From Phycisphaerales bacterium (lineage in GTDB: Bacteria > Planctomycetota > Phycisphaerae > Phycisphaerales > SM1A02), in contig SIAM01000002.1 of the NCBI GenBank assembly GCA_009691785.1, positions 1-64,000 on the forward strand: a DNA stretch of 64,000 nucleotides, in the 5' to 3' direction. Both the position numbers and the translations under genes were made by a program. Position 1 is the stretch's first letter. Every line of letters begins with the position of its first letter. Shown here in pieces: positions 1-64,000 of the stretch. The notes under the pieces were generated by a model. It saw nothing but the letters and a program-made list of their open reading frames with translations. It did no database searches and was not told the origin of the DNA.

Positions 1-173
1 GAACTTCTGCTGCGAACAAAAGCAATGTCTTGTTCCGATTCAGCGGTCTTGCAACAACCGCGGCTGCTGGAACAGGTCGCATTGACAATATCAACGTGAC
101 TGGAATCATTCCCGCGCCTGGCGCTGTTGCCTTGATTGGCTTGGCTGGCTTGGTAAGCCGTCGTCGACGCTAA
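1..173 (+). CDS. C-terminal end of a PEP-CTERM-type exported protein (partial)
   Basis: The reading frame is open from base 3 to the TAA at 171-173, and the 5' part lies outside the window. The last residues are PAPGAVALIGLAGLVSRRRR. This has the layout of a PEP-CTERM sorting tail: a Pro-containing motif, one hydrophobic helix, then a run of arginines. In known systems such tails hold the protein in the membrane until an exosortase-type transpeptidase processes it. The residues before the tail (RIDNINVTGI) look like the end of a beta-rich extracellular domain. The substrate and function of the protein cannot be told from this fragment. A strong terminator follows about 30 bases downstream, so this is the last gene of its transcript. 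Confidence 0.8.
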   Translation, partial: TSAANKSNVLFRFSGLATTAAAGTGRIDNINVTGIIPAPGAVALIGLAGLVSRRRR

Positions 174-205
174 GAACAATATTCGCTTACTGATATGACC
201 TAATG

Positions 206-241
206 ACAACGCCGCCTTCAACGGGCGGCGTTGTTGTTTTT
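206..241 (+). terminator. Rho-independent terminator after the PEP-CTERM gene
   Basis: A perfect 11-bp GC-rich stem (arms 206-216 and 224-234, starting acaacgccgcc) closes a 7-base loop and is followed by a T-rich tract. Confidence 0.9.
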
Positions 242-270
242 GCGCCAAGCAATCGGATACCCTATTTGAC

Positions 271-522
271 ATGTCCATTACCGCCATTACTTTCACCTTT
301 CTCAGCATGGGCGCCTTTGCGTTTTTAATGTGGACGCTGGTGCAAAAACAGGAAAAGAACGATTTTAAGTTTGAGGAGAAATTGGCCGCCGATGACCGCC
401 GCGCCAAGGCGAATAGACAAGCGGCGGGTATGGAATCTGGTGCGGCAATTGGGCAAGCTGAGGCAGCGCCTAAGCAAGTTCAGCGGCAATCGCCGCAAGA
501 ACCGCCAAAGCCTGCGCCGTAA
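271..522 (+). CDS. Small single-pass membrane protein, function unknown
   Basis: This is an 83-residue ORF. Residues 5-25 form one hydrophobic segment (AITFTFLSMGAFAFLMW). It is followed by a charged, probably helical stretch (KNDFKFEEKLAADDRRAKANRQ) and an Ala/Gln/Pro-rich tail ending in PKPAP. The layout suggests a short membrane anchor with a cytoplasmic coiled or disordered tail. No family is recognised. It sits alone between a terminator and a convergent amidase gene, and no clear Shine-Dalgarno site precedes the ATG. It is kept as a gene because of its signal-anchor architecture and because no other gene uses this DNA. Confidence 0.6.
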   Translation: MSITAITFTFLSMGAFAFLMWTLVQKQEKNDFKFEEKLAADDRRAKANRQAAGMESGAAIGQAEAAPKQVQRQSPQEPPKPAP

Positions 523-660
523 CGTTTGTAACTAGTTTAAAGTGGGGTTTGCCAATGCAATGAAATCTGTTGAGCGCCTGTGAACCACAATTCATTTGAT
601 TTAAAGCTTAAAGCTGTCTAGTTGGCTGACCGAATTGCATTGGAAGATTTGGGAAGAAAC

Positions 661-1461
661 TTATGCTAGGGCAACGGCGTTGCCGTCACGCAAAGTAAGC
701 CGCTTCATGCGCATTTGGCGCATTTCCGACTGCAAACTTCGGCCGGGACACGCCGTGTGCGCGGTGGCCCATTCTTGATGGGTCTTCACGCGCGAAACGG
801 ACACGCCGTACTTGTTCATCATCACAATCAGCAACTTTTCTAATGCCGCAACTTGCTCGTCGCTAGGGCTTTGCTCGTTAAAATTGCCAAGGCAGCAAAT
901 GCCCAAATTATTTTCGTTGCACTCTTTCACGTGGGCGCCTTGATACTTCAGATCGCGACATTCCCACACACGGCCGCCACGGTCCACCACATAGTGATAG
1001 CCAATGTCGCCCCAACCCTTACCGCGATGCCCCGTGCGAATAAGTTCCACGCGTGCCGCGCTTGAGCGCTCATCCTTGGCCAGAAACGGACTCATTCCGT
1101 CGTGATGCACGGTGATGTATTTCACTGGAAGCATTGGATTGAGCAACGCAATCACCGGGTCGCCGGAACTTGGGCACCAACTATCACGATCAATGACAAA
1201 GGCTAAATCTTTGGATTTAGGCGCTTTCACGGCGGCAATCGCGGGCTTTGGCTTGATGGTTGTTGGCGTGGAATCTTTCAGATCGGGCCACACGGGATCG
1301 GGCATGCGCGCGGACTTGTTGTTGGACACGCAACCCGCGGCAAACAACAAGGCAAGCGACAGAAAGCCGCGGCGATTTTTGATCGCTGATTCAGACGCGC
1401 AAACTTGCTCGATTTGGCGAGCGATATTTACGGGCGCGGAGTTGTCATCGTGGTCGCTCAT
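661..1461 (-). CDS. N-acetylmuramoyl-L-alanine amidase, Tat-type lipoprotein
   Basis: The 266-residue product has an amidase_2/PGRP-type domain at about residues 110-245. This family cleaves the bond between N-acetylmuramic acid and L-alanine in peptidoglycan. Visible motifs are the zinc-binding TVHHDG, the GDIGYHYVVDRGGRVWE segment, and the C-terminal AHTACPGRSL, which supplies the second His and the Cys ligand. The N-terminus has twin arginines at 30-31 (NRRGFLS), a hydrophobic stretch and a lipobox ending in Cys44 (LFAAGC). This suggests Tat export followed by lipid anchoring. The gene stands alone and converges on the small membrane protein. A role in cell-wall turnover is inferred from the family. 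Confidence 0.85.
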   Translation of the reverse strand: MSDHDDNSAPVNIARQIEQVCASESAIKNRRGFLSLALLFAAGCVSNNKSARMPDPVWPDLKDSTPTTIKPKPAIAAVKAPKSKDLAFVIDRDSWCPSSGDPVIALLNPMLPVKYITVHHDGMSPFLAKDERSSAARVELIRTGHRGKGWGDIGYHYVVDRGGRVWECRDLKYQGAHVKECNENNLGICCLGNFNEQSPSDEQVAALEKLLIVMMNKYGVSVSRVKTHQEWATAHTACPGRSLQSEMRQMRMKRLTLRDGNAVALA

Positions 1462-1803
1462 AGAGAAATACCTGCTTTCAATCGGTTGAAAGTAAACAAA
1501 GGCAGTAGACTTTACGCCACAAACTTGCGTTCGTGAAAGCCAAGTTCAAATTGTAGGCAAAATGATGTTGAAAAAAGGTGCGTTACAGAGCGATTTTTTA
1601 CAAAATTTTCTTAAGTTTTTGGCAAGAAAATTTCAATAAATTGCGACGGATTTGCGCAAGAAAAACCGCCAATTTTGTCACCTTGAAGTGGCGTTTAGCG
1701 TAGAATGAAACATCACAAAAAAGACGGCGTTGTGGGCGAAGTTTTTCCTCCGACACGTGTCGCGCTTGATGTGAAAATGAAAGCCTTTTTCATCGTGCCA
1801 AGT
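1462..1803. other. Intergenic region upstream of gyrB with an AT-rich inverted repeat
   Basis: About 340 bases lie between the divergent amidase gene and the preferred gyrB start. The stretch is AT-rich and must hold promoters for both genes, though no textbook -35/-10 pair stands out. A perfect 10-bp inverted repeat (aaattttctt at 1603-1612 and its complement at 1624-1633, 11-base loop) is the only clear structure. The ORF track extends gyrB upstream to 1705 through this region. Confidence 0.55.
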
Positions 1804-4344
1804 ATGACCAAACAAGACAAGACACCAACGATTTCAGACGCCTCTAACGGCTCCTACAACTCCGATTCCATTCAAGTGCTTGAAGGGCTGGACGCCATTC
1901 GCAAACGTCCCGGCATGTATGTGGGCGGCACGGGCTTGGAAGGTCTGCACCATTTGGTGTACGAGTGTGTTGACAACGCAATCGATGAAGCCATGGCTGG
2001 CTACGCAAGCAATGTCACCGTGCTGCTGAGCGTGGACGGCAGTTGCACAGTTGGCGATGACGGCCGCGGAATGCCCGTGGACGCGATGAAGCATGAAAAT
2101 CCTGCAATCAATGGGCGCCCCGCGGTGGAAGTGATTTTGACGGAGGTTCACGCTGGCGGAAAGTTTGACAGCGGCGCGTATAAAGTTTCTGGCGGCTTGC
2201 ACGGCGTGGGCGTGAAGTGCGTGAACGCATTGAGCGAGTGGACGGAAGTTGAAGTCTCCAAAGAGACGGGTCTTTACAAAATTACATTCGCGCGCGGTGA
2301 ATTGGCGGAGCCGCTGCATGTGGTTGAGAAGCGCACAGGTGGCCGCACGGGCACGCGCATTTCGTTCAAACCAGATCCAACTATTTTTCCCGACACCACA
2401 TTGCGCTACGAACTTTTGCAACACCGCTTGCGCGAGTTGGCGTTCCTGAATCCGGGCGTTCACATTCGCTTGATTGACGAGCGCGTTGACGCGCAGGGTC
2501 AGCAACGCGATGAAACATTCCACGACGGAACCGGCATTGGCGGATATGTGAAGTTCATCAACACCAGCAAGACCACCATGAGTTCGGTGATGGTGGTGCG
2601 CCGCGAGGACGCTGAAAGTGGAATGAGTTGCGAGTTGGCGCTGCAATACACCGACGGAATACCCGAGATTTTGCTGGCATTTGGCAACAATATTCCAAAC
2701 CGCGACGGCGGCACGCATGTCACGGCGTTTCGTAAATCGCTGACCACCGTGATTAATAATTATGGCCGGCGCATGGGTTTGTTCAAGGAAAAAGATTTCA
2801 TTCCAACCGGCGAGGATTTGCGCGAGGGCTTGACCGCCGTGGTGAGCGTGAAGTTGGCCACTCCAACATTCAACAACCAGACCAAGGAAAAATTGTTGAA
2901 TCCAGAAGTGGAAACATTTGTCAGCGCCGCGGTGACGGAGCAACTTGGCGCGTGGCTGGAAGAGAATCCCGCCGAAGCAAAGATGATTGTGAATCGTGCG
3001 AAACTGGCGGCCGAAGCGCGCGAGGCGGCGCGTAAGGCGCGTGATTTAATCAAGCGCAAAGGCGCGCTTGATTCGGGCGGCATGCCGCACAAATTGTCGG
3101 ATTGCTCCAGCAACGATGTGGAGCGCACTGAACTGTTCATTGTGGAAGGTGACTCCGCCGGTGGAAGCGCCAAGGGTGGGCGCGATCACGTGTTGCAGGC
3201 CATTTTGCCGCTGCGTGGAAAGTTGCTCAATGTGGAGAAGGCCCGCTTGGACAAGGTGCTGGGCTTTGAGGAAATTCGCACGCTGATTCAAGCGCTGCAA
3301 TGCGGCATTCGCGAGGATTTTGACGCGTCTAAAATTCGCTACGGCCGCATCATCATCATGACGGACGCCGATGTGGACGGAAGCCATATTCGCACGCTGT
3401 TGCTCACTTTTTTCTTCCGCCAAATTCCGGAACTTGTGCGCCTTGGAAGAATTTACATCGCGCAGCCGCCGCTGTATCAAGTGGCGCGCGGCAAGAGCGT
3501 TGAATATGTGTTGAACGACCACCGCATGAACGAGGTGCTTGTGAGTTTGGCCATGCGCAGCAACGCCGCGCTTATTATTCGCGACAGCAAAGGCAAGGAA
3601 ACCAGCCGCATTGATGGCGACGCTCTGCGGCGCGTGATCCGTGAGTTGACGCGCTTGGAGGAGTTGTGCCTGGTCAGTCAATATCGCGGCTTGCAATTTG
3701 CGCGGCTGCTTGAGACGCGCGCGAAAGATCCTGAGGGCAAGAATCGTTTGCCAAGTTTCATTCTTGCGTGGCGCGGTCACGACGCCTTGTTCCATCGCGA
3801 GGCCGACGCTATGGCGGAGTTGGCCAACCAAAAACTAAAGTTGATCGCGGTTGGCGCCAGCACCGAAGGCGAGGATCTAGCCAAGTTGGCCACGCTGCGG
3901 CCGCTGCATGAGAACCGTGAGATTGACAAGATCTTTGAGTCGCTGGAAAAGTCCGGCATGGACATGAACCACTGGACGCTTGTGCAAGAGGAAAGCGTGA
4001 CTGGCGAGCGCTTGCCCACGCGCTACGGCTGGCTTGTGCAGAACGAAAAATCCAAGGAAACGGAAATGGTTGAAGTGGCAAATATCCCTTCAATCCTTCA
4101 GAAATTGCATGAAGTTGGCCGCCGCGGCATTGAGGTGAAACGCTTCAAGGGTCTGGGTGAAATGGAAGCCATTCAACTGTGGGACACCACCATGGATCCC
4201 GCGCGGCGCACGCTGCTGAAGGTGACATGGGATCAGGCCAGCAACGCCGACAATTTGTTTTCCATTCTGATGGGCGAAGATGTTGAGCAGCGACGCAACT
4301 ACATTGAGAAGCACGCGCTTGAAGTGAAGAACTTGGATATTTAA
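1804..4344 (+). CDS. gyrB: DNA gyrase subunit B
   Basis: GyrB is the ATPase subunit of DNA gyrase, which introduces negative supercoils together with GyrA. The 846-residue product has the GHKL ATPase start (SIQVLEGLDAIRKRPGMYVGG), the transducer domain and the TOPRIM motifs EGDSAGGSAKGGRD and DADVDGSHIRTLLL. An insertion of roughly 170 residues in the TOPRIM region is of the kind seen in many Gram-negative GyrBs. The protein ends in the family-typical NLDI. The ORF track starts at 1705, but the ATG at 1804 puts a normal-length leader before the conserved start; neither has a clear Shine-Dalgarno site. gyrA, dnaA and recF are not nearby. The 3' end is duplicated (see the repeat entry). Confidence 0.95.
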   Translation: MTKQDKTPTISDASNGSYNSDSIQVLEGLDAIRKRPGMYVGGTGLEGLHHLVYECVDNAIDEAMAGYASNVTVLLSVDGSCTVGDDGRGMPVDAMKHENPAINGRPAVEVILTEVHAGGKFDSGAYKVSGGLHGVGVKCVNALSEWTEVEVSKETGLYKITFARGELAEPLHVVEKRTGGRTGTRISFKPDPTIFPDTTLRYELLQHRLRELAFLNPGVHIRLIDERVDAQGQQRDETFHDGTGIGGYVKFINTSKTTMSSVMVVRREDAESGMSCELALQYTDGIPEILLAFGNNIPNRDGGTHVTAFRKSLTTVINNYGRRMGLFKEKDFIPTGEDLREGLTAVVSVKLATPTFNNQTKEKLLNPEVETFVSAAVTEQLGAWLEENPAEAKMIVNRAKLAAEAREAARKARDLIKRKGALDSGGMPHKLSDCSSNDVERTELFIVEGDSAGGSAKGGRDHVLQAILPLRGKLLNVEKARLDKVLGFEEIRTLIQALQCGIREDFDASKIRYGRIIIMTDADVDGSHIRTLLLTFFFRQIPELVRLGRIYIAQPPLYQVARGKSVEYVLNDHRMNEVLVSLAMRSNAALIIRDSKGKETSRIDGDALRRVIRELTRLEELCLVSQYRGLQFARLLETRAKDPEGKNRLPSFILAWRGHDALFHREADAMAELANQKLKLIAVGASTEGEDLAKLATLRPLHENREIDKIFESLEKSGMDMNHWTLVQEESVTGERLPTRYGWLVQNEKSKETEMVEVANIPSILQKLHEVGRRGIEVKRFKGLGEMEAIQLWDTTMDPARRTLLKVTWDQASNADNLFSILMGEDVEQRRNYIEKHALEVKNLDI

Positions 4345-4388
4345 GAACGTTCTTTGAGCACGCGCTTGAAGTGAAGAACTTGGATATT
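4311..4388 (+). repeat. 31-bp direct duplication of the gyrB 3' end around a palindrome
   Basis: The 31 bases that encode the last residues of GyrB (HALEVKNLDI) occur twice, at 4311-4341 and 4358-4388, offset by 47 bases. Between them lies the 12-bp palindrome aagaacgttctt (4343-4354). The first copy runs directly into TAA. The second copy, in another frame, continues as ETRGSFGK to a TAA at 4413-4415. Confidence 0.9.
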
Positions 4389-4415
4389 GAAACGCGCGGA
4401 TCTTTTGGCAAGTAA
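4359..4415 (+). pseudogene. Detached copy of the gyrB C-terminal coding segment
   Basis: This short frame reads HALEVKNLDIETRGSFGK and then stops. It begins inside the second copy of the duplication and has no start codon of its own. It probably preserves an older 3' end of gyrB that was cut off when the duplication introduced an earlier stop. The opposite order of events (a tail extension that never belonged to GyrB) cannot be excluded. Confidence 0.5.
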
Positions 4416-4442
4416 AATTTTTACAAGTCGTGCTTTTTTACT

Positions 4443-5159
4443 TTACATCACGCGCGGATCGATCACGCCAGCCTCTAAAAAACCTTTGGCGCGCAAGCGG
4501 CATGCATCGCATAGCCCACACGGCTTTGCATTCACGCCTGGGTCGTAGCAACTTGTTGTCAACGCAAAGTCCACGCCAAGTTTTTTTCCTAGCAACACAA
4601 TCTGCGCCTTGGTCATGCGCAACAATGGCGCGTGCACTTGAAACCATGACTGCCCCGCCGCGGCGGCTTGCACGCCATCACGCGTGGCCACGTTGGCCAA
4701 CTTTTGAAAGGCCTCTATGAATTCCGGGCGACAATCTGGATAGCCCGAATAATCCAGCGCATTAGCGCCGAAAGCAATGTGGCGCGCGCCAACGGATTCG
4801 GCGAAGCCCAGCGCCACGGAAAGAAAAATAGTGTTGCGCGCGGGAACATAGGTCACCGGAATATCAACACCCGCAAGGTCGCGATCCTTTGGTACGGAAA
4901 TGTCCGCCGTAAGCGCGCTGCCGCCAAGCGTGCGCAAATCAACCGTGACTTGACGATGTTCACTGGCGCCAAGAGCGTGCGAAACACGCTGGGCAAATTC
5001 CAACTCCACGCGGTGGCGCTGGCCGTAATCAATTGCCAGCGTGGCGCATGTGAAGCCTTCCATTTGCAGGGTCGCAAGCGTGACCGCGCTATCAAGCCCG
5101 CCCGAAAGCAGCACGATTGCCTTGCGATTGTCGGATTTTTTTTCTGTGGCAATGCGCAT
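4443..5159 (-). CDS. queC: 7-cyano-7-deazaguanine synthase QueC
   Basis: QueC converts 7-carboxy-7-deazaguanine to preQ0 with ATP and ammonia, a step toward queuosine in tRNA. The 238-residue product begins with the PP-loop VLLSGGLDSAVTLA at about residues 16-29. It has the conserved VPARNTIFLS and GANALDYSGYPDCRPEF segments. A zinc-binding Cys cluster (SCYDPG...PCGLCDACRLR) lies near the C-terminus. The length is normal for the family. It converges on gyrB and is divergent from the zinc-ribbon membrane gene, whose ATG lies 27 bases away. Other queuosine genes are not in the window. Confidence 0.95.
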   Translation of the reverse strand: MRIATEKKSDNRKAIVLLSGGLDSAVTLATLQMEGFTCATLAIDYGQRHRVELEFAQRVSHALGASEHRQVTVDLRTLGGSALTADISVPKDRDLAGVDIPVTYVPARNTIFLSVALGFAESVGARHIAFGANALDYSGYPDCRPEFIEAFQKLANVATRDGVQAAAAGQSWFQVHAPLLRMTKAQIVLLGKKLGVDFALTTSCYDPGVNAKPCGLCDACRLRAKGFLEAGVIDPRVM

Positions 5160-5186
5160 GCAAGAATAAGTATAACTTTCAACTTC

Positions 5187-6041
5187 ATGCCCACGCTTGC
5201 CTCACATGTTCGCTGCGATCGTTGCAAATATGATTTGCATGGGCTTGATATTTTTGATGTGTGTCCCGAATGCGGACTTGCCGTGGCCACAACGCTGGCG
5301 GGAAATTCAGATTTACAAATTCGCGCGTTGGTGGCGCTCCAACGGCCCGCGCGCGTGGCGACATTCTTAGTGGCCATTCCCTTGGCGTGCATGTTGTGCG
5401 CGGTCTTGCAATCGGCGGGGCCATTGATTGCGTTCTTTGATTCCATGTTTGGACAATCCAGCAAAATTGCGGGGCAAATTCGCTTTTTTTCATGGGCGGC
5501 CTCGTGCGTGTTAGTGACCGGCGCATATGGAATTTTTTGCGTTGGATTGCTTGCAAGTGAAGTGGCCCTACGCGCGGAAATGCGCAAGTGGCGCGCGTGG
5601 CTTCATGGGGGATTGTTGTTGTGGGTTGCAACGCTGATTGTGATTATTGTGGGTGCAATTCAATTTCAATCGCAAGACTGGAGCATGGATTGGCTAAAAA
5701 TGTCCGCCCCCGTTTTGCAACTGCCAGCCTTTGCCATGGTGCTGATTAGTTATAGAAGATTGCTGGTGGTGTGCGGACGGCGCTCGCAAGCGTTTCGTGA
5801 AGCTGGAGCCGCGCGCCAAAATATAAACTTGCTCATTTACACTTTGGGATTGGTCGCCCTTGGCGCATTCGCGTCACCCATTCTGAGGCACAAATTGGGC
5901 TGGGAGATGACCGCCATCTTGTCGGACAGTTTGGTGGCGGTTGAAAGCGCCGTGCTTATTTTTGGCTTGGCATATTTGACGGCAAACGCCTGGTGGATCG
6001 CTAGAAGCTTGATGCTGCCGCACATGAAATTTGAAGCGTGA
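5187..6041 (+). CDS. Zinc-ribbon multi-pass membrane protein, function unknown
   Basis: The 284-residue product starts with a small zinc-ribbon, CDRCKYDLHGLDIFDVCPECG, at residues 9-29. About six hydrophobic segments follow across residues 55-275. Planctomycetes encode many membrane proteins with this C-x2-C-x-YDL...CPxCG start; their function is unknown. The ORF track extends the frame back to 4668 across queC on the other strand. That extension is rejected, and the ATG at 5187, directly before MPTLASHVRCDRC, is chosen. The gene is divergent from queC with only 27 bases between the two starts, so their promoters must overlap. Confidence 0.8.
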   Translation: MPTLASHVRCDRCKYDLHGLDIFDVCPECGLAVATTLAGNSDLQIRALVALQRPARVATFLVAIPLACMLCAVLQSAGPLIAFFDSMFGQSSKIAGQIRFFSWAASCVLVTGAYGIFCVGLLASEVALRAEMRKWRAWLHGGLLLWVATLIVIIVGAIQFQSQDWSMDWLKMSAPVLQLPAFAMVLISYRRLLVVCGRRSQAFREAGAARQNINLLIYTLGLVALGAFASPILRHKLGWEMTAILSDSLVAVESAVLIFGLAYLTANAWWIARSLMLPHMKFEA

Positions 6042-6406
6042 AATGTCAAATTGACCAAGCTTGGCTCAGACTCTGGCACCCTGCTCGCGCGCTAGTGCTG
6101 TCAGGTTGGCAGACCGCCTAGACCAAGTGCAGCAACGAGCCCAATTCATGATTTATGGTTGGTTCATTTGCGGCTTTTATGGGTTTTTTTTTGGCATTTC
6201 CAGGGCGTGAAATCACCCTGTTTTTAGGCTTAAACCCATATTTAATAATTACTTAAGCATGTATTCTCTACCATTTGTGCCCTAACGGCCTATCCCAAGC
6301 GCTTTGGCATCCCATTTGTATCTACAGAAAGGCTCCCTCATTTTTGGGGAATATGAGCATCAAGACACTTTTACCAACTTTCCAAACTCTCACGGAGAAA
6401 AATCCA
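6042..6406. other. Long intergenic and leader region before the groE operon
   Basis: No gene is visible in about 365 bases. A weak hairpin at 6201-6220 (caggg...ccctg) followed by five Ts may terminate the upstream gene. The rest should hold the groEL1 promoter and leader. I looked for a CIRCE operator (TTAGCACTC-N9-GAGTGCTAA) and did not find one, so HrcA control is not supported. A clear ribosome-binding site (acggagaa) lies 8-15 bases before the ATG at 6407. Confidence 0.5.
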
Positions 6407-8035
6407 ATGTCCGTCAAGCAACTCTCCTTCGATATTGAAGCCCGCAAATTACTTCTGGCTGGCGTAGAAAAACTCGCCGCCGCCGTCAAGAGCACGCTTG
6501 GTCCACGCGGACGCAATGCGGTGCTGGATAAAAGTTGGGGCGGTCCAACCGTGACCAAGGACGGCGTAAGCGTTGCCGAAGAAATTGAACTTTCCAACAG
6601 GGCTGAAAACATGGGCGCCAAGCTTGTGAAGGAAGCCGCGAGCAAGACCAGCGATGACGCCGGCGACGGAACAACCACCGCCACCGTTCTTGCCGAGGCG
6701 ATTTTCCGCAGTGGTCTGAAGTTTATTGCCAGCGGCGCAGAAGCCAACGCGTTGGTGCGCGGCATTCGCAAAGCCGTTGTCGTTGTTACAAAGAACATTG
6801 AGTCGCAGGCCAAGCCAGTGGCAAGCGTGAACGGTGGCATTGCCGCCGTCGCCAGTATTTCCGCAAACAACGACGAGGAAGTTGGCGCCATGATGGCCAA
6901 GGCTTTCGAGAAGGTTGGCAAGGACGGCGTGATCACTGTTGAAGAAGGCAAGGGCTTGGAAACGATCGTTGATGTGGTTGAAGGAATGCAATTTGATCGC
7001 GGCTACCTCAGCGCGAACTTCATCACAGACACCGATGAGATGACGGTTGAATTCAGCAAAGCGCTGGTTCTGATTTACGAGGACAAGATTGATTCCATCA
7101 CAAAACTAGTGCCTTTCCTTGAGAAAGTGATGGATGTGAAGAAGCCATTGCTGATTATCGCGGAGGATGTTTCCGGCGAAGCGCTGAGCACGCTTGTCAT
7201 TAATAAGATGCGCGGCGTGTTGAATGTGTGCGCGGTCAAGGCGCCTGGTTACGGCGATCGCCGCAAGGCCATGCTTGAAGATCTCGCCATTCTGACTGGC
7301 GGCCAAGCCATCATGAAAGATCTTGGTATTGATTTGGACAAGATCACCATTGCGCAACTTGGTCAAGTGAAGAAGATCATCGTTGACGCCGACAACACAA
7401 CTATTGTTGAAGGCGCTGGCAGCACCAAGAGCATCAAAGATCGTTGCGAACAAATTCGCTGCGAGATGGACAAGACAGACAGCGATTATGACCGTGAGAA
7501 GTTGCAAGAGCGTTTGGCCAAACTCGCCGGCGGCGTTGCGCAAATTAAAGTTGGCGCAAGCAGCGAAACGGAACTGAAAGAAAAGAAGAGCCGCGTTGAA
7601 GACGCGCTTCATGCGACACGCGCGGCAGTTGCCGAAGGCGTGGTTGTTGGCGGCGGCGTTAGCTTTGTGCGCAGCATTGCGGCCGTGAAGAAGGCGCGCG
7701 CAACTGTTGAAGGCGACGAAGCCTTTGGCTTTGATGTGATCGCTGAAGCGCTCACTGTTCCACTACGCGTCATCGCTGAAAATGCGGGCGAAAAAGGCAC
7801 CGTTGTGGTGTCCAAGGTTGCGGCCATGACTGGCAACAACGGCTTCAACGCACTCACTCGTACCTACGGCGACTTGATCAAGGACGGCGTCATCACGCCA
7901 GCCAAGGTTGATCGTTCTGCTTTGCAAAATGCGGCCAGCGTGGCTTGTCTTCTTCTCAGCGCCGATTGCGTTATCACCGAGGCTCCAAAAGCCAAGGACG
8001 CGTCAGCGGCTCATGATCATTCGCACGCGCACTAA
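6407..8035 (+). CDS. groEL: Chaperonin GroEL, first copy
   Basis: GroEL is the 60-kDa chaperonin that folds proteins in a double-ring chamber capped by GroES. The 542-residue product has the family motifs TLGPRGRNAVLD, the ATP-binding [32 protein letters not shown] and a C-terminal QNAASVACLLLSADCVITEAP. The tail is AAHDHSHAH, His-rich, in place of the usual Gly-Gly-Met repeats. The ATG at 6407 is preferred because acggagaa precedes it and the protein then starts MSVKQLSFD; the ORF track runs on to 6275. It is followed after 48 bases by groES and then by a second groEL. Confidence 0.96.
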   Translation: MSVKQLSFDIEARKLLLAGVEKLAAAVKSTLGPRGRNAVLDKSWGGPTVTKDGVSVAEEIELSNRAENMGAKLVKEAASKTSDDAGDGTTTATVLAEAIFRSGLKFIASGAEANALVRGIRKAVVVVTKNIESQAKPVASVNGGIAAVASISANNDEEVGAMMAKAFEKVGKDGVITVEEGKGLETIVDVVEGMQFDRGYLSANFITDTDEMTVEFSKALVLIYEDKIDSITKLVPFLEKVMDVKKPLLIIAEDVSGEALSTLVINKMRGVLNVCAVKAPGYGDRRKAMLEDLAILTGGQAIMKDLGIDLDKITIAQLGQVKKIIVDADNTTIVEGAGSTKSIKDRCEQIRCEMDKTDSDYDREKLQERLAKLAGGVAQIKVGASSETELKEKKSRVEDALHATRAAVAEGVVVGGGVSFVRSIAAVKKARATVEGDEAFGFDVIAEALTVPLRVIAENAGEKGTVVVSKVAAMTGNNGFNALTRTYGDLIKDGVITPAKVDRSALQNAASVACLLLSADCVITEAPKAKDASAAHDHSHAH

Positions 8036-8083
8036 ATTCTTTTCATTCATCCAACCTTCAAAAACTTTTACGGAGAACACACC

Positions 8084-8377
8084 ATGTCAAACATTCGTCC
8101 TTTAGAAGATCGCATTCTTGTCAAGCCACTCGACGCTGAAACCAAAACCGCCTCTGGACTTTTTCTTCCAGAGAGCGCCAAGGAAAAACCAATGCAAGGC
8201 AAAGTGGTCGCCACTGGTCCAGGCAAATTGCTTGACAACGGCACTCGCCAAACACCACTTGTGAAAAAGGGTGACACCGTTGTGTACGGAAAATATTCCG
8301 GCACTGAAATTGAAATTAAAAACACCAAGCACCTCATTGTTCGTGAGAGTGAACTTCTGGGAATTATTGAAGGCTAA
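8084..8377 (+). CDS. groES: Co-chaperonin GroES
   Basis: GroES is the heptameric lid of the GroEL folding chamber. The 97-residue product has the standard start NIRPLEDRILVKPLDAE, the mobile-loop region (ETKTASGLFLPESAKEKPMQG) and the C-terminal HLIVRESELLGIIEG. The ribosome-binding site tacggagaa precedes the ATG. The position is unusual: it lies between two groEL genes, 48 bases after groEL1 and 24 bases before groEL2, whereas most bacteria place groES first. One GroES could serve both chaperonins. Confidence 0.97.
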   Translation: MSNIRPLEDRILVKPLDAETKTASGLFLPESAKEKPMQGKVVATGPGKLLDNGTRQTPLVKKGDTVVYGKYSGTEIEIKNTKHLIVRESELLGIIEG

Positions 8378-8401
8378 GTCGCACAATTAAAGGAACATAA
8401 A

Positions 8402-10015
8402 ATGAGCAATAAACAAATGAAATTCAAGGCTTTTGCGCACGCGGAACTGAAGCGTGGCGTGGATCAAATCGCGCGCGCTGTTGCCGTGACCATGGGTCCA
8501 ACTGGCCGCAATGTGATCGTGCAAAAATCATTCGGCAATCCAAGCGTCACCAAAGACGGCGTCAGCGTTGCCAAGGAAGTTGAGTTGCCATGTCCATTTG
8601 AGAACATGGGCGCCAAGCTTGTGCATCAAGTGGCAAAGAAAACCGCCGACATCGCTGGTGATGGCACCACCGCCGCCACGGTTCTTGCGGCCGCCATCTT
8701 TAATGGTGGCTTGAAATTTGTCGCGGGCGCGGTGAATGCCGTCGCTTTGCAACGCGGAATTAATCTTGCGGCGACCGCTGCCAGCAACGCGCTGATGGAG
8801 ATGGCGCAGAAATGCAAGGGCCGCGCCGATCTTGAAAAGATTGCGACCGTGAGCGCCAACCATGACGCGCACCTTGGCAAGTTGATCGCGGAGGCCGTTG
8901 ACCGAGTCGGCGCCGATGGCGTTGTCGAAGTTGAGGAAGGCAAGACCGCCGACACCACTCTTGAATATGTCGAGGGCATGAGCTTTGAGAAGGGCTACCT
9001 GTCGCCGTACTTCATGACGGATCCAAAGAAGGCCGAGTGCGTTCTGGAGAATCCGCAAATTCTGATCCACGAGAAGAAAATCTCAAATTTGGCTGATTTG
9101 CTGCCGCTTTTGAACAAGATTGCGCAATCGGGAAAGCCCCTGCTCATCATCGCGGAAGAAGTTGAGAACGAGGCGCTGGCCGCTCTTGTGGTCAATCGCT
9201 TGCGCGGCGTGTTGCAAGTGTGCGCCGTGAAGGCTCCTGGTTTTGGTGATCGCCGCAAGGCCATGCTTGGCGACATCGCCACGCTGACCGGTGGAACATT
9301 TATCGCCGAAGACCTTGGACGCAACTTGGAGGATATCGCGTTGAGCGAGCTTGGCAGCGCCAAGCGCATTGTGATTAGCAAGGAAGAAACGGTCATTGTT
9401 CAAGGCGCAGGCAAGAAGAGCGATGTCACCGCGCGCGCTGAGCAAATCAAGTCCGTGCATGACAAGAGCACCAGCGAGTACGACCGCGAGAAATTGATGG
9501 AGCGTTACGCCAAACTCACCAGCGGCGTTGCGGTGATCAATGTTGGCGCCGCGACGGAGATTGCGCTGAAGGAAACCAAGGACCGTGTTGATGACGCCAT
9601 TCACGCGACACGCGCTGCGGCCAAGGAAGGTTATGTTCCTGGCGGCGGCGTGGCGTATCTGCGCGCCATTGATGCCGTGACCAAGGCGCGCGCCAAGGCC
9701 GAAGGCGATGAGAAGTTTGGATTTGACATTGTCATAAGCGCCATGCGCATGCCTTGCTGGCAAATTGCGCAGAATTCAGGCGTAGATGGTGATGTCACCG
9801 TTGAGAACATTCTTAAAGGCAAGGGTGCGTACGGTTACAACGCCAGCAGCGGCGAGTACGAGGATCTTGTCAAGGCGGGAATTATTGATCCCGTTTTGGT
9901 GACGCGCACCGCGTTGCAAAATGCTGCAAGCGTTGCTGGTCTGATGCTGACCACGGATGTGCTGGTGACGGACTTGAAGGACGACACTGATCCTGTAGAG
10001 GACAGCATTCACTAA
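8402..10015 (+). CDS. groEL: Chaperonin GroEL, second copy
   Basis: This 537-residue paralogue of groEL1 keeps the ATP-binding motif [14 protein letters not shown], the [16 protein letters not shown] segment, [18 protein letters not shown] and the C-terminal [19 protein letters not shown]. The tail is acidic ([13 protein letters not shown]) and again has no Gly-Gly-Met repeats. It is clearly different in sequence from groEL1, so this is an old duplication and not a recent copy. aaaggaacataaa precedes the ATG. A strong terminator at 10075-10113 closes the operon. Division of labour between the two GroELs is inferred from other multi-groEL bacteria. Confidence 0.96.
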
Positions 10016-10074
10016 GAATCCATACGTGATGCAATGTGCAACATGCAAATGGATTTGATTCGGTCTTACCCAGG

Positions 10075-10113
10075 GACCGAGTCGGTACTAAAAACCGGCT
10101 CGGTCTCTTTTTC
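10075..10113 (+). terminator. Rho-independent terminator of the groEL1-groES-groEL2 operon
   Basis: An 11-bp stem with one G-T pair (gaccgagtcgg at 10075-10085 and ccggctcggtc at 10095-10105) closes a 9-base loop and is followed by tctttttct. Confidence 0.9.
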
Positions 10114-10136
10114 TTTCTAACAACAGCGGAGCCACA

Positions 10137-11297
10137 GTGGCGCAACCACGCGACTATTACGAACTATTGGGAGTTGCCAAAGATTCTTCGGCGGAAGATA
10201 TTAAACGCGCCTATCGCCGCCAAGCGATGAAGTACCACCCCGACCGCAATCCCGGCGACGTCGCGGCGGAGACGGAATTCAAAGCGTGCGCTGAGGCCTA
10301 TGAGGTTTTGTGCGACAGCGAGAAGCGCCAGTTATATGACCGACATGGCCACGCGGGTCTGCGCGGAAATCCGCACCATGATTTTCGCTCCATGCATGTG
10401 GAGGATATTTTCTCCATGTTCAACGATATTTTTGGCGGCTCTAGTGGTGGCGGTGGCGGCGCGCGTCAACGCGGCGCGGCGCGTGGGTATGACTTGGAAA
10501 CTGAAATTGAGGTTGAATTAAAGGAAGTTCTTGATGGCTGCGACCGCGATGTGGAATTCACGCGCCAAGATGTGTGCACTGCGTGCGCTGGAAGCGGCGC
10601 TCGGCCTGGCTCATCGCCAGTGTCGTGCCCCACATGCCAAGGACGCGGGCAAGTGCAGCAGTCTGGGCTTGGCGGAATGTTTCGCATGGTCACCACATGC
10701 CCCAATTGCCAAGGCGCTGGAAAAATTGTCATTGACAAATGCACGGCGTGCCGCGGCGCGGCCCGTGTGCGGACAAATAAAAATTTGCGCGTGAAAGTTC
10801 CCGCGGGCATTGCCGACGGACAAGTCATTCGCGTGGCTGGCGAAGGCGAGCCACCGCGGCGCGAACTAAGCATGGATGGCAGCGGAGTGCGCGGCGACTT
10901 GCACGCCGTGGTGCGCGTGAAGGAGCACAAGGATTTCGAGCGCGACGGCGATGACTTGGTCATGGCGCTCACAATTGGTTTTTCGCGCGCGGCATTGGGC
11001 GGCGTGGTGGAGGTGAAATCCATCGACGGACCGGTGTCAATTGAAATTCCAAACGGCTCGCAACAAGGCGACACGGTGCGCGTGGACAACCGCGGCATTC
11101 CAAATTTGCGGTCCAAGAAACGCGGCGACTTGGTGGCGGTCTTGCTGTTGCAAGTGCCGCACAAACTCACGGATCGTCAACGACAATTGCTTGAAGAATT
11201 TGCGCGAACAGAAAAAATTGACCCACGAAAATGCTCTTCAAAGAGCGGCTTTTGGGACAAAATGAAGGACTTGAAAGATTCAATCACTGGTGGTTGA
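10137..11297 (+). CDS. dnaJ: Chaperone DnaJ (Hsp40)
   Basis: DnaJ delivers unfolded proteins to DnaK and stimulates its ATPase. The 386-residue product has an N-terminal J domain (DYYELLGVAKDSS...HPD in KYHPDRNPG), a Gly-rich linker at about residues 99-115 (GGSSGGGGGARQRG), four zinc-finger repeats, and the C-terminal substrate domains. The first three repeats are CTACAGSG, CPTCQGRG and CPNCQGAG. The fourth, CTACRGAA, keeps both Cys but lacks the final Gly. The start is GTG at 10137 after agcgga. grpE follows 19 bases downstream. dnaK is not in the window, so the usual dnaK-dnaJ-grpE cluster is split here. Confidence 0.95.
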   Translation: MAQPRDYYELLGVAKDSSAEDIKRAYRRQAMKYHPDRNPGDVAAETEFKACAEAYEVLCDSEKRQLYDRHGHAGLRGNPHHDFRSMHVEDIFSMFNDIFGGSSGGGGGARQRGAARGYDLETEIEVELKEVLDGCDRDVEFTRQDVCTACAGSGARPGSSPVSCPTCQGRGQVQQSGLGGMFRMVTTCPNCQGAGKIVIDKCTACRGAARVRTNKNLRVKVPAGIADGQVIRVAGEGEPPRRELSMDGSGVRGDLHAVVRVKEHKDFERDGDDLVMALTIGFSRAALGGVVEVKSIDGPVSIEIPNGSQQGDTVRVDNRGIPNLRSKKRGDLVAVLLLQVPHKLTDRQRQLLEEFARTEKIDPRKCSSKSGFWDKMKDLKDSITGG

Positions 11298-11316
11298 ATT
11301 CAAAAAAGAAAGACAC

Positions 11317-11844
11317 ATGACCAACGAACGAACCAACAACACAAGCGACTCCGAAGCCAACGACGAACTGTCCGAGGTCGCGCACACGGTTGAGGACTTT
11401 ATCGCCAAACTAGAGCGCGAAATCACGGAGTTGAAAGATTCCAGATTGCGCGCGGTGGCCGACTTGCAGAACACGGCGCGCCGTGGCGTGGAGAATGAAG
11501 CACGCGCGCGCACGCAAGGAATTATGGGCGTGGCGCATGGCGTGATTCCCGTGCTTGATCAATTTAAGTTGGCGCTGGCGCAAACTGGCTTGACCGCGGA
11601 GCAGGCCGCTGAAGGTTTAAAATTGCTGCAAAGCGAACTGTGGAAATCACTGGTGCGCGTGGGTGTTGAAATGATTGAGCCAAATATTGGCGACGCGTTT
11701 GAACCAGGCAAGCACGAGGCGGTCATGCAAAAAACTTGCGATAGTGTTGACGCCGGCGCGATCAGCATGAGAATTCAAAACGGATATCGCATTGGAGACA
11801 CGGTATTGCGCCCAGCGAAAGTGGCAATTCAACCAAGCGCTTGA
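11317..11844 (+). CDS. grpE: Nucleotide exchange factor GrpE
   Basis: GrpE releases ADP from DnaK. The 175-residue product has an acidic N-terminus, a long helix (VEDFIAKLEREITELKDSRLRAVADLQNTARR) that forms the dimer coil, and the C-terminal beta domain (NIGDAFEPGKHEAVMQ...GYRIGDTVLRPAKVAI). The ATG at 11317 is preferred over the GTG at 11290 in the ORF track, which would overlap the dnaJ stop and add a non-conserved leader. It is the second gene after dnaJ with a 19-base gap, so the two are probably co-transcribed. Confidence 0.93.
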   Translation: MTNERTNNTSDSEANDELSEVAHTVEDFIAKLEREITELKDSRLRAVADLQNTARRGVENEARARTQGIMGVAHGVIPVLDQFKLALAQTGLTAEQAAEGLKLLQSELWKSLVRVGVEMIEPNIGDAFEPGKHEAVMQKTCDSVDAGAISMRIQNGYRIGDTVLRPAKVAIQPSA

Positions 11845-11896
11845 TCATTCGCATTTGCCGCGCGCGCAATCCGCGCTGAATTCATTTCATAACACC

Positions 11897-12574
11897 ATGC
11901 CAACCTACGAATACATCTGCGACGCTTGCGGCAAGGAATACGAGAAGTTCCAGTCGATCATGTCCAAGCCCGACCGCGTCTGTCCCAGTTGCAAAGCGCG
12001 CAAGGTGCGGCGCAAAATTGGCATTGGCTCCGCCGTTATTTTCAAGGGCAGCGGTTTTTATGAAACCGATTATCGCAGCGAGGGCTACACCAAAGCCGCC
12101 GAAGCGGACCGCAAGTCCTCGCAAGAGGCTTCGGGCGCAAGCGCGGACACGGGCGCTTCAAAACCAGTTGCCGCTGGACCGGTGAAGTCAGATTCAGAGT
12201 CTGATTCAAAGTCTGATTCAAAGTCTGATTCAAAGCTAGGCGAAACAAGCGGCTCTTCAAGCGCAACAACGGACGTAACACGCGGCTCATCGAGTGAAGG
12301 AACATCAAACGCAGCAACTTCTAAGCCAAGCAAGAAATCTGGTGCATCAACTCAGCGCGGTAATTCTGCCAGCAATTCTGGCGCAAATTCAAGCGCCACC
12401 ACTGCGGCCAATTCCGGCGCAACTGGCGCGGAAAAATCATCCGCTTCCAGCGAAAGTTCATCAAGCAATGCGCCGCTCTCCTCGACATCAAACAAACAAC
12501 ACATGGCTTCCAAAGCCGTTCACCCTTCGCGCGTTGGCCGCGGCCAAGGCAACTTGCGCCGTAAGAAAAAGTGA
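11897..12574 (+). CDS. FmdB-type zinc-ribbon protein with a long Ser-rich tail
   Basis: Residues 1-60 are an FmdB/CxxC_CXXC_SSSS zinc ribbon: MPTYEYICDACGKEYEKFQS, then CPSCKARKVRRKIGIGS and FKGSGFYETDYR. FmdB was first described as a putative regulator of formamidase genes, but its biochemical role is unsettled. The remaining roughly 165 residues are low-complexity and rich in Ser, Ala, Thr and Asn, with an SDSK repeat and a basic end (RVGRGQGNLRRKKK). Most family members have a much shorter tail. The ATG at 11897 is chosen because it begins the conserved MPTYEY; the ORF track extends upstream into grpE. It lies 52 bases after grpE and may share its transcript. Confidence 0.85.
   Translation: MPTYEYICDACGKEYEKFQSIMSKPDRVCPSCKARKVRRKIGIGSAVIFKGSGFYETDYRSEGYTKAAEADRKSSQEASGASADTGASKPVAAGPVKSDSESDSKSDSKSDSKLGETSGSSSATTDVTRGSSSEGTSNAATSKPSKKSGASTQRGNSASNSGANSSATTAANSGATGAEKSSASSESSSSNAPLSSTSNKQHMASKAVHPSRVGRGQGNLRRKKK
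12187..12234 (+). repeat. 12-bp tandem repeat (SDSK) in the fmdB-like gene
   Basis: Four copies of a 12-base unit (gtctgattcaaa) run from 12187 to 12234. The last three are identical and the first differs at two bases. They encode repeated Ser-Asp-Ser-Lys in the Ser-rich tail, and the copy number is likely to vary between strains. Confidence 0.9.
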
Positions 12575-12630
12575 CCGCGTACACGCTCACGCCCCGCATG
12601 CACAAACCTTTTCACAGATAGACTCATCAA

Positions 12631-15060
12631 ATGCCACGCAGATTTACTGACAGAATTATTCAACACTTGTCCCACGACGGCGAGCGCGCCCTTGAAGCCG
12701 ATGTGGTGGCGCACCGCTTGCGCATTGACGACAGCGAGCGCGTGGCGTTTCACAAGGCCGTGACTTTGCTGACCGCCGATGGACGAATTGAACTTGACGC
12801 CAAGGGTCGTCTGCGCTTGCCAACGCATGAGGATGAAATTTGCGGAAGGCTGTTTGTCACGCAGAAAGGCCATGGATTTGTGCGGCCAGACCGCGTCACG
12901 CGCGATGGCGATCTATTTCTACCCGCTGGAAATCTTGGCGACGCCATGAGCGGTGATCGTGTTCGTTGCTCGGTCAGTCGCAAGCAACGCGGTTGGACTC
13001 CGCCTGTTCGCGGCGGCGCCAGCGATTCTGGAATGACGGGCCGCGTGATTGAAGTGATTGAACGCGGTCGCACACGCTTCACTGGAACTTTGGTGCAAGA
13101 AGGCAAGCGATGGATTGTGCAACCCGACGGCAAAGCGTTCCGCGGCGAGCCCATCATGGTGCGCGATCCGCATGCAAAAGATGCCAAGGCCGGCGACAAA
13201 GTTACGCTTGATCTTGTGCGCTTTCCTTCCGAAGGCGTCTACGCCGAAGGCGCGATTGTTGAAGTGCTTGGCATCGCTGGTCAGCCCGCGGTTGAAACCG
13301 CCGCGGTCATGCACACCTATCAATTGCGCGACGGCTTCAGTGAAAAAGTTTCTTCGGAGGCCGCGCTTGCCGCAATTTCTTTTGAGCGCGAAAGTTCTGG
13401 TCCGTGGGACAAGACGGAGCGGCTTGACCTTACAAAAACTTTGACATGGACCATTGATCCACCCGACGCGCGCGATTACGACGACGCGTGCTCCGTGAGT
13501 TTCGACCCCAGCAACAGCACCTTTGAACTTATGGTTCACATTGCCGATGTCAGCCACTTTGTCGTGCAAGTATCTGAACTTGATCAAGAGGCCGCCGCCC
13601 GCGGAAACAGCACATATTTGCCGCGTCGGGTGGTGCCCATGCTTCCGGAAACGCTGTCCAACGGCGTGTGCAGTTTGCAAGAAGGCGTGCCGCGATTTTG
13701 CAAGACATCCATCATGCGTTTTGATTCGCGCGGCAAGCCGCTGGAGTCGCGCTTTGCCAGCACCGTGATTCAAAGTTCCAAGCGCCTGACTTATGTGGAG
13801 GCGCAACATCTCATTGATGGCCGCACCGAGGAAGCCAAGTCCTACGCGCGCAACATCACCGAACCAACCGACGCGCTTGTGGCCAATCTTCGCATGGCCG
13901 ATCAGCTTGCAAAAATTCTGAAGAAGCGCCGCATGGCGCAAGGTCAACTTGTTCTTGATCTTCCAGTTTCGGTTTTGGTTTTTGACGAGGCCGGCCATGT
14001 CGTTGACGCCGTGCCAGAGGACAACGCGTTCACGCACACGCTGATTGAAATGTTCATGGTGGAGGCCAACGAATCCGTGGCGCGCCTGTTCGCTGAACTT
14101 TCCATTCCGCTTATTCGCCGCATTCATCCGCCTCCAGCGTTTAAGACCATGGAGGAGTTGCGCACGTTCGCGCGCAGCGTTGGCTTTCGCTTGCCCGATG
14201 AACCGGAGCGCGAGGATTTGCTCGCGCTTCTTGAGAAAACCCGCGGCACGGATTCCGCGCGCGCCGTTCACATGGCGGTGCTCAAGACGCTTTCCAAGGC
14301 CACGTATTCGCCCGCGTTGATTGGCCATTACGCGCTGGCCAGCGAGCAATACACGCATTTCACAAGTCCAATTCGCCGCTATCCAGATTTGCTTGTGCAC
14401 CGCACGTTGCAGGCGTGGCTTGATCTTTCTAAAAATGGAACCACCTTGCCAGGCGGGAAAAAGTTCAAGGAATTTATTCATAAGTTGGAAGGCGACACGC
14501 GTTGCTTGGGCGAAGTCGCGCTGGCGGAAGCTGGTCGACATTGTTCCGAAACAGAAGTGAACAGCGAAAGCGCCGAGCGCGATTTGCGCGCGTTCTTGGT
14601 GTTGCAATTCTTAAAGGAACATCACTTAAGCGACGAGTTGGACGCGGTGGTGACCAATCTTGCAACGCAAGGCGTGTGGGTCAGCATCAATCGATATCTG
14701 GCCGATGGCTTGGTGAAATTCAACGCGCTGCCTTCAAGCCTCGACCGCGCCGATCGTTGGTTGCTCAATGAGCGCACTGGCCGTTTGGTCAGCGCGCGCA
14801 GTGGAGCCACCATTGGTCTTGGCGATCCAGTGAAGGTGAAAATATTGGCGATCAATTTGGCAAGTCGATCAATGGATCTTGCCATTACGCAACTTGGCCG
14901 CAAGAAAGATGCGGCCGCGTCGAAAATCACCATGCAAGATGTTCCGCGCGCGGCGGGCGGGCGTGATGCGCGGCGCGATTTATTCACGCGTGACGATGTT
15001 GCCAATGTGAAGGGTCACAAGCGCGGATTCAAACGCGGCCGCCGTAGTCAGCGTCCGTAA
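12631..15060 (+). CDS. rnr: Ribonuclease R
   Basis: RNase R is a processive 3'-5' exoribonuclease that degrades structured RNA. The 809-residue product has an N-terminal winged-helix region (residues 1-70), cold-shock-like OB domains (GRLFVTQKGHGFVRPD and SGDRVRCSV), the RNB catalytic domain from about residue 265, and an S1 domain (about 680-760). RNB motifs include the metal-binding DPPDARDYDDACSV, VHIADVSHFV, YLPRRVVPMLPETLSNGVCSL and HFTSPIRRYPDLLVHR. The C-terminus is basic (KGHKRGFKRGRRSQRP), as is common in RNase R. It follows the fmdB-like gene after 56 bases. Confidence 0.96.
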   Translation: MPRRFTDRIIQHLSHDGERALEADVVAHRLRIDDSERVAFHKAVTLLTADGRIELDAKGRLRLPTHEDEICGRLFVTQKGHGFVRPDRVTRDGDLFLPAGNLGDAMSGDRVRCSVSRKQRGWTPPVRGGASDSGMTGRVIEVIERGRTRFTGTLVQEGKRWIVQPDGKAFRGEPIMVRDPHAKDAKAGDKVTLDLVRFPSEGVYAEGAIVEVLGIAGQPAVETAAVMHTYQLRDGFSEKVSSEAALAAISFERESSGPWDKTERLDLTKTLTWTIDPPDARDYDDACSVSFDPSNSTFELMVHIADVSHFVVQVSELDQEAAARGNSTYLPRRVVPMLPETLSNGVCSLQEGVPRFCKTSIMRFDSRGKPLESRFASTVIQSSKRLTYVEAQHLIDGRTEEAKSYARNITEPTDALVANLRMADQLAKILKKRRMAQGQLVLDLPVSVLVFDEAGHVVDAVPEDNAFTHTLIEMFMVEANESVARLFAELSIPLIRRIHPPPAFKTMEELRTFARSVGFRLPDEPEREDLLALLEKTRGTDSARAVHMAVLKTLSKATYSPALIGHYALASEQYTHFTSPIRRYPDLLVHRTLQAWLDLSKNGTTLPGGKKFKEFIHKLEGDTRCLGEVALAEAGRHCSETEVNSESAERDLRAFLVLQFLKEHHLSDELDAVVTNLATQGVWVSINRYLADGLVKFNALPSSLDRADRWLLNERTGRLVSARSGATIGLGDPVKVKILAINLASRSMDLAITQLGRKKDAAASKITMQDVPRAAGGRDARRDLFTRDDVANVKGHKRGFKRGRRSQRP

Positions 15061-15176
15061 CGCGCGCGGATGCGTTTGAAATACGCCGCCATATGTTGTT
15101 AGCGCCGTTGAATTACGCTTGAAATATGCGGCGCGCTTGAAATAAAAGATGCAATGCGGCTAAAAAATTTCGGCGT

Positions 15177-15941
15177 TCACACCGGTGTTGGACACGCGCC
15201 AATTTGTGCGGCGGGCGCGCTGGACAATGTCTCGCGTAAAAAATCTTCCATGGCCGCGAAGCCGCGGCGATTGGCCAACTCGCAAAATTGCATTCCGTTG
15301 GCCGCGTCCGCAGCTTCTGGGTTTGTGAACGCATGACCGCGGTGGCCGAACGCTTGAAGCGTCCAATCGCAACCAGACGCCGTGAGTTCATTGGCCCAAG
15401 CAACAACATCGTCGGGCTTTGCGATTGGATCGTTCCACCCATGCAGCGCCAGAATTTTTGTATGCAGCGGATTGGCGCCGCCGGCAACGCCAACAGGCGC
15501 GCCAAGTAATCCGTGAAAGCTCACCACACCACGAACGCCTTCAAGACCGGCGCGCGCAACGTCCATTGCGCATAAACCGCCAAAGCAAAAACCAATCGCA
15601 CCAATGCGGTGGCGATCCACTTGCGGATGATGTTGCAGCGTGTTCAAGGCGCACTTGGCGCGCGCCAACAACATGGCGCGGTCCTGCATACATGGTTGCA
15701 TGAGCGCGCTATTTTCCTGCGCGGAATTTCCGCGGCGACCCTTGCCGTACATATCAACCGCAAATCCAACGTAGCCCAGCGCCGCCAATTTTTCCGCCTG
15801 CGCGCGCGCGAAGTCATCTTGCCCGGCCCACGCGTGAAAAACCAACACGCCCGGACGCCGCGTTGTCACGGCGCCATCAAATGCGGCGTAGCCCGCGTAC
15901 TGCATCTGCGAATCGGCGTAGGAAATGAATTCTGTTTGCAT
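15177..15941 (-). CDS. Dienelactone hydrolase family protein
   Basis: The 254-residue product is an alpha/beta hydrolase of the dienelactone hydrolase family. The nucleophile elbow is GFCFGG, with Cys as nucleophile as in true dienelactone hydrolases. The acid and base of the triad are probably the Asp in HGWNDPIAKPDD and the His in FGHRGHAFTNP. The start VLVFHAWAGQDDFARAQAEKLAALGY is typical of the family. No signal peptide is visible, so it should be cytoplasmic. Family members act on dienelactones and other small esters; the substrate here is unknown. No catabolic genes are nearby. Confidence 0.88.
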   Translation of the reverse strand: MQTEFISYADSQMQYAGYAAFDGAVTTRRPGVLVFHAWAGQDDFARAQAEKLAALGYVGFAVDMYGKGRRGNSAQENSALMQPCMQDRAMLLARAKCALNTLQHHPQVDRHRIGAIGFCFGGLCAMDVARAGLEGVRGVVSFHGLLGAPVGVAGGANPLHTKILALHGWNDPIAKPDDVVAWANELTASGCDWTLQAFGHRGHAFTNPEAADAANGMQFCELANRRGFAAMEDFLRETLSSAPAAQIGACPTPV

Positions 15942-16095
15942 TTTTTAATATTAACGCAAGAAAAAAGGCACGACTTTTCAAATACGCCCATTGGCACTTG
16001 TAATGTGTCTTTGCATCAAGGACGAGCCGCGCACGCGGCGCAACGCATTCGCGCAGCGACACACAACAACCGCGCACGCAGTCAGGGAGGTAGCC

Positions 16096-17634
16096 ATGGA
16101 CGGCTTCAGGGTTTTTATGAATTGCATTTGTATGTGCGTCTTCGCGGCTGGCCCCATGCGGCTTGGCGATTTTGCGCTGCTTGGAAACCAAAACATGGGC
16201 GGAGGCGTTCCTGTGGAAACGCTGATTCATGGCGATTCAGCCCCCACGGCAATTGCCTCCGCCTATAAGCCAACTTTGGACATCTTGCCTTTGGACATCT
16301 TGCCTTTGGAAATTGCGCATTCAAATGCGCGGCGTCCAAATAAAGTGCATGTTGAAATTCCAATTTCAAACACTTCCGATTTGATCAAGCCCGCTGCAAG
16401 TCTGTCGTCATCTTGGCGTTGGCATAACACCATTGCGCCTGACACAAACCATGACGATTGGAAATTTGGCGCAGCGGTTTCCATTCATGAACGCGTCCTT
16501 GCCATTGGTCCGGCACGCAATTGGGATATTGGTGTCGATCAAGGCGGCGTGCAACTCTACAAACGAATTGGCTTGAATTGGTTTCAAAGCACTGCTTTTT
16601 CGCATCCGTATGGGGACACGCACTCGCAGTTTGGTTCGTGTGTTTGCTTGCAAAATAATATGTTGTTGGTGGGCGCGCCGCGTGACAGCCAAGGCGCTTG
16701 CGAAAGTGGCGCGACATTTTTGTATGAATTCTTCGATGATCAGTGGCAACTGGGCGCCACGCTCTTGCGCTCGGCCTCCTATGAAGCCGATCAGTTCGGC
16801 GCGGCGGTTGCGTGCGACGAAAATACTTTGGTCATTGGCGCGCCGAAGGCCGATCAGGGCGCTCAGGATTCCGGCGCGGTTGAAGTTTTTGAGCGAGACG
16901 CAAACGGTTGGCGAAATGTGGCCACGCTAGTTTCAAATCCGCCCAAAGCTGGCGCGTTGTTTGGACTTTCGGTTGCCATCGACGCGGGGAACATTATTGT
17001 GGGTGCGCCAGGCGATCGAACCGATGGAAATTTTTCTGGTCGCGCATTTATTTTCTCGCGCAACGCAAGTGGGTGGACTCTTGAAACCACGCTTTCTTGT
17101 CCAGTTGGTGGTCGCGGATGGTTTGGCAACGCAGTTGCCGTGAATCAGGGCCGCGTTCTTGTTGGAGCGCCACGGCTTACGCGGCCACAGCAAACGGACT
17201 TTGACGCGCGCGGCGCTGCGTTTGAATTTCAAAATGCACGTGATGGCTGGCGATGTGTGGCAACCATCATGCCGATCAATACTTTGCAAGGCGATTCATT
17301 TGGTTGCTCACTTGCGCTGCATCAACAGCGCGCGGTGTTTGGCGCAAGCAGTGACTCGCTTGCGGGCCGACTTGCGGGCGCCGCGTTCGCTGGAACGCGA
17401 TTCACCAACGGCACTTGGAATGTTGAACGACTTGTTGCGCCCGATTGCGCCGAGCAACAACTCGCTGGCCACGCGGTCTCCATCTTTGGATCAAGCATTG
17501 TTGTCGGACGCTTGGGAAACCCGCAGGAAGATCCGGCTCCAGGCGCGGTGTCAATATTCGCACTTATGCCAATGCAGATCGCTCAACAAGAAGTGCTCAC
17601 CACGTCGCCCATTGGCGAGGCGGCGGCGCCGTAA
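16096..17634 (+). CDS. Secreted FG-GAP repeat protein 1 (predicted seven-bladed beta-propeller)
   Basis: The 512-residue product starts at the ATG at 16096, which has a strong ribosome-binding site (gggagg) seven to eight bases upstream; the ORF track start at 15991 is rejected. A hydrophobic segment (FMNCICMCVFAAG) may act as a signal peptide. From about residue 120 come seven repeats of the integrin-alpha/FG-GAP type, each with FGxxV near its start and VGAP or a variant about 15 residues later, for example FGAAVACDENTLVIGAP. The end is TTSPIGEAAAP. It is a paralogue of the proteins at 23026 and 60330. The ligand is unknown. The last 52 bases overlap dus on the other strand. Confidence 0.85.
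   Translation: MDGFRVFMNCICMCVFAAGPMRLGDFALLGNQNMGGGVPVETLIHGDSAPTAIASAYKPTLDILPLDILPLEIAHSNARRPNKVHVEIPISNTSDLIKPAASLSSSWRWHNTIAPDTNHDDWKFGAAVSIHERVLAIGPARNWDIGVDQGGVQLYKRIGLNWFQSTAFSHPYGDTHSQFGSCVCLQNNMLLVGAPRDSQGACESGATFLYEFFDDQWQLGATLLRSASYEADQFGAAVACDENTLVIGAPKADQGAQDSGAVEVFERDANGWRNVATLVSNPPKAGALFGLSVAIDAGNIIVGAPGDRTDGNFSGRAFIFSRNASGWTLETTLSCPVGGRGWFGNAVAVNQGRVLVGAPRLTRPQQTDFDARGAAFEFQNARDGWRCVATIMPINTLQGDSFGCSLALHQQRAVFGASSDSLAGRLAGAAFAGTRFTNGTWNVERLVAPDCAEQQLAGHAVSIFGSSIVVGRLGNPQEDPAPGAVSIFALMPMQIAQQEVLTTSPIGEAAAP
16275..16304 (+). repeat. 15-bp tandem duplication (DILPL) in FG-GAP gene 1
   Basis: Two exact copies of tttggacatcttgcc, followed by the start of a third, encode DILPLDILPLEIA in the linker between the signal segment and the propeller repeats. 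Confidence 0.9.
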
Positions 17635-18710
17635 AATTGCTCAATCACATTGCGCCAATCATTCATGGTCACGCATTGAATGAAAGCGTTTTTCACGTCG
17701 TGCTGGCGTGGATGATGCGCGGCAAATTTAATTCCAAACTTGCGCATGCGCTGGCCGGCGTTGCGTTCACCATGAATTGTTTCCGCAAAAAGACAATGTT
17801 TCAGAAGCGCGTCGCGCTGTTCCCAAATTGCGGGAAGTCGCGGCGCATTGCCCGCCATTAAGTCGCGCGCCTGCGTGAATATCCACGGATTGCCAATGCA
17901 ACCGCGGGCCACGCTGACCGCGTGAACCCCACAGACATGCAACATATGAAAAATATCCGCGGCGCACCAAATATCGCCAGAGCCCATGACAATTCGATCG
18001 GACCGACGGGCGACAATATCCGTAAGCACTTCCCATTTGGCAAAGCCTTGGTATTTCTGAAGCACGGTGCGCGCGTGAACCACCACCCATGCGTATCCAA
18101 TTTCATACGCGGCGTCGAACACGCTTTCAAAGTTGCGCGCCATCTCGGGGGTGTCATCCCAGGCGCGGCGCATTTTCACGGTGCACGGAATATTTTGTGG
18201 CACCGCGGCACGCACGGCCTTGAGCACCGCGACTGCCTCTTGCGGATGCGCCAGAAAGTGCCCGCCCCTATTTGATTTCTGAATTTTCTTCACCGGGCAC
18301 GCCAAATTCACATCGATCACGTCGTAGCCCATCTTCACCAAAATCAGCGCGGCTTTCGCCATTTCGTCGGGGTGCGTGCCCATCACTTGTCCAGCTATTG
18401 GGTGGTCATCCAAACCGGCGACCACATTGTCCTCCACTTCGCCAAGTCCGCATTCGCTGGCGATTAAATCTGGATCCTCTTTGCGCCGACCCTTGCCACC
18501 GTTGATCAATGTTCGATCAAGCAACGCTTCGGTAATGCAAAACGGCGCGCCGTGACGCCGCGCGATTAAGCGCATGGCGCCATCGCTGTAGCCAGCCAGC
18601 CCCGCCTGGAAAAACGGCGCGTCAAATCCGGGAACAGTGGCGGGAATGCGCGAATCAATTATGTAATTGCGCGCAACTTTCGCCGCCATTTCAAAGGGCG
18701 CTCGCGGCAT
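17583..18710 (-). CDS. dus: tRNA-dihydrouridine synthase (Dus family)
   Basis: Dus enzymes reduce uridine to dihydrouridine in tRNA with FMN and NADPH. The product has the (beta/alpha)8 fold, with FFQAGLAGYSDGAMR, the catalytic Cys in VNLACPVKKIQKSNRGG, VKMRRAWDD, VVVHARTVLQKY and the FMN-binding MGSGDIW and VARGCIGNPWIF. The start is uncertain. The ATG at 18710 has AGAAGG just upstream and gives 375 residues; ATGs at 18752, 18776 and 18809 are also in frame but run into the divergent lipoprotein gene. The 3' end overlaps FG-GAP gene 1 by 52 bases in convergent orientation. Confidence 0.9.
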   Translation of the reverse strand: MPRAPFEMAAKVARNYIIDSRIPATVPGFDAPFFQAGLAGYSDGAMRLIARRHGAPFCITEALLDRTLINGGKGRRKEDPDLIASECGLGEVEDNVVAGLDDHPIAGQVMGTHPDEMAKAALILVKMGYDVIDVNLACPVKKIQKSNRGGHFLAHPQEAVAVLKAVRAAVPQNIPCTVKMRRAWDDTPEMARNFESVFDAAYEIGYAWVVVHARTVLQKYQGFAKWEVLTDIVARRSDRIVMGSGDIWCAADIFHMLHVCGVHAVSVARGCIGNPWIFTQARDLMAGNAPRLPAIWEQRDALLKHCLFAETIHGERNAGQRMRKFGIKFAAHHPRQHDVKNAFIQCVTMNDWRNVIEQFYGAAASPMGDVVSTSC

Positions 18711-18764
18711 CTGACCTTCTGGTTCTAGGGAAACACTCACGCCATCAAGCATATTGCAGCCGCT

Positions 18765-19232
18765 ATGCTTTCCCATGTAATGATTTGCACTTTTATTAAA
18801 AAGTTTCAACAGTTTGGCGCGGCAGCGCTTGTACTGACCTTGGTGGCTTCATGCAGCATAGTTCCGTATGAACCACAAAAAGCCACTCGCCCCTACCCAT
18901 TTGAACTGACTCAAGGCAGTGTTGTGCAAATTCAAGTGATTCCGCGTATTGATGCCCTGGAAATTATCAACTCCACAGCAACCAGTTACAAAAATTTTGA
19001 TCTGTGGCTGAATCAACGCTACGTGGTGCACGTGCCGGAACTTCTCGCGGGTCAATCCGTGTTGGTCCCACTTGATTCCATGTGGGACCAATCGGGTGGA
19101 ACCCCATTTAGCGGCGGACTGCTGCGCTATTTCCAACCCACTCCGCTTGTGCTGGTGCAAATTCAAACCGATGAAAAAAGTCCGCTGATTGGTTTGGTGT
19201 CAACGCTGCCCGAGTCCGTGCGCGAGCGTTGA
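18765..19232 (+). CDS. Small lipoprotein, function unknown
   Basis: The 155-residue product has a basic start, a hydrophobic stretch and a lipobox ending in Cys30 (LVASC), so it should be a membrane-anchored lipoprotein. An ATG at 18780 would give a more compact signal peptide (MICTFIKKF...). The mature part is predicted beta-rich (VVQIQVIPRIDALEIINSTATSYKNFDLWLNQRYV). No family is recognised, although the pattern suggests a small periplasmic domain. It is divergent from dus, and the spacing of the two starts implies a shared short promoter region. Confidence 0.75.
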   Translation: MLSHVMICTFIKKFQQFGAAALVLTLVASCSIVPYEPQKATRPYPFELTQGSVVQIQVIPRIDALEIINSTATSYKNFDLWLNQRYVVHVPELLAGQSVLVPLDSMWDQSGGTPFSGGLLRYFQPTPLVLVQIQTDEKSPLIGLVSTLPESVRER

Positions 19233-19313
19233 CACACAGCACCACGCTTAAATGCAATGTGCATGCATTACTCCACCCCGCGCTTGGTTTTTTTAAACAC
19301 GCCCGATTGCGGG

Positions 19314-20777
19314 TTACGAAAGTCCCTTCACGCTCCAACCATCGCGGTACTTGGTCTTTAAAAATTGAGCGCCTTTGGGCTCATTTGTGAAGGCGAAATT
19401 TTTGGGGTCGTATTGCAAATCGCGATTGGCGAAATGACTTGCCGCCGCACCAACACTGAGACTTTCGCACAACAATCCCGCGAATTGAAAATTCGCCTCT
19501 GGCGTTGTCTTTCCAAAACATCCATCCACCCAGTGGAACCAATGATTTCGCTCAGGCAACTTTGGCAAATTCAACTTCATCGCTATCTTGTTGTTGTCCC
19601 ATACCAACGGTTCATCTGACAAAGTGACTTTGCCGGTGTCCTTGTCATGTTCTGGATCCAGCGGGCACAACATCACGCCCTTTTCGCCAATCACCGCCGA
19701 GGCGTTGCTGCGAATATCAACCCCGTCAGGAATTCCGAGCGCGGCGTTAGTTGGTATCAGCTTGTCGTCGTACCACATCACCGTCACACCTTCGGCAACA
19801 GTGCGATCGGTGGCCGCATATTTCAGCGTGATGGTTTCCTTGGTTGGAAATTCATCTTCTGTGGCGTCGCTGCAATCGCAACGCGCCGACAATGGCAAAC
19901 CAAGTTTGGCCGCCATGAATGCATTATCCAAAATGTGGCAACCCATGTCACCCAGCGCGCCGCCACCAAAGTCATACGTGCCGCGCCACATAAACGGCAC
20001 GTACACCTTGTCAACATATGGCCGCGTTGGCGCGACGCCCAACCACAAATCCCACGCCAGCCACTCGGGCGGTTTTTCACCCCCCTTTGGCATGGGTTGT
20101 CCCTGCGGCCACCAACCCATCGGTCGATCGCTCCATGCATGGATGGATTTTATTTTTCCAATCACGCCCGCATTCAACAATTCCATTTGCTGTCTGCGGC
20201 CAATCATGGCGGAACGTTGCGTTCCCATTTGCGTGACAATCTTGGAATGACTCTTGGCAAAATCCGCCATCATTCTGTTTTCATAGGCCGTGTGCGCCAG
20301 CGGTTTCTGGCAATACACATGCTTGCCCATGTTCATGGCGCTCATGGAAATTGGCGCGTGCATGTGATCGGGGGTGGACACGGACACGGCGTCAAATTTA
20401 TTTCCAAGCTTGTCAAACATCTCGCGCCAATCCGTGAACCACTGCGCCTTTGGAAATTGCGACGCGTATTTTTCCTTTCCGCGTCCATCCACATCGCACA
20501 GCGCGACAATGTCAATGTTTGGATGTTTTGACAACGCCTCTAAATCGGACTCACCCATTCCCCCCACTGCCACTTTGGCAAGTTGAAGACGTTGATTTGG
20601 ACCAAGCTGAAAGCGAGGCAATGCGCGCGCGGAAAATGCTGGCAGCAATGGAAAGGCGGCGAATGCCGCGGCGCTGCGAATGAATGTGCGTCGCGAGGGA
20701 TTCATATTTCCAAATACAAATTGATCATTTGGGTTGGTATTGACCGATGGCGCCGATGGCTTGGAAGATGTGCTCAT
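19314..20777 (-). CDS. Gfo/Idh/MocA family oxidoreductase, Tat-exported
   Basis: The 487-residue product carries a Tat signal (SRRTFIRSAAAFAAFPLLPAFSARA, about residues 29-52). It continues with a Rossmann-fold NAD(P)-binding domain (VAVGGMGESDLEALSKHPNIDIVALCDVD) and the family motif GKHVYCQKPLAHT, which holds the conserved EKP-like Lys as QKP. The C-terminal half is the substrate domain (GGGALGDMGCHILDNAF). Planctomycetes encode many such exported sugar-type oxidoreductases. The substrate is unknown. An ATG at 20705 (MNPSRRTF) is an alternative start. No sugar-utilisation genes are adjacent. Confidence 0.88.
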   Translation of the reverse strand: MSTSSKPSAPSVNTNPNDQFVFGNMNPSRRTFIRSAAAFAAFPLLPAFSARALPRFQLGPNQRLQLAKVAVGGMGESDLEALSKHPNIDIVALCDVDGRGKEKYASQFPKAQWFTDWREMFDKLGNKFDAVSVSTPDHMHAPISMSAMNMGKHVYCQKPLAHTAYENRMMADFAKSHSKIVTQMGTQRSAMIGRRQQMELLNAGVIGKIKSIHAWSDRPMGWWPQGQPMPKGGEKPPEWLAWDLWLGVAPTRPYVDKVYVPFMWRGTYDFGGGALGDMGCHILDNAFMAAKLGLPLSARCDCSDATEDEFPTKETITLKYAATDRTVAEGVTVMWYDDKLIPTNAALGIPDGVDIRSNASAVIGEKGVMLCPLDPEHDKDTGKVTLSDEPLVWDNNKIAMKLNLPKLPERNHWFHWVDGCFGKTTPEANFQFAGLLCESLSVGAAASHFANRDLQYDPKNFAFTNEPKGAQFLKTKYRDGWSVKGLS

Positions 20778-20913
20778 GCAAGGATGCTACAGACAGAATA
20801 AGGCGCGTCATTGCGCCGATATGCGCCGCGCCGGGCGTTTCACATGGCCACGGTTTTTGGAACTACGCATGAAGCAATTCAAAAGCCGCGGCGCACAAGG
20901 CCGAACAGAGTGC

Positions 20914-20947
20914 GCATAAAAAAGCGGCGCATCAACTGCGCCGCTTT
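20914..20947 (-). terminator. Rho-independent terminator of the secreted EF-hand gene
   Basis: A perfect 11-bp stem (aaagcggcgca at 20921-20931, its complement at 20937-20947) has a 5-base loop. On the minus strand it is followed by a run of Ts (20914-20923 read as aaaa on the plus strand). Confidence 0.88.
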
Positions 20948-20970
20948 GAAACAACACCCATGTTAGACGA

Positions 20971-22773
20971 TTATCCGCCTGTATTTGTGGGAGCGGCTGC
21001 TCCCTGATTATCGCCTTGAGTACCACGTTGACGACCGCCGGCACCTTGATCGCCGCCATTTCCGCCACCATTGCCTCCGGCATCCGCGGGCCGCATTGCA
21101 CGGAACAATTCGCGGCGCTCATCGCCCTCAATAATTCCATTGCCATCTTTGTCAGCGGCCTTGGCCATGGAGCGATTTTCTTCCGGCATGTTGGCGATGG
21201 TCCAAGACCCAAACGGTCCTTGATTGCGACCGTCATCGCGACCCGTGCCCTTGGGCAACAATGCAATTTGCTCGGCGGTCAGCAACGCCTTCAATCGCTC
21301 GATATATTTGTCCGTCATGTCGCCACGCTTGGAGAGCATTTCATCGGCAATGTCTGGATCATTTCTACCAAACATGCGACTGGCGCCGCCATTGAGCAAC
21401 CCGGCGGCACGCACCGCCTCTTCTTTCAACTGAATCGGCTCGGCCTTGCGAATGGTCTGCGCAATTTTTTCATTCATTCCAACAAGTTCCAGCATCATGG
21501 CAATTTGCATTTCACTGATTGCGGTCAGTGTGTCCGGAGTCAATCCCTCAAGCGAAAGCGCTTTTTCAAACGCGCGTTCAGAGCGCGTGGGTCGGTAGAC
21601 GCGGGCAAATCCACTAGCCAAGGCCGCCTGCGTGAAACGCTTCGCCTCTTCTGGCGGAAGCACGCCAGCGATTGCCGTGCGATATTGCTCATTCACATTG
21701 CGCACGGCGTTGCGCAAATCAACACTCTTGGACGCAAGGTCTTCCAAACTTTTTGCGTCGCTGTTCTGAATAGCGGTCATCACCTTGCCTTCATTTTGCC
21801 CCAAAAATTCACTTCGCTTTTTCAACGCCTCATCCAAGCGAAGCTCATATTCATCAAGAATGCCGGCGGTGGACGCAATTTGTTCCTTGCTCAAGCCCGC
21901 TTCATCAAGCACCGCGAATAAATTCACATTCTCACCACTTAAACGACCACGCCCAAGCAATTTTTCACGGCGCAAAAATCGCTCGAACGATTCCCACTTC
22001 GTGGCCTGATCGGTCATGAGAGAAGATTTGATTTCTTCCATGATCTGTCGGTCCAAAACACCCCGCGCTTTGCGCCACTTCTCGGCAAGCAAGGTCATGT
22101 CACCGACAATCTTGCGAGTTTGCTCGGCTTCACCGTTGGTTTCGCGCTCGGCGGCAATTTGCTGCGACATTTTATCCATTTGATCGCGAAAATATTGCGA
22201 GCGCGCTTCGGGCGACATTTCGGCGCCAGAATCTTTTTCAATTTGCTCGATATCTTTTTGCGTGTTCTCGCCAAAGCCTTGGAAACGCTCGCGCATATTT
22301 CCACCCATGAAACTTTGAAACATGGAGCGCATCAAATCTTGCTGCGCCGCAGAAGCTTTGTCGCTGGCTTCCTTGAACGCGGCTTCATAATCAGTGACAA
22401 ATGTTTCAACCACGGTGGTTTGTCCATCATCAAGTTTCAGTTGCTCTTTAATCAATGGAACATCGCGCTTGACAATGAAGGCCTGAAATTGTTCGCGCAT
22501 TTCAGTAACAGCGCCAAGCGATCTCCCGATGCCACCACCCATTCCACCACCACCCATTCCAAAGCCGCGGCCACCTTGGCGACCACCACCTTGTCCTTGT
22601 TGGTCTTGCGGACGATTCGCCTTTGCATCCGCGGGCGCATTTGTTGGGGGGCTTGCAGGAGCATTGGTCGGTGAAGTTGGCGATGTTTGCGCCGTGACTA
22701 TGCATGCAAAGAGCATTGGAGCAACGACAAATTGGATTTTGTTCATGGCATTGGAAACGTTCATAGGAAACAT
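20971..22773 (-). CDS. Secreted helical protein with a C-terminal EF-hand, function unknown
   Basis: The 600-residue product has a signal peptide (NKIQFVVAPMLFACIVTAQ). A low-complexity Pro/Ala/Thr then Gly-rich segment follows (GGGRQGGRGFGMGGGGMGGGIG). The main part is a long charged helical region rich in Glu, Lys, Ala and Gln. Near the C-terminus is a calcium-binding EF-hand loop, DKDGNGIIEGDE, before a Gly-rich tail. The start at 22773 is chosen because aagagaa precedes it; the ORF track begins further upstream. Planctomycetes have many exported EF-hand proteins of unknown role. A good terminator follows, and the gene appears to be transcribed alone. Confidence 0.8.
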   Translation of the reverse strand: MFPMNVSNAMNKIQFVVAPMLFACIVTAQTSPTSPTNAPASPPTNAPADAKANRPQDQQGQGGGRQGGRGFGMGGGGMGGGIGRSLGAVTEMREQFQAFIVKRDVPLIKEQLKLDDGQTTVVETFVTDYEAAFKEASDKASAAQQDLMRSMFQSFMGGNMRERFQGFGENTQKDIEQIEKDSGAEMSPEARSQYFRDQMDKMSQQIAAERETNGEAEQTRKIVGDMTLLAEKWRKARGVLDRQIMEEIKSSLMTDQATKWESFERFLRREKLLGRGRLSGENVNLFAVLDEAGLSKEQIASTAGILDEYELRLDEALKKRSEFLGQNEGKVMTAIQNSDAKSLEDLASKSVDLRNAVRNVNEQYRTAIAGVLPPEEAKRFTQAALASGFARVYRPTRSERAFEKALSLEGLTPDTLTAISEMQIAMMLELVGMNEKIAQTIRKAEPIQLKEEAVRAAGLLNGGASRMFGRNDPDIADEMLSKRGDMTDKYIERLKALLTAEQIALLPKGTGRDDGRNQGPFGSWTIANMPEENRSMAKAADKDGNGIIEGDERRELFRAMRPADAGGNGGGNGGDQGAGGRQRGTQGDNQGAAAPTNTGG

Positions 22774-23025
22774 ATATTCTCTTAAATCGATTACTTTCGT
22801 ATGATTCAAATGTATTTTTTTTGAACTTTCCACCCTTTCTTTAAGCCGATTTTGAAGCCCGTTGCACGACTAATTTGTAGTCTTATAACAATTCTGACTA
22901 ATAATATAAAATCGTTTGATAATCAATCATTAATACGATTTTAGGCAGCAAATTCGCTAGTTTTTAAATACTTTGATTTGCTCGCCATATAAATACAATT
23001 TGAATCGGATAATCAGCGTACCGCT

Positions 23026-25485
23026 ATGAAATTGTCCATTCAAAAATATGTCGTTCTGTGTGTTTTCCTGATTTTGGGAACGTCAACGCTGTCCAATGCC
23101 GGCTGGGTCATAAAAGACAAACTCACCGCGTTCCCCGCGCTTGCCAGGGAAAAGTTTGGTTGCTCCGTTGCCACGGATGGAAACTGGCTCGCTGTCGGCG
23201 CGACTGACACGGCAATTGTTGGCTATCGCTCCACTGGCGCGGTGCATTTATTTGAACGAGTTGGAGAGCAATGGCTTTTGCGGCAAACATTATTTCACCC
23301 GACTCCGACCGCGTTCCAAGCATTTGGATGTTCTGTGGCTCTGCGGCAGGATCATCTTGTGGTTGGCTCTTGGGGATGTAATAGTTATGCGGGGCAAGCC
23401 TTTGTATACACGCGCGCATCGGATGGCAGGTGGGGAACAACACCTGATTTAATTTTGCAAGCCAGCGACCCGCAACCTTCCAAGCCAGCTTTATTTGGTT
23501 GGAGTGTCTCGTTAGACATTGGCGCAGTGGGTTCAGGCGTGATCGCTGTTGGTCGCGTGAATGATTCTTCCTTGAGCACTGGCGCTGTATATGTATTTGA
23601 AGGCCGCGGTACGACATGGACTCAGGTTGCGAAACTTGTCGCAACCGATGCGGCGAGATCCGATCAACTTGGAACAAATGTTTCAGTTCGAAACGGAACG
23701 ATTGTGACTGGCGTGCCGCGCAGGCGCGCAGCATATATTTTTACGCGTTCTCTCTCTGGTCTCAACCTTGAGACTCCAGTGTGGACTCAAACCGCGAAAC
23801 TAACGCCTTCATTTACGACAACTGGCGACAACTTTGGATATAGCGTGGCCAGCGCCGGAAATTTTGTTGCCGTCGGCTCCCCAAACCGAATTGGTCCCAC
23901 GGGGGAAAATCGTGCGGGAGCGGTCACCGTTTTTTATGGCGGTGGAACATTGTGGCAAGAAGGCGCGACACTGACATCACGCACCCACGTGGCTAATGAT
24001 TTATTTGGTTATGCAGTTGGTATAGCACCGATTGCGAATTCATCCTCAGGAATTTTGGTCGCTTCGGCACCGTCATGTGATACTTCAAACATAAATTCCG
24101 GCGCCGCATTTGCGTTTCGCGGTTCAGCGAACTCCTGGACCATGGATAAGTCAGATTTATGGACATCGGTCGCACTTATAAATCAAAATATTGGAAAGTC
24201 ATTGGGAATCTCCGCGGATGGATCAGTGGCGACACTGTCAACTGATGGTCCAACAGGTTCTGTTGGAGGAGCATTTCCATTTCAATTTAATTTGAGTTCT
24301 TCAACTGGCAACGGAATGATTCCTGGGGGAACTTCCACGGACGGAAGTTCGTCGGACGGAAGTTCGTCGGGTGGAAGTTCGTCGGACGGAAGTTCGTCGG
24401 GTGGAAGTTCGTCGGACGGAAGTTCGTCGGACGGAAGTTCGTCGGGTGACGACACCACAGGGGAACCATCTGAAGATCCATCGTCAAGCGATTTTGGAAA
24501 AGGTGGAAAAGTGCGATCACTGAATTCACTTGCGCCTTTGTACAACAGCTATGGGGAAGTCACCAACACGGTCATTGTGAATGATTCAGTCAGCAATATG
24601 GTGTATGGAATGCAAATTGCCTACGGCAACGGGCTTGAATCAGATATTCAAGCAAGCCTAGTAATGCTTACAACATACGACCCCATACATTTCCGATTGG
24701 TTGCCGTTGCGGATTGCAATGGCGATGGTGGCAGTGACCTAGTGTGGCAAGACCCTTCAACAAATGAAGTCATTCTGTGGACCCGTAATGGAACGACATT
24801 CCCCAAAAAAGAAACTGTAGTAAGCGCGGCTGATGCAGCTGGATTCACCGCGGTCGCCGCATACGACATTGAGGCTGACGGAAGCCCCGCTGATATTTTG
24901 CTTGTGAATGCCGCAACCAAGACATTGCGTATTGTGATCATGGGTGACGGCATTCCTTCGGGCTCGCCGATCGACCTGGTCATGCCTAGTGGTGCGTGGC
25001 GTCCAGTTCCATTTGCCTTCATTCCAAATTCTGCGCTCATTCAAAATCCAAGCACGGGCGCACTTCTTCTTCTCACCACACCGGCCGCAAAAGTTCCGTC
25101 GCAAACAATTGCCCTGGCCTCTCCGCATTCTGACTATGAAATTCAAGCGATCGGAGATTTAGATGGAGATGGCAGTAACGATATTGTGACGCACAGTCAA
25201 AGCGAAAGTGCCGTGCGATTTTATATGATGAATGGAACGAGTTTGCTACAGGTTTGCACCGGGATATGCTCGGGGCATTGGAATGTGCAAGGAATGTACG
25301 ATTGGGATGGCAGCGGCGTCAATGATTTGTTGATAAGTGAAAATGGCGGTCGCCGTCGAGTTGTTGTGCTGTATATGGAAGTCAAATCGTATGCAAATAA
25401 AACTATTTCAATTCCGGAAATTAAAAGCAACCAAGTATTGGGAAGACTTAGCATTGGTGGGATTGCAGGGTTAGGCGCGCGTTGA
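23026..25485 (+). CDS. Secreted FG-GAP repeat protein 2 with a second VCBS-type domain
   Basis: The 819-residue product has a signal peptide (VVLCVFLILGTSTLSNA). Seven FG-GAP repeats follow at about residues 40-415, for example FGCSVATDGNWLAVGATD and FGYSVASAGNFVAVGSP. A Ser/Gly/Asp linker (seven [DG]GSSS units, about residues 439-473) leads to a second domain with calcium-binding Asp-rich loops: DCNGDGGSDLVWQD, DLDGDGSNDIVTH and DWDGSGVNDLLIS. These are VCBS/FG-GAP-type loops. This is the largest of the three FG-GAP paralogues in the window. The function is unknown, with adhesion or carbohydrate binding only a guess. The last 15 bases overlap the convergent hydrolase gene. Confidence 0.85.
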   Translation: MKLSIQKYVVLCVFLILGTSTLSNAGWVIKDKLTAFPALAREKFGCSVATDGNWLAVGATDTAIVGYRSTGAVHLFERVGEQWLLRQTLFHPTPTAFQAFGCSVALRQDHLVVGSWGCNSYAGQAFVYTRASDGRWGTTPDLILQASDPQPSKPALFGWSVSLDIGAVGSGVIAVGRVNDSSLSTGAVYVFEGRGTTWTQVAKLVATDAARSDQLGTNVSVRNGTIVTGVPRRRAAYIFTRSLSGLNLETPVWTQTAKLTPSFTTTGDNFGYSVASAGNFVAVGSPNRIGPTGENRAGAVTVFYGGGTLWQEGATLTSRTHVANDLFGYAVGIAPIANSSSGILVASAPSCDTSNINSGAAFAFRGSANSWTMDKSDLWTSVALINQNIGKSLGISADGSVATLSTDGPTGSVGGAFPFQFNLSSSTGNGMIPGGTSTDGSSSDGSSSGGSSSDGSSSGGSSSDGSSSDGSSSGDDTTGEPSEDPSSSDFGKGGKVRSLNSLAPLYNSYGEVTNTVIVNDSVSNMVYGMQIAYGNGLESDIQASLVMLTTYDPIHFRLVAVADCNGDGGSDLVWQDPSTNEVILWTRNGTTFPKKETVVSAADAAGFTAVAAYDIEADGSPADILLVNAATKTLRIVIMGDGIPSGSPIDLVMPSGAWRPVPFAFIPNSALIQNPSTGALLLLTTPAAKVPSQTIALASPHSDYEIQAIGDLDGDGSNDIVTHSQSESAVRFYMMNGTSLLQVCTGICSGHWNVQGMYDWDGSGVNDLLISENGGRRRVVVLYMEVKSYANKTISIPEIKSNQVLGRLSIGGIAGLGAR
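24341..24445 (+). repeat. Seven 15-bp tandem repeats encoding a [DG]GSSS linker
   Basis: Seven units of 15 bases (acggaagttcgtcgg, with gt replacing ac in units 3 and 5) run without a gap. The unit length keeps the frame, so copy-number changes would alter only the linker length between the two domains of the FG-GAP protein. Confidence 0.95.
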
Positions 25486-26424
25486 CGCGTGGCGCAAGGC
25501 GCCTTGCAGATTCATGCGTAGAAAATAGTCGCCCAAAAATTGATACATATGCTGTGCAGAAACCCCCGCGTCGGCGGCCTTGGGGTGCAGCCAATTTTTA
25601 TATTCTTGAATTGCGCTCAAAAGCGCGTGTTCATACGCGCTGCTTTCTCGCGCGCCGCTGACCATGATTTTGGTGGCTCTCATTTGTAGAAAATCGCATT
25701 CTTCTTGCAGCCGCGCTTGAACACGATCAATAAACCGCAGGGCGTCAGCCGTGTTGCTTGATTGAAGTCCGCCGTGCGTCAGCCATAGATGAGTTGGCGC
25801 GGCGTCGCGCAGGCGCCGCAAACTTTGCTTCCATGCAAGCGGATCAAACTCCGGTGGCGGAGTTGGAATAGAAATGAAATCGCTGTTGGGAACAGCAATG
25901 CCCAGCGCGTCGCCCACGAAGATGTGGCGCTGATCCGCGTGCTCAAGCAACCACGCGTGGTGATGGCGCGCATGACCAGGGGTTTCTATGGCGTGAAATT
26001 CAAGACCGACTGCGGAAATACCTTGGCCGTCCACAACAGCAAGCGCCTGCGATTCTGGGATTGGCCAAAGATCGCCGTAGAAGCGCTCGTACATTTCGCC
26101 GTGCACGCGGCGACTGCTGGCAAGCAACTTTGTTGGATCGACCAAATGCACGACGCCAAATGAATGGACCCACACGCGCGAATCCCCCGCCGCAAAGTGC
26201 CCCGCCGCGCCCGCGTGATCCAAGTGAATATGCGTGAGCAACAAATCCATGATTTGAGTTGGATGCACGCCACAAAGCTCAAGTTGATTGACAAGCGCGG
26301 GCCAAGTGGCGGCGGTTCCAGATTCAACAAGCGCAAATCCAGACGGCCCTTCAATAAGAAACGCATTTGCGGCGCCTTGCAGATTTAAATATCCAACATC
26401 AATGGCTTGTATGTGAAATGTCAT
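25471..26424 (-). CDS. Metallo-beta-lactamase-fold hydrolase
   Basis: The 317-residue product has the MBL-fold metal-binding motif THIHLDHAG, a later His in ETPGHARHHH, and the Asp in FVGDALG, which together bind two metal ions. A C-terminal helical region of about 100 residues follows, as in members acting on thioesters or glyoxalase-II-like substrates. No signal peptide is visible. The substrate is not identifiable. The start lies 21 bases after the glpD stop on the same strand, so it may be the last gene of a dinB-like-glpK-glpD transcript. It overlaps FG-GAP gene 2 by 15 bases at the 3' ends. Confidence 0.87.
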   Translation of the reverse strand: MTFHIQAIDVGYLNLQGAANAFLIEGPSGFALVESGTAATWPALVNQLELCGVHPTQIMDLLLTHIHLDHAGAAGHFAAGDSRVWVHSFGVVHLVDPTKLLASSRRVHGEMYERFYGDLWPIPESQALAVVDGQGISAVGLEFHAIETPGHARHHHAWLLEHADQRHIFVGDALGIAVPNSDFISIPTPPPEFDPLAWKQSLRRLRDAAPTHLWLTHGGLQSSNTADALRFIDRVQARLQEECDFLQMRATKIMVSGARESSAYEHALLSAIQEYKNWLHPKAADAGVSAQHMYQFLGDYFLRMNLQGALRHASTRA

Positions 26425-26445
26425 TGGCGGCCATGGAGTTGAAGG

Positions 26446-28038
26446 TCATGTCAACACATAATGCCGCGCAAGTTGGGCAAATTGCGCGGTTTGCTCCGCG
26501 GCCCACGCGCGATCGTGGCCAAGTTCTTGCGCCAACAATTGCGCCACAGCGGCGGAACATTCCAGCGCGGCCTTGGCGTCAAGCAACAACGAACGCGTGC
26601 GACGCGAAAGAACATCTTCAAGCGTGCGCGCCTGCTCCATGCGCGCGGCCCACGCCACCACCACCATGCTGTATGGAAGGCGCGCGTGCAGCGGCGCGGC
26701 AAGTTCTGGCTGTGCCTTCATCAGCGCCACAAGCGAGTCGGCGTCACTGCCGTAGCAGCGCAACCACTCTGGATGTTGCGCGAATGCGTTGGCGTTCTGC
26801 GAAGCGCCGTGCACAAGTAATTTTTCCGTTTGACATGGCGCGGCCGCAAGCCCGCCCGCTTTGATGGCGGCGTTGACAGCGTCCTGCGCCATCTTGCGAT
26901 AAGTGGTCCACTTGCCGCCCATCACGCTGATCAAACCGCTGGCGCTGGTTTGCACAACATGCTCGCGGCTAACTTTTTTGCTGGCTCCGCCATCTGTGCC
27001 GCCGGCGTGAACCAGCGGTCGCTGGCCCGCGAACACACTCAACACATCGGCGCGAGTTGGCTCGCGCTGCAAATAGCGCGAGGCGTTTCGTAAAATAAAA
27101 CCAATTTCTTCGTCCATTGGTTTTGGCTCAATTTCAGCCACTTTCATGGGCGTATCTGTTGTGCCAACAATCACGCGGTCGTGCCAAGGAATAACAAAAA
27201 GCACGCGCCCGTCATCGGTGTGGGGCACCATGATGGCCGTGTCGCCCGCAAGAAAAGATTTTGGCAACACCAAGTGCACGCCCTGCGCGGGCTCAATCAT
27301 GGCCGTCGCTTTGGGGTCATCCATGCGGCGGATGCTGTCGGCGAAGATGCCGGTGGCGTTCACCACAACTTTGGCGCGGATGAAAATATCTTGTTGCGTT
27401 TCTTCGCAACGACACATGGCGCCGTTGGTGCGCGCGCCATCATGAATTATTTTTGTGACCGCCATGCGGTTGGCCGCCACGGCGCCAAACTGCTGCGCGG
27501 TTTGCAACAAATTCACGGCCAAGCGTGCGTCGTCAAATTGGCCGTCGTAGTATTCAATGCCGCCTTGCAAATCTTCGCGCTGCACATTTGGAATTTTCTC
27601 AATGGTTTGCGCCGCCGAAAGCGTGCTGCTGGCTTTTAAATTTAATTTGCCCGCCAGCGCGTCGTACAACTTCAAGCCAGTTCCATAGAACGGACCTTCC
27701 CACCATGTGTAGCGTGGAACAATGAACGCCAACGGGTGCACCAAGTGCGACGCGTTCTGGTGCAGCAACCCACGCTCGTGCAGCGCTTCCATGACCAAGG
27801 CAATATCCAATTGTTCCAAGTAGCGCACGCCGCCATGCACCAACTTTGTGCTGCGGCTACTTGTTCCCTTGGCCCAGTCATGCGCCTCCACCAGCGCGGT
27901 TTTATAGCCGCGATTGGCCGCGTCCACCGCCGTGCCCAAACCCGTAGCGCCGCCGCCAATCACAAGCACATCAAAATGTTCGACACCAAGTTTGCACAGC
28001 GTGTCCACGCGTTGCGATTGAATGTTCGCGGCGCTCAT
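26446..28038 (-). CDS. glpD: Aerobic glycerol-3-phosphate dehydrogenase
   Basis: GlpD is an FAD enzyme at the membrane that oxidises glycerol-3-phosphate to dihydroxyacetone phosphate and passes electrons to quinone. The 530-residue product has the FAD-binding motif DVLVIGGGATGLGTAVDAANRGY and the family segments SSRSTKLVHGGVRYLEQ and IPWHDRVIVGTTDT, plus a C-terminal helical domain. The start at 28038 (MSAANIQSQ) is preferred because AAAGGAG lies just upstream; it overlaps the glpK stop in an ATGA arrangement. This implies translational coupling of the glycerol kinase and dehydrogenase. Confidence 0.96.
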   Translation of the reverse strand: MSAANIQSQRVDTLCKLGVEHFDVLVIGGGATGLGTAVDAANRGYKTALVEAHDWAKGTSSRSTKLVHGGVRYLEQLDIALVMEALHERGLLHQNASHLVHPLAFIVPRYTWWEGPFYGTGLKLYDALAGKLNLKASSTLSAAQTIEKIPNVQREDLQGGIEYYDGQFDDARLAVNLLQTAQQFGAVAANRMAVTKIIHDGARTNGAMCRCEETQQDIFIRAKVVVNATGIFADSIRRMDDPKATAMIEPAQGVHLVLPKSFLAGDTAIMVPHTDDGRVLFVIPWHDRVIVGTTDTPMKVAEIEPKPMDEEIGFILRNASRYLQREPTRADVLSVFAGQRPLVHAGGTDGGASKKVSREHVVQTSASGLISVMGGKWTTYRKMAQDAVNAAIKAGGLAAAPCQTEKLLVHGASQNANAFAQHPEWLRCYGSDADSLVALMKAQPELAAPLHARLPYSMVVVAWAARMEQARTLEDVLSRRTRSLLLDAKAALECSAAVAQLLAQELGHDRAWAAEQTAQFAQLARHYVLT

Positions 28039-29555
28039 GAAGTGGCTCCTTTGGATTCGTCTTGCGCCCACTCGCCAGCACGGGCAAGCGCGCGCTTCCA
28101 GTTGGCGCGCTGTGAGAGTCGTTGATCATCTGAAATTTTTGGTTTGAACACGCGGTCCACTGTTCTGTTTTTGGAAAGTTCAGAAATGTTTTTCCACATG
28201 CCGCTGGCAATGCCAGCCATGAACGCGGCGCCTTGCGCCGTGGTTTCGGTCACCTTGGGTCGCTCCACGGCGGCGTTTAAAAGATTGGCTTGAGTTTGCA
28301 TAAGCAAATCACTGGCGCTGGCGCCGCCATCCACGCGCAAAATTCCTACGGGCGCGCCCGCGTCGCTGGTCATGGCTTCAAGAACATCCGCCACTTGATG
28401 CGCGATGCCTTCCAGAGTTGCGCGCGCAATGTGCGCCGCGGTGCTTCCGCGCGTGAGCCCAAGTATGCAGCCACGCGCGCGCGGGTCCCATGTTGGCGCG
28501 CCAAGTCCGGCAAAGGCTGGCACCACAAACACGCCGCCAGAATCTGGCACGGACTCCGCCAATTTATTCACATCGGAACTCTTGCGAATAATTCCAAGAC
28601 CATCGCGCAACCACTGCACCGCGCTGCCGCCAACAAAAACGCTGCCTTCCAGCGCGTAATGCGCCGGTTGATTGTGCATGCGCCACGCCACCGTGGTCAA
28701 CAATCTGTTCTTGCTCATGGCAGGCTGCGTGCCAGTTTGCATAAGCATGAAACACCCAGTTCCATAGGTGTTTTTGGCCATTCCTTTGTCCAGGCACAGT
28801 TGGCCAAAGAGCGCCGCTTGTTGATCGCCAACCATGGATCGAATTGGAATTTCGCTGCCAAAAAGTTCGGGGTCACTCACGCCAAACTCACTGTCACAAG
28901 AAATAACCTCCGGAAGAATTTCCGCGGGCACATTGAAAATGGAAAGCATCTCTTGGCTCCACTGCAATGTCTTGAGATCAAGCAAACTTGTGCGGCTGGC
29001 ATTGGTGACATCGGTCATGTGCGCGCGACCACCGGTGAGTTTCCACAGCAACCAAGAGTCAATCGTGCCCGCGGCCAATTCGCCTTTGGCCGCGCGCGCG
29101 CGCGCGTTTGGAACGTGATCCAATATCCACGCCATTTTAGACGCGCTGAAATACGGATCAAGCAGCAAGCCGGTGACTTCGTTCACGCGTTTCTGCCCGC
29201 CAGTGGCGCGAATTTTGTCCATGATGGAAGCCGTGCGCCGATCTTGCCAGACAATGGCCGGCGCAATGGGACGCCCCGTGGCTCGCTCCCAAATCACCGT
29301 GGTTTCACGCTGATTTGTTATGCCAATGGCGGCGATATCACGCGGACCAATCTTGGCGCGCTTGATGCATTCGCGCGCCGTTTCCAGTTGCGTGGTCCAA
29401 ATCTCCTGCGCATCGTGCTCCACCCAACCAGCGTTTGGAAATGATTGATGAAATTCCTGCTGAGCCACAGATCGCAACGCGCCCTTGTCGTTAAAGACAA
29501 TGGAGCGCGAACTTGTGGTTCCTTGGTCAAAGGCAAGAATGTGCGATTTATGCAT
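28035..29555 (-). CDS. glpK: Glycerol kinase
   Basis: GlpK phosphorylates glycerol to glycerol-3-phosphate with ATP. The 506-residue product has the FGGY-family features: the N-terminal DQGTTSSRSIVFN, TNQRETTVIWE, PAIVWQDRR, the GDQQAALFGQLC segment, and the C-terminal LRVDGGASASDLLMQ. The length is standard. No glpF facilitator gene is next to it, so glycerol may enter by another route. The kinase stop overlaps the glpD start by four bases. The DinB-like gene lies 32 bases upstream on the same strand. Confidence 0.97.
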   Translation of the reverse strand: MHKSHILAFDQGTTSSRSIVFNDKGALRSVAQQEFHQSFPNAGWVEHDAQEIWTTQLETARECIKRAKIGPRDIAAIGITNQRETTVIWERATGRPIAPAIVWQDRRTASIMDKIRATGGQKRVNEVTGLLLDPYFSASKMAWILDHVPNARARAAKGELAAGTIDSWLLWKLTGGRAHMTDVTNASRTSLLDLKTLQWSQEMLSIFNVPAEILPEVISCDSEFGVSDPELFGSEIPIRSMVGDQQAALFGQLCLDKGMAKNTYGTGCFMLMQTGTQPAMSKNRLLTTVAWRMHNQPAHYALEGSVFVGGSAVQWLRDGLGIIRKSSDVNKLAESVPDSGGVFVVPAFAGLGAPTWDPRARGCILGLTRGSTAAHIARATLEGIAHQVADVLEAMTSDAGAPVGILRVDGGASASDLLMQTQANLLNAAVERPKVTETTAQGAAFMAGIASGMWKNISELSKNRTVDRVFKPKISDDQRLSQRANWKRALARAGEWAQDESKGATS

Positions 29556-29587
29556 GGCGTGCTTTTAGGTTGAGCACATTACAGGCA

Positions 29588-30115
29588 TCAATTGCAACTG
29601 CCCATGCCCATCACTCGGCGCCACGCGCTGATTTGTCCAAGATGCATTTGCATATGGCTGCCGCACATGAACATGACTACGGAGCCCAATGTTGGAAACA
29701 TTTCGCTCATGCGTCCGCCCATGGGATTGGCTTGCAAGAAAGTTTCATCTGAAACCCCAGGCAGAGTGGCAGCAACAAGTTTGTAGCGCTCCAGGAAATT
29801 TTTTAACACAACATCTTTGTTTGGATACTGACCAGTTTGCTCCAAGCATGGCGCGCCATTCTTAAAAAATTCATCTTGCTTGGGATCGATTGGGTTGGCC
29901 AAATCTTTGCGGCCAATCATTTCCAGAATGCGCTCGGCGTACAGACCCAAGTGCGCAATGTAAAACAGCGGATGATTCACATCTTTCATTGGACAGTGGC
30001 CAAACTTGGCGGCAGGAATATCCTTGCAGAGTTTTTCGGCGTAACTGATGCCGTAATTCAGACCTGGGGCGATCATTGATCCAATTCCTACGCTGGTTGT
30101 GGTTGCTGTTGTCAT
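29588..30115 (-). CDS. DinB-like four-helix protein
   Basis: The 175-residue product looks like a member of the DinB/YfiT-like four-helix-bundle superfamily. It has His residues in the usual helix positions: NHPLFYIAHLG in the second helix and SHMQMHLGQISAWRR near the C-terminus, where HxxGQIxxxR is typical. Some superfamily members are metal-dependent thiol transferases or hydrolases, but most are uncharacterised. No catalytic activity can be assigned. It is upstream of glpK on the same strand with a 32-base gap. Confidence 0.75.
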   Translation of the reverse strand: MTTATTTSVGIGSMIAPGLNYGISYAEKLCKDIPAAKFGHCPMKDVNHPLFYIAHLGLYAERILEMIGRKDLANPIDPKQDEFFKNGAPCLEQTGQYPNKDVVLKNFLERYKLVAATLPGVSDETFLQANPMGGRMSEMFPTLGSVVMFMCGSHMQMHLGQISAWRRVMGMGSCN

Positions 30116-30169
30116 GAATGAATCCTATACCCATTCTTCAGCCCAAACAAAGTGGAGTTTTGAAATTTA

Positions 30170-31360
30170 TTAGCCGCCTATAAAGCGATCATAAATAGAG
30201 CGCGCCAAAGTTTCGTCGCTGCAACGGCCGACAATGGCGCGTCCATCGGCGAACACTGTCAATTCAACCGGTTCGCCGCCAAGCCCCGCAATATTGCGCA
30301 GTTGCCCGTGCAAGGAACCCCCGCGCCTGGCGAACTGGCCATGGTCAAGCAGTTGTTTTTCAAGCGCCGACAAATCCATGTCCAAAGCCGCGCGATCTGA
30401 TTTCTTGCGCCGCGCCGGTAGAACCTGAATAGAGCCGCGCCCGCACAAGTGCGCCACACGCGCCGACTCATTGGATGGCTGAAGAAATGAAAATTCTTTT
30501 TTGCCACAACACGCGCAATGTTCATCAATTGAAATCGCGATGGTTGCGTGGCGATGCGCGGCCAAATCCACGCTCCATAATTTTCGCTCCAGCAAATCCG
30601 CGCGTCCCGCGAGCAAAAATAATGCCTGGCTCGCGGCAAACGCGCCGACCATTCCCACCACCGGTCCCATCACTCCCGCAAGATCGCATGTTGGCAACAC
30701 GCCAGGCGCTGGCATGTCTGGATACACGCAGCGCAAACACGCGCCACGCGCCGCGAAGTGGTTGGAGTTGGATGTTGCGTTCGCTTTGCCCGCTTTAGAA
30801 ATGCGTGCGTCAACATCGGAAGCATTTGAAACGTCCATGTTAGAAAAGTTTTTATCAACAGCAACATCGCGCGGCAGCACAACCATGCAGCGTCCTTCCA
30901 TGGCAACGGCGGCCGCGTACACATAAGGAATTCCATCGCGCACGGACACATCATTCAACACAAAGCGCGTCTCTATGTTGTCAAGGCCGTCCACAATCAC
31001 ATTCACGCCGCGCGCCAAATCAGCCGCATTTTCCGCGTTCACATGCTCTACGCATGCGTGCACACGAATGGTGGAATCAATCTCCTTCACGCGCCGCGCC
31101 GCCGCCTCGGCCTTGGGGGCGCCCGCTTGCGCGTCGCGCTCGCTGAACAATTGCTGGCGCTGCAAGTTGGACCACTCCACAACATCGCGGTCCACCAATG
31201 TCAACTGTCCAACGCCCGCGCGCGCCAACCACTCAATGCTCGCGCAACCAAGCGCACCGCAACCAACCACCAACACATGCGCGCCACGAATGCGCGACTG
31301 CCCCGCTTGCCCGCACCAAGGCAAAGTAATTTGTCGTTCATGGCGCTGGCCTTGTGGCAT
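30170..31360 (-). CDS. ThiF/MoeB/HesA-type adenylyltransferase
   Basis: The product is an E1-like enzyme that adenylates the C-terminal Gly of a small sulfur-carrier protein. The 396-residue form has the nucleotide-binding HVLVVGCGALGCASIEWLARAGVG, the family VDRDVVEWSNLQRQ, and two Cys pairs for zinc (CLRCVYPD and CACCG). The C-terminal part after residue 310 ends in a segment (LTVFADGRAIVGRCSDETLARSIYDRFIG) that also ends some ThiF-family proteins. Thiamine and molybdopterin are both possible pathways; no thiS, moaD or thiG is adjacent. The start at 31360 (MPQGQRHERQ) is chosen. The ORF track start at 31441 lies upstream of the rpsG terminator. Confidence 0.87.
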   Translation of the reverse strand: MPQGQRHERQITLPWCGQAGQSRIRGAHVLVVGCGALGCASIEWLARAGVGQLTLVDRDVVEWSNLQRQQLFSERDAQAGAPKAEAAARRVKEIDSTIRVHACVEHVNAENAADLARGVNVIVDGLDNIETRFVLNDVSVRDGIPYVYAAAVAMEGRCMVVLPRDVAVDKNFSNMDVSNASDVDARISKAGKANATSNSNHFAARGACLRCVYPDMPAPGVLPTCDLAGVMGPVVGMVGAFAASQALFLLAGRADLLERKLWSVDLAAHRHATIAISIDEHCACCGKKEFSFLQPSNESARVAHLCGRGSIQVLPARRKKSDRAALDMDLSALEKQLLDHGQFARRGGSLHGQLRNIAGLGGEPVELTVFADGRAIVGRCSDETLARSIYDRFIGG

Positions 31361-31398
31361 GTTGAGAGTGTCCCACGCCGTGGCAAAAAAACAAACCC

Positions 31399-31431
31399 CA
31401 AAAAAAGCGGCGACCCCGAAGGATCGCCGCT
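31399..31431 (-). terminator. Rho-independent terminator after rpsG
   Basis: A perfect 8-bp stem (arms 31406-31413 and 31424-31431, sequence agcggcga) closes a 10-base loop. Read on the minus strand it is followed by a run of Ts. It separates the ribosomal genes from the ThiF-type gene. Confidence 0.85.
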
Positions 31432-31468
31432 GTGAATTCACATTGAAAATAACCTTACCAAGCCCAAC

Positions 31469-31963
31469 TTACCAAGCAAAGTGAGCGAATGCCTTGTTGG
31501 CGTCCGCCATGCGATGCGTGTTCTCACGCGTTGCAACGGCCTTGCCTTCATTCTTGCAAGCGCTGAACAATTCGTTGGCCAATTTGATGTGCATTGGCCG
31601 ACCCTTTTCAGCGCGGGCTGCTTCAATAATCCAGCGGAAGGTCAAACTTTGCGCGCGTCGACGATTGAGTTGCATTGGCACTTGATAATTGGCGCCACCG
31701 ACGCGCTTTGAACGCACTTCGACAACTGGCTTCACGTTTTCAATTGCCTTTTGGAACACTTCAATAGCCGTTCGAGGCAACGTGTCCAACTTTTCCTTTT
31801 CAAGACGCGCTTGAATGGTGTCGAAGGCTTGATACACAACCTTTTGGGCCGTGGCTTTCTTGCCGTCATACATGATGCAATTGACAAACTTGGCGACCAA
31901 TTTGTCTTGGTAACGAGGATCTGGCTGCAGTTGCGCTTCGCTATTAGTAATTCGTCCGCCCAT
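31469..31963 (-). CDS. rpsG: 30S ribosomal protein S7
   Basis: S7 binds the 3' domain of 16S rRNA and starts assembly of the 30S head. The 164-residue product has the family segments LVAKFVNCIMYDGKKATAQ, VEVRSKRVGGANYQVP and RWIIEAAR, with the C-terminal RENTHRMADANKAFAHF. aggaga lies before the ATG. The gap to rpsL is 190 bases, longer than usual in the str operon. It ends close to a good terminator. fusA and tuf, which often follow rpsG, are not present; a ThiF-type gene follows. Confidence 0.98.
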   Translation of the reverse strand: MGGRITNSEAQLQPDPRYQDKLVAKFVNCIMYDGKKATAQKVVYQAFDTIQARLEKEKLDTLPRTAIEVFQKAIENVKPVVEVRSKRVGGANYQVPMQLNRRRAQSLTFRWIIEAARAEKGRPMHIKLANELFSACKNEGKAVATRENTHRMADANKAFAHFAW

Positions 31964-32153
31964 TGGGGGATCTCCTGTGGCTCGGCATCCCGAAATGGGA
32001 CGTCAGTTCACCAAGGCATGGGCAACGCGCCCTTAGAGTGGCTCCTTGATTACTTGCCGAAATGTGCCGAAAAGTATTTCAAATCCAAACTTCAAACCCA
32101 AACTTGAAATGCATTCGCGCCACAAAGTGCGCCAACACATTTCTAATTTCAAA

Positions 32154-32543
32154 TTACTTCTTCTTGGTCGAAGCGGCCTTCTTCTTCACGCCGTACAACG
32201 AACGACCCTTCTTGCGGCCATCAACACCAAGACAATCCAAAATGCCGCGCACAACGTGGTAGCGAACACCAGGAAGATCTCGCACACGGCCGCCGCGCAC
32301 CAAGACAATTGAATGCTCCTGCAAATTGTGGCCTTCGCCGCCGATATACGCGGTGATTTCTTTTCCGTTGCTCAAACGAATACGCGCCACCTTGCGAAGC
32401 GCGGAGTTTGGCTTCTTGGGAGTCACGGTCTTCACTTGAAGGCACACGCCGCGTCGCTGTGGGCAACGAGCAAGATCTTTCACCTTGCTTTTGGCTGGCG
32501 GATTGCGTCTGGGATTTTTGATGAGTTGATTAATCGTTGGCAT
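32154..32543 (-). CDS. rpsL: 30S ribosomal protein S12
   Basis: S12 lies at the decoding centre, where its residues contact the codon-anticodon helix. The 129-residue product begins [20 protein letters not shown] and contains the conserved [18 protein letters not shown] and [28 protein letters not shown]. The Lys in TPKKPNS, where streptomycin resistance changes occur in other bacteria, is the ancestral residue here. The end is Lys-rich ([10 protein letters not shown]). It lies 51 bases downstream of rnhA and upstream of rpsG on the same strand. Confidence 0.98.
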
Positions 32544-32594
32544 AATTGAGTCACTTGTTGGTCGAAAGACCGAGTCGAGAAGTGTAACGCAAGT

Positions 32595-33041
32595 TCACCG
32601 ATTTCGCAGGGTCTCAATTGCCGCAACCGCCATTTCATCGCATTTTGTGTTCTCAGGGTGCTCGGCGTGGCCGCGAATCCACACCGGATTCAGCGTGTGA
32701 ATGCTTCGGATTTGGTCTAATTGCTGCCATAAATCGATGTTTTTGACGGGTTTTTTGGCGGCCGTGCGCCAACCGCGGACTTTCCAAGCGCTTAACCATT
32801 CCTTTAAACCCTTGACCACATATTCGCTGTCTGAAATCACCCGCACCTGCGACGGCTTGGAAATGGAGTCAAATCCACGAATGACGGCGGTTAATTCCAT
32901 GCGATTGTTGGTGGTTCCATGCTCCGCGCCGGACTGCAGCAATTCGTCAGAACCTCCAATTTCCCGCAAAATAAAGCCCCAGCCGCCGGGGCCGGGGTTG
33001 CCTGAACACGCGCCATCTGTGAACAAATCAAAGCTTTGCAC
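32595..33041 (-). CDS. rnhA: Ribonuclease HI
   Basis: RNase HI cuts the RNA strand of RNA-DNA hybrids and removes R-loops. The 148-residue product has the catalytic acids in LFTDGACSGNPGPGGWG (Asp), NNRMELTAVIRG (Glu), VISDSEYVVKGL (Asp) and the late CDEMAV (Asp), plus WIRGHAEHPEN with the conserved His. The length is standard. It lies upstream of rpsL and is divergent from rpmF, with about 110 bases between the starts. Confidence 0.96.
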   Translation of the reverse strand: MQSFDLFTDGACSGNPGPGGWGFILREIGGSDELLQSGAEHGTTNNRMELTAVIRGFDSISKPSQVRVISDSEYVVKGLKEWLSAWKVRGWRTAAKKPVKNIDLWQQLDQIRSIHTLNPVWIRGHAEHPENTKCDEMAVAAIETLRNR

Positions 33042-33097
33042 GCCTTCAATGTACGCTTAATTCAAATCCCCATCTGTCTATTGATATTGAATCATGC

Positions 33098-33125
33098 TTG
33101 ACAAAATGAGGGTTTCGGCTATCTT
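33098..33125 (+). promoter_or_regulatory. Probable promoter of rpmF-plsX-fabH
   Basis: A perfect -35 hexamer TTGACA (33098-33103) is followed after 16 bases by TATCTT (33120-33125). The ATG of rpmF lies about 28 bases after the -10 hexamer, which gives a short leader. Confidence 0.6.
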
Positions 33126-33153
33126 TACCGATCCAACGTACTGAGAAACAGAC

Positions 33154-33339
33154 ATGACACCAGCATTTAGACAATCCCCAGGTCGAACCCGACGACGACG
33201 CTCCCACAACGCGATCAAGGCGGCTCACACCGTCTTGTGCCCAAACTGTGGCGCAGCAAAACGTCCGCACAGCGCGTGCTCAAGTTGCGGCTATGTGCGA
33301 CCAGGTCTGCAACTCAAGACCGGTCAGATAGGTCAATAA
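33154..33339 (+). CDS. rpmF: 50S ribosomal protein L32
   Basis: L32 is a small zinc-ribbon protein of the large subunit. The 61-residue product has two Cys pairs, CPNCG and CSSCG, and the basic start [14 protein letters not shown]. It is followed by plsX after only three bases, the common rpmF-plsX-fab arrangement that links ribosome and membrane lipid synthesis. A promoter-like pair lies just upstream. Confidence 0.95.
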
Positions 33340-33342
33340 TTC

Positions 33343-34368
33343 ATGCGACTTGGCGTGGATGTCATGGGCGGCGACAATGCGCCCGACGAGATCCTGAAGG
33401 GTTGCATTGCCGCGCTTCCAAAGCTTGCGGCTGACGATGAACTTGTTTTATACGGCGATCGACGCGTCATTGAAGAAACATTCAGTGAGCGCGGAATTTC
33501 CGACAAGCGCCTGACCATTGTCGCCACCACCGAAGTCATTGGCATGGAAGAGTCACCTGTTGAGGCGATTCGTTCCAAGCGCGACGCGAGCATGGTTGTG
33601 ATGGCGAAAGACGCCAGCCCAAAAAATGAAAATAAACTGCACGCCATTGTGAGCGCGGGCAACACCGGCGCCATGGTGAGCGCGGCGCAAATGCACATGC
33701 GTCGCATTCCAAATGTGGTCCGACCTGGCATTGCCGTCACCGTTCCAACTTTCGCTGGCGCCGTGGTGCTGATCGATGTTGGAGCCAATATCGAGCCAAA
33801 ACCAGTGCATTTGGCGCAGTACGGAGTGATGGGCGCCATCTACGCCAAGATTGCGTGCGGCATTGAAAATCCGCGCGTGGCCATTATGAATGTGGGCGGC
33901 GAAGAAGCCAAGGGCACCGATGACATGCGACTTGCGCGCGACATGCTGCGCGCCGCCGCCGGTTTAAATTTCACCGGCTTTGTTGAAGGTCGCGGCGTGT
34001 TTGATGGCGAAGCCGATGTGGTGATCACCGATGGCGTGGTTGGAAACGTCATGATTAAACTTGCCGAAGGACTTTCCAAAGGCATCTTCAAAGCGCTGGC
34101 GCGTGAAGTGTTGGCGATTGATCCAGAACTTGCGGCGCGCCTTGAGCCCGTTGTAAAAAGTTTGTACGCCAAACATGACTATCACGAGTTTGGTGGCGCG
34201 CCTCTTCTTGGCGTGAACGGCATCGCGCTGATTAGCCATGGCTCCAGCCAAGCGCGCACAATTATGAACGCCATCACGCGCATGAAGATGTTCGCGGCTT
34301 CAAACATCAACGCGCAAATGAGCGAGCAACTTGGTCTTATGCGTATTTCGGACGAGGTCTCTGCGTGA
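33343..34368 (+). CDS. plsX: Phosphate acyltransferase PlsX
   Basis: PlsX makes acyl-phosphate from acyl-ACP for the PlsY acyltransferase, the first step to phosphatidic acid. The 341-residue product has the family start MRLGVDVMGGDNAPDEILKG, the AIVSAGNTGAMVSAAQM segment, and ALISHGSSQARTIMNAI near the end. It starts three bases after rpmF and overlaps fabH by four bases. The enzyme is peripheral to the membrane in other bacteria. Confidence 0.97.
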   Translation: MRLGVDVMGGDNAPDEILKGCIAALPKLAADDELVLYGDRRVIEETFSERGISDKRLTIVATTEVIGMEESPVEAIRSKRDASMVVMAKDASPKNENKLHAIVSAGNTGAMVSAAQMHMRRIPNVVRPGIAVTVPTFAGAVVLIDVGANIEPKPVHLAQYGVMGAIYAKIACGIENPRVAIMNVGGEEAKGTDDMRLARDMLRAAAGLNFTGFVEGRGVFDGEADVVITDGVVGNVMIKLAEGLSKGIFKALAREVLAIDPELAARLEPVVKSLYAKHDYHEFGGAPLLGVNGIALISHGSSQARTIMNAITRMKMFAASNINAQMSEQLGLMRISDEVSA

Positions 34369-35369
34369 TACAGCCCTCCGGCGCATGCGGCGTCCGGATG
34401 GCGGGCACTGGGTCCGCTGTTCCGGAAAAAATTCTCACCAACGACGATTTGTCGCGCATTCTTGACACCACGGACGAGTGGATCACGCAGCGCACTGGCA
34501 TTCGTTGCCGCCGCGTGAGCGATCAATCAAAAGAAGGCACATTTACGCTGTCGCGCGACGCTTTGTGCCGTGCGCTTGATGCCGCCTCCATGAAGGCATC
34601 CGACCTGGATTTGCTGATCATTGGAACATGCACCGCGGAAATGCGCTGCCCAAGTTTGGCCTGCCGAGTGGCCGGCGATGTGGGCGCCATCAACGCCGGC
34701 GCATTTGATGTGACCGCGGCCTGCAGCGGATTTGTCTACGCGCTGAATGTCGCCGAGACAATGGTGCGCTCGGGTCGATATAAAAATGTTGGCGTGATTG
34801 GCGCCGACGCCATGAGCACCATGGTCGACTACCAAGATCGCTCGGTCAGTATTTTATTTGGCGACGCCGCGGGCGCCGCAATTCTTGTGCCCGACCCAGA
34901 CTTGAACCGCGGATGCATTTATCAAACGCTGGGCTCGGATGGCCGCGACTGGACTGGTTTGTACATTCCAAATCGCGCGCAGGAAGTTCCAGAAGCCGAC
35001 AAGGACAATCCAATTCGTCTTGGCTATTTGCGCATGGATGGCCGCGAGATTTTTAAATTTGCCGTGACCAAATTTCGCGAAGTGATCGCCGACGCGCTGG
35101 AGAAGACCGGACTGACCGCCGACGACATTAGTCAAATTGTGTGCCACCAAAGCAACGCGCGCATTATTGAGAACGCCATTGAAAAATTAAAATTGCCGCG
35201 TGAAAAAGTTTTGATCAACATTGATCAATATGGAAATTCCAGCTCTGGAAGCGTTGGCTTGTGCCTGGATCAGGTGTGGCGCGCTGGCAAAGTTCCCGCG
35301 GGAAAGCCCATGATTTTGGTGGCTTTTGGTGGCGGCGTGACTTGGGCTAGCAATGTGTGGAATGTTTAA
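34365..35369 (+). CDS. fabH: 3-oxoacyl-ACP synthase III (FabH)
   Basis: FabH condenses acetyl-CoA with malonyl-ACP to start fatty-acid synthesis. The 334-residue product has the catalytic Cys in FDVTAACSGFVYAL, His in VCHQSNARIIENA and Asn in NIDQYGNSSSGSV, with a C-terminal FGGGVTWASNVW. The start is GTG at 34365, overlapping the plsX stop by four bases (GTGA), which implies coupled translation. The N-terminus GVRMAGTGSAVPEKILTNDDL fits the family start after a short leader. Confidence 0.96.
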   Translation: MIQPSGACGVRMAGTGSAVPEKILTNDDLSRILDTTDEWITQRTGIRCRRVSDQSKEGTFTLSRDALCRALDAASMKASDLDLLIIGTCTAEMRCPSLACRVAGDVGAINAGAFDVTAACSGFVYALNVAETMVRSGRYKNVGVIGADAMSTMVDYQDRSVSILFGDAAGAAILVPDPDLNRGCIYQTLGSDGRDWTGLYIPNRAQEVPEADKDNPIRLGYLRMDGREIFKFAVTKFREVIADALEKTGLTADDISQIVCHQSNARIIENAIEKLKLPREKVLINIDQYGNSSSGSVGLCLDQVWRAGKVPAGKPMILVAFGGGVTWASNVWNV

Positions 35370-35448
35370 TTTTTCACGGTCCGTCGGGTGGCGTGGCTAA
35401 TGTCTTTCTTTCAATTCGCGTGGAGCATTTCCACCTAGGAGCGTTTCA

Positions 35449-36417
35449 ATGAGTCTTAATGCAATTTTCTTGGCGCCAGGTCAAGGCGCGCAAAGCGTGG
35501 GCATGGGCAAGTCGTGGCACGACGCAAGTCCGGCCGCGCGCGCCATCTTTGAAGAGGCCAATGACATTGCCCACTTTCATGGCGACGGCACGCTAAGTCA
35601 ACTTTGCTTTGAAGGTCCCGCTGAGCGGCTGAATCAAACAGATGTCAGCCAGCCCGCGCTTTTAGTGTGCGGCATTGCCTGCCACGCTGCGCTTGTGGAG
35701 CGACACGGTGAGATTGAAATTTCCGGAACGCTTGGACTTTCGCTTGGCGAGTACACGGCGCTGGCATTGGCGGGCGCGTTCACCTGGCAAGACGCGCTGC
35801 GACTTGTTCTTATTCGCGGCCGTCTTATGCAAGAAGCTGCCGTTGCAAGCCAAGGTGGAATGGTTGCTCTGATTGGCGCCGACGAGGAAAAAGCCAACGC
35901 GGTGTGCTTGGCCGCGGCGCAAGATGGAGTGCTTGTGCCCGCCAACTTCAACGCGCCGGGACAAATTGTGTTAAGCGGTCACGCTGTGGCATGCGATCGG
36001 GCCTGTGTTGAAGCCAGCAAACTTGGCCTGCGCGCCAGCAAACTGACCGTGGCGGGCGCGTTTCATAGCCCACTCATGCAACCCGCCGCACACGGCATGA
36101 CCAAGGCCTTGGCGGATGTGCATATTCACCCGCTGAAATGCCCAGTGTGGAGCAATGTCACGGGCAAGCCGCACCACATGAATGAGCCGCAAAGCGTGCG
36201 GAAATTGTTGGTGGATCAACTGGTGCAACCCGTGCGTTGGGACGCTTGCTGCGCCGATATGATTGCATGGCGCGCATCCAAGGAACTGGAAGGCATTTGC
36301 AAGGTGTATGAACTTGCGCCAGGCACCGTGCTGCGCGGATTGATGCGACGAATTCACAAAGCCACTGAGGTCACGACACATGATTCAATTGCGGAAACTC
36401 ACAATGCAAAAAGTTAA
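35449..36417 (+). CDS. fabD: Malonyl CoA-acyl carrier protein transacylase
   Basis: FabD moves malonyl groups from CoA to ACP. The 322-residue product has FLAPGQGAQSVGMGKSW at the start, the nucleophile in GLSLGEYTALALAGA, the catalytic His in AGAFHSPLMQPA, and FNAPGQIVLSG. The ATG is preceded by taggag. It follows fabH after 79 bases. The lipoprotein frame begins inside its last codons, so the two genes overlap slightly. Confidence 0.96.
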   Translation: MSLNAIFLAPGQGAQSVGMGKSWHDASPAARAIFEEANDIAHFHGDGTLSQLCFEGPAERLNQTDVSQPALLVCGIACHAALVERHGEIEISGTLGLSLGEYTALALAGAFTWQDALRLVLIRGRLMQEAAVASQGGMVALIGADEEKANAVCLAAAQDGVLVPANFNAPGQIVLSGHAVACDRACVEASKLGLRASKLTVAGAFHSPLMQPAAHGMTKALADVHIHPLKCPVWSNVTGKPHHMNEPQSVRKLLVDQLVQPVRWDACCADMIAWRASKELEGICKVYELAPGTVLRGLMRRIHKATEVTTHDSIAETHNAKS

Positions 36418-37183
36418 TTTAGTTTCAACATTGCGCGCCACGCTTTCATGCGCCTCTCTCTTGACACTGGTCATTGCGTGCGGCAAGACCGAATCCAACC
36501 AGCAACCCGAGGCCGCAGAAGCGCAGCCGGTGGCGGTGGTGGAAGAGGCGCCCAAAGAATCACTCAACGACATGATGAAGCGCCTTGGCATTGATAAGCG
36601 CGTTCGCGTTGAGGATGGCGACAAAGCCCCAAGCAATCCCATTCAAGCCGAAGTTATCGTTGTGTTTTTTGACGCCATGGTGCACGGCAACGCGGCTAAA
36701 TTAAAGCCGCTGCTCAGTCCACAAGACCAAGCCGTGTTGGCTGATATGCAAGCAAGCGGCCAATGGAAATCCGCCACAGAAAATATCAACCGCGTGAACG
36801 TGGGTTGGATCACGGGCACTGAACCAGACACGCTTTCAGTGTTGGGGTTTTTCTCAACTGGCGATACATTCGCCGCGCAACTGTGGTCACTTTCATCTGG
36901 AGCAAATGATCAGCCTTTGGTCATGACCGCTCTTGCGTCGCCCCAAAAAATTGAAGAAAAACTACAAGGAAGCAAGACTGCCGATCGCATCAAGCAATGG
37001 TTAACATTGAATAAATTAGAGCTAAGCGAAGCCAAAAAACCCGACGAAACAATTGAGGTTCCTCAACAAGATCGCTCGATCAAGGGGGACGCGCCCGGCC
37101 GTTCAGGTTCGGACGATGATCCGCCGCGCCCCTCTTCACGCCCAGGCAAGAGAGCCCCCAGCGACCCTGTTGAAAAACCATAA
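36380..37183 (+). CDS. Lipoprotein within the fatty-acid cluster, function unknown
   Basis: The product, 267 residues from the first ATG, has a hydrophobic stretch and a lipobox (TLVIAC) ending in Cys34. An ATG at 36404 would give a more compact signal peptide (MQKVNLVSTL...) but has a weaker ribosome-binding site than tgagg before 36380. The mature protein has a Gln/Glu/Pro-rich start and an alpha/beta middle part. The tail is Pro, Arg and Ser-rich (DDDPPRPSSRPGKRAPSDP). No family is recognised. Its place between fabD and fabG suggests co-expression but not necessarily a role in lipid synthesis. It overlaps the fabD end by up to 38 bases. Confidence 0.75.
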   Translation: MIQLRKLTMQKVNLVSTLRATLSCASLLTLVIACGKTESNQQPEAAEAQPVAVVEEAPKESLNDMMKRLGIDKRVRVEDGDKAPSNPIQAEVIVVFFDAMVHGNAAKLKPLLSPQDQAVLADMQASGQWKSATENINRVNVGWITGTEPDTLSVLGFFSTGDTFAAQLWSLSSGANDQPLVMTALASPQKIEEKLQGSKTADRIKQWLTLNKLELSEAKKPDETIEVPQQDRSIKGDAPGRSGSDDDPPRPSSRPGKRAPSDPVEKP

Positions 37184-37231
37184 TAATTTTGCGCGCAAAT
37201 TAAATAATTCATGCCTGCGTTGCTTTATGTG

Positions 37232-37259
37232 TTGACATCCATATGAACTCATAAATAAT
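37232..37259 (+). promoter_or_regulatory. Probable promoter of fabG
   Basis: A perfect -35 hexamer TTGACA (37232-37237) is followed after 16 bases by AATAAT (37254-37259), one mismatch from the consensus. Transcription would start near 37266, about 45 bases before the proposed fabG start. Confidence 0.65.
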
Positions 37260-37310
37260 TTTATTAGCTACACTTCTGCACGAATTGAAATTTCTTCAAC
37301 AGGAGATTGC

Positions 37311-38048
37311 ATCATCGAAAAGCGAGTAGCCATTGTCACTGGCGCCAGCCGAGGAATTGGAAAAGCCATTGCGCAACGCTTGGCAAAAGATGGCCGCCAT
37401 GTTGTTGGCGTGGCGCGCACCGATGCCAACCTTGCCGGTGTGATAGCCGCCGTGCAAGCCGATGGCGGTTCCATGGAAGGCATGGCTTGTGATGTGGCCG
37501 ATGGCGTTGCGCTTGCCGCGTTGGTTGAGGCTGTTGCGGAAAAGCATGGTCGCCTAGATATTTTGGTGAACAACGCCGGCATTACCCGCGACGGATTGCT
37601 GCTGCGCATGAGCGATCAAGATTTTGACGAGGTGATTCAAGTGAATTTACGCAGCGCGTTTGTCACCTGCCGCGCCGCCGCGCGCCCCATGATGCGCGGA
37701 CGCTGGGGCCGCATTGTGAATGTCGGCAGCGTGAGCGGTTTGATGGGAAATGCGGGGCAAGTGAACTATTCCACCGCCAAAGCCGCGCTTGTTGGCATGA
37801 CCAAATCAATCGCCCGCGAGCTTGGTTCCAAAGGCTTAACCGCCAATTTGATTGCGCCAGGATTTATTGAAACCGACATGACCGCTAGTTTGCCGCCACA
37901 AGTGAAGGAGGCTGCCCTGCCAAGCATTCCGCTTCGGCGCTTTGGTCTTCCCGCGGATATCGCCGCTGCGGTGGCGTTTATCACTAGCGAAGAAGCGAGT
38001 TACATCACGGGGCAAGTCCTTGCCGTTGACGGCGGCATGTCCATGTGA
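37311..38048 (+). CDS. fabG: 3-oxoacyl-ACP reductase FabG, probable ATC start codon
   Basis: FabG reduces 3-oxoacyl-ACP with NADPH in each elongation cycle. The 245-residue product from 37311 has the NADPH-binding TGASRGIGKAIA, NNAGITRDGLLL, the catalytic Ser in VGSVSGLMGNAG and YSTAK, and the C-terminal SYITGQVLAVDGGMSM. The ORF track starts at a TTG (37380) after the cofactor motif, which cannot give a working enzyme. The frame is open from 37236 with no ATG, GTG or TTG before the conserved motif. aggag at 37301-37305 lies five bases before ATC 37311 (eight before ATC 37314), so translation probably starts at one of these (MIEKRVAIVTG or MEKRVAIVTG). A sequencing or assembly error that removed an ATG is the alternative. 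Confidence 0.85.
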   Translation: MIEKRVAIVTGASRGIGKAIAQRLAKDGRHVVGVARTDANLAGVIAAVQADGGSMEGMACDVADGVALAALVEAVAEKHGRLDILVNNAGITRDGLLLRMSDQDFDEVIQVNLRSAFVTCRAAARPMMRGRWGRIVNVGSVSGLMGNAGQVNYSTAKAALVGMTKSIARELGSKGLTANLIAPGFIETDMTASLPPQVKEAALPSIPLRRFGLPADIAAAVAFITSEEASYITGQVLAVDGGMSM

Positions 38049-38135
38049 TTGTGAAATATGATGTGTGCATGAATGTGTAATTTCCGTTAAGATCCCAAAC
38101 TTCAGACCTGTCCATTTTTGATTTAGGAGAAGCCC

Positions 38136-38393
38136 GTGACCGAGCAAGAGATTGAAACAAAAGTAATTGGAATCGTCGCTGAACAAATGGGTGTTGATAA
38201 AGATCAGATCACCCGCGACACCAGTTTCACCAATGACCTCAACGCCGACAGCCTTGACACGGTCGAGCTTGTTATGGAGCTTGAGGAGGAATTTGACACT
38301 CAAATTCCGGATGAGCAAGCCGAAAAGATCCACACCGTGGGTCAAGCGGTGGACTTCATCAACAAGAACTTATCCAGCGGCAAGGACAAGTGA
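38136..38393 (+). CDS. acpP: Acyl carrier protein
   Basis: ACP carries the growing acyl chain on 4'-phosphopantetheine. The 85-residue acidic product has the attachment motif [13 protein letters not shown], in which the Ser is modified. The start is GTG at 38136, with taggaga eight bases upstream. It lies 87 bases after fabG and 41 before fabF, the usual fabG-acpP-fabF order. Confidence 0.97.
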
Positions 38394-38434
38394 CGCGCGA
38401 GGCTTCTTTAGTCTCGATCGCGTAAAATATTCCC

Positions 38435-39697
38435 ATGCGAACCATCACGCTTCGCCGCGTCGTGGTCACAGGACTCGGCGCAATCACCGATGTCGGTCTG
38501 GATGTCGACTCTTTTTGGGCTTCCCTTTTGGCGGGCAAGTCTGGAATTGGACCCATTACCAATTTCCCGCAAAATGAGGAGTGGACAACACGTTTTGGCG
38601 GTGAAGTCCGCGGCTTTGATTTGGAAAAACATGCGGGCATTGATGGGCGCGAATCCAGACGCATGGACAACTTTGCCATCTACGGCTTGGGCGCGGCAAC
38701 TCAGGCTGCGAACGACTGCGGAATTGATTTCACAACTGGCGATCCTGATCGCCGCGGCGTTGCTGTTGGCAGCGGCGTTGGTGGCATCAACACAATTGAG
38801 ACTGGCTTGTACAAACTTTTGGAGAGCGGCCCGCGCAAAGTGAGCCCGTTCATTGTTCCGCGACTCATGGTCAACGCATGCGCTGGTCAAATTAGCATTC
38901 GCTACAACTTGCGTGGCTTCAACATTGCCACGGCAACGGCTTGCGCCTCTGGCTCGCATTCAATCGGCGCCGCGTACCATGCCATTCAACGCAATGACGT
39001 CGATGTCATGTTCGCTGGCGGCGCTGAAAGTGGAATTGGTCCCGTGTGCGTGGCGGCTTTCAGCGCCATGAAAGCGCTCAGCACTCGCAACGATGATCCA
39101 CCGAAAGCCAGCCGTCCATTTGACAAGGACCGCGATGGATTTGTGCTGGCCGACGGCGCCGCCATTTTGGTGCTGGAGGAATTGGAGCACGCCAAGAAGC
39201 GCGGCGCTAAGATTTACGCGGAAATTATTGGCTACGGTTCCAGCGGCGACGCATTTCACATTGCGGCGCCAGATGAGCAAGGTTCCGGCGCCAAGCGCTC
39301 CATGGCATGGGCGCTGCGCGATGGGCAAGTGAATCCCGAACAAATTGGCTACATCAACGCGCACGGAACCAGCACTCCGCTAGGTGACCGCGCTGAGGTG
39401 AATGCGGTCAAGCAACTCTTCGGCGCGCACGCTTACACATTAGCTATGAGCAGCACCAAAGGTGTCACGGGTCACGCGCTTGGCGCGGCGGGCGGCATTG
39501 AAAGTATCGCCACCATCTTGGCCATTCACAAAGGCGTCTTGCCCCCCACCATTAATTTGGACAACCCCGACGAGGGAATGGATTTAAATTTTGTGGCGCA
39601 CACGCCGCAAGAACGCAAACTTGATTTTGCCATCAACAATTCATTTGGATTTGGCGGTCACAACACCAGCCTTATCTTTTGCCGCTTCAACGGCTAA
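38435..39697 (+). CDS. fabF: 3-oxoacyl-ACP synthase II (FabF)
   Basis: FabF condenses malonyl-ACP with the growing acyl-ACP. The 420-residue product has the start RRVVVTGLGAITDVGLDV, the catalytic Cys in TATACASGSHSIGAA, and the two His in NAHGTSTPLGD and STKGVTGHALGAAGGIE, with NNSFGFGGHNTSLIF at the end. The length is standard for KAS II. It ends the fatty-acid cluster; a GH15 gene starts 27 bases later. Confidence 0.97.
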   Translation: MRTITLRRVVVTGLGAITDVGLDVDSFWASLLAGKSGIGPITNFPQNEEWTTRFGGEVRGFDLEKHAGIDGRESRRMDNFAIYGLGAATQAANDCGIDFTTGDPDRRGVAVGSGVGGINTIETGLYKLLESGPRKVSPFIVPRLMVNACAGQISIRYNLRGFNIATATACASGSHSIGAAYHAIQRNDVDVMFAGGAESGIGPVCVAAFSAMKALSTRNDDPPKASRPFDKDRDGFVLADGAAILVLEELEHAKKRGAKIYAEIIGYGSSGDAFHIAAPDEQGSGAKRSMAWALRDGQVNPEQIGYINAHGTSTPLGDRAEVNAVKQLFGAHAYTLAMSSTKGVTGHALGAAGGIESIATILAIHKGVLPPTINLDNPDEGMDLNFVAHTPQERKLDFAINNSFGFGGHNTSLIFCRFNG

Positions 39698-39724
39698 TCT
39701 CGTCGCCCTTACAATCCCCAACAC

Positions 39725-41740
39725 ATGCCACGAAATATTCCAGTTGGTAACGGCGACATGTTGGTGGCTTTTGACGACCTCTATCGCATTCGCGATTTGT
39801 ATTGGCCGCATGTTGGTCAACCAAACCACACCTGCGGACACTTGCAACGCTTTGGCGTTTGGGCCGACGGACAATTTGCGTGGATGGATAGCCCGGGTTG
39901 GTCGCGCAGTTTTTCATACAAGCACAACACGTTGCTGACCGAGGTGCGTTTGCGCAATGAGCGCCTTGGCCTTGAGTTGCTGTGCCACGACGCGGTCGAC
40001 TATTGGAGCCCCGTGTATTTTCGCCAAGTGATTGTCACGGATCTGTGGAACCGTCCGCGCGATGTGCGCGTGTTTTTTCACGCGGATTTAAGCGTGAATG
40101 AAAGCCCCGTGGGCGACACCGTGGCCTTTGATCCGCAAACTGGCGGCTTGATTCACTACAAAAACGATTTCTACTTTTTGTTCAACGGCAGCCATCCAGC
40201 CGGAGTTGGCGTGACCACCTACGCCACGGGCGCCAAAAGAATTGGCGAGGCCGAAGGCACGTGGCGCGACGCCGAGGACGGCATGTTGAGCCGCAACAGC
40301 ATTGCGCAAGGCAGCGTGGACAGCGCCGTTGGCTTTCAACTTACGCTTGCTCCAAATGGCAGCGAGACATGCGTGTACTGGATCGCGGCCGGAAAAAGTT
40401 ACGACGAAGTGCACGCGCTAAACCAGAAGGTCTGCGACAAAACTCCGCAACGCATGCTGGATCGCACCGAGGCGTATTGGCGTTTATGGTCGCGGCAGGA
40501 ATTTTCTGGCGACGATCCGCTTCCAAAACATTTGCAGCAGTTGCAGACGCGCAGTTTGCTGATCGCACGCACGCAAATTGACAATGGTGGCGCCATTATT
40601 GCCGCGAATGATTACGACATCACACACTTCGCGGGCGACACCTATTCCTACATGTGGCCGCGCGACGGCGCGTTGGTGGCGCAATCATTGGTGTTGTCTG
40701 GGCAAAGCGAACTCAGTCGAAAATTTTTCCGCTTCTGCGAACGCGTGCGCCATCCCGATGGATATTTCCACCACAAGTACAACCCCAATGGAACGGTGGC
40801 TTCAAGTTGGCATCCGTGGCTCACGGAAAAGCCTTCGCTGCTGCCCATTCAACAAGATGAAACCGCGCTTATTCCCTGGGCTTTACGCCAACATTTTGTG
40901 AAATTCCGCGACGTGGAATTCATCAAGTCGCTGTACAACCCGCTGATTGTTGACACCGCGAATTGGATGATTTCATATCGCGACCACCACGGTTTGCCGC
41001 TTCCAAGTTGGGACTTGTGGGAGGAGCGGCGCGGCGTGCACTTGTTCACCGTGTGCGCAACCATTGGCGGCTTGCTTGCGGCAAGTCAATTTGCGCAGGA
41101 CATGGGCGCACATGATCGCGCCACCGATTTCAGCGAGGCGGCGGACCGCATGCGCCTGGCCATGTTGAAACAAATGTGGGATCCAGAGCGCCGCTTGTTC
41201 GCGCGCACCGCCATCGCCGCCGAAGATGGTTCATATCGTCTTGACTTCACCTTGGACGCGTCGGCATATGCGTTGTTCGCCTTTGATGTGTTGCCCGCCA
41301 ACGACTCGCGTGTGTGCGACCACATGCGCGCCATCCGCGATCGCCTTTGGGTGCGCACCGAAATTGGCGGCATAGCGCGCTACGAGCGCGACCCGTACCA
41401 GCAAGTTGAACACAAGGAACTGGAAAATGTTCCGGGCAATCCCTGGGTGATTTGCACGCTGTGGTTCGCGCAGTGGCTGATTGCCAAGGCCACATCCATC
41501 AACGAACTTGACGAGGCCATTCCCTATCTTGAATGGACCAATTGGCGCGCCTCTTCCAGCGGCGTGCTGGCCGAGCAATACCATCCCTACACTGGCGCGC
41601 AAATTTCTGTGAGCCCGCTGACATGGAGCCACGCCACGCTCATCACAACCTCCATGCAATATCGCCTGCGGCACGTGGAATTAACCAACGCCCATGCCGC
41701 GGCGGCGCGTGACGCCCTGATTGATGGCGCATCCGCATAA
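39725..41740 (+). CDS. Glycoside hydrolase family 15 protein (glucoamylase/trehalase-like)
   Basis: GH15 enzymes release glucose from alpha-glucans or cleave trehalose with inversion. The 671-residue product has an N-terminal beta domain (residues 1-240, starting IPVGNGDMLVAFDDLYRIRDLYWP) and a catalytic (alpha/alpha)6 barrel from about 265. Barrel motifs include the YSYMWPRDGALV segment, the putative acid in SWDLWEERRGVHLFT, and the base region GVLAEQYHPYTGAQISVSPLTWSHA. No signal peptide is visible, so it is probably cytoplasmic and may act on glycogen or trehalose. It starts 27 bases after fabF, but a functional link is unlikely. Confidence 0.9.
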   Translation: MPRNIPVGNGDMLVAFDDLYRIRDLYWPHVGQPNHTCGHLQRFGVWADGQFAWMDSPGWSRSFSYKHNTLLTEVRLRNERLGLELLCHDAVDYWSPVYFRQVIVTDLWNRPRDVRVFFHADLSVNESPVGDTVAFDPQTGGLIHYKNDFYFLFNGSHPAGVGVTTYATGAKRIGEAEGTWRDAEDGMLSRNSIAQGSVDSAVGFQLTLAPNGSETCVYWIAAGKSYDEVHALNQKVCDKTPQRMLDRTEAYWRLWSRQEFSGDDPLPKHLQQLQTRSLLIARTQIDNGGAIIAANDYDITHFAGDTYSYMWPRDGALVAQSLVLSGQSELSRKFFRFCERVRHPDGYFHHKYNPNGTVASSWHPWLTEKPSLLPIQQDETALIPWALRQHFVKFRDVEFIKSLYNPLIVDTANWMISYRDHHGLPLPSWDLWEERRGVHLFTVCATIGGLLAASQFAQDMGAHDRATDFSEAADRMRLAMLKQMWDPERRLFARTAIAAEDGSYRLDFTLDASAYALFAFDVLPANDSRVCDHMRAIRDRLWVRTEIGGIARYERDPYQQVEHKELENVPGNPWVICTLWFAQWLIAKATSINELDEAIPYLEWTNWRASSSGVLAEQYHPYTGAQISVSPLTWSHATLITTSMQYRLRHVELTNAHAAAARDALIDGASA

Positions 41741-41838
41741 ACAAGCAATATTGGGCTTCAAAACAAGCAAAATACAATTTCAACCAATCCTTTGCACGGC
41801 AAGTGAATCTGACCTTTGAAATCGGCGAATAAATCCGA

Positions 41839-42948
41839 GTGAAATCCTCCAGACTTGAAGCTGCCCATCTCATTGAATCATCCAACCGCGCCATTGCCAC
41901 GTGGACGGTTGACCAACATTATTGCAAAGACAACACCATAGAGGAGCGTTACGGCGCGAATGGCAGGCGCATGTGGAACCAAGAAGTGGTTTCACGAATC
42001 GCCCACTTGGCTGAAGCCGTGGCTTTGGATAGAGAGAAAATTTTCATTAGCAACGCGTTGTGGTCCAAGACGGCGTTCATAGCCCGTGAATTAAACTCGG
42101 CTGATCTAACCGAAAATTTAAATTGCATGGTGAGCGTCTTGATTGAGCAGCTTCCAAAAGCGATTTCGGATTTGACCACGCCCATAATTGTCCATGCCGT
42201 TGAAACGCTGCTGAACAATCAAGAATGCGTGGTCAGTCCAATGTCGATTGCGGGAACTTCACGCGACCTAGCGCGCATGTATCTAATGCATTTGCTGCGG
42301 CGTGACCGCGCTGAGGCGGAGCGTTTCGTTTCAGATCTGTCCAAAAACGGCCTGACATTTTCTCAAATATGCGAGGGAATATTCGCGCTAGCCATGTTGG
42401 AGATTGGTCACATGTGGCACATCCAAGAAGCCAGCATTGCCGACGAACATTATTGCACCAATGCGACACAACAAATCTTGGAAGTGCTTCGTTCCAAGAC
42501 TCCGCGCAAGGCCAGCAATGGATATCTCATGGTTGCCGCCTCCGTGGGCGGCGACATGCATGATCTTGGCATTCGAATTTTGTCAGCCATTTATGAAACC
42601 GAAGGCTGGAACGTGGAGTTTTTGGGAGCCAACACTCCCGCGCAGGAAATTGCCAACTCCATTGCGCCGCAGTCGTTTCGTGGCGGCGCCGATCTTTTGG
42701 CGCTGAGTGCCACAACAAGTTTGCGCATCCGCACGGTTCAAGAAGTCATCGCCTCTGTGCGCGCCTCGCCCAATGGAAAGCTCATTCCTATTTTGGTGGG
42801 TGGTCAACCATTTCAACACATACATGATCTCTGGCAAGTTGTTGGCGCCAACGCGCAATCCCCAACCGCCTCCGCATCTCTTGAAATTGCGCTTCAACTT
42901 GTGATTGACTCTCACTTGAAGAAACCAAAAGACAGACGCATAGATTAA
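41839..42948 (+). CDS. B12-binding protein with CarH-type light-sensing motifs, no MerR domain
   Basis: The 369-residue product starts at GTG. Residues 1-130 form a helical N-terminal part of no recognised family and with no MerR-type HTH. Residues about 135-220 match the helical cap of B12-binding proteins and contain W193-x9-E203-H204 (MWHIQEASIADEH). Residues about 225-355 are the Rossmann-type B12 domain with D239-x-H241-x2-G244 (GDMHDLG). In CarH the same Wx9EH and DxHxxG residues hold adenosylcobalamin and make the protein light-sensitive. A photoreceptor role here is inferred; B12 binding for another reason remains possible. It is alone between the GH15 gene and the convergent phoH-like gene. 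Confidence 0.85.
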   Translation: MKSSRLEAAHLIESSNRAIATWTVDQHYCKDNTIEERYGANGRRMWNQEVVSRIAHLAEAVALDREKIFISNALWSKTAFIARELNSADLTENLNCMVSVLIEQLPKAISDLTTPIIVHAVETLLNNQECVVSPMSIAGTSRDLARMYLMHLLRRDRAEAERFVSDLSKNGLTFSQICEGIFALAMLEIGHMWHIQEASIADEHYCTNATQQILEVLRSKTPRKASNGYLMVAASVGGDMHDLGIRILSAIYETEGWNVEFLGANTPAQEIANSIAPQSFRGGADLLALSATTSLRIRTVQEVIASVRASPNGKLIPILVGGQPFQHIHDLWQVVGANAQSPTASASLEIALQLVIDSHLKKPKDRRID

Positions 42949-42999
42949 AGCGATCAACGTTCGTTGCGCATAGATGCAATGAGGTGGATCAATCGCGCA

Positions 43000-44499
43000 T
43001 CACAACATGTCCGCTGCCAGGCTGGCCAATTCACTGCGCTCGGTGCGACTTAAAGTGACATGACCTGCGATGCGCTGGCCCTTCATGCGCTCAATCAAAT
43101 GCGAAAGGCCGTTGCTTGCGGCGTCAAGATATGGATTGTCAATTTGCCCAATGTCACCCGCAAGCACAATCTTGGTGCCCTCGCCCACGCGGCTGACAAT
43201 GGTCTTCACTTCATGCGGCGAAAGATTTTGCGCCTCATCAACAATGATGAACTGATGCGGAATGCTGCGACCACGGATATAAGTCAGCGGCTCCATGACT
43301 AATTTTCCGCCAGCCACAAGTTGATCCATGCGCTGCTCCGCGGTCTTGCTGTCGGCCTCATTGCCGCTGCCGCCGCGGGTTGAAAGCAGGTACGCCACAT
43401 TGTCAAACACCGGCTGCATCCACAGCGCCAGTTTTTCATCTTTATCACCTGGCAAAAAGCCAATATCACGACCCATGGGCATGATGGGCCTGGCCACCAG
43501 CAATTTGTCAAAGCGCTCCTCGCGCAACACTTTGTGCATGCCCGCGGCGATAGCCAACAAAGTTTTTCCAGTGCCAGCCGCGCCGATCAGCGAGACCAGG
43601 CGAACCTCATCATCAAGTAGAAGATCCATGGCCATGGTTTGCTGCACGTTGCGCGCAAGAATTCCATAAATCGGTTTTCGCGGACCCGTCACTGGAATCA
43701 AATGTCCAGTGTCGGAAAGCACGCGCGCCAAACCGGTGTGGCTTTCGTCGGCATCGTCTTGCAGGACCACAAATTGATTGGCCACTAGGTCGTGGGCTTT
43801 CAACTCGCCGCCTTCAATGGTGCGGAAGATCAAGCCTTCCAATTGCTCAATGCTTAGTTGACGCTCTTGATAGAGTTCATTAATGATTGCGCTGGGACAA
43901 CTCAACATGGCGTAGCCGCCGTAGAGCCAATCGGCATCCACACGGTCGGCCTCAAAGTCCTCGCTTGGAATATCAAGCGCGTCGCACTTCACGCGCGCGT
44001 TGATGTCCTTGGAAATGAAAATAGTCCGCAGACCACTCATGTGCATCCGATGCGCAACGCCAAGAATTTTGTTGTCGGCCACATCCAGGTCCAGCGCGAA
44101 GGGCGTCTTCAAATCACAACGCTCAATGCGAATGGAACCACCCTGCTCGTTCCACACCACGCCTTCAAACAGCCGACCAATGGAGCGCATCTTGTCCAAG
44201 CGGCGAATCACGCTGCGGGCATTGCGCCCAGTTTCATCGTTGTTTTTCTTGAAATGATCCAGCTCCTCGATCACTTGAAGCGGAATGACCACCTCGTGCT
44301 CCTCAAACTTAAAGAGCGCGTTGGGATTGTGCAGCAACACATTGGTGTCAACCACAAAGTGCTTGCGCAAGTCGGCGGCGGAATCCGATCCAACTTGAAT
44401 TTTTGTTGTCGGCGCAGCCGCGGAATCCGCGGATGGCTTGGATTTGTCGGACTTGGTTTCAGACGGCGTCCGCGATGCGGAAGACGAAGAATTCTTCAA
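43000..44499 (-). CDS. PhoH-like ATPase with N-terminal PIN domain
   Basis: The 499-residue product joins a PIN nuclease domain (about residues 55-190, VVDTNVLLHNPNALFKFEEHEVVIP) to a PhoH-type ATPase with Walker A GAAGTGKTLLAIAAG and Walker B FIIVDEAQN. PIN-PhoH proteins such as mycobacterial PhoH2 unwind and cut RNA. The Ser/Lys-rich segment before the PIN domain is probably flexible. The start is uncertain: the TTG at 44499 has AAGGGA 9 bases upstream and is preferred. The ORF track start at 44676 adds a non-conserved leader. The gene is convergent with the B12 gene. Confidence 0.9.
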   Translation of the reverse strand: MKNSSSSASRTPSETKSDKSKPSADSAAAPTTKIQVGSDSAADLRKHFVVDTNVLLHNPNALFKFEEHEVVIPLQVIEELDHFKKNNDETGRNARSVIRRLDKMRSIGRLFEGVVWNEQGGSIRIERCDLKTPFALDLDVADNKILGVAHRMHMSGLRTIFISKDINARVKCDALDIPSEDFEADRVDADWLYGGYAMLSCPSAIINELYQERQLSIEQLEGLIFRTIEGGELKAHDLVANQFVVLQDDADESHTGLARVLSDTGHLIPVTGPRKPIYGILARNVQQTMAMDLLLDDEVRLVSLIGAAGTGKTLLAIAAGMHKVLREERFDKLLVARPIMPMGRDIGFLPGDKDEKLALWMQPVFDNVAYLLSTRGGSGNEADSKTAEQRMDQLVAGGKLVMEPLTYIRGRSIPHQFIIVDEAQNLSPHEVKTIVSRVGEGTKIVLAGDIGQIDNPYLDAASNGLSHLIERMKGQRIAGHVTLSRTERSELASLAADML

Positions 44500-44731
44500 G
44501 AGGCAAAGTCCCTTCGAAAAGCTGAGCGAACGAGTGGCCGAACCACAAGTCAATAGACCACTCGGATGCACTAGAGTGGATTCTAATTGCCCCCAAGTCA
44601 AGTTCGCGTGAACTTTATATTTTAAAAATATAAATTGTGCCAAAGGCCAAACGCCTTGGGGCGAGGAAAAATACATGCTAGAAGAGTCAAACTTCCCGCT
44701 TAGTGGCTAGAATGATCGCTAAGGAGAATCC

Positions 44732-45550
44732 ATGTCCATTTTAAGATCATCCAACCCAATTCTTGCAGAGGGCCGCCTAGAGGAAGCTTTACGAAGCTCT
44801 CCAAATTCTCAAGCCACCGTCACCGTTGCTGGCGTGGTGAATAAGACCACGCTTTGCCTGGCAGTGGCCGTTGTGTTTGGCGCGCTGGGAAACTCGTTTG
44901 GAAATACCCACAAGGACGCGCTGTTCATGGTGAGCGTGGCGTCGTTTGTAGTTTCGTTGGGAGTTGGATTTGCATTGTTTGGCCGCCCAAGTTGGGCGAT
45001 ATTTCTGGCGCCAATTTACGCGGCGGTGCAAGGGTTTTTCATGGGCGCAATCGGAGTTGTGCTTGACAATATTTTGACGGCCAAGGGAATACAACTCACA
45101 GGCGGCATCGCGCTGCAAGCATTTATTATGACCGCGGGCGTGGCGCTGACGTGCCTCATTCTGTACCGCAGCGGCGCCGTGCGCATTACGCAACGCGGCG
45201 CATTTATTTTGTGGGCATGCGTGCTTGGTATTGGCGTGACCTATTTAATTTCATTCGTGCTGAGTTTGTTTGGCGTGGCGACTCCATTCATCTCGCTGCC
45301 AAATCAAACGGGTGGCTCAACCGGCGCATACATTGGCTTGGCTATTAACGGGCTCATTCTGGTGGTGGCGGCGTTTACTTTTATCGCCGACATTCAACAA
45401 GTTGATCAGGCATCCAAAGAAGGCGCACCCGCAAGTAGCGAGTGGTATTTGGCGTATGGCCTAACCGTGAGCTTGGTCTGGATTTATTTTGAGTCCATGA
45501 AAATTATTTTCCGCCTTGCCATGATCTTTGGCGGCGGAAAGCGCGATTGA
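44732..45550 (+). CDS. Bax inhibitor-1/YccA-like membrane protein
   Basis: The 272-residue product has about seven hydrophobic segments between residues 35 and 265 and belongs to the Bax inhibitor-1-like group (the YccA-like branch). The end has ASSEWYLAYGLTVSLVWIYFESMKIIFRLAMIFGGGKRD, with charged residues in the last helix as usual. Members are proposed to leak calcium or protons or to interact with membrane proteases, but the bacterial role is unsettled. taaggaga precedes the ATG. The next gene, Nif3-like, starts 29 bases later. Confidence 0.88.
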   Translation: MSILRSSNPILAEGRLEEALRSSPNSQATVTVAGVVNKTTLCLAVAVVFGALGNSFGNTHKDALFMVSVASFVVSLGVGFALFGRPSWAIFLAPIYAAVQGFFMGAIGVVLDNILTAKGIQLTGGIALQAFIMTAGVALTCLILYRSGAVRITQRGAFILWACVLGIGVTYLISFVLSLFGVATPFISLPNQTGGSTGAYIGLAINGLILVVAAFTFIADIQQVDQASKEGAPASSEWYLAYGLTVSLVWIYFESMKIIFRLAMIFGGGKRD

Positions 45551-45579
45551 TCGCGCGCGTTCCACATGAAGGTTGATCA

Positions 45580-46431
45580 ATGATTGGTGAACTTGTGCTG
45601 GCAATAGATGCCGTCGCGCCGCGGCGGCTTGCTGCGGCATGGGACAACACGGGCTTGCTGCTTGGTGATCCATCGCGGGAACTTCGTCGCGCGATGCTGA
45701 CCATTGACCTGACAAACGCCGTGCTGGATGAGGCGATTGCGGCCAAATGCCAGGCGATTATTGCCTATCACCCGCCCATATTTGAGCCGCTGAAACACAT
45801 CACGACCACGCACGCGCATGAGCACATCTTGCTGCGTTGCGCGGAGAACAAGATTGCTATTGTGTCGCCGCATACCGCGCTTGATGCGGTGTGTGGGGGC
45901 ATGACCGATTGGCTAGCGGACATGATTGATGCGGGCGAACGCGTGGCGTTGGAGCCAACCGCGCAAGAAGCGCCAAGTGAGCGCAAGTTGAATCAAGCGC
46001 GAACACGCGCGCCCAATGCGGGCAAGCCACAAGTTCATGGCCAAGGCCGCGCGCTCACGCTTACCACGCCGCGCGCAACCAACGCCATAGTCAAGCGGCT
46101 TCAAACTTCGCTGCGACTTTCGGCCGGCCAAGTTTCGTTTTGCCAATTGAACAAGTCGCGCCGCCACACTTGCGTGGCGGTGGTTCCTGGCTCTGGCGCT
46201 AGTTTGCTTGCGCTGGCCTTAGAAGCCGGTTGCACGCTCATGGTCACCGGCGAGGCCAAGCACCACGATGTGATCCACGCGCAAGAAAATGGTTGCGACA
46301 TGATTTTGCTTGGCCACACCAACTCAGAGCGCGGATTTCTGCCGCACTTTGCCAAACAATTGCAGCCGCATGTGCCGCAGATTCGTTTGTTGGTGAGCAA
46401 GCGCGATCGACATCCGCTGCAAAGCGCATAG
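45580..46431 (+). CDS. Nif3-like dinuclear metal centre protein
   Basis: The 283-residue product has the Nif3/YbgI family segments AAWDNTGLLLGDP, AKCQAIIAYHPPIFEPLKHI and the metal-binding GEAKHHDVIHAQENGCDMILLGHTNSERGFL. Members form hexameric toroids with two metal ions per subunit. A GTP cyclohydrolase-like activity was proposed for some, but the cellular role is unknown. It follows the Bax-inhibitor gene after 29 bases and is convergent with the ROK kinase. Confidence 0.9.
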   Translation: MIGELVLAIDAVAPRRLAAAWDNTGLLLGDPSRELRRAMLTIDLTNAVLDEAIAAKCQAIIAYHPPIFEPLKHITTTHAHEHILLRCAENKIAIVSPHTALDAVCGGMTDWLADMIDAGERVALEPTAQEAPSERKLNQARTRAPNAGKPQVHGQGRALTLTTPRATNAIVKRLQTSLRLSAGQVSFCQLNKSRRHTCVAVVPGSGASLLALALEAGCTLMVTGEAKHHDVIHAQENGCDMILLGHTNSERGFLPHFAKQLQPHVPQIRLLVSKRDRHPLQSA

Positions 46432-46472
46432 AACAGACGCGCGCCGCAGTCATGGCGCTCAATCCGACGCGA

Positions 46473-47480
46473 TTATTTTTCTTCACTCAATGTTTCACGC
46501 GCCAGAAGCGCGGCGCCCAACATGCCGGCGTCATCGCCCAATTGACTTGGAACAATTTCACAGCGCTGCAATGTTTGCGGAAAAACAACGCGTTCAAAAC
46601 TCTCGCGCACTCGGTACAGATACGGCTTTCCAAGCGCCTCGGAAACGCCGCCGCCCAACACCACGGTTTGCAAACTCAATACCGTAATCAGATTGGCAAT
46701 GGTTAAACCCAGCAATTCGGCCGAGGCATCCACCACTTTGCGCACAAGCGGATCGCCCTTGCCATAGCACTCCGCCAGCACGCTGCTTCCAATCGCGGAT
46801 GGATCGGGCTTGCCGTCGTCGTCTTTTTCTTTGTTCAAAAATTCGCGCAACATGCTGTCGGGATAGTGCCCAAGCAACATCATCATGCTGCGCACCAACG
46901 CCGTGCGGCTGCAGTGATCTTCCAGAGTTCTGTGACCTGGACCAGCGCCTGGGAAAAGCACAACATGCCCAACTTCGCCGGCGGTATGAAACGGACCGCG
47001 CCACAATTTGCCATTGAGAATCATTCCGCCGCCAATGCCTGTACCAATCCACATGGCCAGCAAGTCGCCGCGATTTTTTCCCGCGCCCAAACGGCTTTCA
47101 CCAAACGCGGCAACATTCACATCGTTGTCCACCACCACGGGCATGTCCAATTTTTTAGACATGATGTCGCGCAGCGGAACTTTTTTCCATCCAAGATTGC
47201 CCGCATGAATCACGCTGCCCTTATCCCAATCCACGGCGCTTGGCGCGCCAATACCAGCGGCCATGATATCTTTCATGGAAAGCTTTGCGTCTTCACACGC
47301 GCGCTCAATGCCTTCAACCATTCTAGTGATGACCTTCTCGCGACCCTCGGTGGCCTTGGTCTTGCGGCGAGAGCGCCCAACAATTTTTCCCTTTTCGTCA
47401 ATCACACCAATGCTCATGTTGGTCCCGCCTAAATCCACGCCAACAATTGGACCGTTGAAACGTTGTTTGCGATCTACCAT
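46473..47480 (-). CDS. ROK family kinase (glucokinase-like), zinc motif changed
   Basis: ROK proteins phosphorylate sugars or regulate sugar genes. The 335-residue product has the ATP-binding VGVDLGGTNMSIGV, the catalytic Asp in VVVDNDVNVAAFGE and MWIGTGIGGGMILNGKL. It has no HTH, so it is a kinase, probably a glucokinase. The usual zinc motif after the EVGH segment (CxCGxxGCxE) is replaced by FPGAGPGHRTLEDHCSR, with one Cys. Loss of the structural zinc is inferred and could affect stability or specificity. It is divergent from gatC with a short shared promoter region. Confidence 0.88.
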   Translation of the reverse strand: MVDRKQRFNGPIVGVDLGGTNMSIGVIDEKGKIVGRSRRKTKATEGREKVITRMVEGIERACEDAKLSMKDIMAAGIGAPSAVDWDKGSVIHAGNLGWKKVPLRDIMSKKLDMPVVVDNDVNVAAFGESRLGAGKNRGDLLAMWIGTGIGGGMILNGKLWRGPFHTAGEVGHVVLFPGAGPGHRTLEDHCSRTALVRSMMMLLGHYPDSMLREFLNKEKDDDGKPDPSAIGSSVLAECYGKGDPLVRKVVDASAELLGLTIANLITVLSLQTVVLGGGVSEALGKPYLYRVRESFERVVFPQTLQRCEIVPSQLGDDAGMLGAALLARETLSEEK

Positions 47481-47528
47481 GCGCGGAATCTAGCCGACAT
47501 TGCGCCACGCTTGGTTACACTCAATTGC

Positions 47529-47840
47529 GTGACAGAGAAACATACGCTTTCGATCGAGGAAACAGCCCATGTGGCCAAATTGGCGCGGCTTGAAATTGCG
47601 CCCACACAACTGGAACAATATCGTGGCGAACTAGCCAACGTGCTGAGCCATGTGGCCAAGTTGAAGGCCATCAACGTGGATGGCATTGAGCCGCTGACTA
47701 GCCCAGTGGACTCCACCAATCGCCTTGCGGCTGACCAACCAGGCGCCACGCTTTCACTGGAAGAATTATTCATGAACGCCCCCGCTGTCGAGGGCCGCTT
47801 CATCGCGGTTCCAAAAGTTCTGGCGGAGGAAATTTCATGA
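47529..47840 (+). CDS. gatC: Glu-tRNA(Gln)/Asp-tRNA(Asn) amidotransferase subunit C
   Basis: GatC helps fold and hold together GatA and GatB. The 103-residue product starts at GTG 47529 (VTEKHTLSIEETAHVAKLARLEI); the ORF track start at 47463 adds a leader that overlaps the ROK gene. The conserved segments are HVAKLARLEI, LSHVAKLKAINVDGIEPLTSP and the C-terminal EGRFIAVPKVL. It overlaps gatA by four bases (ATGA). Confidence 0.93.
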   Translation: MTEKHTLSIEETAHVAKLARLEIAPTQLEQYRGELANVLSHVAKLKAINVDGIEPLTSPVDSTNRLAADQPGATLSLEELFMNAPAVEGRFIAVPKVLAEEIS

Positions 47841-49315
47841 GCGCGCCAATAATGGACGTCGTCTCCATTGCCGACGCGGTGCGTTCTGGAAAAATGTCCG
47901 CCGAGCAAGTGGCCAAAGATTTTGTGCGCCGCGCTCAAACTGCCAACGCGTCACTGAATGCGTTTCATGAACTCTTTGAAAATGAATCCATGAATGCCGC
48001 GCGCGCCGTTGACGCAAAAGTCAAAGCGGGAAAAGATCCAGGACCACTGGCGGGCGTGCCCGTGGCCGTAAAAGATAATTTGGCTACCACGGTTGGTCGC
48101 ACAACGTGCTCAAGCAAGATGCTTGAAAACTATCGCTCACCTTTCACCGCCACATGCGTGGAGCGCCTTCAAGCCGCGGGCGCGGTGGTGATTGGAAAAA
48201 CAAATATGGATGAATTTGCCATGGGCTCCAGCACCGAGCATTGCGCGTGGGGGTGCGTGAAAAATCCCTGGGACACAACGCGCGTTCCCGGTGGTTCAAG
48301 TGGTGGAAGCGCCGTGGCCGCGGCCGCTGGTTTATGCGGTTTTTCCATAGGAAGCGACACCGGCGGCAGCATTCGTCAACCCGCTTCATTGTGTGGCTGC
48401 GTTGGGTTCAAGCCAACCTACGGCCGCATTAGCCGCTACGGCTTGGTGGCCTTTGGCAGCAGCCTTGACCAAGTTGGTCCGCTTACCCGCAGTGTGCGCG
48501 ACGCCGCGCTCACCTATCAAGTGATGGCTGGCCTTGATGATCGTGACAGCACCACCGCTGATCTCAAAGTGGAAGATCCAATGAAGGATTTGGAAACTCC
48601 AATCGCGGGGATGCGCGTTGGCGTGCCCAAACAATATTTAAGCGACGCCAATGACGCCGCGGTGAACGCATCCGTAAACGACGCGCTGCAGCGGCTGCAA
48701 AAATTAGGCGCCACTTTGGTTGAAGTGGATCTTCCGTTGACGGACATTGGCATCAGCACCTACTACGTCATCGCGCCCGCGGAGGCCAGCGGAAACTTGG
48801 CGCGCTTTGACGGCATTCGCTATGGCTACCGCGCCGCGTTGAAGACGGGCGAAAGTTTGGACACGCTGTACTCGCGAAGCCGCGCCGAAGGATTTGGTCC
48901 TGAAGTGCAGCGGCGCATCATGCTTGGAACATATGTGCTCAGTTCCGGTTATTACGACGCGTACTACGGCCGCGCTTTGCGCGTGCGTCGGCTCATCAAG
49001 GCGGAGTTTGACAACGCCTTCGCAAAGTGCGATGTCATCGCGGGTCCCGCAAGTCCGTCGCCCGCGTTTGCCTTTGGCGGTATGGCTGATCCGCTAAAAA
49101 TGTATCTGTGCGATGTCTACACGGTGAACACAAATATCGCTGGTTTACCCGCTATTTCTGTGCCAATTGGCTTTGCCACAGAGGGCGCGAAGTCGCTGCC
49201 GATTGGTCTTCACCTGCAAGCGCCAGCGTTCGCCGACGCAAAATTATTGCGCGCCGCGCGAATGGTTGAAAAACTTTTCCCTGATCTGGCGCGCCAAGCG
49301 CCGCATGTTTCCTAA
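47837..49315 (+). CDS. gatA: Glu-tRNA(Gln)/Asp-tRNA(Asn) amidotransferase subunit A
   Basis: GatA is the amidase subunit that releases ammonia from glutamine for the conversion of Glu-tRNA(Gln) to Gln-tRNA(Gln). The 492-residue product has the Ser-Ser-Lys triad: Lys in VAVKDNLATT and the Ser in PGGSSGGSAVAAAAG and IGSDTGGSIRQPAS. It overlaps the gatC stop by four bases. gatB, the third subunit, is not next to it and must lie elsewhere. Confidence 0.97.
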   Translation: MSAPIMDVVSIADAVRSGKMSAEQVAKDFVRRAQTANASLNAFHELFENESMNAARAVDAKVKAGKDPGPLAGVPVAVKDNLATTVGRTTCSSKMLENYRSPFTATCVERLQAAGAVVIGKTNMDEFAMGSSTEHCAWGCVKNPWDTTRVPGGSSGGSAVAAAAGLCGFSIGSDTGGSIRQPASLCGCVGFKPTYGRISRYGLVAFGSSLDQVGPLTRSVRDAALTYQVMAGLDDRDSTTADLKVEDPMKDLETPIAGMRVGVPKQYLSDANDAAVNASVNDALQRLQKLGATLVEVDLPLTDIGISTYYVIAPAEASGNLARFDGIRYGYRAALKTGESLDTLYSRSRAEGFGPEVQRRIMLGTYVLSSGYYDAYYGRALRVRRLIKAEFDNAFAKCDVIAGPASPSPAFAFGGMADPLKMYLCDVYTVNTNIAGLPAISVPIGFATEGAKSLPIGLHLQAPAFADAKLLRAARMVEKLFPDLARQAPHVS

Positions 49316-49332
49316 AGCCAAACGCAAGAATA

Positions 49333-49890
49333 TTATTGCGTTGATACTGCCGCGATTGGCGCCGCTTGAGTCGGTCTTGGTATCGCGCACAGTACGTGAA
49401 GTTGTGAATAAAAGGAACTCACAAGCGCCTTCGCGTCCTTGGTGCGCTCGCCAAACAATCCCAATGTGGCGCTGGCGCTAAGCACACCTTGCGCCGCGTC
49501 GCCCTTGACCACAAGTTCGCCTTGGTCATTATTCAAGGTCAGAATGGTGAAACGCAATCCGTCTGGTTGCACAAACTGCTCCACCACGGCCATTTCAACT
49601 TTTCGAGATCCAATGACCGCGGCCATGTACACATCCGACCAACGCCCCACGGTTGATGTCTGCAAGGGCCGAGTGTCGTCTATGTTTTTCTGCGTGCGCG
49701 TGGATGCCATTGCTTTCAGAACGCGCTGTGACTCCGCTGACGTCAGTTCGCGGTTGACACTGGCAAGATCGCCAGGAAAAACTTCGTTGGATTGCACGAT
49801 TGGCTGTGGCGTGGAGCAGGCCGCGCACAACAGAGCCGCCAGGAATACGACACGCTTCAACAATGTTTCAAACTTGTTCACGCGTACCAC
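49333..49890 (-). CDS. Lipoprotein, function unknown
   Basis: The 185-residue product has a basic start (RVNKFETLLKR), a hydrophobic stretch and a lipobox ending in Cys (LLCAAC), so it is a predicted membrane-anchored lipoprotein. The mature part has a helical segment (RELTSAESQRVLKAMASTRTQKN) followed by an apparently beta-rich domain (WSDVYMAAVIGSRKVEMAVVEQFVQ). No family is recognised. It lies 18 bases upstream of the mutY stop on the same strand and is convergent with gatA. Confidence 0.75.
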   Translation of the reverse strand: MVRVNKFETLLKRVVFLAALLCAACSTPQPIVQSNEVFPGDLASVNRELTSAESQRVLKAMASTRTQKNIDDTRPLQTSTVGRWSDVYMAAVIGSRKVEMAVVEQFVQPDGLRFTILTLNNDQGELVVKGDAAQGVLSASATLGLFGERTKDAKALVSSFYSQLHVLCAIPRPTQAAPIAAVSTQ

Positions 49891-49908
49891 TTTAGCGAGT
49901 TCGCCAGT

Positions 49909-50964
49909 TTATTTTTTCGCCGCCGCGTCGGCAATTCGCAATACCGCATTGCTCACAGCGTATTTCTTTAATTTTTCCAACTCAATCCAGCGCAATTTGG
50001 CTTGGGAACAAAACTCCACCGCATAAACACGAATTCGAATTGTGCGATGCGTTGTGAGAAACTCAAACTCTCCACGGAATTGTTCTATGCGTTTTATTTC
50101 AGGTCGTTCGCGCAGCAACTTGCGGGCGTTGCAGACAGTTGCAGATTCAAATACCGGTGGCGACAACATTCCCGCCCACAATCCTTTCGCGGGCCGCGTT
50201 TGAACACCCATGGTGCCTTTGCGGATTTCCACAAACGCGTGATGCACTACGGTCCGTCGTGGCACGGCGGTTTGTTTCAACGGAACAAACTCCTGGGAGT
50301 TGGCCTTGAACGCGGCGCAACACACACGCACCGGACACACCATGCAACGCGGATTTTTTGGAACACACACGGTCGCACCCAATTCCATTAACGCCTCATT
50401 CAGCACCGCCGGAGATTTCGCTCCGCAAACAAATTTTTCCGCCGTGCTCCACAGCCACTCATTTGCAATGTTGCCTTTGGTGCTTTCGCGCCAATCAGCG
50501 AGCCGCGACAACACGCGAACAACATTGCCATCGACAATTGGCGCCGCTTGACCAAACGCAATGCTGGCAATGGCCCCCGCCGAGTAGCGGCCAATTCCTG
50601 GAAGCGATTGCAACTCGTGCGAAGTCTGCGGAACCCGACCGCCAAACCGCGCCGTGATTATTTTTGCCGCCGCATGCAAATTTTTCGCGCGCCGGTAATA
50701 ACCCAGCCCCTGCCACAACGAAAGCACATCTTGTTCGCAGGAACTTGCCAACCGCTTGGGCGTTGGAAACCGCCTCAGGAATGCCGGAAATTTTTCCGCA
50801 ACTCGGCTGACCTGCGTCTGTTGAAGCATGACTTCGCTCACAAATACGCGCCACGGCGTGCGCCGCTTTCGCCATGGAAGATCTCGCAAAACCATTGGAA
50901 ACCACCGCTCTAGCCGTGAAATTACGGCTGGCATATTTGGTATTTGTTTGGCAACCTTTCTCAT
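49909..50964 (-). CDS. mutY: A/G-specific adenine DNA glycosylase MutY
   Basis: MutY removes adenine mispaired with 8-oxoguanine. The 351-residue product has the helix-hairpin-helix LQSLPGIGRYSAGAIASIAFG, with the catalytic Asp in PIVDGNVVRVLSRL and the Glu in SEVMLQQTQV. The iron-sulfur cluster motif is C-x6-C-x2-C-x5-C (CVPKNPRCMVCPVRVCC). The C-terminal domain (about 230-330) is the NUDIX-like 8-oxoG reader. The length is normal. The lipoprotein gene follows 18 bases downstream. Confidence 0.96.
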   Translation of the reverse strand: MRKVAKQIPNMPAVISRLERWFPMVLRDLPWRKRRTPWRVFVSEVMLQQTQVSRVAEKFPAFLRRFPTPKRLASSCEQDVLSLWQGLGYYRRAKNLHAAAKIITARFGGRVPQTSHELQSLPGIGRYSAGAIASIAFGQAAPIVDGNVVRVLSRLADWRESTKGNIANEWLWSTAEKFVCGAKSPAVLNEALMELGATVCVPKNPRCMVCPVRVCCAAFKANSQEFVPLKQTAVPRRTVVHHAFVEIRKGTMGVQTRPAKGLWAGMLSPPVFESATVCNARKLLRERPEIKRIEQFRGEFEFLTTHRTIRIRVYAVEFCSQAKLRWIELEKLKKYAVSNAVLRIADAAAKK

Positions 50965-51050
50965 GACTTGGGCGAATGCTCCCTTGCGACTCGGAGACTA
51001 CCCCTTTACCCTATCCGACCACCTCACAGCTTTAAGACCCCCACACTTTT

Positions 51051-52319
51051 ATGCCAAAAATTTTCTACACAATTGAAGAAGCGTGCGCCCAGCTTGGCAA
51101 GACAGAAGCCGAAATTATGGCTTTGATCCAGGCTGGAAAGCTTCGCGAATTTCGCGATCAAGAACAGCTGAAGTTGAAAGTGGAGGATGTCAATAGTCTC
51201 AACGATAGCGATGTTGATATTCAATTAAATTCCGACCAAATCAACTTGTCCTCTGGCAGCGGTAGTTTTGAACTGGATCTGTCCGACTCCTTGTCGCCCA
51301 CCATTGCGTCTGATCCAAAGAGTGCGAGTCCCGTGGGTCCATTAGCGCCGCCCGCAATTGAAGATGATTTAGCTCTTGACCTTGACTCAATGGCAAGCGC
51401 GGAAACACCATCCATTGCTCAGAAAAATGAATTAGTTGATGACACATTCACTTTGGAAATGGATTTGGATTCATCAAGTCCCGCCACTTCTGCCGCACAA
51501 TCCGCGGCGCAGTCCGCTGCCGCAAGCTCAGTGTTGCCAGAGGCCGGAGAGGATTCACTCACGCTTGAACTTGATTTAGGCGAAGACAAGAGCCCTGCGC
51601 CAGCTCCTAAAAACGTCGCGCCACAAAAAGCTGCTCCAGAAATAGATTTGAACGCTGGTCTAGACGATCTCGAATTTGAAGATAATGTGAAAGGCGATGT
51701 TGCCAAAAGTCCCGCAAAAATCGCTGCAAAAACACCTTTAGAAAATTTTGATCAAACCATCGAAGATAACCGCGAAGGAAGTGCGGCTGGATTTGATAGC
51801 CGAATCGATAGCGCGTTGGGTGGTTCAGCAGACTTGGTGGCCGAGACAATGAATGTGGATCAACCCGGTTCTGGAAGCGGCTTATTAGATCTCACGCAAG
51901 AAAGTGAAGACAGCCAAATGGGCGCGGCTCTTATGGATGAGGCCTTTCAAGGCGATGATGAAGCCCCGAAAAATGCAAGTGGAATATTTGGTGGCGCATC
52001 AAACGAAAGCGGAATCCATGAAGCTGCCGTTGCCTCCATCGGATCGTCCACTGGGTCCGTTCCCGCCTTTGCAAGTGCGACCACGGCTGGAATTGAAATT
52101 TACAGCGCTTCTTGGAGTGGCTTAACTATTGGATTGCTTGTTCCAGCAATAGTTGGTCTGACCGCCACCGCCGCAATGCTTGTTGTCAAAACACTTGGGG
52201 GCACACCAGATCTTGCAATTATGGTGGCGCAAGATTGGATGATGTGGACAGGTGGCTATGCCGGCTCAATCGCAATCTGTGGCGCTATTGGTTTCTTTGT
52301 TGGAAAAGCAACCGAGTAA
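51051..52319 (+). CDS. HTH protein with an acidic repeat region and two C-terminal membrane segments
   Basis: The 422-residue product starts with an excisionase/MerR-like HTH of about 50 residues (FYTIEEACAQLGKTEAEIMALIQAGKLREF). A long acidic Asp/Ser/Ala-rich region follows, with a recurring L-x-L-D-L pattern: SFELDLSDS, LALDLDSM, FTLEMDLDSS and LTLELDLGED. The C-terminus has two hydrophobic segments, at about 355-377 and 398-418. This HTH plus membrane tail layout suggests a membrane-tethered regulator. That is inference; the HTH may equally serve protein binding. psd starts 15 bases downstream. Confidence 0.8.
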   Translation: MPKIFYTIEEACAQLGKTEAEIMALIQAGKLREFRDQEQLKLKVEDVNSLNDSDVDIQLNSDQINLSSGSGSFELDLSDSLSPTIASDPKSASPVGPLAPPAIEDDLALDLDSMASAETPSIAQKNELVDDTFTLEMDLDSSSPATSAAQSAAQSAAASSVLPEAGEDSLTLELDLGEDKSPAPAPKNVAPQKAAPEIDLNAGLDDLEFEDNVKGDVAKSPAKIAAKTPLENFDQTIEDNREGSAAGFDSRIDSALGGSADLVAETMNVDQPGSGSGLLDLTQESEDSQMGAALMDEAFQGDDEAPKNASGIFGGASNESGIHEAAVASIGSSTGSVPAFASATTAGIEIYSASWSGLTIGLLVPAIVGLTATAAMLVVKTLGGTPDLAIMVAQDWMMWTGGYAGSIAICGAIGFFVGKATE

Positions 52320-52334
52320 ACGGATCACATTTCA

Positions 52335-53018
52335 ATGCTGACCAAATACGGAATGAATCAGTGGCTGACCACTGCTGTCGTGGTCTATCCAATTATTGGC
52401 GCCTGCATTTGGCTGGCTGACAATGGTGAGCCAGCGTGGTGGATTCCCGCCGGGTTCCTTTTGATGATTTGGCTTTGTTTTGCGGCGTTTTTTCGCGATC
52501 CGCCACGTAGACCCACCTCAAATAATCTAGCTGACTTCCTAAGTCCAGCCGACGGAACTGTCAGCGCCATAGTTCGAGTGGCGCATCATGAAGCGACCAA
52601 TGGTCCAGCCCTTGTCATTCGAATATTTCTCAGCGTGCTAAATGTGCACATCAATCGGTCCGCACAAAATGGAATCGTGATCCGTTTGCGTCATCAGCCT
52701 GGTCGCTACCTTGACGCGCGCGCGTCAGCTGGAGCGCGCGTAAACGAAAATCTTTTGCTCACGCTGCAACTCGATGATGGTCGCACCTATGGCATTAGAC
52801 AAATTTCAGGAGCAATCGCCCGACGCATTGTGTGTCGCGCGAACTTGGGGGATAGATTGCTGCGCGGTCAGCGATTTGGAATGATTCAATTTGGTTCCAC
52901 CACTGAATTAATTTTGCCGCAGCCCGAAGAAGCCGTGAGGCTGGTGCGCGAAGGGATGCGCGTGTATGCGGGGCGAACTTCGCTGGCGCGTTTGAATCCA
53001 ATCGACTCATCCAAATAA
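52335..53018 (+). CDS. psd: Phosphatidylserine decarboxylase
   Basis: Psd makes phosphatidylethanolamine from phosphatidylserine. The 227-residue product is the short form with two N-terminal membrane segments (residues 10-55). It then has FLSPADGTVSAIVRV, IFLSVLNVHINRSAQNG and the self-cleavage site FGST (FGMIQFGSTTELILP), at whose Ser the pyruvoyl group forms. pssA is not adjacent. It starts 15 bases after the HTH-membrane gene. The last 12 bases overlap the convergent gene. Confidence 0.92.
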   Translation: MLTKYGMNQWLTTAVVVYPIIGACIWLADNGEPAWWIPAGFLLMIWLCFAAFFRDPPRRPTSNNLADFLSPADGTVSAIVRVAHHEATNGPALVIRIFLSVLNVHINRSAQNGIVIRLRHQPGRYLDARASAGARVNENLLLTLQLDDGRTYGIRQISGAIARRIVCRANLGDRLLRGQRFGMIQFGSTTELILPQPEEAVRLVREGMRVYAGRTSLARLNPIDSSK

Positions 53019-54086
53019 GTCCGGATCGTCTTCGCATGCCTCTTGAGGCCAGACGGGAAAAATTCGGCGATGAATGCGCGCGTCAAATGACAATTGCGCC
53101 GCCAACGCGCTGCACACATCGCCAAGACCTTGCTCCGCCTGCGTTGGGCGACTTCCCACGGGTCCCACGACCAAGATGCCCGCAAAGCATTCACCATTGG
53201 CGTGGCACGGAGCCAGCATGGCCCAGCGTCCAGCAAAAATGTCGAACTCATTTGAGCCGACAAATTGACGGACATCGTCCACCACACATGGTTGTTTTTG
53301 CTGTAAAACACGAGGAAGTTGAAGGGTTTCAATCTCGCTTAATAGTCGCGCGGCAAGAATGGCATTGGATCCGCCATTGCCGGCGCACGCAGCCAGACCT
53401 GTTTTGTAATCTGGTCCAACCAGCCAAGACACAATCATCGCTCCTGGTAAGCATCGCTCAATAAAATCAACCGCCGCGCGCGACGCCGTCAACGGTTCAA
53501 GCGACCGAGCCAAGACCTCAGTCAGTGTGTCAATCTCCGGCAACTTGAGCCGTGGAAATGGCGTCCTTGGATTATGCGCTTGCAAAATGCCCAATAATTT
53601 TTCAAAATCTCCCGTCGATTGAGTTGGATCTTGCACTTGCGTCACCAAGGACTTCAGTGTCTGAATTCTATCTTTACGCTCTCGACAGAGTCGCGCAACC
53701 CGCACGGCGGTTCGCATGATTTGCATAAAGTCATTGGGCGAAACATCGGACACAACACTTTGCAAGTTGTCATACGCCGTGAGCGTGGGTGGAACGTCGT
53801 GCGCTGACTCACACAGCACGACAATTTTTGTGTAATGAGAAACGGACCGCAGCAATCGAATCGCCTTTGAAATTTCATCAATCTGCTCGGAGAGATCAAT
53901 GACGACCGCATCCACCACTTGCTCCACGCAGCGAATGCCGGCGCGCTCCACATCAGAAACCATTTCAACTTGAAATCCATGTTCCACAAGCGGCGCGACC
54001 AGGGTTGCCCAATTGGTGCAACTGCCCGCCACAAGCAGTCGGCCTGCTGGAGTATTTGAAGAATGTGGTGAGAAATTTGATTCCAT
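53007..54086 (-). CDS. Receiver-like and GAF-like domain protein
   Basis: The 359-residue product starts at ATG 54086 (MESNFSPHSS). Residues about 15-130 resemble a response-regulator receiver (RLLVAGSCTNWATLVAPLVEHGFQVEMV...VDAVVIDLSEQID), with the Asp of VVIDL at the phospho-acceptor position, although the acidic pair near the start is absent. Residues about 210-345 look like a GAF sensory domain (AGILVVGPVG near the end). No DNA-binding output domain is visible. A regulatory role is inferred. No histidine kinase is adjacent. It overlaps psd by 12 bases at the 3' ends. Confidence 0.65.
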   Translation of the reverse strand: MESNFSPHSSNTPAGRLLVAGSCTNWATLVAPLVEHGFQVEMVSDVERAGIRCVEQVVDAVVIDLSEQIDEISKAIRLLRSVSHYTKIVVLCESAHDVPPTLTAYDNLQSVVSDVSPNDFMQIMRTAVRVARLCRERKDRIQTLKSLVTQVQDPTQSTGDFEKLLGILQAHNPRTPFPRLKLPEIDTLTEVLARSLEPLTASRAAVDFIERCLPGAMIVSWLVGPDYKTGLAACAGNGGSNAILAARLLSEIETLQLPRVLQQKQPCVVDDVRQFVGSNEFDIFAGRWAMLAPCHANGECFAGILVVGPVGSRPTQAEQGLGDVCSALAAQLSFDARIHRRIFPVWPQEACEDDPDLFG

Positions 54087-54172
54087 ACTGTAAATGGAAT
54101 CGGCGTAAATACTGGCAAACTGATGCCATTGCCCTCTTAAAATCAAGATTCAGTTCCGTCTGTGCGGGCTGC

Positions 54173-54922
54173 TCAGGGTGTTCCGTGGCGCTCTCGCCAC
54201 AATCGCACCGCCTCGGCTTCCCGTGGATACATCACAAGCGCGTGCTCTGGCGCGATTGTTCGATGCGCGGCCAACATTCGCCGAGCAACCCGAAGCACAG
54301 CCGCCGCGTTGGGCTTAAGCGCAATGATTTCAATATTGAATTCCCGCGCTCTGTCACGCCAACTCTCTGGCAGATGTTCATCCGCAATCAGAACTTCACC
54401 GGGCTTCAATGGCCAGTGTGCGATTGTCCGAACCGCGACATCTTCCGCGGAATTATTTTCAGAGGTCTCGTGGGAAACTTTTGCCATCCAACATCCATCA
54501 CTCTTGGCCGCCAGGGCAATCCACGCTGTCTGCTTGGGCGTGACCAGTCCAGATCCGATAGCCGATTCCTTGGCGACGACGGCCGCTGAAATGTGCACAA
54601 TTGGAATGGACATGGATTCAGCGATCACTTGCGCCGCGGCGTGCGCAATTCGTAGACCAGTGAAACCGCCGGGTCCCGCGTTCAACGCGACCGCGCCAAC
54701 CTGCTCACGCTGAATACCTGCGCGAGTAAAGAGTCGTTCAATTGCGGGTAAAACATCCTCCACCAATCGATCACTGGTGTCGATGGATTCACTCATCAAA
54801 TCGTTGGAATGCGTTTCCATGGCAAGCGATCCCACTGCTACGGATGAATTTCTCTGCGACGTTTCAAATGACAACAACATGTCGCGTTTCTTCTGTGTTC
54901 CATTCTTGAATTCAATCACCAA
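54173..54922 (-). CDS. tsaB: tRNA threonylcarbamoyladenosine biosynthesis protein TsaB
   Basis: TsaB works with TsaD and TsaE to put threonylcarbamoyl on A37 of tRNAs that read ANN codons. The 249-residue product has the N-terminal ASKHA-type MLLSFETSQRNSSVAVG and the family motif NAGPGGFTGLRIAHAAAQVIAESM. The C-terminal end is more variable, as usual. It overlaps the phosphoesterase gene upstream by 11 bases, so the two are probably translated together. Confidence 0.9.
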   Translation of the reverse strand: MVIEFKNGTQKKRDMLLSFETSQRNSSVAVGSLAMETHSNDLMSESIDTSDRLVEDVLPAIERLFTRAGIQREQVGAVALNAGPGGFTGLRIAHAAAQVIAESMSIPIVHISAAVVAKESAIGSGLVTPKQTAWIALAAKSDGCWMAKVSHETSENNSAEDVAVRTIAHWPLKPGEVLIADEHLPESWRDRAREFNIEIIALKPNAAAVLRVARRMLAAHRTIAPEHALVMYPREAEAVRLWRERHGTP

Positions 54923-55802
54923 GCAATTCCCCTATTGAACCGATTGGAACGATCAACAATGCCAGTTCTGGTGCATTGGTAATTTCGCTGGCCAGTTGCA
55001 CAGGCAGGACAACGCCGCGCGAATGGTCTGAATTAATGAGCAACAATTGCGGACCAACTGCAACCGCGCCTTCGGGTACCGCCGCGTGACCCGCGATAAA
55101 TACTTTCACGCCCCAAGCGTCGGCGAGTGTCGCCAACTGCTCCGGATTTTGATTTCGTCCCCACGTCATTTGCCAAGCGCTGCCATTGCAAACTGCATAG
55201 TCGTCGACTTTCAAATCACGCTCCAGAATTCCCATGTCGAATGACTTCATGTCAAACACGCTAGGAAGCGAGTGCGAACACATAATTCCATTTTTAGTTT
55301 TCACCGCCAGCGGCAACGCGCGAATAAAAACGCGAATCGCGTCATCAACAATGACCGCCTCTTCCCCAAAGATCAAATTCAGTCCCGCACGAAAAAGCGC
55401 TGTATTTTCGCCCGCTCCCTTACTGACTGGCTGATCAAACGCTTGGGCCAACTCATGATTGGCCAGCATTACATGCACTTGATCTGGATGTTGCTCAATG
55501 AGATTGGCTACCTTCGCCAACATGCGCCAACTCATATCCGTTTCGTAGGTTAAATGTTCTCCGTGGATCAATTCATGAAGTATGAGGTGGTTGTTTGGGT
55601 TCTCCAATTGGGCAAATGCAACCACCTTCACAAAATGAATTGGGTTGTCATGCAAATCGCCCGTCACAAGCAGGCGCCCAACATTTCCAAGATGAACACA
55701 GGAACCGCGTCTCTTTGGATCTTTGCGCAATATGTCCGTGGCGCGCAATAGAAGATTGGCCACGCCTTCGGCGCCCAAATGATCAATGTCAACAACTGTC
55801 AC
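54912..55802 (-). CDS. Calcineurin-like metallophosphoesterase
   Basis: The 296-residue product has the metallophosphatase motifs in order: LLVTGDLHDNP (GDxHDN), the ILHELIHG segment, MLANHELAQ (in place of the usual GNHE), SHSLPS and IAGHAAVPEG. The two metal ions should bind at these Asp, His and Asn residues. The substrate is unknown; related enzymes include phosphoprotein and nucleotide phosphatases. It overlaps tsaB by 11 bases and the DUF1573 gene by four bases, so the three form one coupled unit. Confidence 0.82.
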   Translation of the reverse strand: MTVVDIDHLGAEGVANLLLRATDILRKDPKRRGSCVHLGNVGRLLVTGDLHDNPIHFVKVVAFAQLENPNNHLILHELIHGEHLTYETDMSWRMLAKVANLIEQHPDQVHVMLANHELAQAFDQPVSKGAGENTALFRAGLNLIFGEEAVIVDDAIRVFIRALPLAVKTKNGIMCSHSLPSVFDMKSFDMGILERDLKVDDYAVCNGSAWQMTWGRNQNPEQLATLADAWGVKVFIAGHAAVPEGAVAVGPQLLLINSDHSRGVVLPVQLASEITNAPELALLIVPIGSIGELLGD

Positions 55803-56857
55803 GAAGCCACCACGGCGGCCGCAAAAAATCTTCCGACGCCTGTGTCGGTTTGAATAAACAATGGCGCATAAATAAAATGAGAGTTTGATTTCTCTACATT
55901 CAAACGAAACTGAATGCGAACACGATCACCCTCGCGCTTGCTGGAAATAAGTTCAGCCTTGACCGATGGATCCTTTGACTCAACGCCACGCACCATGTCC
56001 CAACCAGGAGGTTGCGGCTTACCTCGTGGAACGTTGCATTCAATCTCCACTTCAAGTTCCACAGGTTTGTTCAGCGCAATTTGCCCCACAATCACAATCG
56101 CTTCTGGAATGAACCAACGCCGCTCATCCGACTTCTTATCGAAGAGAATTCCGGTGCTTTCATGGCGAATTCGAAATGGCACAATCCGACAATCCTCGAC
56201 ATCTGTTTCAACGCACCACCACTGTTGAAGTTTGCTGTTGGGCACCATGGCGAAATCCCAACAAACGCGGTAGGTGGATCGCGCGGCGTCCTTGACTGGA
56301 TCAAAGTCGACAAATTGAGGCGTTGCCCCATCACAGGAAAGAATGTGAAATGGCGCCTTGGTTGGGTTTGAAATTTCAACCACCCCCTTCAACTTTCCCT
56401 TGAGCGCGTCAATAAACGCTGGGTACACCGACAATGGCAACTCCACAACGCCTTGCATCTTGGCGATGAGCGGTTGCTCTATTCCAACTATCTTGACGAA
56501 AACTTTCGCATCTTTTTCGCCAGGAGTTCGCGGCGCATCAAGCGAAGCGAGTAACTCTAATTCTGCGCCCGCTGCAATTTCTTTTCCTGCCATATCGGAA
56601 ATGGTGGTGCACTTGCAACTTGGAAACGCGGATTCAATTTTTACCATTGTCGCGCCGTTATTATGAATTTGAAACACCCCTTTTTGACGCGACCCTGGCT
56701 TAATAACCCCAAAGTCAATTAGGGGCGGAGTGAGAGTGATCGCGGAAGTAGCCACCGCAGACCCAAGCAGCGGACCAGTTCCACTGGGCACAGTTTGACC
56801 ATGCACTGTTGCGCAAATGAAAACGGCAATGGCCACGTTTTGCAAAACACGATTCAT
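55799..56857 (-). CDS. Exported DUF1573 protein
   Basis: The 352-residue product has a signal peptide (LQNVAIAVFICATVHGQ). An immunoglobulin-like DUF1573 domain at about residues 40-140 follows, with PPLIDFGVIKPGSRQKGVFQIHNNG and the Cys motif SAFPSCKCTT. A second beta-rich region fills the rest. The ATG at 56857 is chosen because GAGGT precedes it. DUF1573 proteins are common in planctomycetes and Bacteroidetes, with no known function. It overlaps the phosphoesterase gene by four bases. Confidence 0.85.
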   Translation of the reverse strand: MNRVLQNVAIAVFICATVHGQTVPSGTGPLLGSAVATSAITLTPPLIDFGVIKPGSRQKGVFQIHNNGATMVKIESAFPSCKCTTISDMAGKEIAAGAELELLASLDAPRTPGEKDAKVFVKIVGIEQPLIAKMQGVVELPLSVYPAFIDALKGKLKGVVEISNPTKAPFHILSCDGATPQFVDFDPVKDAARSTYRVCWDFAMVPNSKLQQWWCVETDVEDCRIVPFRIRHESTGILFDKKSDERRWFIPEAIVIVGQIALNKPVELEVEIECNVPRGKPQPPGWDMVRGVESKDPSVKAELISSKREGDRVRIQFRLNVEKSNSHFIYAPLFIQTDTGVGRFFAAAVVAS

Positions 56858-56919
56858 TTGATACCTCATCTGCGCCATATCTTTAGTTTACGAAACTTGA
56901 TGATCAATTTGATACGCAA

Positions 56920-59142
56920 TCACTGCATTATTGCATTGGTTCCTTGAAGCCCCACAAGTATCAATTCTGCGGCCTTGGACGCCCTTTGTATGGCGTTGGT
57001 GAGTCGAATCACTGCGTTATTTAATTGAATGTGTTCATGCGCTCGCAGTGCTTCTCGAATCATTGGAAATGTGCTGGCGGAATAACTATTCAATGGATCA
57101 GGTGCAATCCATATATTTTTATACCAAAACCGCTCATGCAAGCCATCATGATCCTGGAATGCTTTTAAGAATTTGCGTATGCCATCTGTAACCCGAAAAT
57201 CTCCCCGTGCGTCAAGAGATTGATTTTGCGCAAGTTGATGGTCTATAATTTCGCCTTGTGACTGCAGGGTCATCAGCAATGGACGAAGTAATTCCACCGC
57301 TGACCTTTCCTCATTTGTCTTGGCAAGTTGTGACAACTCATCAAGAGAATTTAATCCAAGACGTCCAATTTCACTGAACTGATAGGGCGGTATTTTTTGA
57401 TTGGACATAAGCGCCATAAACGAAAGCGTGGCCCGCGTCACCATTAATGCGGGTTCATAATCTTCGCCAACAGTTGCTCTATACCAAGCCGTTGTGTCAT
57501 AGTTGCTGTGGTAACTAGTCCCTTGCGAGCCGCCCGCGGAAATGGCTATTGCTGGAACCACCATACGACAAACAAATCCGACATGATCGCTTCCACCACC
57601 AAGCGCGCCAAAAATGGAATTCGAATTTTGATTCTTCAACATCACCGCCAATGATGTTTCCGATGAATTTCTTGCGGCTGGAACAAGTGCGGCGGCATCC
57701 TTTGCAACCTGAGTCAACTCTGGGGTGAGAGCTATCGATAAATTTGGCCCCATTGCCGCCATGTCAAGATTGACATAGGCAACAATTTTACTGCCCAACT
57801 CGGCTTCGTGGGATTCAACCCATTCAGTGCTGCCAATGATTCCAAATTCTTCCGCGCCCCAAGCGGCGAAAATAATTGTCCGCTCTGGCCGAATTCCTTG
57901 CTTGATCAACTCCGAAACGCAATTCGCGGCTTCAAGCAAACAAATTGTTCCTGCGCATGGATCAGCCGCGCCGTAACCCCAAGCATCATGATGACACCCA
58001 ACAACAATGATTTCATCTGGCCTACGCCAACCTTGCACCATAGCCATTACATTCGCAGACACACCAAGGAATCGTTGTTGCTCAATTGCAAGACGCACTT
58101 TCAAATCACTGCCGCCCGTCAATCGATAGGGAAAATTTAAACCGCCCTGCCATGAATCGTCCGGCACATTTATACCTTTCATCCGCGAAAGAATGGCTCC
58201 CGCCGCGGCATACCCAACAGGCTGAACCGGAATGCGCGGCAAATCCAACCTGTCCGGAGCGTCGCGCAACACATTGTCCGCCGCATACACGCCTGGCGTT
58301 CCAGGATCGCCCGGATATGGCAACGTGTTCAATGTGCCGCGTTGAATACACAAATCGTTCGCCCATCCGCCACCACTGGGCCAAGTGGCGCCTTTGGCAA
58401 ATCCAGAATCTGCTGGATCGGTAAAGATGATCAAGCCGGCGGCGCCAGCTTCCTCTGCAAAACGCGCCTTGTATCCCCGAAAGTTTTTACCATATCGAGC
58501 AAGAACAATCTTGCCCGTGACATCCACGCCAAGCGACTTCAATAATTCAAAATCCTCTTGCGTTGCGTAGTTCGCATAGACCACCTCCGCGGTGACATCG
58601 CCATTACCGCTGTAGGCATTCCAACCGTAGGTCAAATCTGGATGAGCGGTTGCAGGGTCTTCCAGTAAATTTTTTTCATTAACAGGCAAAGACAAAACGC
58701 CCTTGCGCGTTGGCGGCGCGGCAGTGGTTGTTTGGTTTTTATTTTCTACTGGCGCGGATTCTTGCTTGGCCGCGCCATCAATAATTTCAAGCGTGGCGCT
58801 AATTGGCCGCGCCAAATATGCCCGAAATGGTTCCACTCGTGCTTCAAGGCCCATGGAATTGAAAGCCTGTTTCAAGCGCTCAATTTGCCGAAGATCTCCC
58901 GGCGTTCCTGCCACGTGGGGTTCTTGTGTCAACAAATCATGCCAGCGACGCAACTCGCTTGCCTTCGGTATGGTTATTAATTTTTCGGCGTACTGCTTGG
59001 CATTGAGCTGCTTCGGCAAGTTTAAATCAGATTTTTCAGGCGTGGTAATTTTCGCAGGTTTTTCTTGTGTCTGCGACGCAAATCCAAAGGTTACGCCTAT
59101 CCCCGCAAAGAGAATGACGAAACAAAGTTGTTTGAAATTCAT
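56920..59142 (-). CDS. Exported M28-family metallopeptidase with PA domain
   Basis: The 740-residue product has a signal peptide (LCFVILFAGIGVTFGFAS). Its layout is that of glutamate carboxypeptidase II: a PA-type insert (about 200-330), the M28 catalytic domain (about 380-600) and a C-terminal helical dimer domain. The metal ligands are in VVGCHHDAWGYGAADPCAG, AAWGAEEFGIIGSTEW, YVNLDMAAMG and YHSNYDT. It should cleave peptides outside the cytoplasm. The ATG at 59142 overlaps the msrBA stop in an ATGA arrangement. No link between the two functions is evident beyond shared export. Confidence 0.92.
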   Translation of the reverse strand: MNFKQLCFVILFAGIGVTFGFASQTQEKPAKITTPEKSDLNLPKQLNAKQYAEKLITIPKASELRRWHDLLTQEPHVAGTPGDLRQIERLKQAFNSMGLEARVEPFRAYLARPISATLEIIDGAAKQESAPVENKNQTTTAAPPTRKGVLSLPVNEKNLLEDPATAHPDLTYGWNAYSGNGDVTAEVVYANYATQEDFELLKSLGVDVTGKIVLARYGKNFRGYKARFAEEAGAAGLIIFTDPADSGFAKGATWPSGGGWANDLCIQRGTLNTLPYPGDPGTPGVYAADNVLRDAPDRLDLPRIPVQPVGYAAAGAILSRMKGINVPDDSWQGGLNFPYRLTGGSDLKVRLAIEQQRFLGVSANVMAMVQGWRRPDEIIVVGCHHDAWGYGAADPCAGTICLLEAANCVSELIKQGIRPERTIIFAAWGAEEFGIIGSTEWVESHEAELGSKIVAYVNLDMAAMGPNLSIALTPELTQVAKDAAALVPAARNSSETSLAVMLKNQNSNSIFGALGGGSDHVGFVCRMVVPAIAISAGGSQGTSYHSNYDTTAWYRATVGEDYEPALMVTRATLSFMALMSNQKIPPYQFSEIGRLGLNSLDELSQLAKTNEERSAVELLRPLLMTLQSQGEIIDHQLAQNQSLDARGDFRVTDGIRKFLKAFQDHDGLHERFWYKNIWIAPDPLNSYSASTFPMIREALRAHEHIQLNNAVIRLTNAIQRASKAAELILVGLQGTNAIMQ

Positions 59143-60257
59143 GGAGCCACCTGAACGGCTGGCATTTGCTTTTCCTCCGCAAACACTGCGGGCCAAGGAT
59201 TTACGCCATGGCAAGCGCGCCCAGTTCGCTCAACATAATCCTGGTGGTATGCCTCCGCTACAAAAAACTTTTTCGCGGGCTCAATCACCGTCACAATTTT
59301 CTTGCCGGCAAACTTTGGAGAAGCTTGCAAAGTCGCTGTGAATGCCTTGGCTTCGGCAAGTTGCTGCTCATCCGTCGTGAACACAGCCGATCGATATTGA
59401 TCCCCCACATCGGGCCCCTGTCGATCAAGTTGAGTTGGGTCGTGCATGCGGAAGAAACCATCAAGCAATTGTTGATATGAAACTTTTGTGGGATCAAATG
59501 TCACGCGCACCACCTCGGCATGGCCACTTTTGTGGGCGCAAACTTCTTCATAAGTTGGATTGTCGCTTGAACCATTCATGTAGCCACTTGCAACTTCCGC
59601 AACTCCGGGACATTCCTGAAACCAATGTTCCACTCCCCAAAAACATCCTCCAGCGAAATACGCGGACTTCAATGGAAGCGGCAAACTTTCGGGCGATCGC
59701 GCCGCGCCATTTTCATAAAACACAAGCGCCGCGGAGTTCAAACAATACCGCAAGCCCGTTGGATTGGGACCATCTTTAAACACATGGCCAAGATGGGCGC
59801 GACACCGCGCGCAATCAATTTCAATTCGCTCCATGCCCATGTCATTGTCTTTTTTATAATTCACATGATCCTTGTCAAATGGCGCAAAGAAACTTGGCCA
59901 ACCCGTTCCTGAATTGAATTTGTTCTCGCTGGGAAAAAGCGGCAAGCCACAGACCACGCAGCAATACACGCCCGCTTTTTTATTATCAAGCAAGTTGCCA
60001 CAAAATGCGGGCTCCGTACCCGCATTTTGCGTCACTTTGTATTGCTCTGGCGTCAATTTTTTGGCCAAAATTTCAACCTGCTCCTTTGACAATGGAAGCG
60101 TGTTATAGCCAGAGCGTGAAAGAGTTCGTATTGAATTTTTCATGGAAGTCCCTGCTGTTTGAGTGGGGTCATCGTACGACATAGCTAACGCAAACAGTAC
60201 CCCTGTGATTAAAAGTGTGGCGAAGCAAATTGAAACAAATGATGTTCTGAAAGCCAT
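59139..60257 (-). CDS. msrBA: Exported MsrB-MsrA fusion, peptide-methionine sulfoxide reductase
   Basis: The 372-residue product repairs methionine sulfoxide. Residues 1-26 are a signal or anchor. MsrB comes first (about 50-190), with the zinc Cys pairs CCVVC and CARC and the catalytic Cys in GLRYCLNSAALVF. MsrA follows (about 200-365), with GGCFWGVEHWF and HQDYVERTG. MsrB-MsrA fusions in this order occur in many bacteria. An export signal implies repair of envelope proteins. The stop overlaps the M28 peptidase start by four bases. Confidence 0.93.
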   Translation of the reverse strand: MAFRTSFVSICFATLLITGVLFALAMSYDDPTQTAGTSMKNSIRTLSRSGYNTLPLSKEQVEILAKKLTPEQYKVTQNAGTEPAFCGNLLDNKKAGVYCCVVCGLPLFPSENKFNSGTGWPSFFAPFDKDHVNYKKDNDMGMERIEIDCARCRAHLGHVFKDGPNPTGLRYCLNSAALVFYENGAARSPESLPLPLKSAYFAGGCFWGVEHWFQECPGVAEVASGYMNGSSDNPTYEEVCAHKSGHAEVVRVTFDPTKVSYQQLLDGFFRMHDPTQLDRQGPDVGDQYRSAVFTTDEQQLAEAKAFTATLQASPKFAGKKIVTVIEPAKKFFVAEAYHQDYVERTGRACHGVNPWPAVFAEEKQMPAVQVAP

Positions 60258-60329
60258 AGTGAAAGCATAGTCGATGACTCAGACAGAACCCAAATAATAC
60301 GACTTCAATGATGCCGATAGACTGCGGGC

Positions 60330-61895
60330 GTGCGCATGATCCTGCCATTTGAATTCCGCTGCTTCAAATGTGTGACAGCCCTGCTGGTTATGGGTTCCGT
60401 GCTTTCATGCCAGCGACAACAACCTCCACCACTCTACAAATTTGATACCGGCGTAGCCGATATTGTTGTTACCAAGCCCCCAAAGCTCTATGACGTCTCG
60501 CTTGCAACCGCCACAGAAAATAGAATATTACATTCTCCCTCTGATCAACCGGGTGACCACTTTGGCGCTTCCATTGCAATTACACTCACAACGCTTGTCG
60601 TTGGCGCACCAAACACAACTGGTGGAGGCGCCGCGTGGGTTTTTGATCTGGCCGATGCCAACGCTGCGCCCATTAAATTAATAGCTCCATATCTCTCTAG
60701 CAGAGGTGCTTGCGGGGCTTCCGTGGCTATTTCAGATTCTGGTCGGTTCATAGCGGTTGGCGCGCCAAATTCCACAGTTCAGAACATACCGAATGTTGGC
60801 GTGGTGCATGTTTGGGAAAAGAAAGATGGGCAATGGACGTATGAAGCAGCCTATGCAAGAGAGGATTTGCTTGAAAATTCTATGCTTGGAAAAACCGTAG
60901 CGATCAATGATGAAACGCTTCTTGCGGGCGCTCCATTTGCAACAAGACTTATCCCAATCAAAATCCCATCAAAAATGGATCCAGATGTTTACACCATCGA
61001 ATATAAAAACATTCCCGCGCATGGAGTGATAGCGACTTGGATGCGCGTCAATAATGAATGGATTGAAGATGCTTTACTGAGCCCCGATAATTTCATAGAT
61101 AATGCTGAATTTGGCGCAGCTATGTCGCTGAAAGGAGTGCAACTTATTGTCGGAGCACCCTGCGCACGCGCCAGTGAACAAATTCAAGCCGGAAAAAGTT
61201 ATATTTTTATTAGACGCATATCGGGTTGGCCCCAATCCCCTGTGACTGATATTGCTCAAACTGGCAGCAGGATTTTTAAAGATGACTCCAATACTATTAG
61301 TGGCAACGGACCGTACAATCACTTTGGCTGGGCAGTAAATATTTTGGGAACTATTGCGCTTGCAGGAACACCAGGGGACAGCCATGGAAACTTGCAGAAT
61401 TGCGGCTCGATAAATATTTATCAACGTATCACTGAAAGGACATGGATACCAAGTCAATATATTCACGCTGCAGATGGAAGCGATTATGATGCGTTTGGCT
61501 CGGCGGTTGGAATTGCGCAAACACAATTCGTCATCGGCGCGCCAATGAAATCAGAGAATGATCTGGAAAAAGTCGGAGCCGTTTATATCTACCAATTTAT
61601 TCAAAATTCCGATCCGTTCGTGGATGAATTTGTGGTGAAATTGTTGCCCTTGCAACCCGTGGCTCAGGCACGATTTGGTTCTGTTTTGGCTTGCACTTCG
61701 GACATAATTGCTATCTCCGCGCCAGGAACAACGTACTATTCGAATCAGGGTAAAATTTATATATTTAACCGCTCGGAAATTTCATGGGGCGTGCCTGGTC
61801 CCACAATAACGACCACTACCATACAGCCGCCAAGCGCAAACAGTACTACTGAGTCCGACGTGGCGCCAAGCCAAGGCGAAATTGCGGCTCCATAA
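60330..61895 (+). CDS. FG-GAP repeat lipoprotein 3 (predicted seven-bladed beta-propeller)
   Basis: The 521-residue product (GTG at 60330, or ATG at 60336) has a hydrophobic start and a lipobox SVLSC, so it is lipid-anchored. Seven FG-GAP repeats follow, for example FGASIAITLTTLVVGAP, FGAAMSLKGVQLIVGAP and FGSAVGIAQTQFVIGAP. The C-terminus is DVAPSQGEIAAP, matching the GExAAP end of FG-GAP protein 1. It is divergent from msrBA and upstream of the tRNA pair. The ligand is unknown. Confidence 0.82.
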   Translation: MRMILPFEFRCFKCVTALLVMGSVLSCQRQQPPPLYKFDTGVADIVVTKPPKLYDVSLATATENRILHSPSDQPGDHFGASIAITLTTLVVGAPNTTGGGAAWVFDLADANAAPIKLIAPYLSSRGACGASVAISDSGRFIAVGAPNSTVQNIPNVGVVHVWEKKDGQWTYEAAYAREDLLENSMLGKTVAINDETLLAGAPFATRLIPIKIPSKMDPDVYTIEYKNIPAHGVIATWMRVNNEWIEDALLSPDNFIDNAEFGAAMSLKGVQLIVGAPCARASEQIQAGKSYIFIRRISGWPQSPVTDIAQTGSRIFKDDSNTISGNGPYNHFGWAVNILGTIALAGTPGDSHGNLQNCGSINIYQRITERTWIPSQYIHAADGSDYDAFGSAVGIAQTQFVIGAPMKSENDLEKVGAVYIYQFIQNSDPFVDEFVVKLLPLQPVAQARFGSVLACTSDIIAISAPGTTYYSNQGKIYIFNRSEISWGVPGPTITTTTIQPPSANSTTESDVAPSQGEIAAP

Positions 61896-61932
61896 TCAAT
61901 TTGGACTTCTTCGCTATAGTGTTCCCTCCACT

Positions 61933-62019
61933 GGACAGGTGTCCGAGCGGTTGAAGGAGCAGCATTGGAAATGCTGTATACGGGTAACCGTATCGTGGGT
62001 TCGAATCCCACCTTGTCCG
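61933..62019 (+). tRNA. tRNA-Ser (anticodon GGA)
   Basis: An 87-base tRNA folds with a 7-bp acceptor stem (ggacagg...cttgtcc, one G-T pair), the anticodon stem cagca/tgctg with GGA, a long variable arm (tatacgggtaaccgtatcg) and a T arm with gttcgaatc. The long variable arm and the anticodon identify Ser. No CCA is encoded. Confidence 0.95.
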
Positions 62020-62088
62020 CTTTCGTATCGCGCATCTTTTTTGATGCATTATGTTGGCGAATTCGGCGAAGCACTCGCCGCAAAAACT

Positions 62089-62162
62089 CGGGTTGTAGCG
62101 CAGCTTGGTAGCGCGTTTGACTGGGGGTCAAAAGGTCGTGGGTTCAAATCCCGCCAGCCCGA
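62089..62162 (+). tRNA. tRNA-Pro (anticodon GGG)
   Basis: A 74-base tRNA folds with acceptor cgggttg/cagcccg, the anticodon stem tttga/tcaaa around GGG, and a T arm with ggttcaaatcc. CCA is not encoded. It lies about 70 bases after tRNA-Ser and before a terminator. Confidence 0.93.
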
Positions 62163-62174
62163 CTACCAACAAAC

Positions 62175-62206
62175 AACGGAGCCTTAACCTCCGTTTTTTG
62201 TTTTTA
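62175..62206 (+). terminator. Rho-independent terminator after the tRNA pair
   Basis: A 7-bp stem (aacggag at 62175-62181, its complement at 62189-62195) with a 7-base loop is followed by a long T-rich run. Confidence 0.85.
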
Positions 62207-62244
62207 CTTTCTGGAAACTACCCCTGCAACTGTATCAATGCAGA

Positions 62245-62508
62245 TCAAGAACTATTGACCTTTCTGATACGCCCAAGGAATCCCAACAGAATCATCCAAG
62301 CCATCACGAGCCCAATAACAACCAACACAATCGTGCCCCCGCTTTCAGCTTCGCGGATTAAATCGTCAACTTGTTGACTGGGAGTTTCGACGACTGGTAC
62401 GGCTTGGCATGCGGTTAAAAATTGGCCGCTACCAAAAGACGCCGCCAGCAAACAACAACTTCCTAGTTGTGAGAAAATTCTACGAATAAAAATCAATATG
62501 TTTGACAT
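62245..62508 (-). CDS. Small membrane protein, function unknown
   Basis: The 87-residue product from ATG 62508 has an N-terminal hydrophobic region (ILIFIRRIFSQLGSCCLLAAS), a possible lipobox (FLTAC), an acidic middle (PSQQVDDLIREAESGG) and a C-terminal membrane segment (IVLVVIGLVMAWMILLGF). No family is recognised. It is divergent from truB. The ORF track start at 62598 adds a non-conserved leader. Confidence 0.55.
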   Translation of the reverse strand: MSNILIFIRRIFSQLGSCCLLAASFGSGQFLTACQAVPVVETPSQQVDDLIREAESGGTIVLVVIGLVMAWMILLGFLGRIRKVNSS

Positions 62509-62623
62509 GGAAGTAGGCAGGAAATAAGTATTAAAGATAGCACGCAAATTGACAGAGTCATAAAAATATATCAGCAACCTGAAACTCAGGTTCCCCATAT
62601 AGACTGAGAAGACAAGTTATCTC

Positions 62624-63334
62624 ATGGCGCCAGAACCCCCAACAAAAACTAGCGGAATTTTAATCATTGACAAGCCGTTGGGCGTTTCAAGTATGCGCGC
62701 CGTGGAAATGGTTCGCCGCGGCATGGGCGGCTTGCGAACGGGCCACGCTGGCACGCTTGATCCATTGGCCACGGGCGTGCTGATTATTGCCGTGGGTTCC
62801 GCAACTCGCAGCATAAACATGTTGATGGATCTGGAAAAGAAATATGAAACCACGATTGATCTGTCCGCCACAACCCCAACCCTGGACAGCGAAAGTGAGC
62901 GCGTGGAAATTGCGCGCACAACCCCGCCTCCCAACATGCAAATCATCGAGCACGCATTGAAGCAATTCATTGGTAGCTATCCGCAAGTTCCGCCATCCTT
63001 TAGCGCCAAGCAAATCAAGGGTCGACGGGCTTACGACATTGCGCGCAGCGGCGAGCACGTTTTGCTGGCGCCGCGCATGGTGAAGGTGCATGAACTCACC
63101 ATGCTTTCGTTCGCCTGGCCCATTGTGCGGCTGGCTATTCGCTGCGACAAAGGTTTTTATGTGCGCAGTCTTGCGCATGATCTGGGCGTTGCGCTTGGTG
63201 GCGATGGATATTGCACCGCGATTAGGCGCACGGCAATTGGTCCGTACACAATCGATCGCGCTATTGAATTGAAGCAGGAGGCGCTTCCGAATCCTTACCA
63301 GCTTTTAGCGTTGCCTCTTGCCGCTGCGCGTTGA
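62624..63334 (+). CDS. truB: tRNA pseudouridine-55 synthase TruB
   Basis: TruB makes pseudouridine at position 55 in the T loop of tRNAs. The 236-residue product has the start SGILIIDKPLGVSS, the catalytic Asp in GHAGTLDPLATGVL, and KGFYVRSLAHDLGVALG. It lacks the C-terminal PUA domain found in longer TruBs. The 3' end overlaps lspA by 74 bases in convergent orientation. Confidence 0.95.
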   Translation: MAPEPPTKTSGILIIDKPLGVSSMRAVEMVRRGMGGLRTGHAGTLDPLATGVLIIAVGSATRSINMLMDLEKKYETTIDLSATTPTLDSESERVEIARTTPPPNMQIIEHALKQFIGSYPQVPPSFSAKQIKGRRAYDIARSGEHVLLAPRMVKVHELTMLSFAWPIVRLAIRCDKGFYVRSLAHDLGVALGGDGYCTAIRRTAIGPYTIDRAIELKQEALPNPYQLLALPLAAAR

Positions 63335-63929
63335 TCAATAAAATAGCCATGCCCAAGAGCAGCATCATGTCGGCGCCGTTGAAAATCCACGGGAACAATT
63401 CGGTGCTGCCGCCTGGCCAATGAAACTCGAAAGGCAAGTGCCAGCGTGGCATCATGAATAGAAAATCCCGCACCGCGCCGTACGCCAAACGATCGTACAA
63501 ATTGCCTATTCCCCCCGCTAAAACCAGCCCAATTCCAATATGCGCCACGCGGTTTTTTGCCCCCGTCCACCAACCAAAAATCCACATGGCCGCGGTGACC
63601 GCGATGATGGTGAAGGCAATGAACACCATTCGCCTTTGCTGACCAAGTCCAAACACGGCGCCGTGATTGAGCACCAAACGAAAATCCAGTAAATCCCACG
63701 GCAGCGCCTTGACTCCTGTGTGAAATGGAAGTCGATACGACTGGTTACCCGCAATGTCGTCGTAAGAAAGTTCAACGGGTTCTTCGGTGACGCAACGAAA
63801 GGCCCAACTTTTTGTTGTGAGATCAAGCGCGAGTCCAATGGCAAACACCACGAGCAAGGTGAGCCACGCGGATTTACTGCGACATGCGGGCACAAACGTT
63901 CTTGAAGCAAGCGTGGAATCAGAACTCAA
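63261..63929 (-). CDS. lspA: Lipoprotein signal peptidase (signal peptidase II)
   Basis: LspA cleaves the signal peptides of prolipoproteins in the membrane; several lipoproteins are encoded in this window. The 222-residue product has about four membrane segments and the catalytic Asp pair in GGIGNLYDRLAYGAVRDF and FNGADMMLLLG. It is longer than usual, with an insert (AGNQSYRLPFHTGVKALPWD) and a C-terminal extension that overlaps truB. The start appears to be TTG at 63929, overlapping the stop of the upstream gene (TTGA), which suggests coupled translation. Confidence 0.93.
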   Translation of the reverse strand: MSSDSTLASRTFVPACRSKSAWLTLLVVFAIGLALDLTTKSWAFRCVTEEPVELSYDDIAGNQSYRLPFHTGVKALPWDLLDFRLVLNHGAVFGLGQQRRMVFIAFTIIAVTAAMWIFGWWTGAKNRVAHIGIGLVLAGGIGNLYDRLAYGAVRDFLFMMPRWHLPFEFHWPGGSTELFPWIFNGADMMLLLGMAILLINAQRQEATLKAGKDSEAPPASIQ

Positions 63930-64000
63930 CGAGCTACGCCTCGCTCGATCATGAGCGCCGCCTCAACGGTGTATTTGGCCAGTGGATTCGCATCTAGGCG
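63926..64000 (-). CDS. C-terminal end of an unidentified protein (partial)
   Basis: The frame reads into the window from the right and ends LDANPLAKYTVEAALMIERGVAR, with the TGA overlapping the lspA TTG. The end resembles the last residues of TraR/DksA-type zinc-finger proteins, in which an RL-x-A-x-P-x-A-K-Y stretch is common, but only 24 residues are visible and the zinc Cys lie outside. The identity is uncertain. Confidence 0.5.
   Translation of the reverse strand, partial: RLDANPLAKYTVEAALMIERGVAR

Follow-up and report, generated by a model that had tools for sequence, protein, structure and literature searches.

How is a gene translated when its reading frame offers no usual place to begin? 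The window that we analysed, a stretch of 64,000 nucleotides of the Phycisphaerales contig SIAM01000002.1, raises this question for fabG. The frame follows a TGA stop at 37233-37235 and is open from 37236 to its own stop at 38046-38048. Between the preceding stop and the NADPH cofactor motif TGASRGIG it holds no ATG, GTG or TTG at all. The earliest canonical codon is the TTG at 37380, which lies within the Rossmann fold, so that a start there would cost the protein its cofactor site. The first-pass annotation had described this open frame, the aggag at 37301-37305, the ATC codons at 37311 and 37314 and a first TTG past the cofactor site, and all of these were confirmed in the sequence. It had left the choice between a rare AUC start and a wrong base in the assembly.

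The product was identified as 3-oxoacyl-ACP reductase by the TIGR01830 equivalog model, with 318.9 bits against a cut-off of 297.75. Its top matches among solved structures are FabG proteins, which start within a few residues of the AUC-encoded N-terminus. Among the other FabG-like proteins of the source genome, the next match is only 36% identical, and no second close FabG was found. The gene sits among FAS II genes in the order plsX-fabH-fabD-ORF-fabG-acpP-fabF (Table 1). The ORF between fabD and fabG gave no match in the NCBIfam search; its N-terminus looks lipoprotein-like by eye, and proteins of about 25-60% identity occupy the same place across the family. Downstream, acpP lies 3' of fabG in nearly all relatives examined. 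The acpP start is GTG in nearly all family members where the gene was located (38136 in the window, and the relatives' loci), and ATG in three outgroup genomes examined (G040, G048 and G052) and in genus g19; the start type has changed in this family for both fabG and acpP.

Table 1 Features of the fabG region, in window coordinates.
Feature	Position	Strand	Basis or remark
plsX	33343..34368	+	TIGR00182
fabH, GTG start	34365..35369	+	TIGR00747
fabD (best match)	35449..36417	+	TIGR00128, 237.6 bits, just below the equivalog cut-off of 260.9
Conserved ORF between fabD and fabG, family unknown	36380..37183	+	same place in relatives
Promoter TTGACA-N16-AATAAT	37232..37259	+	present, not conserved in genus
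TACACT, likely -10 element of the fabG promoter	37269..37274	+	conserved in genus
Shine-Dalgarno AGGAG	37301..37305	+	8 nt ahead of the conserved ATC
First ATC, alternative start, less likely	37311..37313	+	codon variable among relatives
ATC, almost certain start codon, conserved across the family	37314..37316	+	aligned codon in relatives
fabG, 3-oxoacyl-ACP reductase, 244 codons plus stop, AUC start	37314..38048	+	start placed by conservation
acpP, acyl carrier protein, GTG start and own SD	38136..38393	+	TIGR00517
fabF	38435..39697	+	TIGR03150

We compared the locus with named relatives found by sequence (Phycisphaerales included) and with genomes of the same genus and family, the family set comprising 103 genomes in 42 genera. 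At the codon aligned with 37314-37316, 66 of these 103 genomes carry ATC and one carries ATT. Over all loci tallied, ATC stands there in 71, ATT in one (G063) and ATA in one (L013). The locus L008, whose FabG protein is 96% identical, has the identical string CAACAGGAGATTGCATCATCGAAAAGCGAGTAGC. The codon before the conserved ATC is variable (GCC, ATC, GTC, ACC, CTC, CCC, TTT and others), and since this is the position of the first ATC, the conserved one is the second. The AUC start put forward in the first-pass annotation is thus strongly supported, with the favoured codon at 37314 and not at 37311. An assembly error (C for G) masking an ATG at either position would take one base change in a draft genome of 77 contigs, but the same ATC recurs in dozens of genomes assembled independently of one another, whose proteins range in identity from 97% to about 60%. 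This refutes the wrong base suspected at 37313 and leaves the explanation a negligible probability.

A second possibility is that translation begins at a non-canonical codon further upstream, or is coupled to the upstream gene, and that the conserved ATC is an internal isoleucine codon. The window itself would allow this, because its frame is open for 26 codons upstream of the ATC. In relatives, however, a stop closes the frame only 1, 1 and 2 codons upstream (G112, G137 and G119, respectively), which excludes such a start in several of them, and in 21 of the 71 ATC loci the frame is closed within 20 codons upstream without any ATG, GTG or TTG. Five genomes of two genera (G182, G183, G187, G191 and G194) have ATG at the very same codon, giving proteins that begin, for example, MDKRVAIVTG or MEKRVAIVTG. 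The codon usage is also unlike that of internal isoleucine codons: all eight AT-richer members of the genus have ATC at codon 1 yet use ATT at isoleucine codons 7, 15 and 19. Pooled over the loci, ATC makes up 71 of 73 codons at position 1 versus 186 of 251 internal isoleucine codons (Fisher p = 2e-6, with phylogeny ignored). The conserved ATC is therefore not an internal isoleucine codon, and we consider an upstream start very improbable. Translational coupling to the ORF at 36380-37183 was judged unlikely, as a gap of 130 nt separates its stop from the ATC. On this comparative evidence, the AUC at 37314 is almost certainly the fabG start. As in the conserved AUH-start genes, no ATG, GTG or TTG is available for the conserved N-terminus, and the same non-canonical codon stands at the aligned place in relatives together with an SD.

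The signals ahead of the start were then considered. A 4-nt SD word precedes 89% of the AUC/AUU/AUA fabG starts, compared with 32% of ordinary genes, and a 5-nt word 56% compared with 14%, the background being 182 canonical-start genes of the source genome. Around the start itself, C precedes AUC in 86% of 73 loci and the second codon begins with GA in about 95%, a conserved context of C-ATC-GA. The TTGACA-N16-AATAAT promoter pointed out earlier is present in the window but is not conserved in the genus, where the conserved -10-like element is TACACT, found aligned or nearby in 9 of the 12 members whose upstream sequence was compared. TACACT is likely the -10 element, and the transcription start site deduced from it would leave a leader of about 33 nt. 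The folding energy of the leader RNA at 37281-37370 is not below that of shuffled sequences (z = 0.41), indicating no unusual structure there. With a leader this short, if TACACT is the -10 element, and no unusual fold, the start codon itself would be the likeliest control point.

Could AUC simply be an ordinary start codon in this clade, through a special initiator tRNA or a general widening of start recognition? We compared 455 kb of the source genome with 1.2 Mb of the genus relative G014; the comparison of starts covered 235 kb of orthologous genes, and conservation at the second position was demanded in order to curb shadow frames. Eleven of the 204 ortholog pairs lacked a canonical start common to both members close to the conserved N-terminus. 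Inspection by eye assigned nine of the eleven to an ordinary start, or to overlaps, tRNA or shadow frames, and only fabG and infC remained without a canonical start. Located in 28 of the 31 genomes searched, infC encodes IF3 itself and in this genus has an apparent non-canonical start, beginning ATC TCA GCA or ATT AGC behind an SD. In the source genome (L157, G000:C58) the apparent ATC of infC lies about 22 codons ahead of RINDRIRI, with ATT in other genus members, and an internal ATG 10 codons after the ATC is the one that gene finders would choose. That infC likewise uses AUC/AUU would suit a widened start recognition. However, the sole initiator-type tRNA found has the anticodon CAU, with one copy in each of five genomes, the non-canonical starts among the 204 pairs are confined to these two genes, and for infC they are also known from unrelated bacteria (PMC5472188). 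Judged by these 204 pairs and five genomes, AUC is no ordinary start in this clade, and a special tRNA or clade-wide widening is hardly credible.

The AUC start at fabG is widespread in the family and also subject to turnover. Counting ATT as well as ATC or ATT moved a few codons upstream, AUC/AUU starts occur in 74 of the 103 genomes and in 32 of the 42 genera. A canonical start (ATG, GTG or TTG) was found in 25 genomes, and four were ambiguous: G069 and G080 have ACC at the codon, and G036 and G113 have a canonical codon 1-2 codons upstream. In both G069 (L121) and G080 (L124), the ACC follows AAGGA, and a TTG lies immediately ahead of this SD. A FabG tree computed with the first 12 residues left out requires a minimum of 13 switches between canonical and non-canonical starts. 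Given these switches and the 25 canonical genomes, the AUC/AUU start is not indispensable. In other families of the order, no locus examined has ATC at the aligned codon, and most have an ATG near the N-terminus. Within the family, several N-termini have been remodelled, and their apparent start is again ATT (G022, G102 and G095) or ATC (G100, G019 and G141). These moved starts are mostly preceded by GGAG, with a less clear SD in G141. G180, the sister of G022, has ATG at the place that matches the ATT start of G022, and the weakest of the moved cases is G028, with an ATG seven codons ahead of its ATC. Since remodelled N-termini again carry AUC/AUU, it seems to be the kind of codon that is kept or regained, and not merely an inherited triplet.

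These observations led us to propose the following mechanism. The ordinary initiator fMet-tRNA (anticodon CAU) would start fabG at the AUC of 37314-37316, pairing with A and U while the mismatch at the third base is tolerated, and the upstream AGGAG would offset part of the loss. The AUC would be a deliberately weak start that holds FabG synthesis low. IF3 disfavours initiation complexes formed at codons other than AUG/GUG/UUG, and infC uses this discrimination for its own control. By rejecting such complexes at fabG, IF3 would keep FabG low, and a drop in initiation fidelity or in IF3 would let FabG rise, as happens for infC itself. The acpP product must be made in excess. Since the next genes after fabG are acpP, which starts with GTG behind an SD of its own, and fabF, the weak fabG start plausibly also sets a low FabG:ACP ratio from a shared transcript. 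As a sole reason, this stoichiometry was rejected: acpP also adjoins fabG downstream in relatives whose fabG has ATG, so it is not the whole story. Moreover, FabG is a housekeeping enzyme that the cell needs, so a strong promoter or SD would have to compensate for any strong repression.

The account as a whole, an AUC start at 37314 that is deliberately weak, checked by IF3 and rescued by the SD, we hold to be quite probable from the sequence comparisons. We infer the low yield, the sensitivity to IF3 and the stoichiometric purpose. Selection of the weak start for expression control is likely, and we lean slightly towards IF3 as the main factor acting on it. IF3-type control, raised as conceivable in the first-pass annotation, gains some ground from infC, which has ATC/ATT starts in the same genomes and is the only other such gene among the 204 pairs. 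The best surviving alternative is an AUC start without IF3-based control, namely a tolerated weak start that was fixed early in the family, with the strong SD making up for its weakness. The enrichment of the SD would agree with this, and the switches on the FabG tree show that AUC can be lost. Against it, the retention of AUC/AUU in 32 of the 42 genera speaks for selection on start type, apparent new AUC/AUU starts arose where the N-terminus moved, and every lineage could reach ATG by a single base change. We therefore consider the tolerated weak start unlikely and retain the deliberately weak, IF3-checked start as the more probable reading.

In this form fabG would be a new addition to the small known class of genes with conserved non-canonical starts (infC, pcnB, sigR and ccpN). 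The pcnB gene of E. coli has a rare AUU start that limits its yield. A rare AUU start is also found in Borrelia pncA/bbe22, an enzyme gene like fabG, which was misannotated with a later start (PMC13398362). The resemblance to infC lies in an AUC-type start with an SD in the same genomes, and Streptomyces infC also starts with ATC (PMC5472188); FabG, however, is no initiation factor, so direct autoregulation is impossible and a link to IF3 would be one-way. In Streptomyces, IF3 represses sigR at its GTC start and thereby holds SigR below the level of its partner RsrA (PMC5472188). Both sigR and fabG combine a conserved non-canonical start and a strong SD with a following partner gene needed in excess (rsrA and acpP, respectively), but sigR encodes a transcription regulator with GTC in one genus, whereas fabG encodes a core metabolic enzyme with AUC in 32 genera, and IF3 control is demonstrated for sigR and proposed for fabG. 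The AUA start of ccpN (Staphylococcus/Bacillus) and the AUU start of Staphylococcus cvfC1 are likewise conserved AUH starts with extended SDs, and in S. aureus the AUU/AUA starts of cvfC1 and ccpN cut the yield (PMC13009471). CcpN is a regulator and CvfC1 a small protein, with starts mapped experimentally and reduced yields measured, while the fabG start was placed by sequence comparison. In vitro, IF3 counteracts weak pairing at the third base, as in AUU/CAU (PMC10158994). Our search of the open-access literature turned up no fabG described with a non-AUG start.

Conserved non-canonical starts are known for very few genes, and those with demonstrated control are mostly regulators or IF3. Within this class fabG is unusual as an essential metabolic enzyme gene with broad conservation and repeated use of AUC/AUU. 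Gene finders restricted to ATG, GTG and TTG will truncate or miss it, as happened before with sigR, infC and Borrelia pncA. A more speculative idea, which we regard as doubtful, is that selection keeps AUC/AUU so that membrane-lipid synthesis follows the condition of translation initiation: a shortage of IF3 relative to ribosomes would raise FabG and IF3 together. If true, fidelity at the start codon would by itself couple fatty-acid synthesis to ribosome supply, with no dedicated regulator involved. With AUC/AUU spread over 32 genera, and apparently regained when the N-terminus shifts, the choice of start codon becomes a plausible way of setting enzyme levels.
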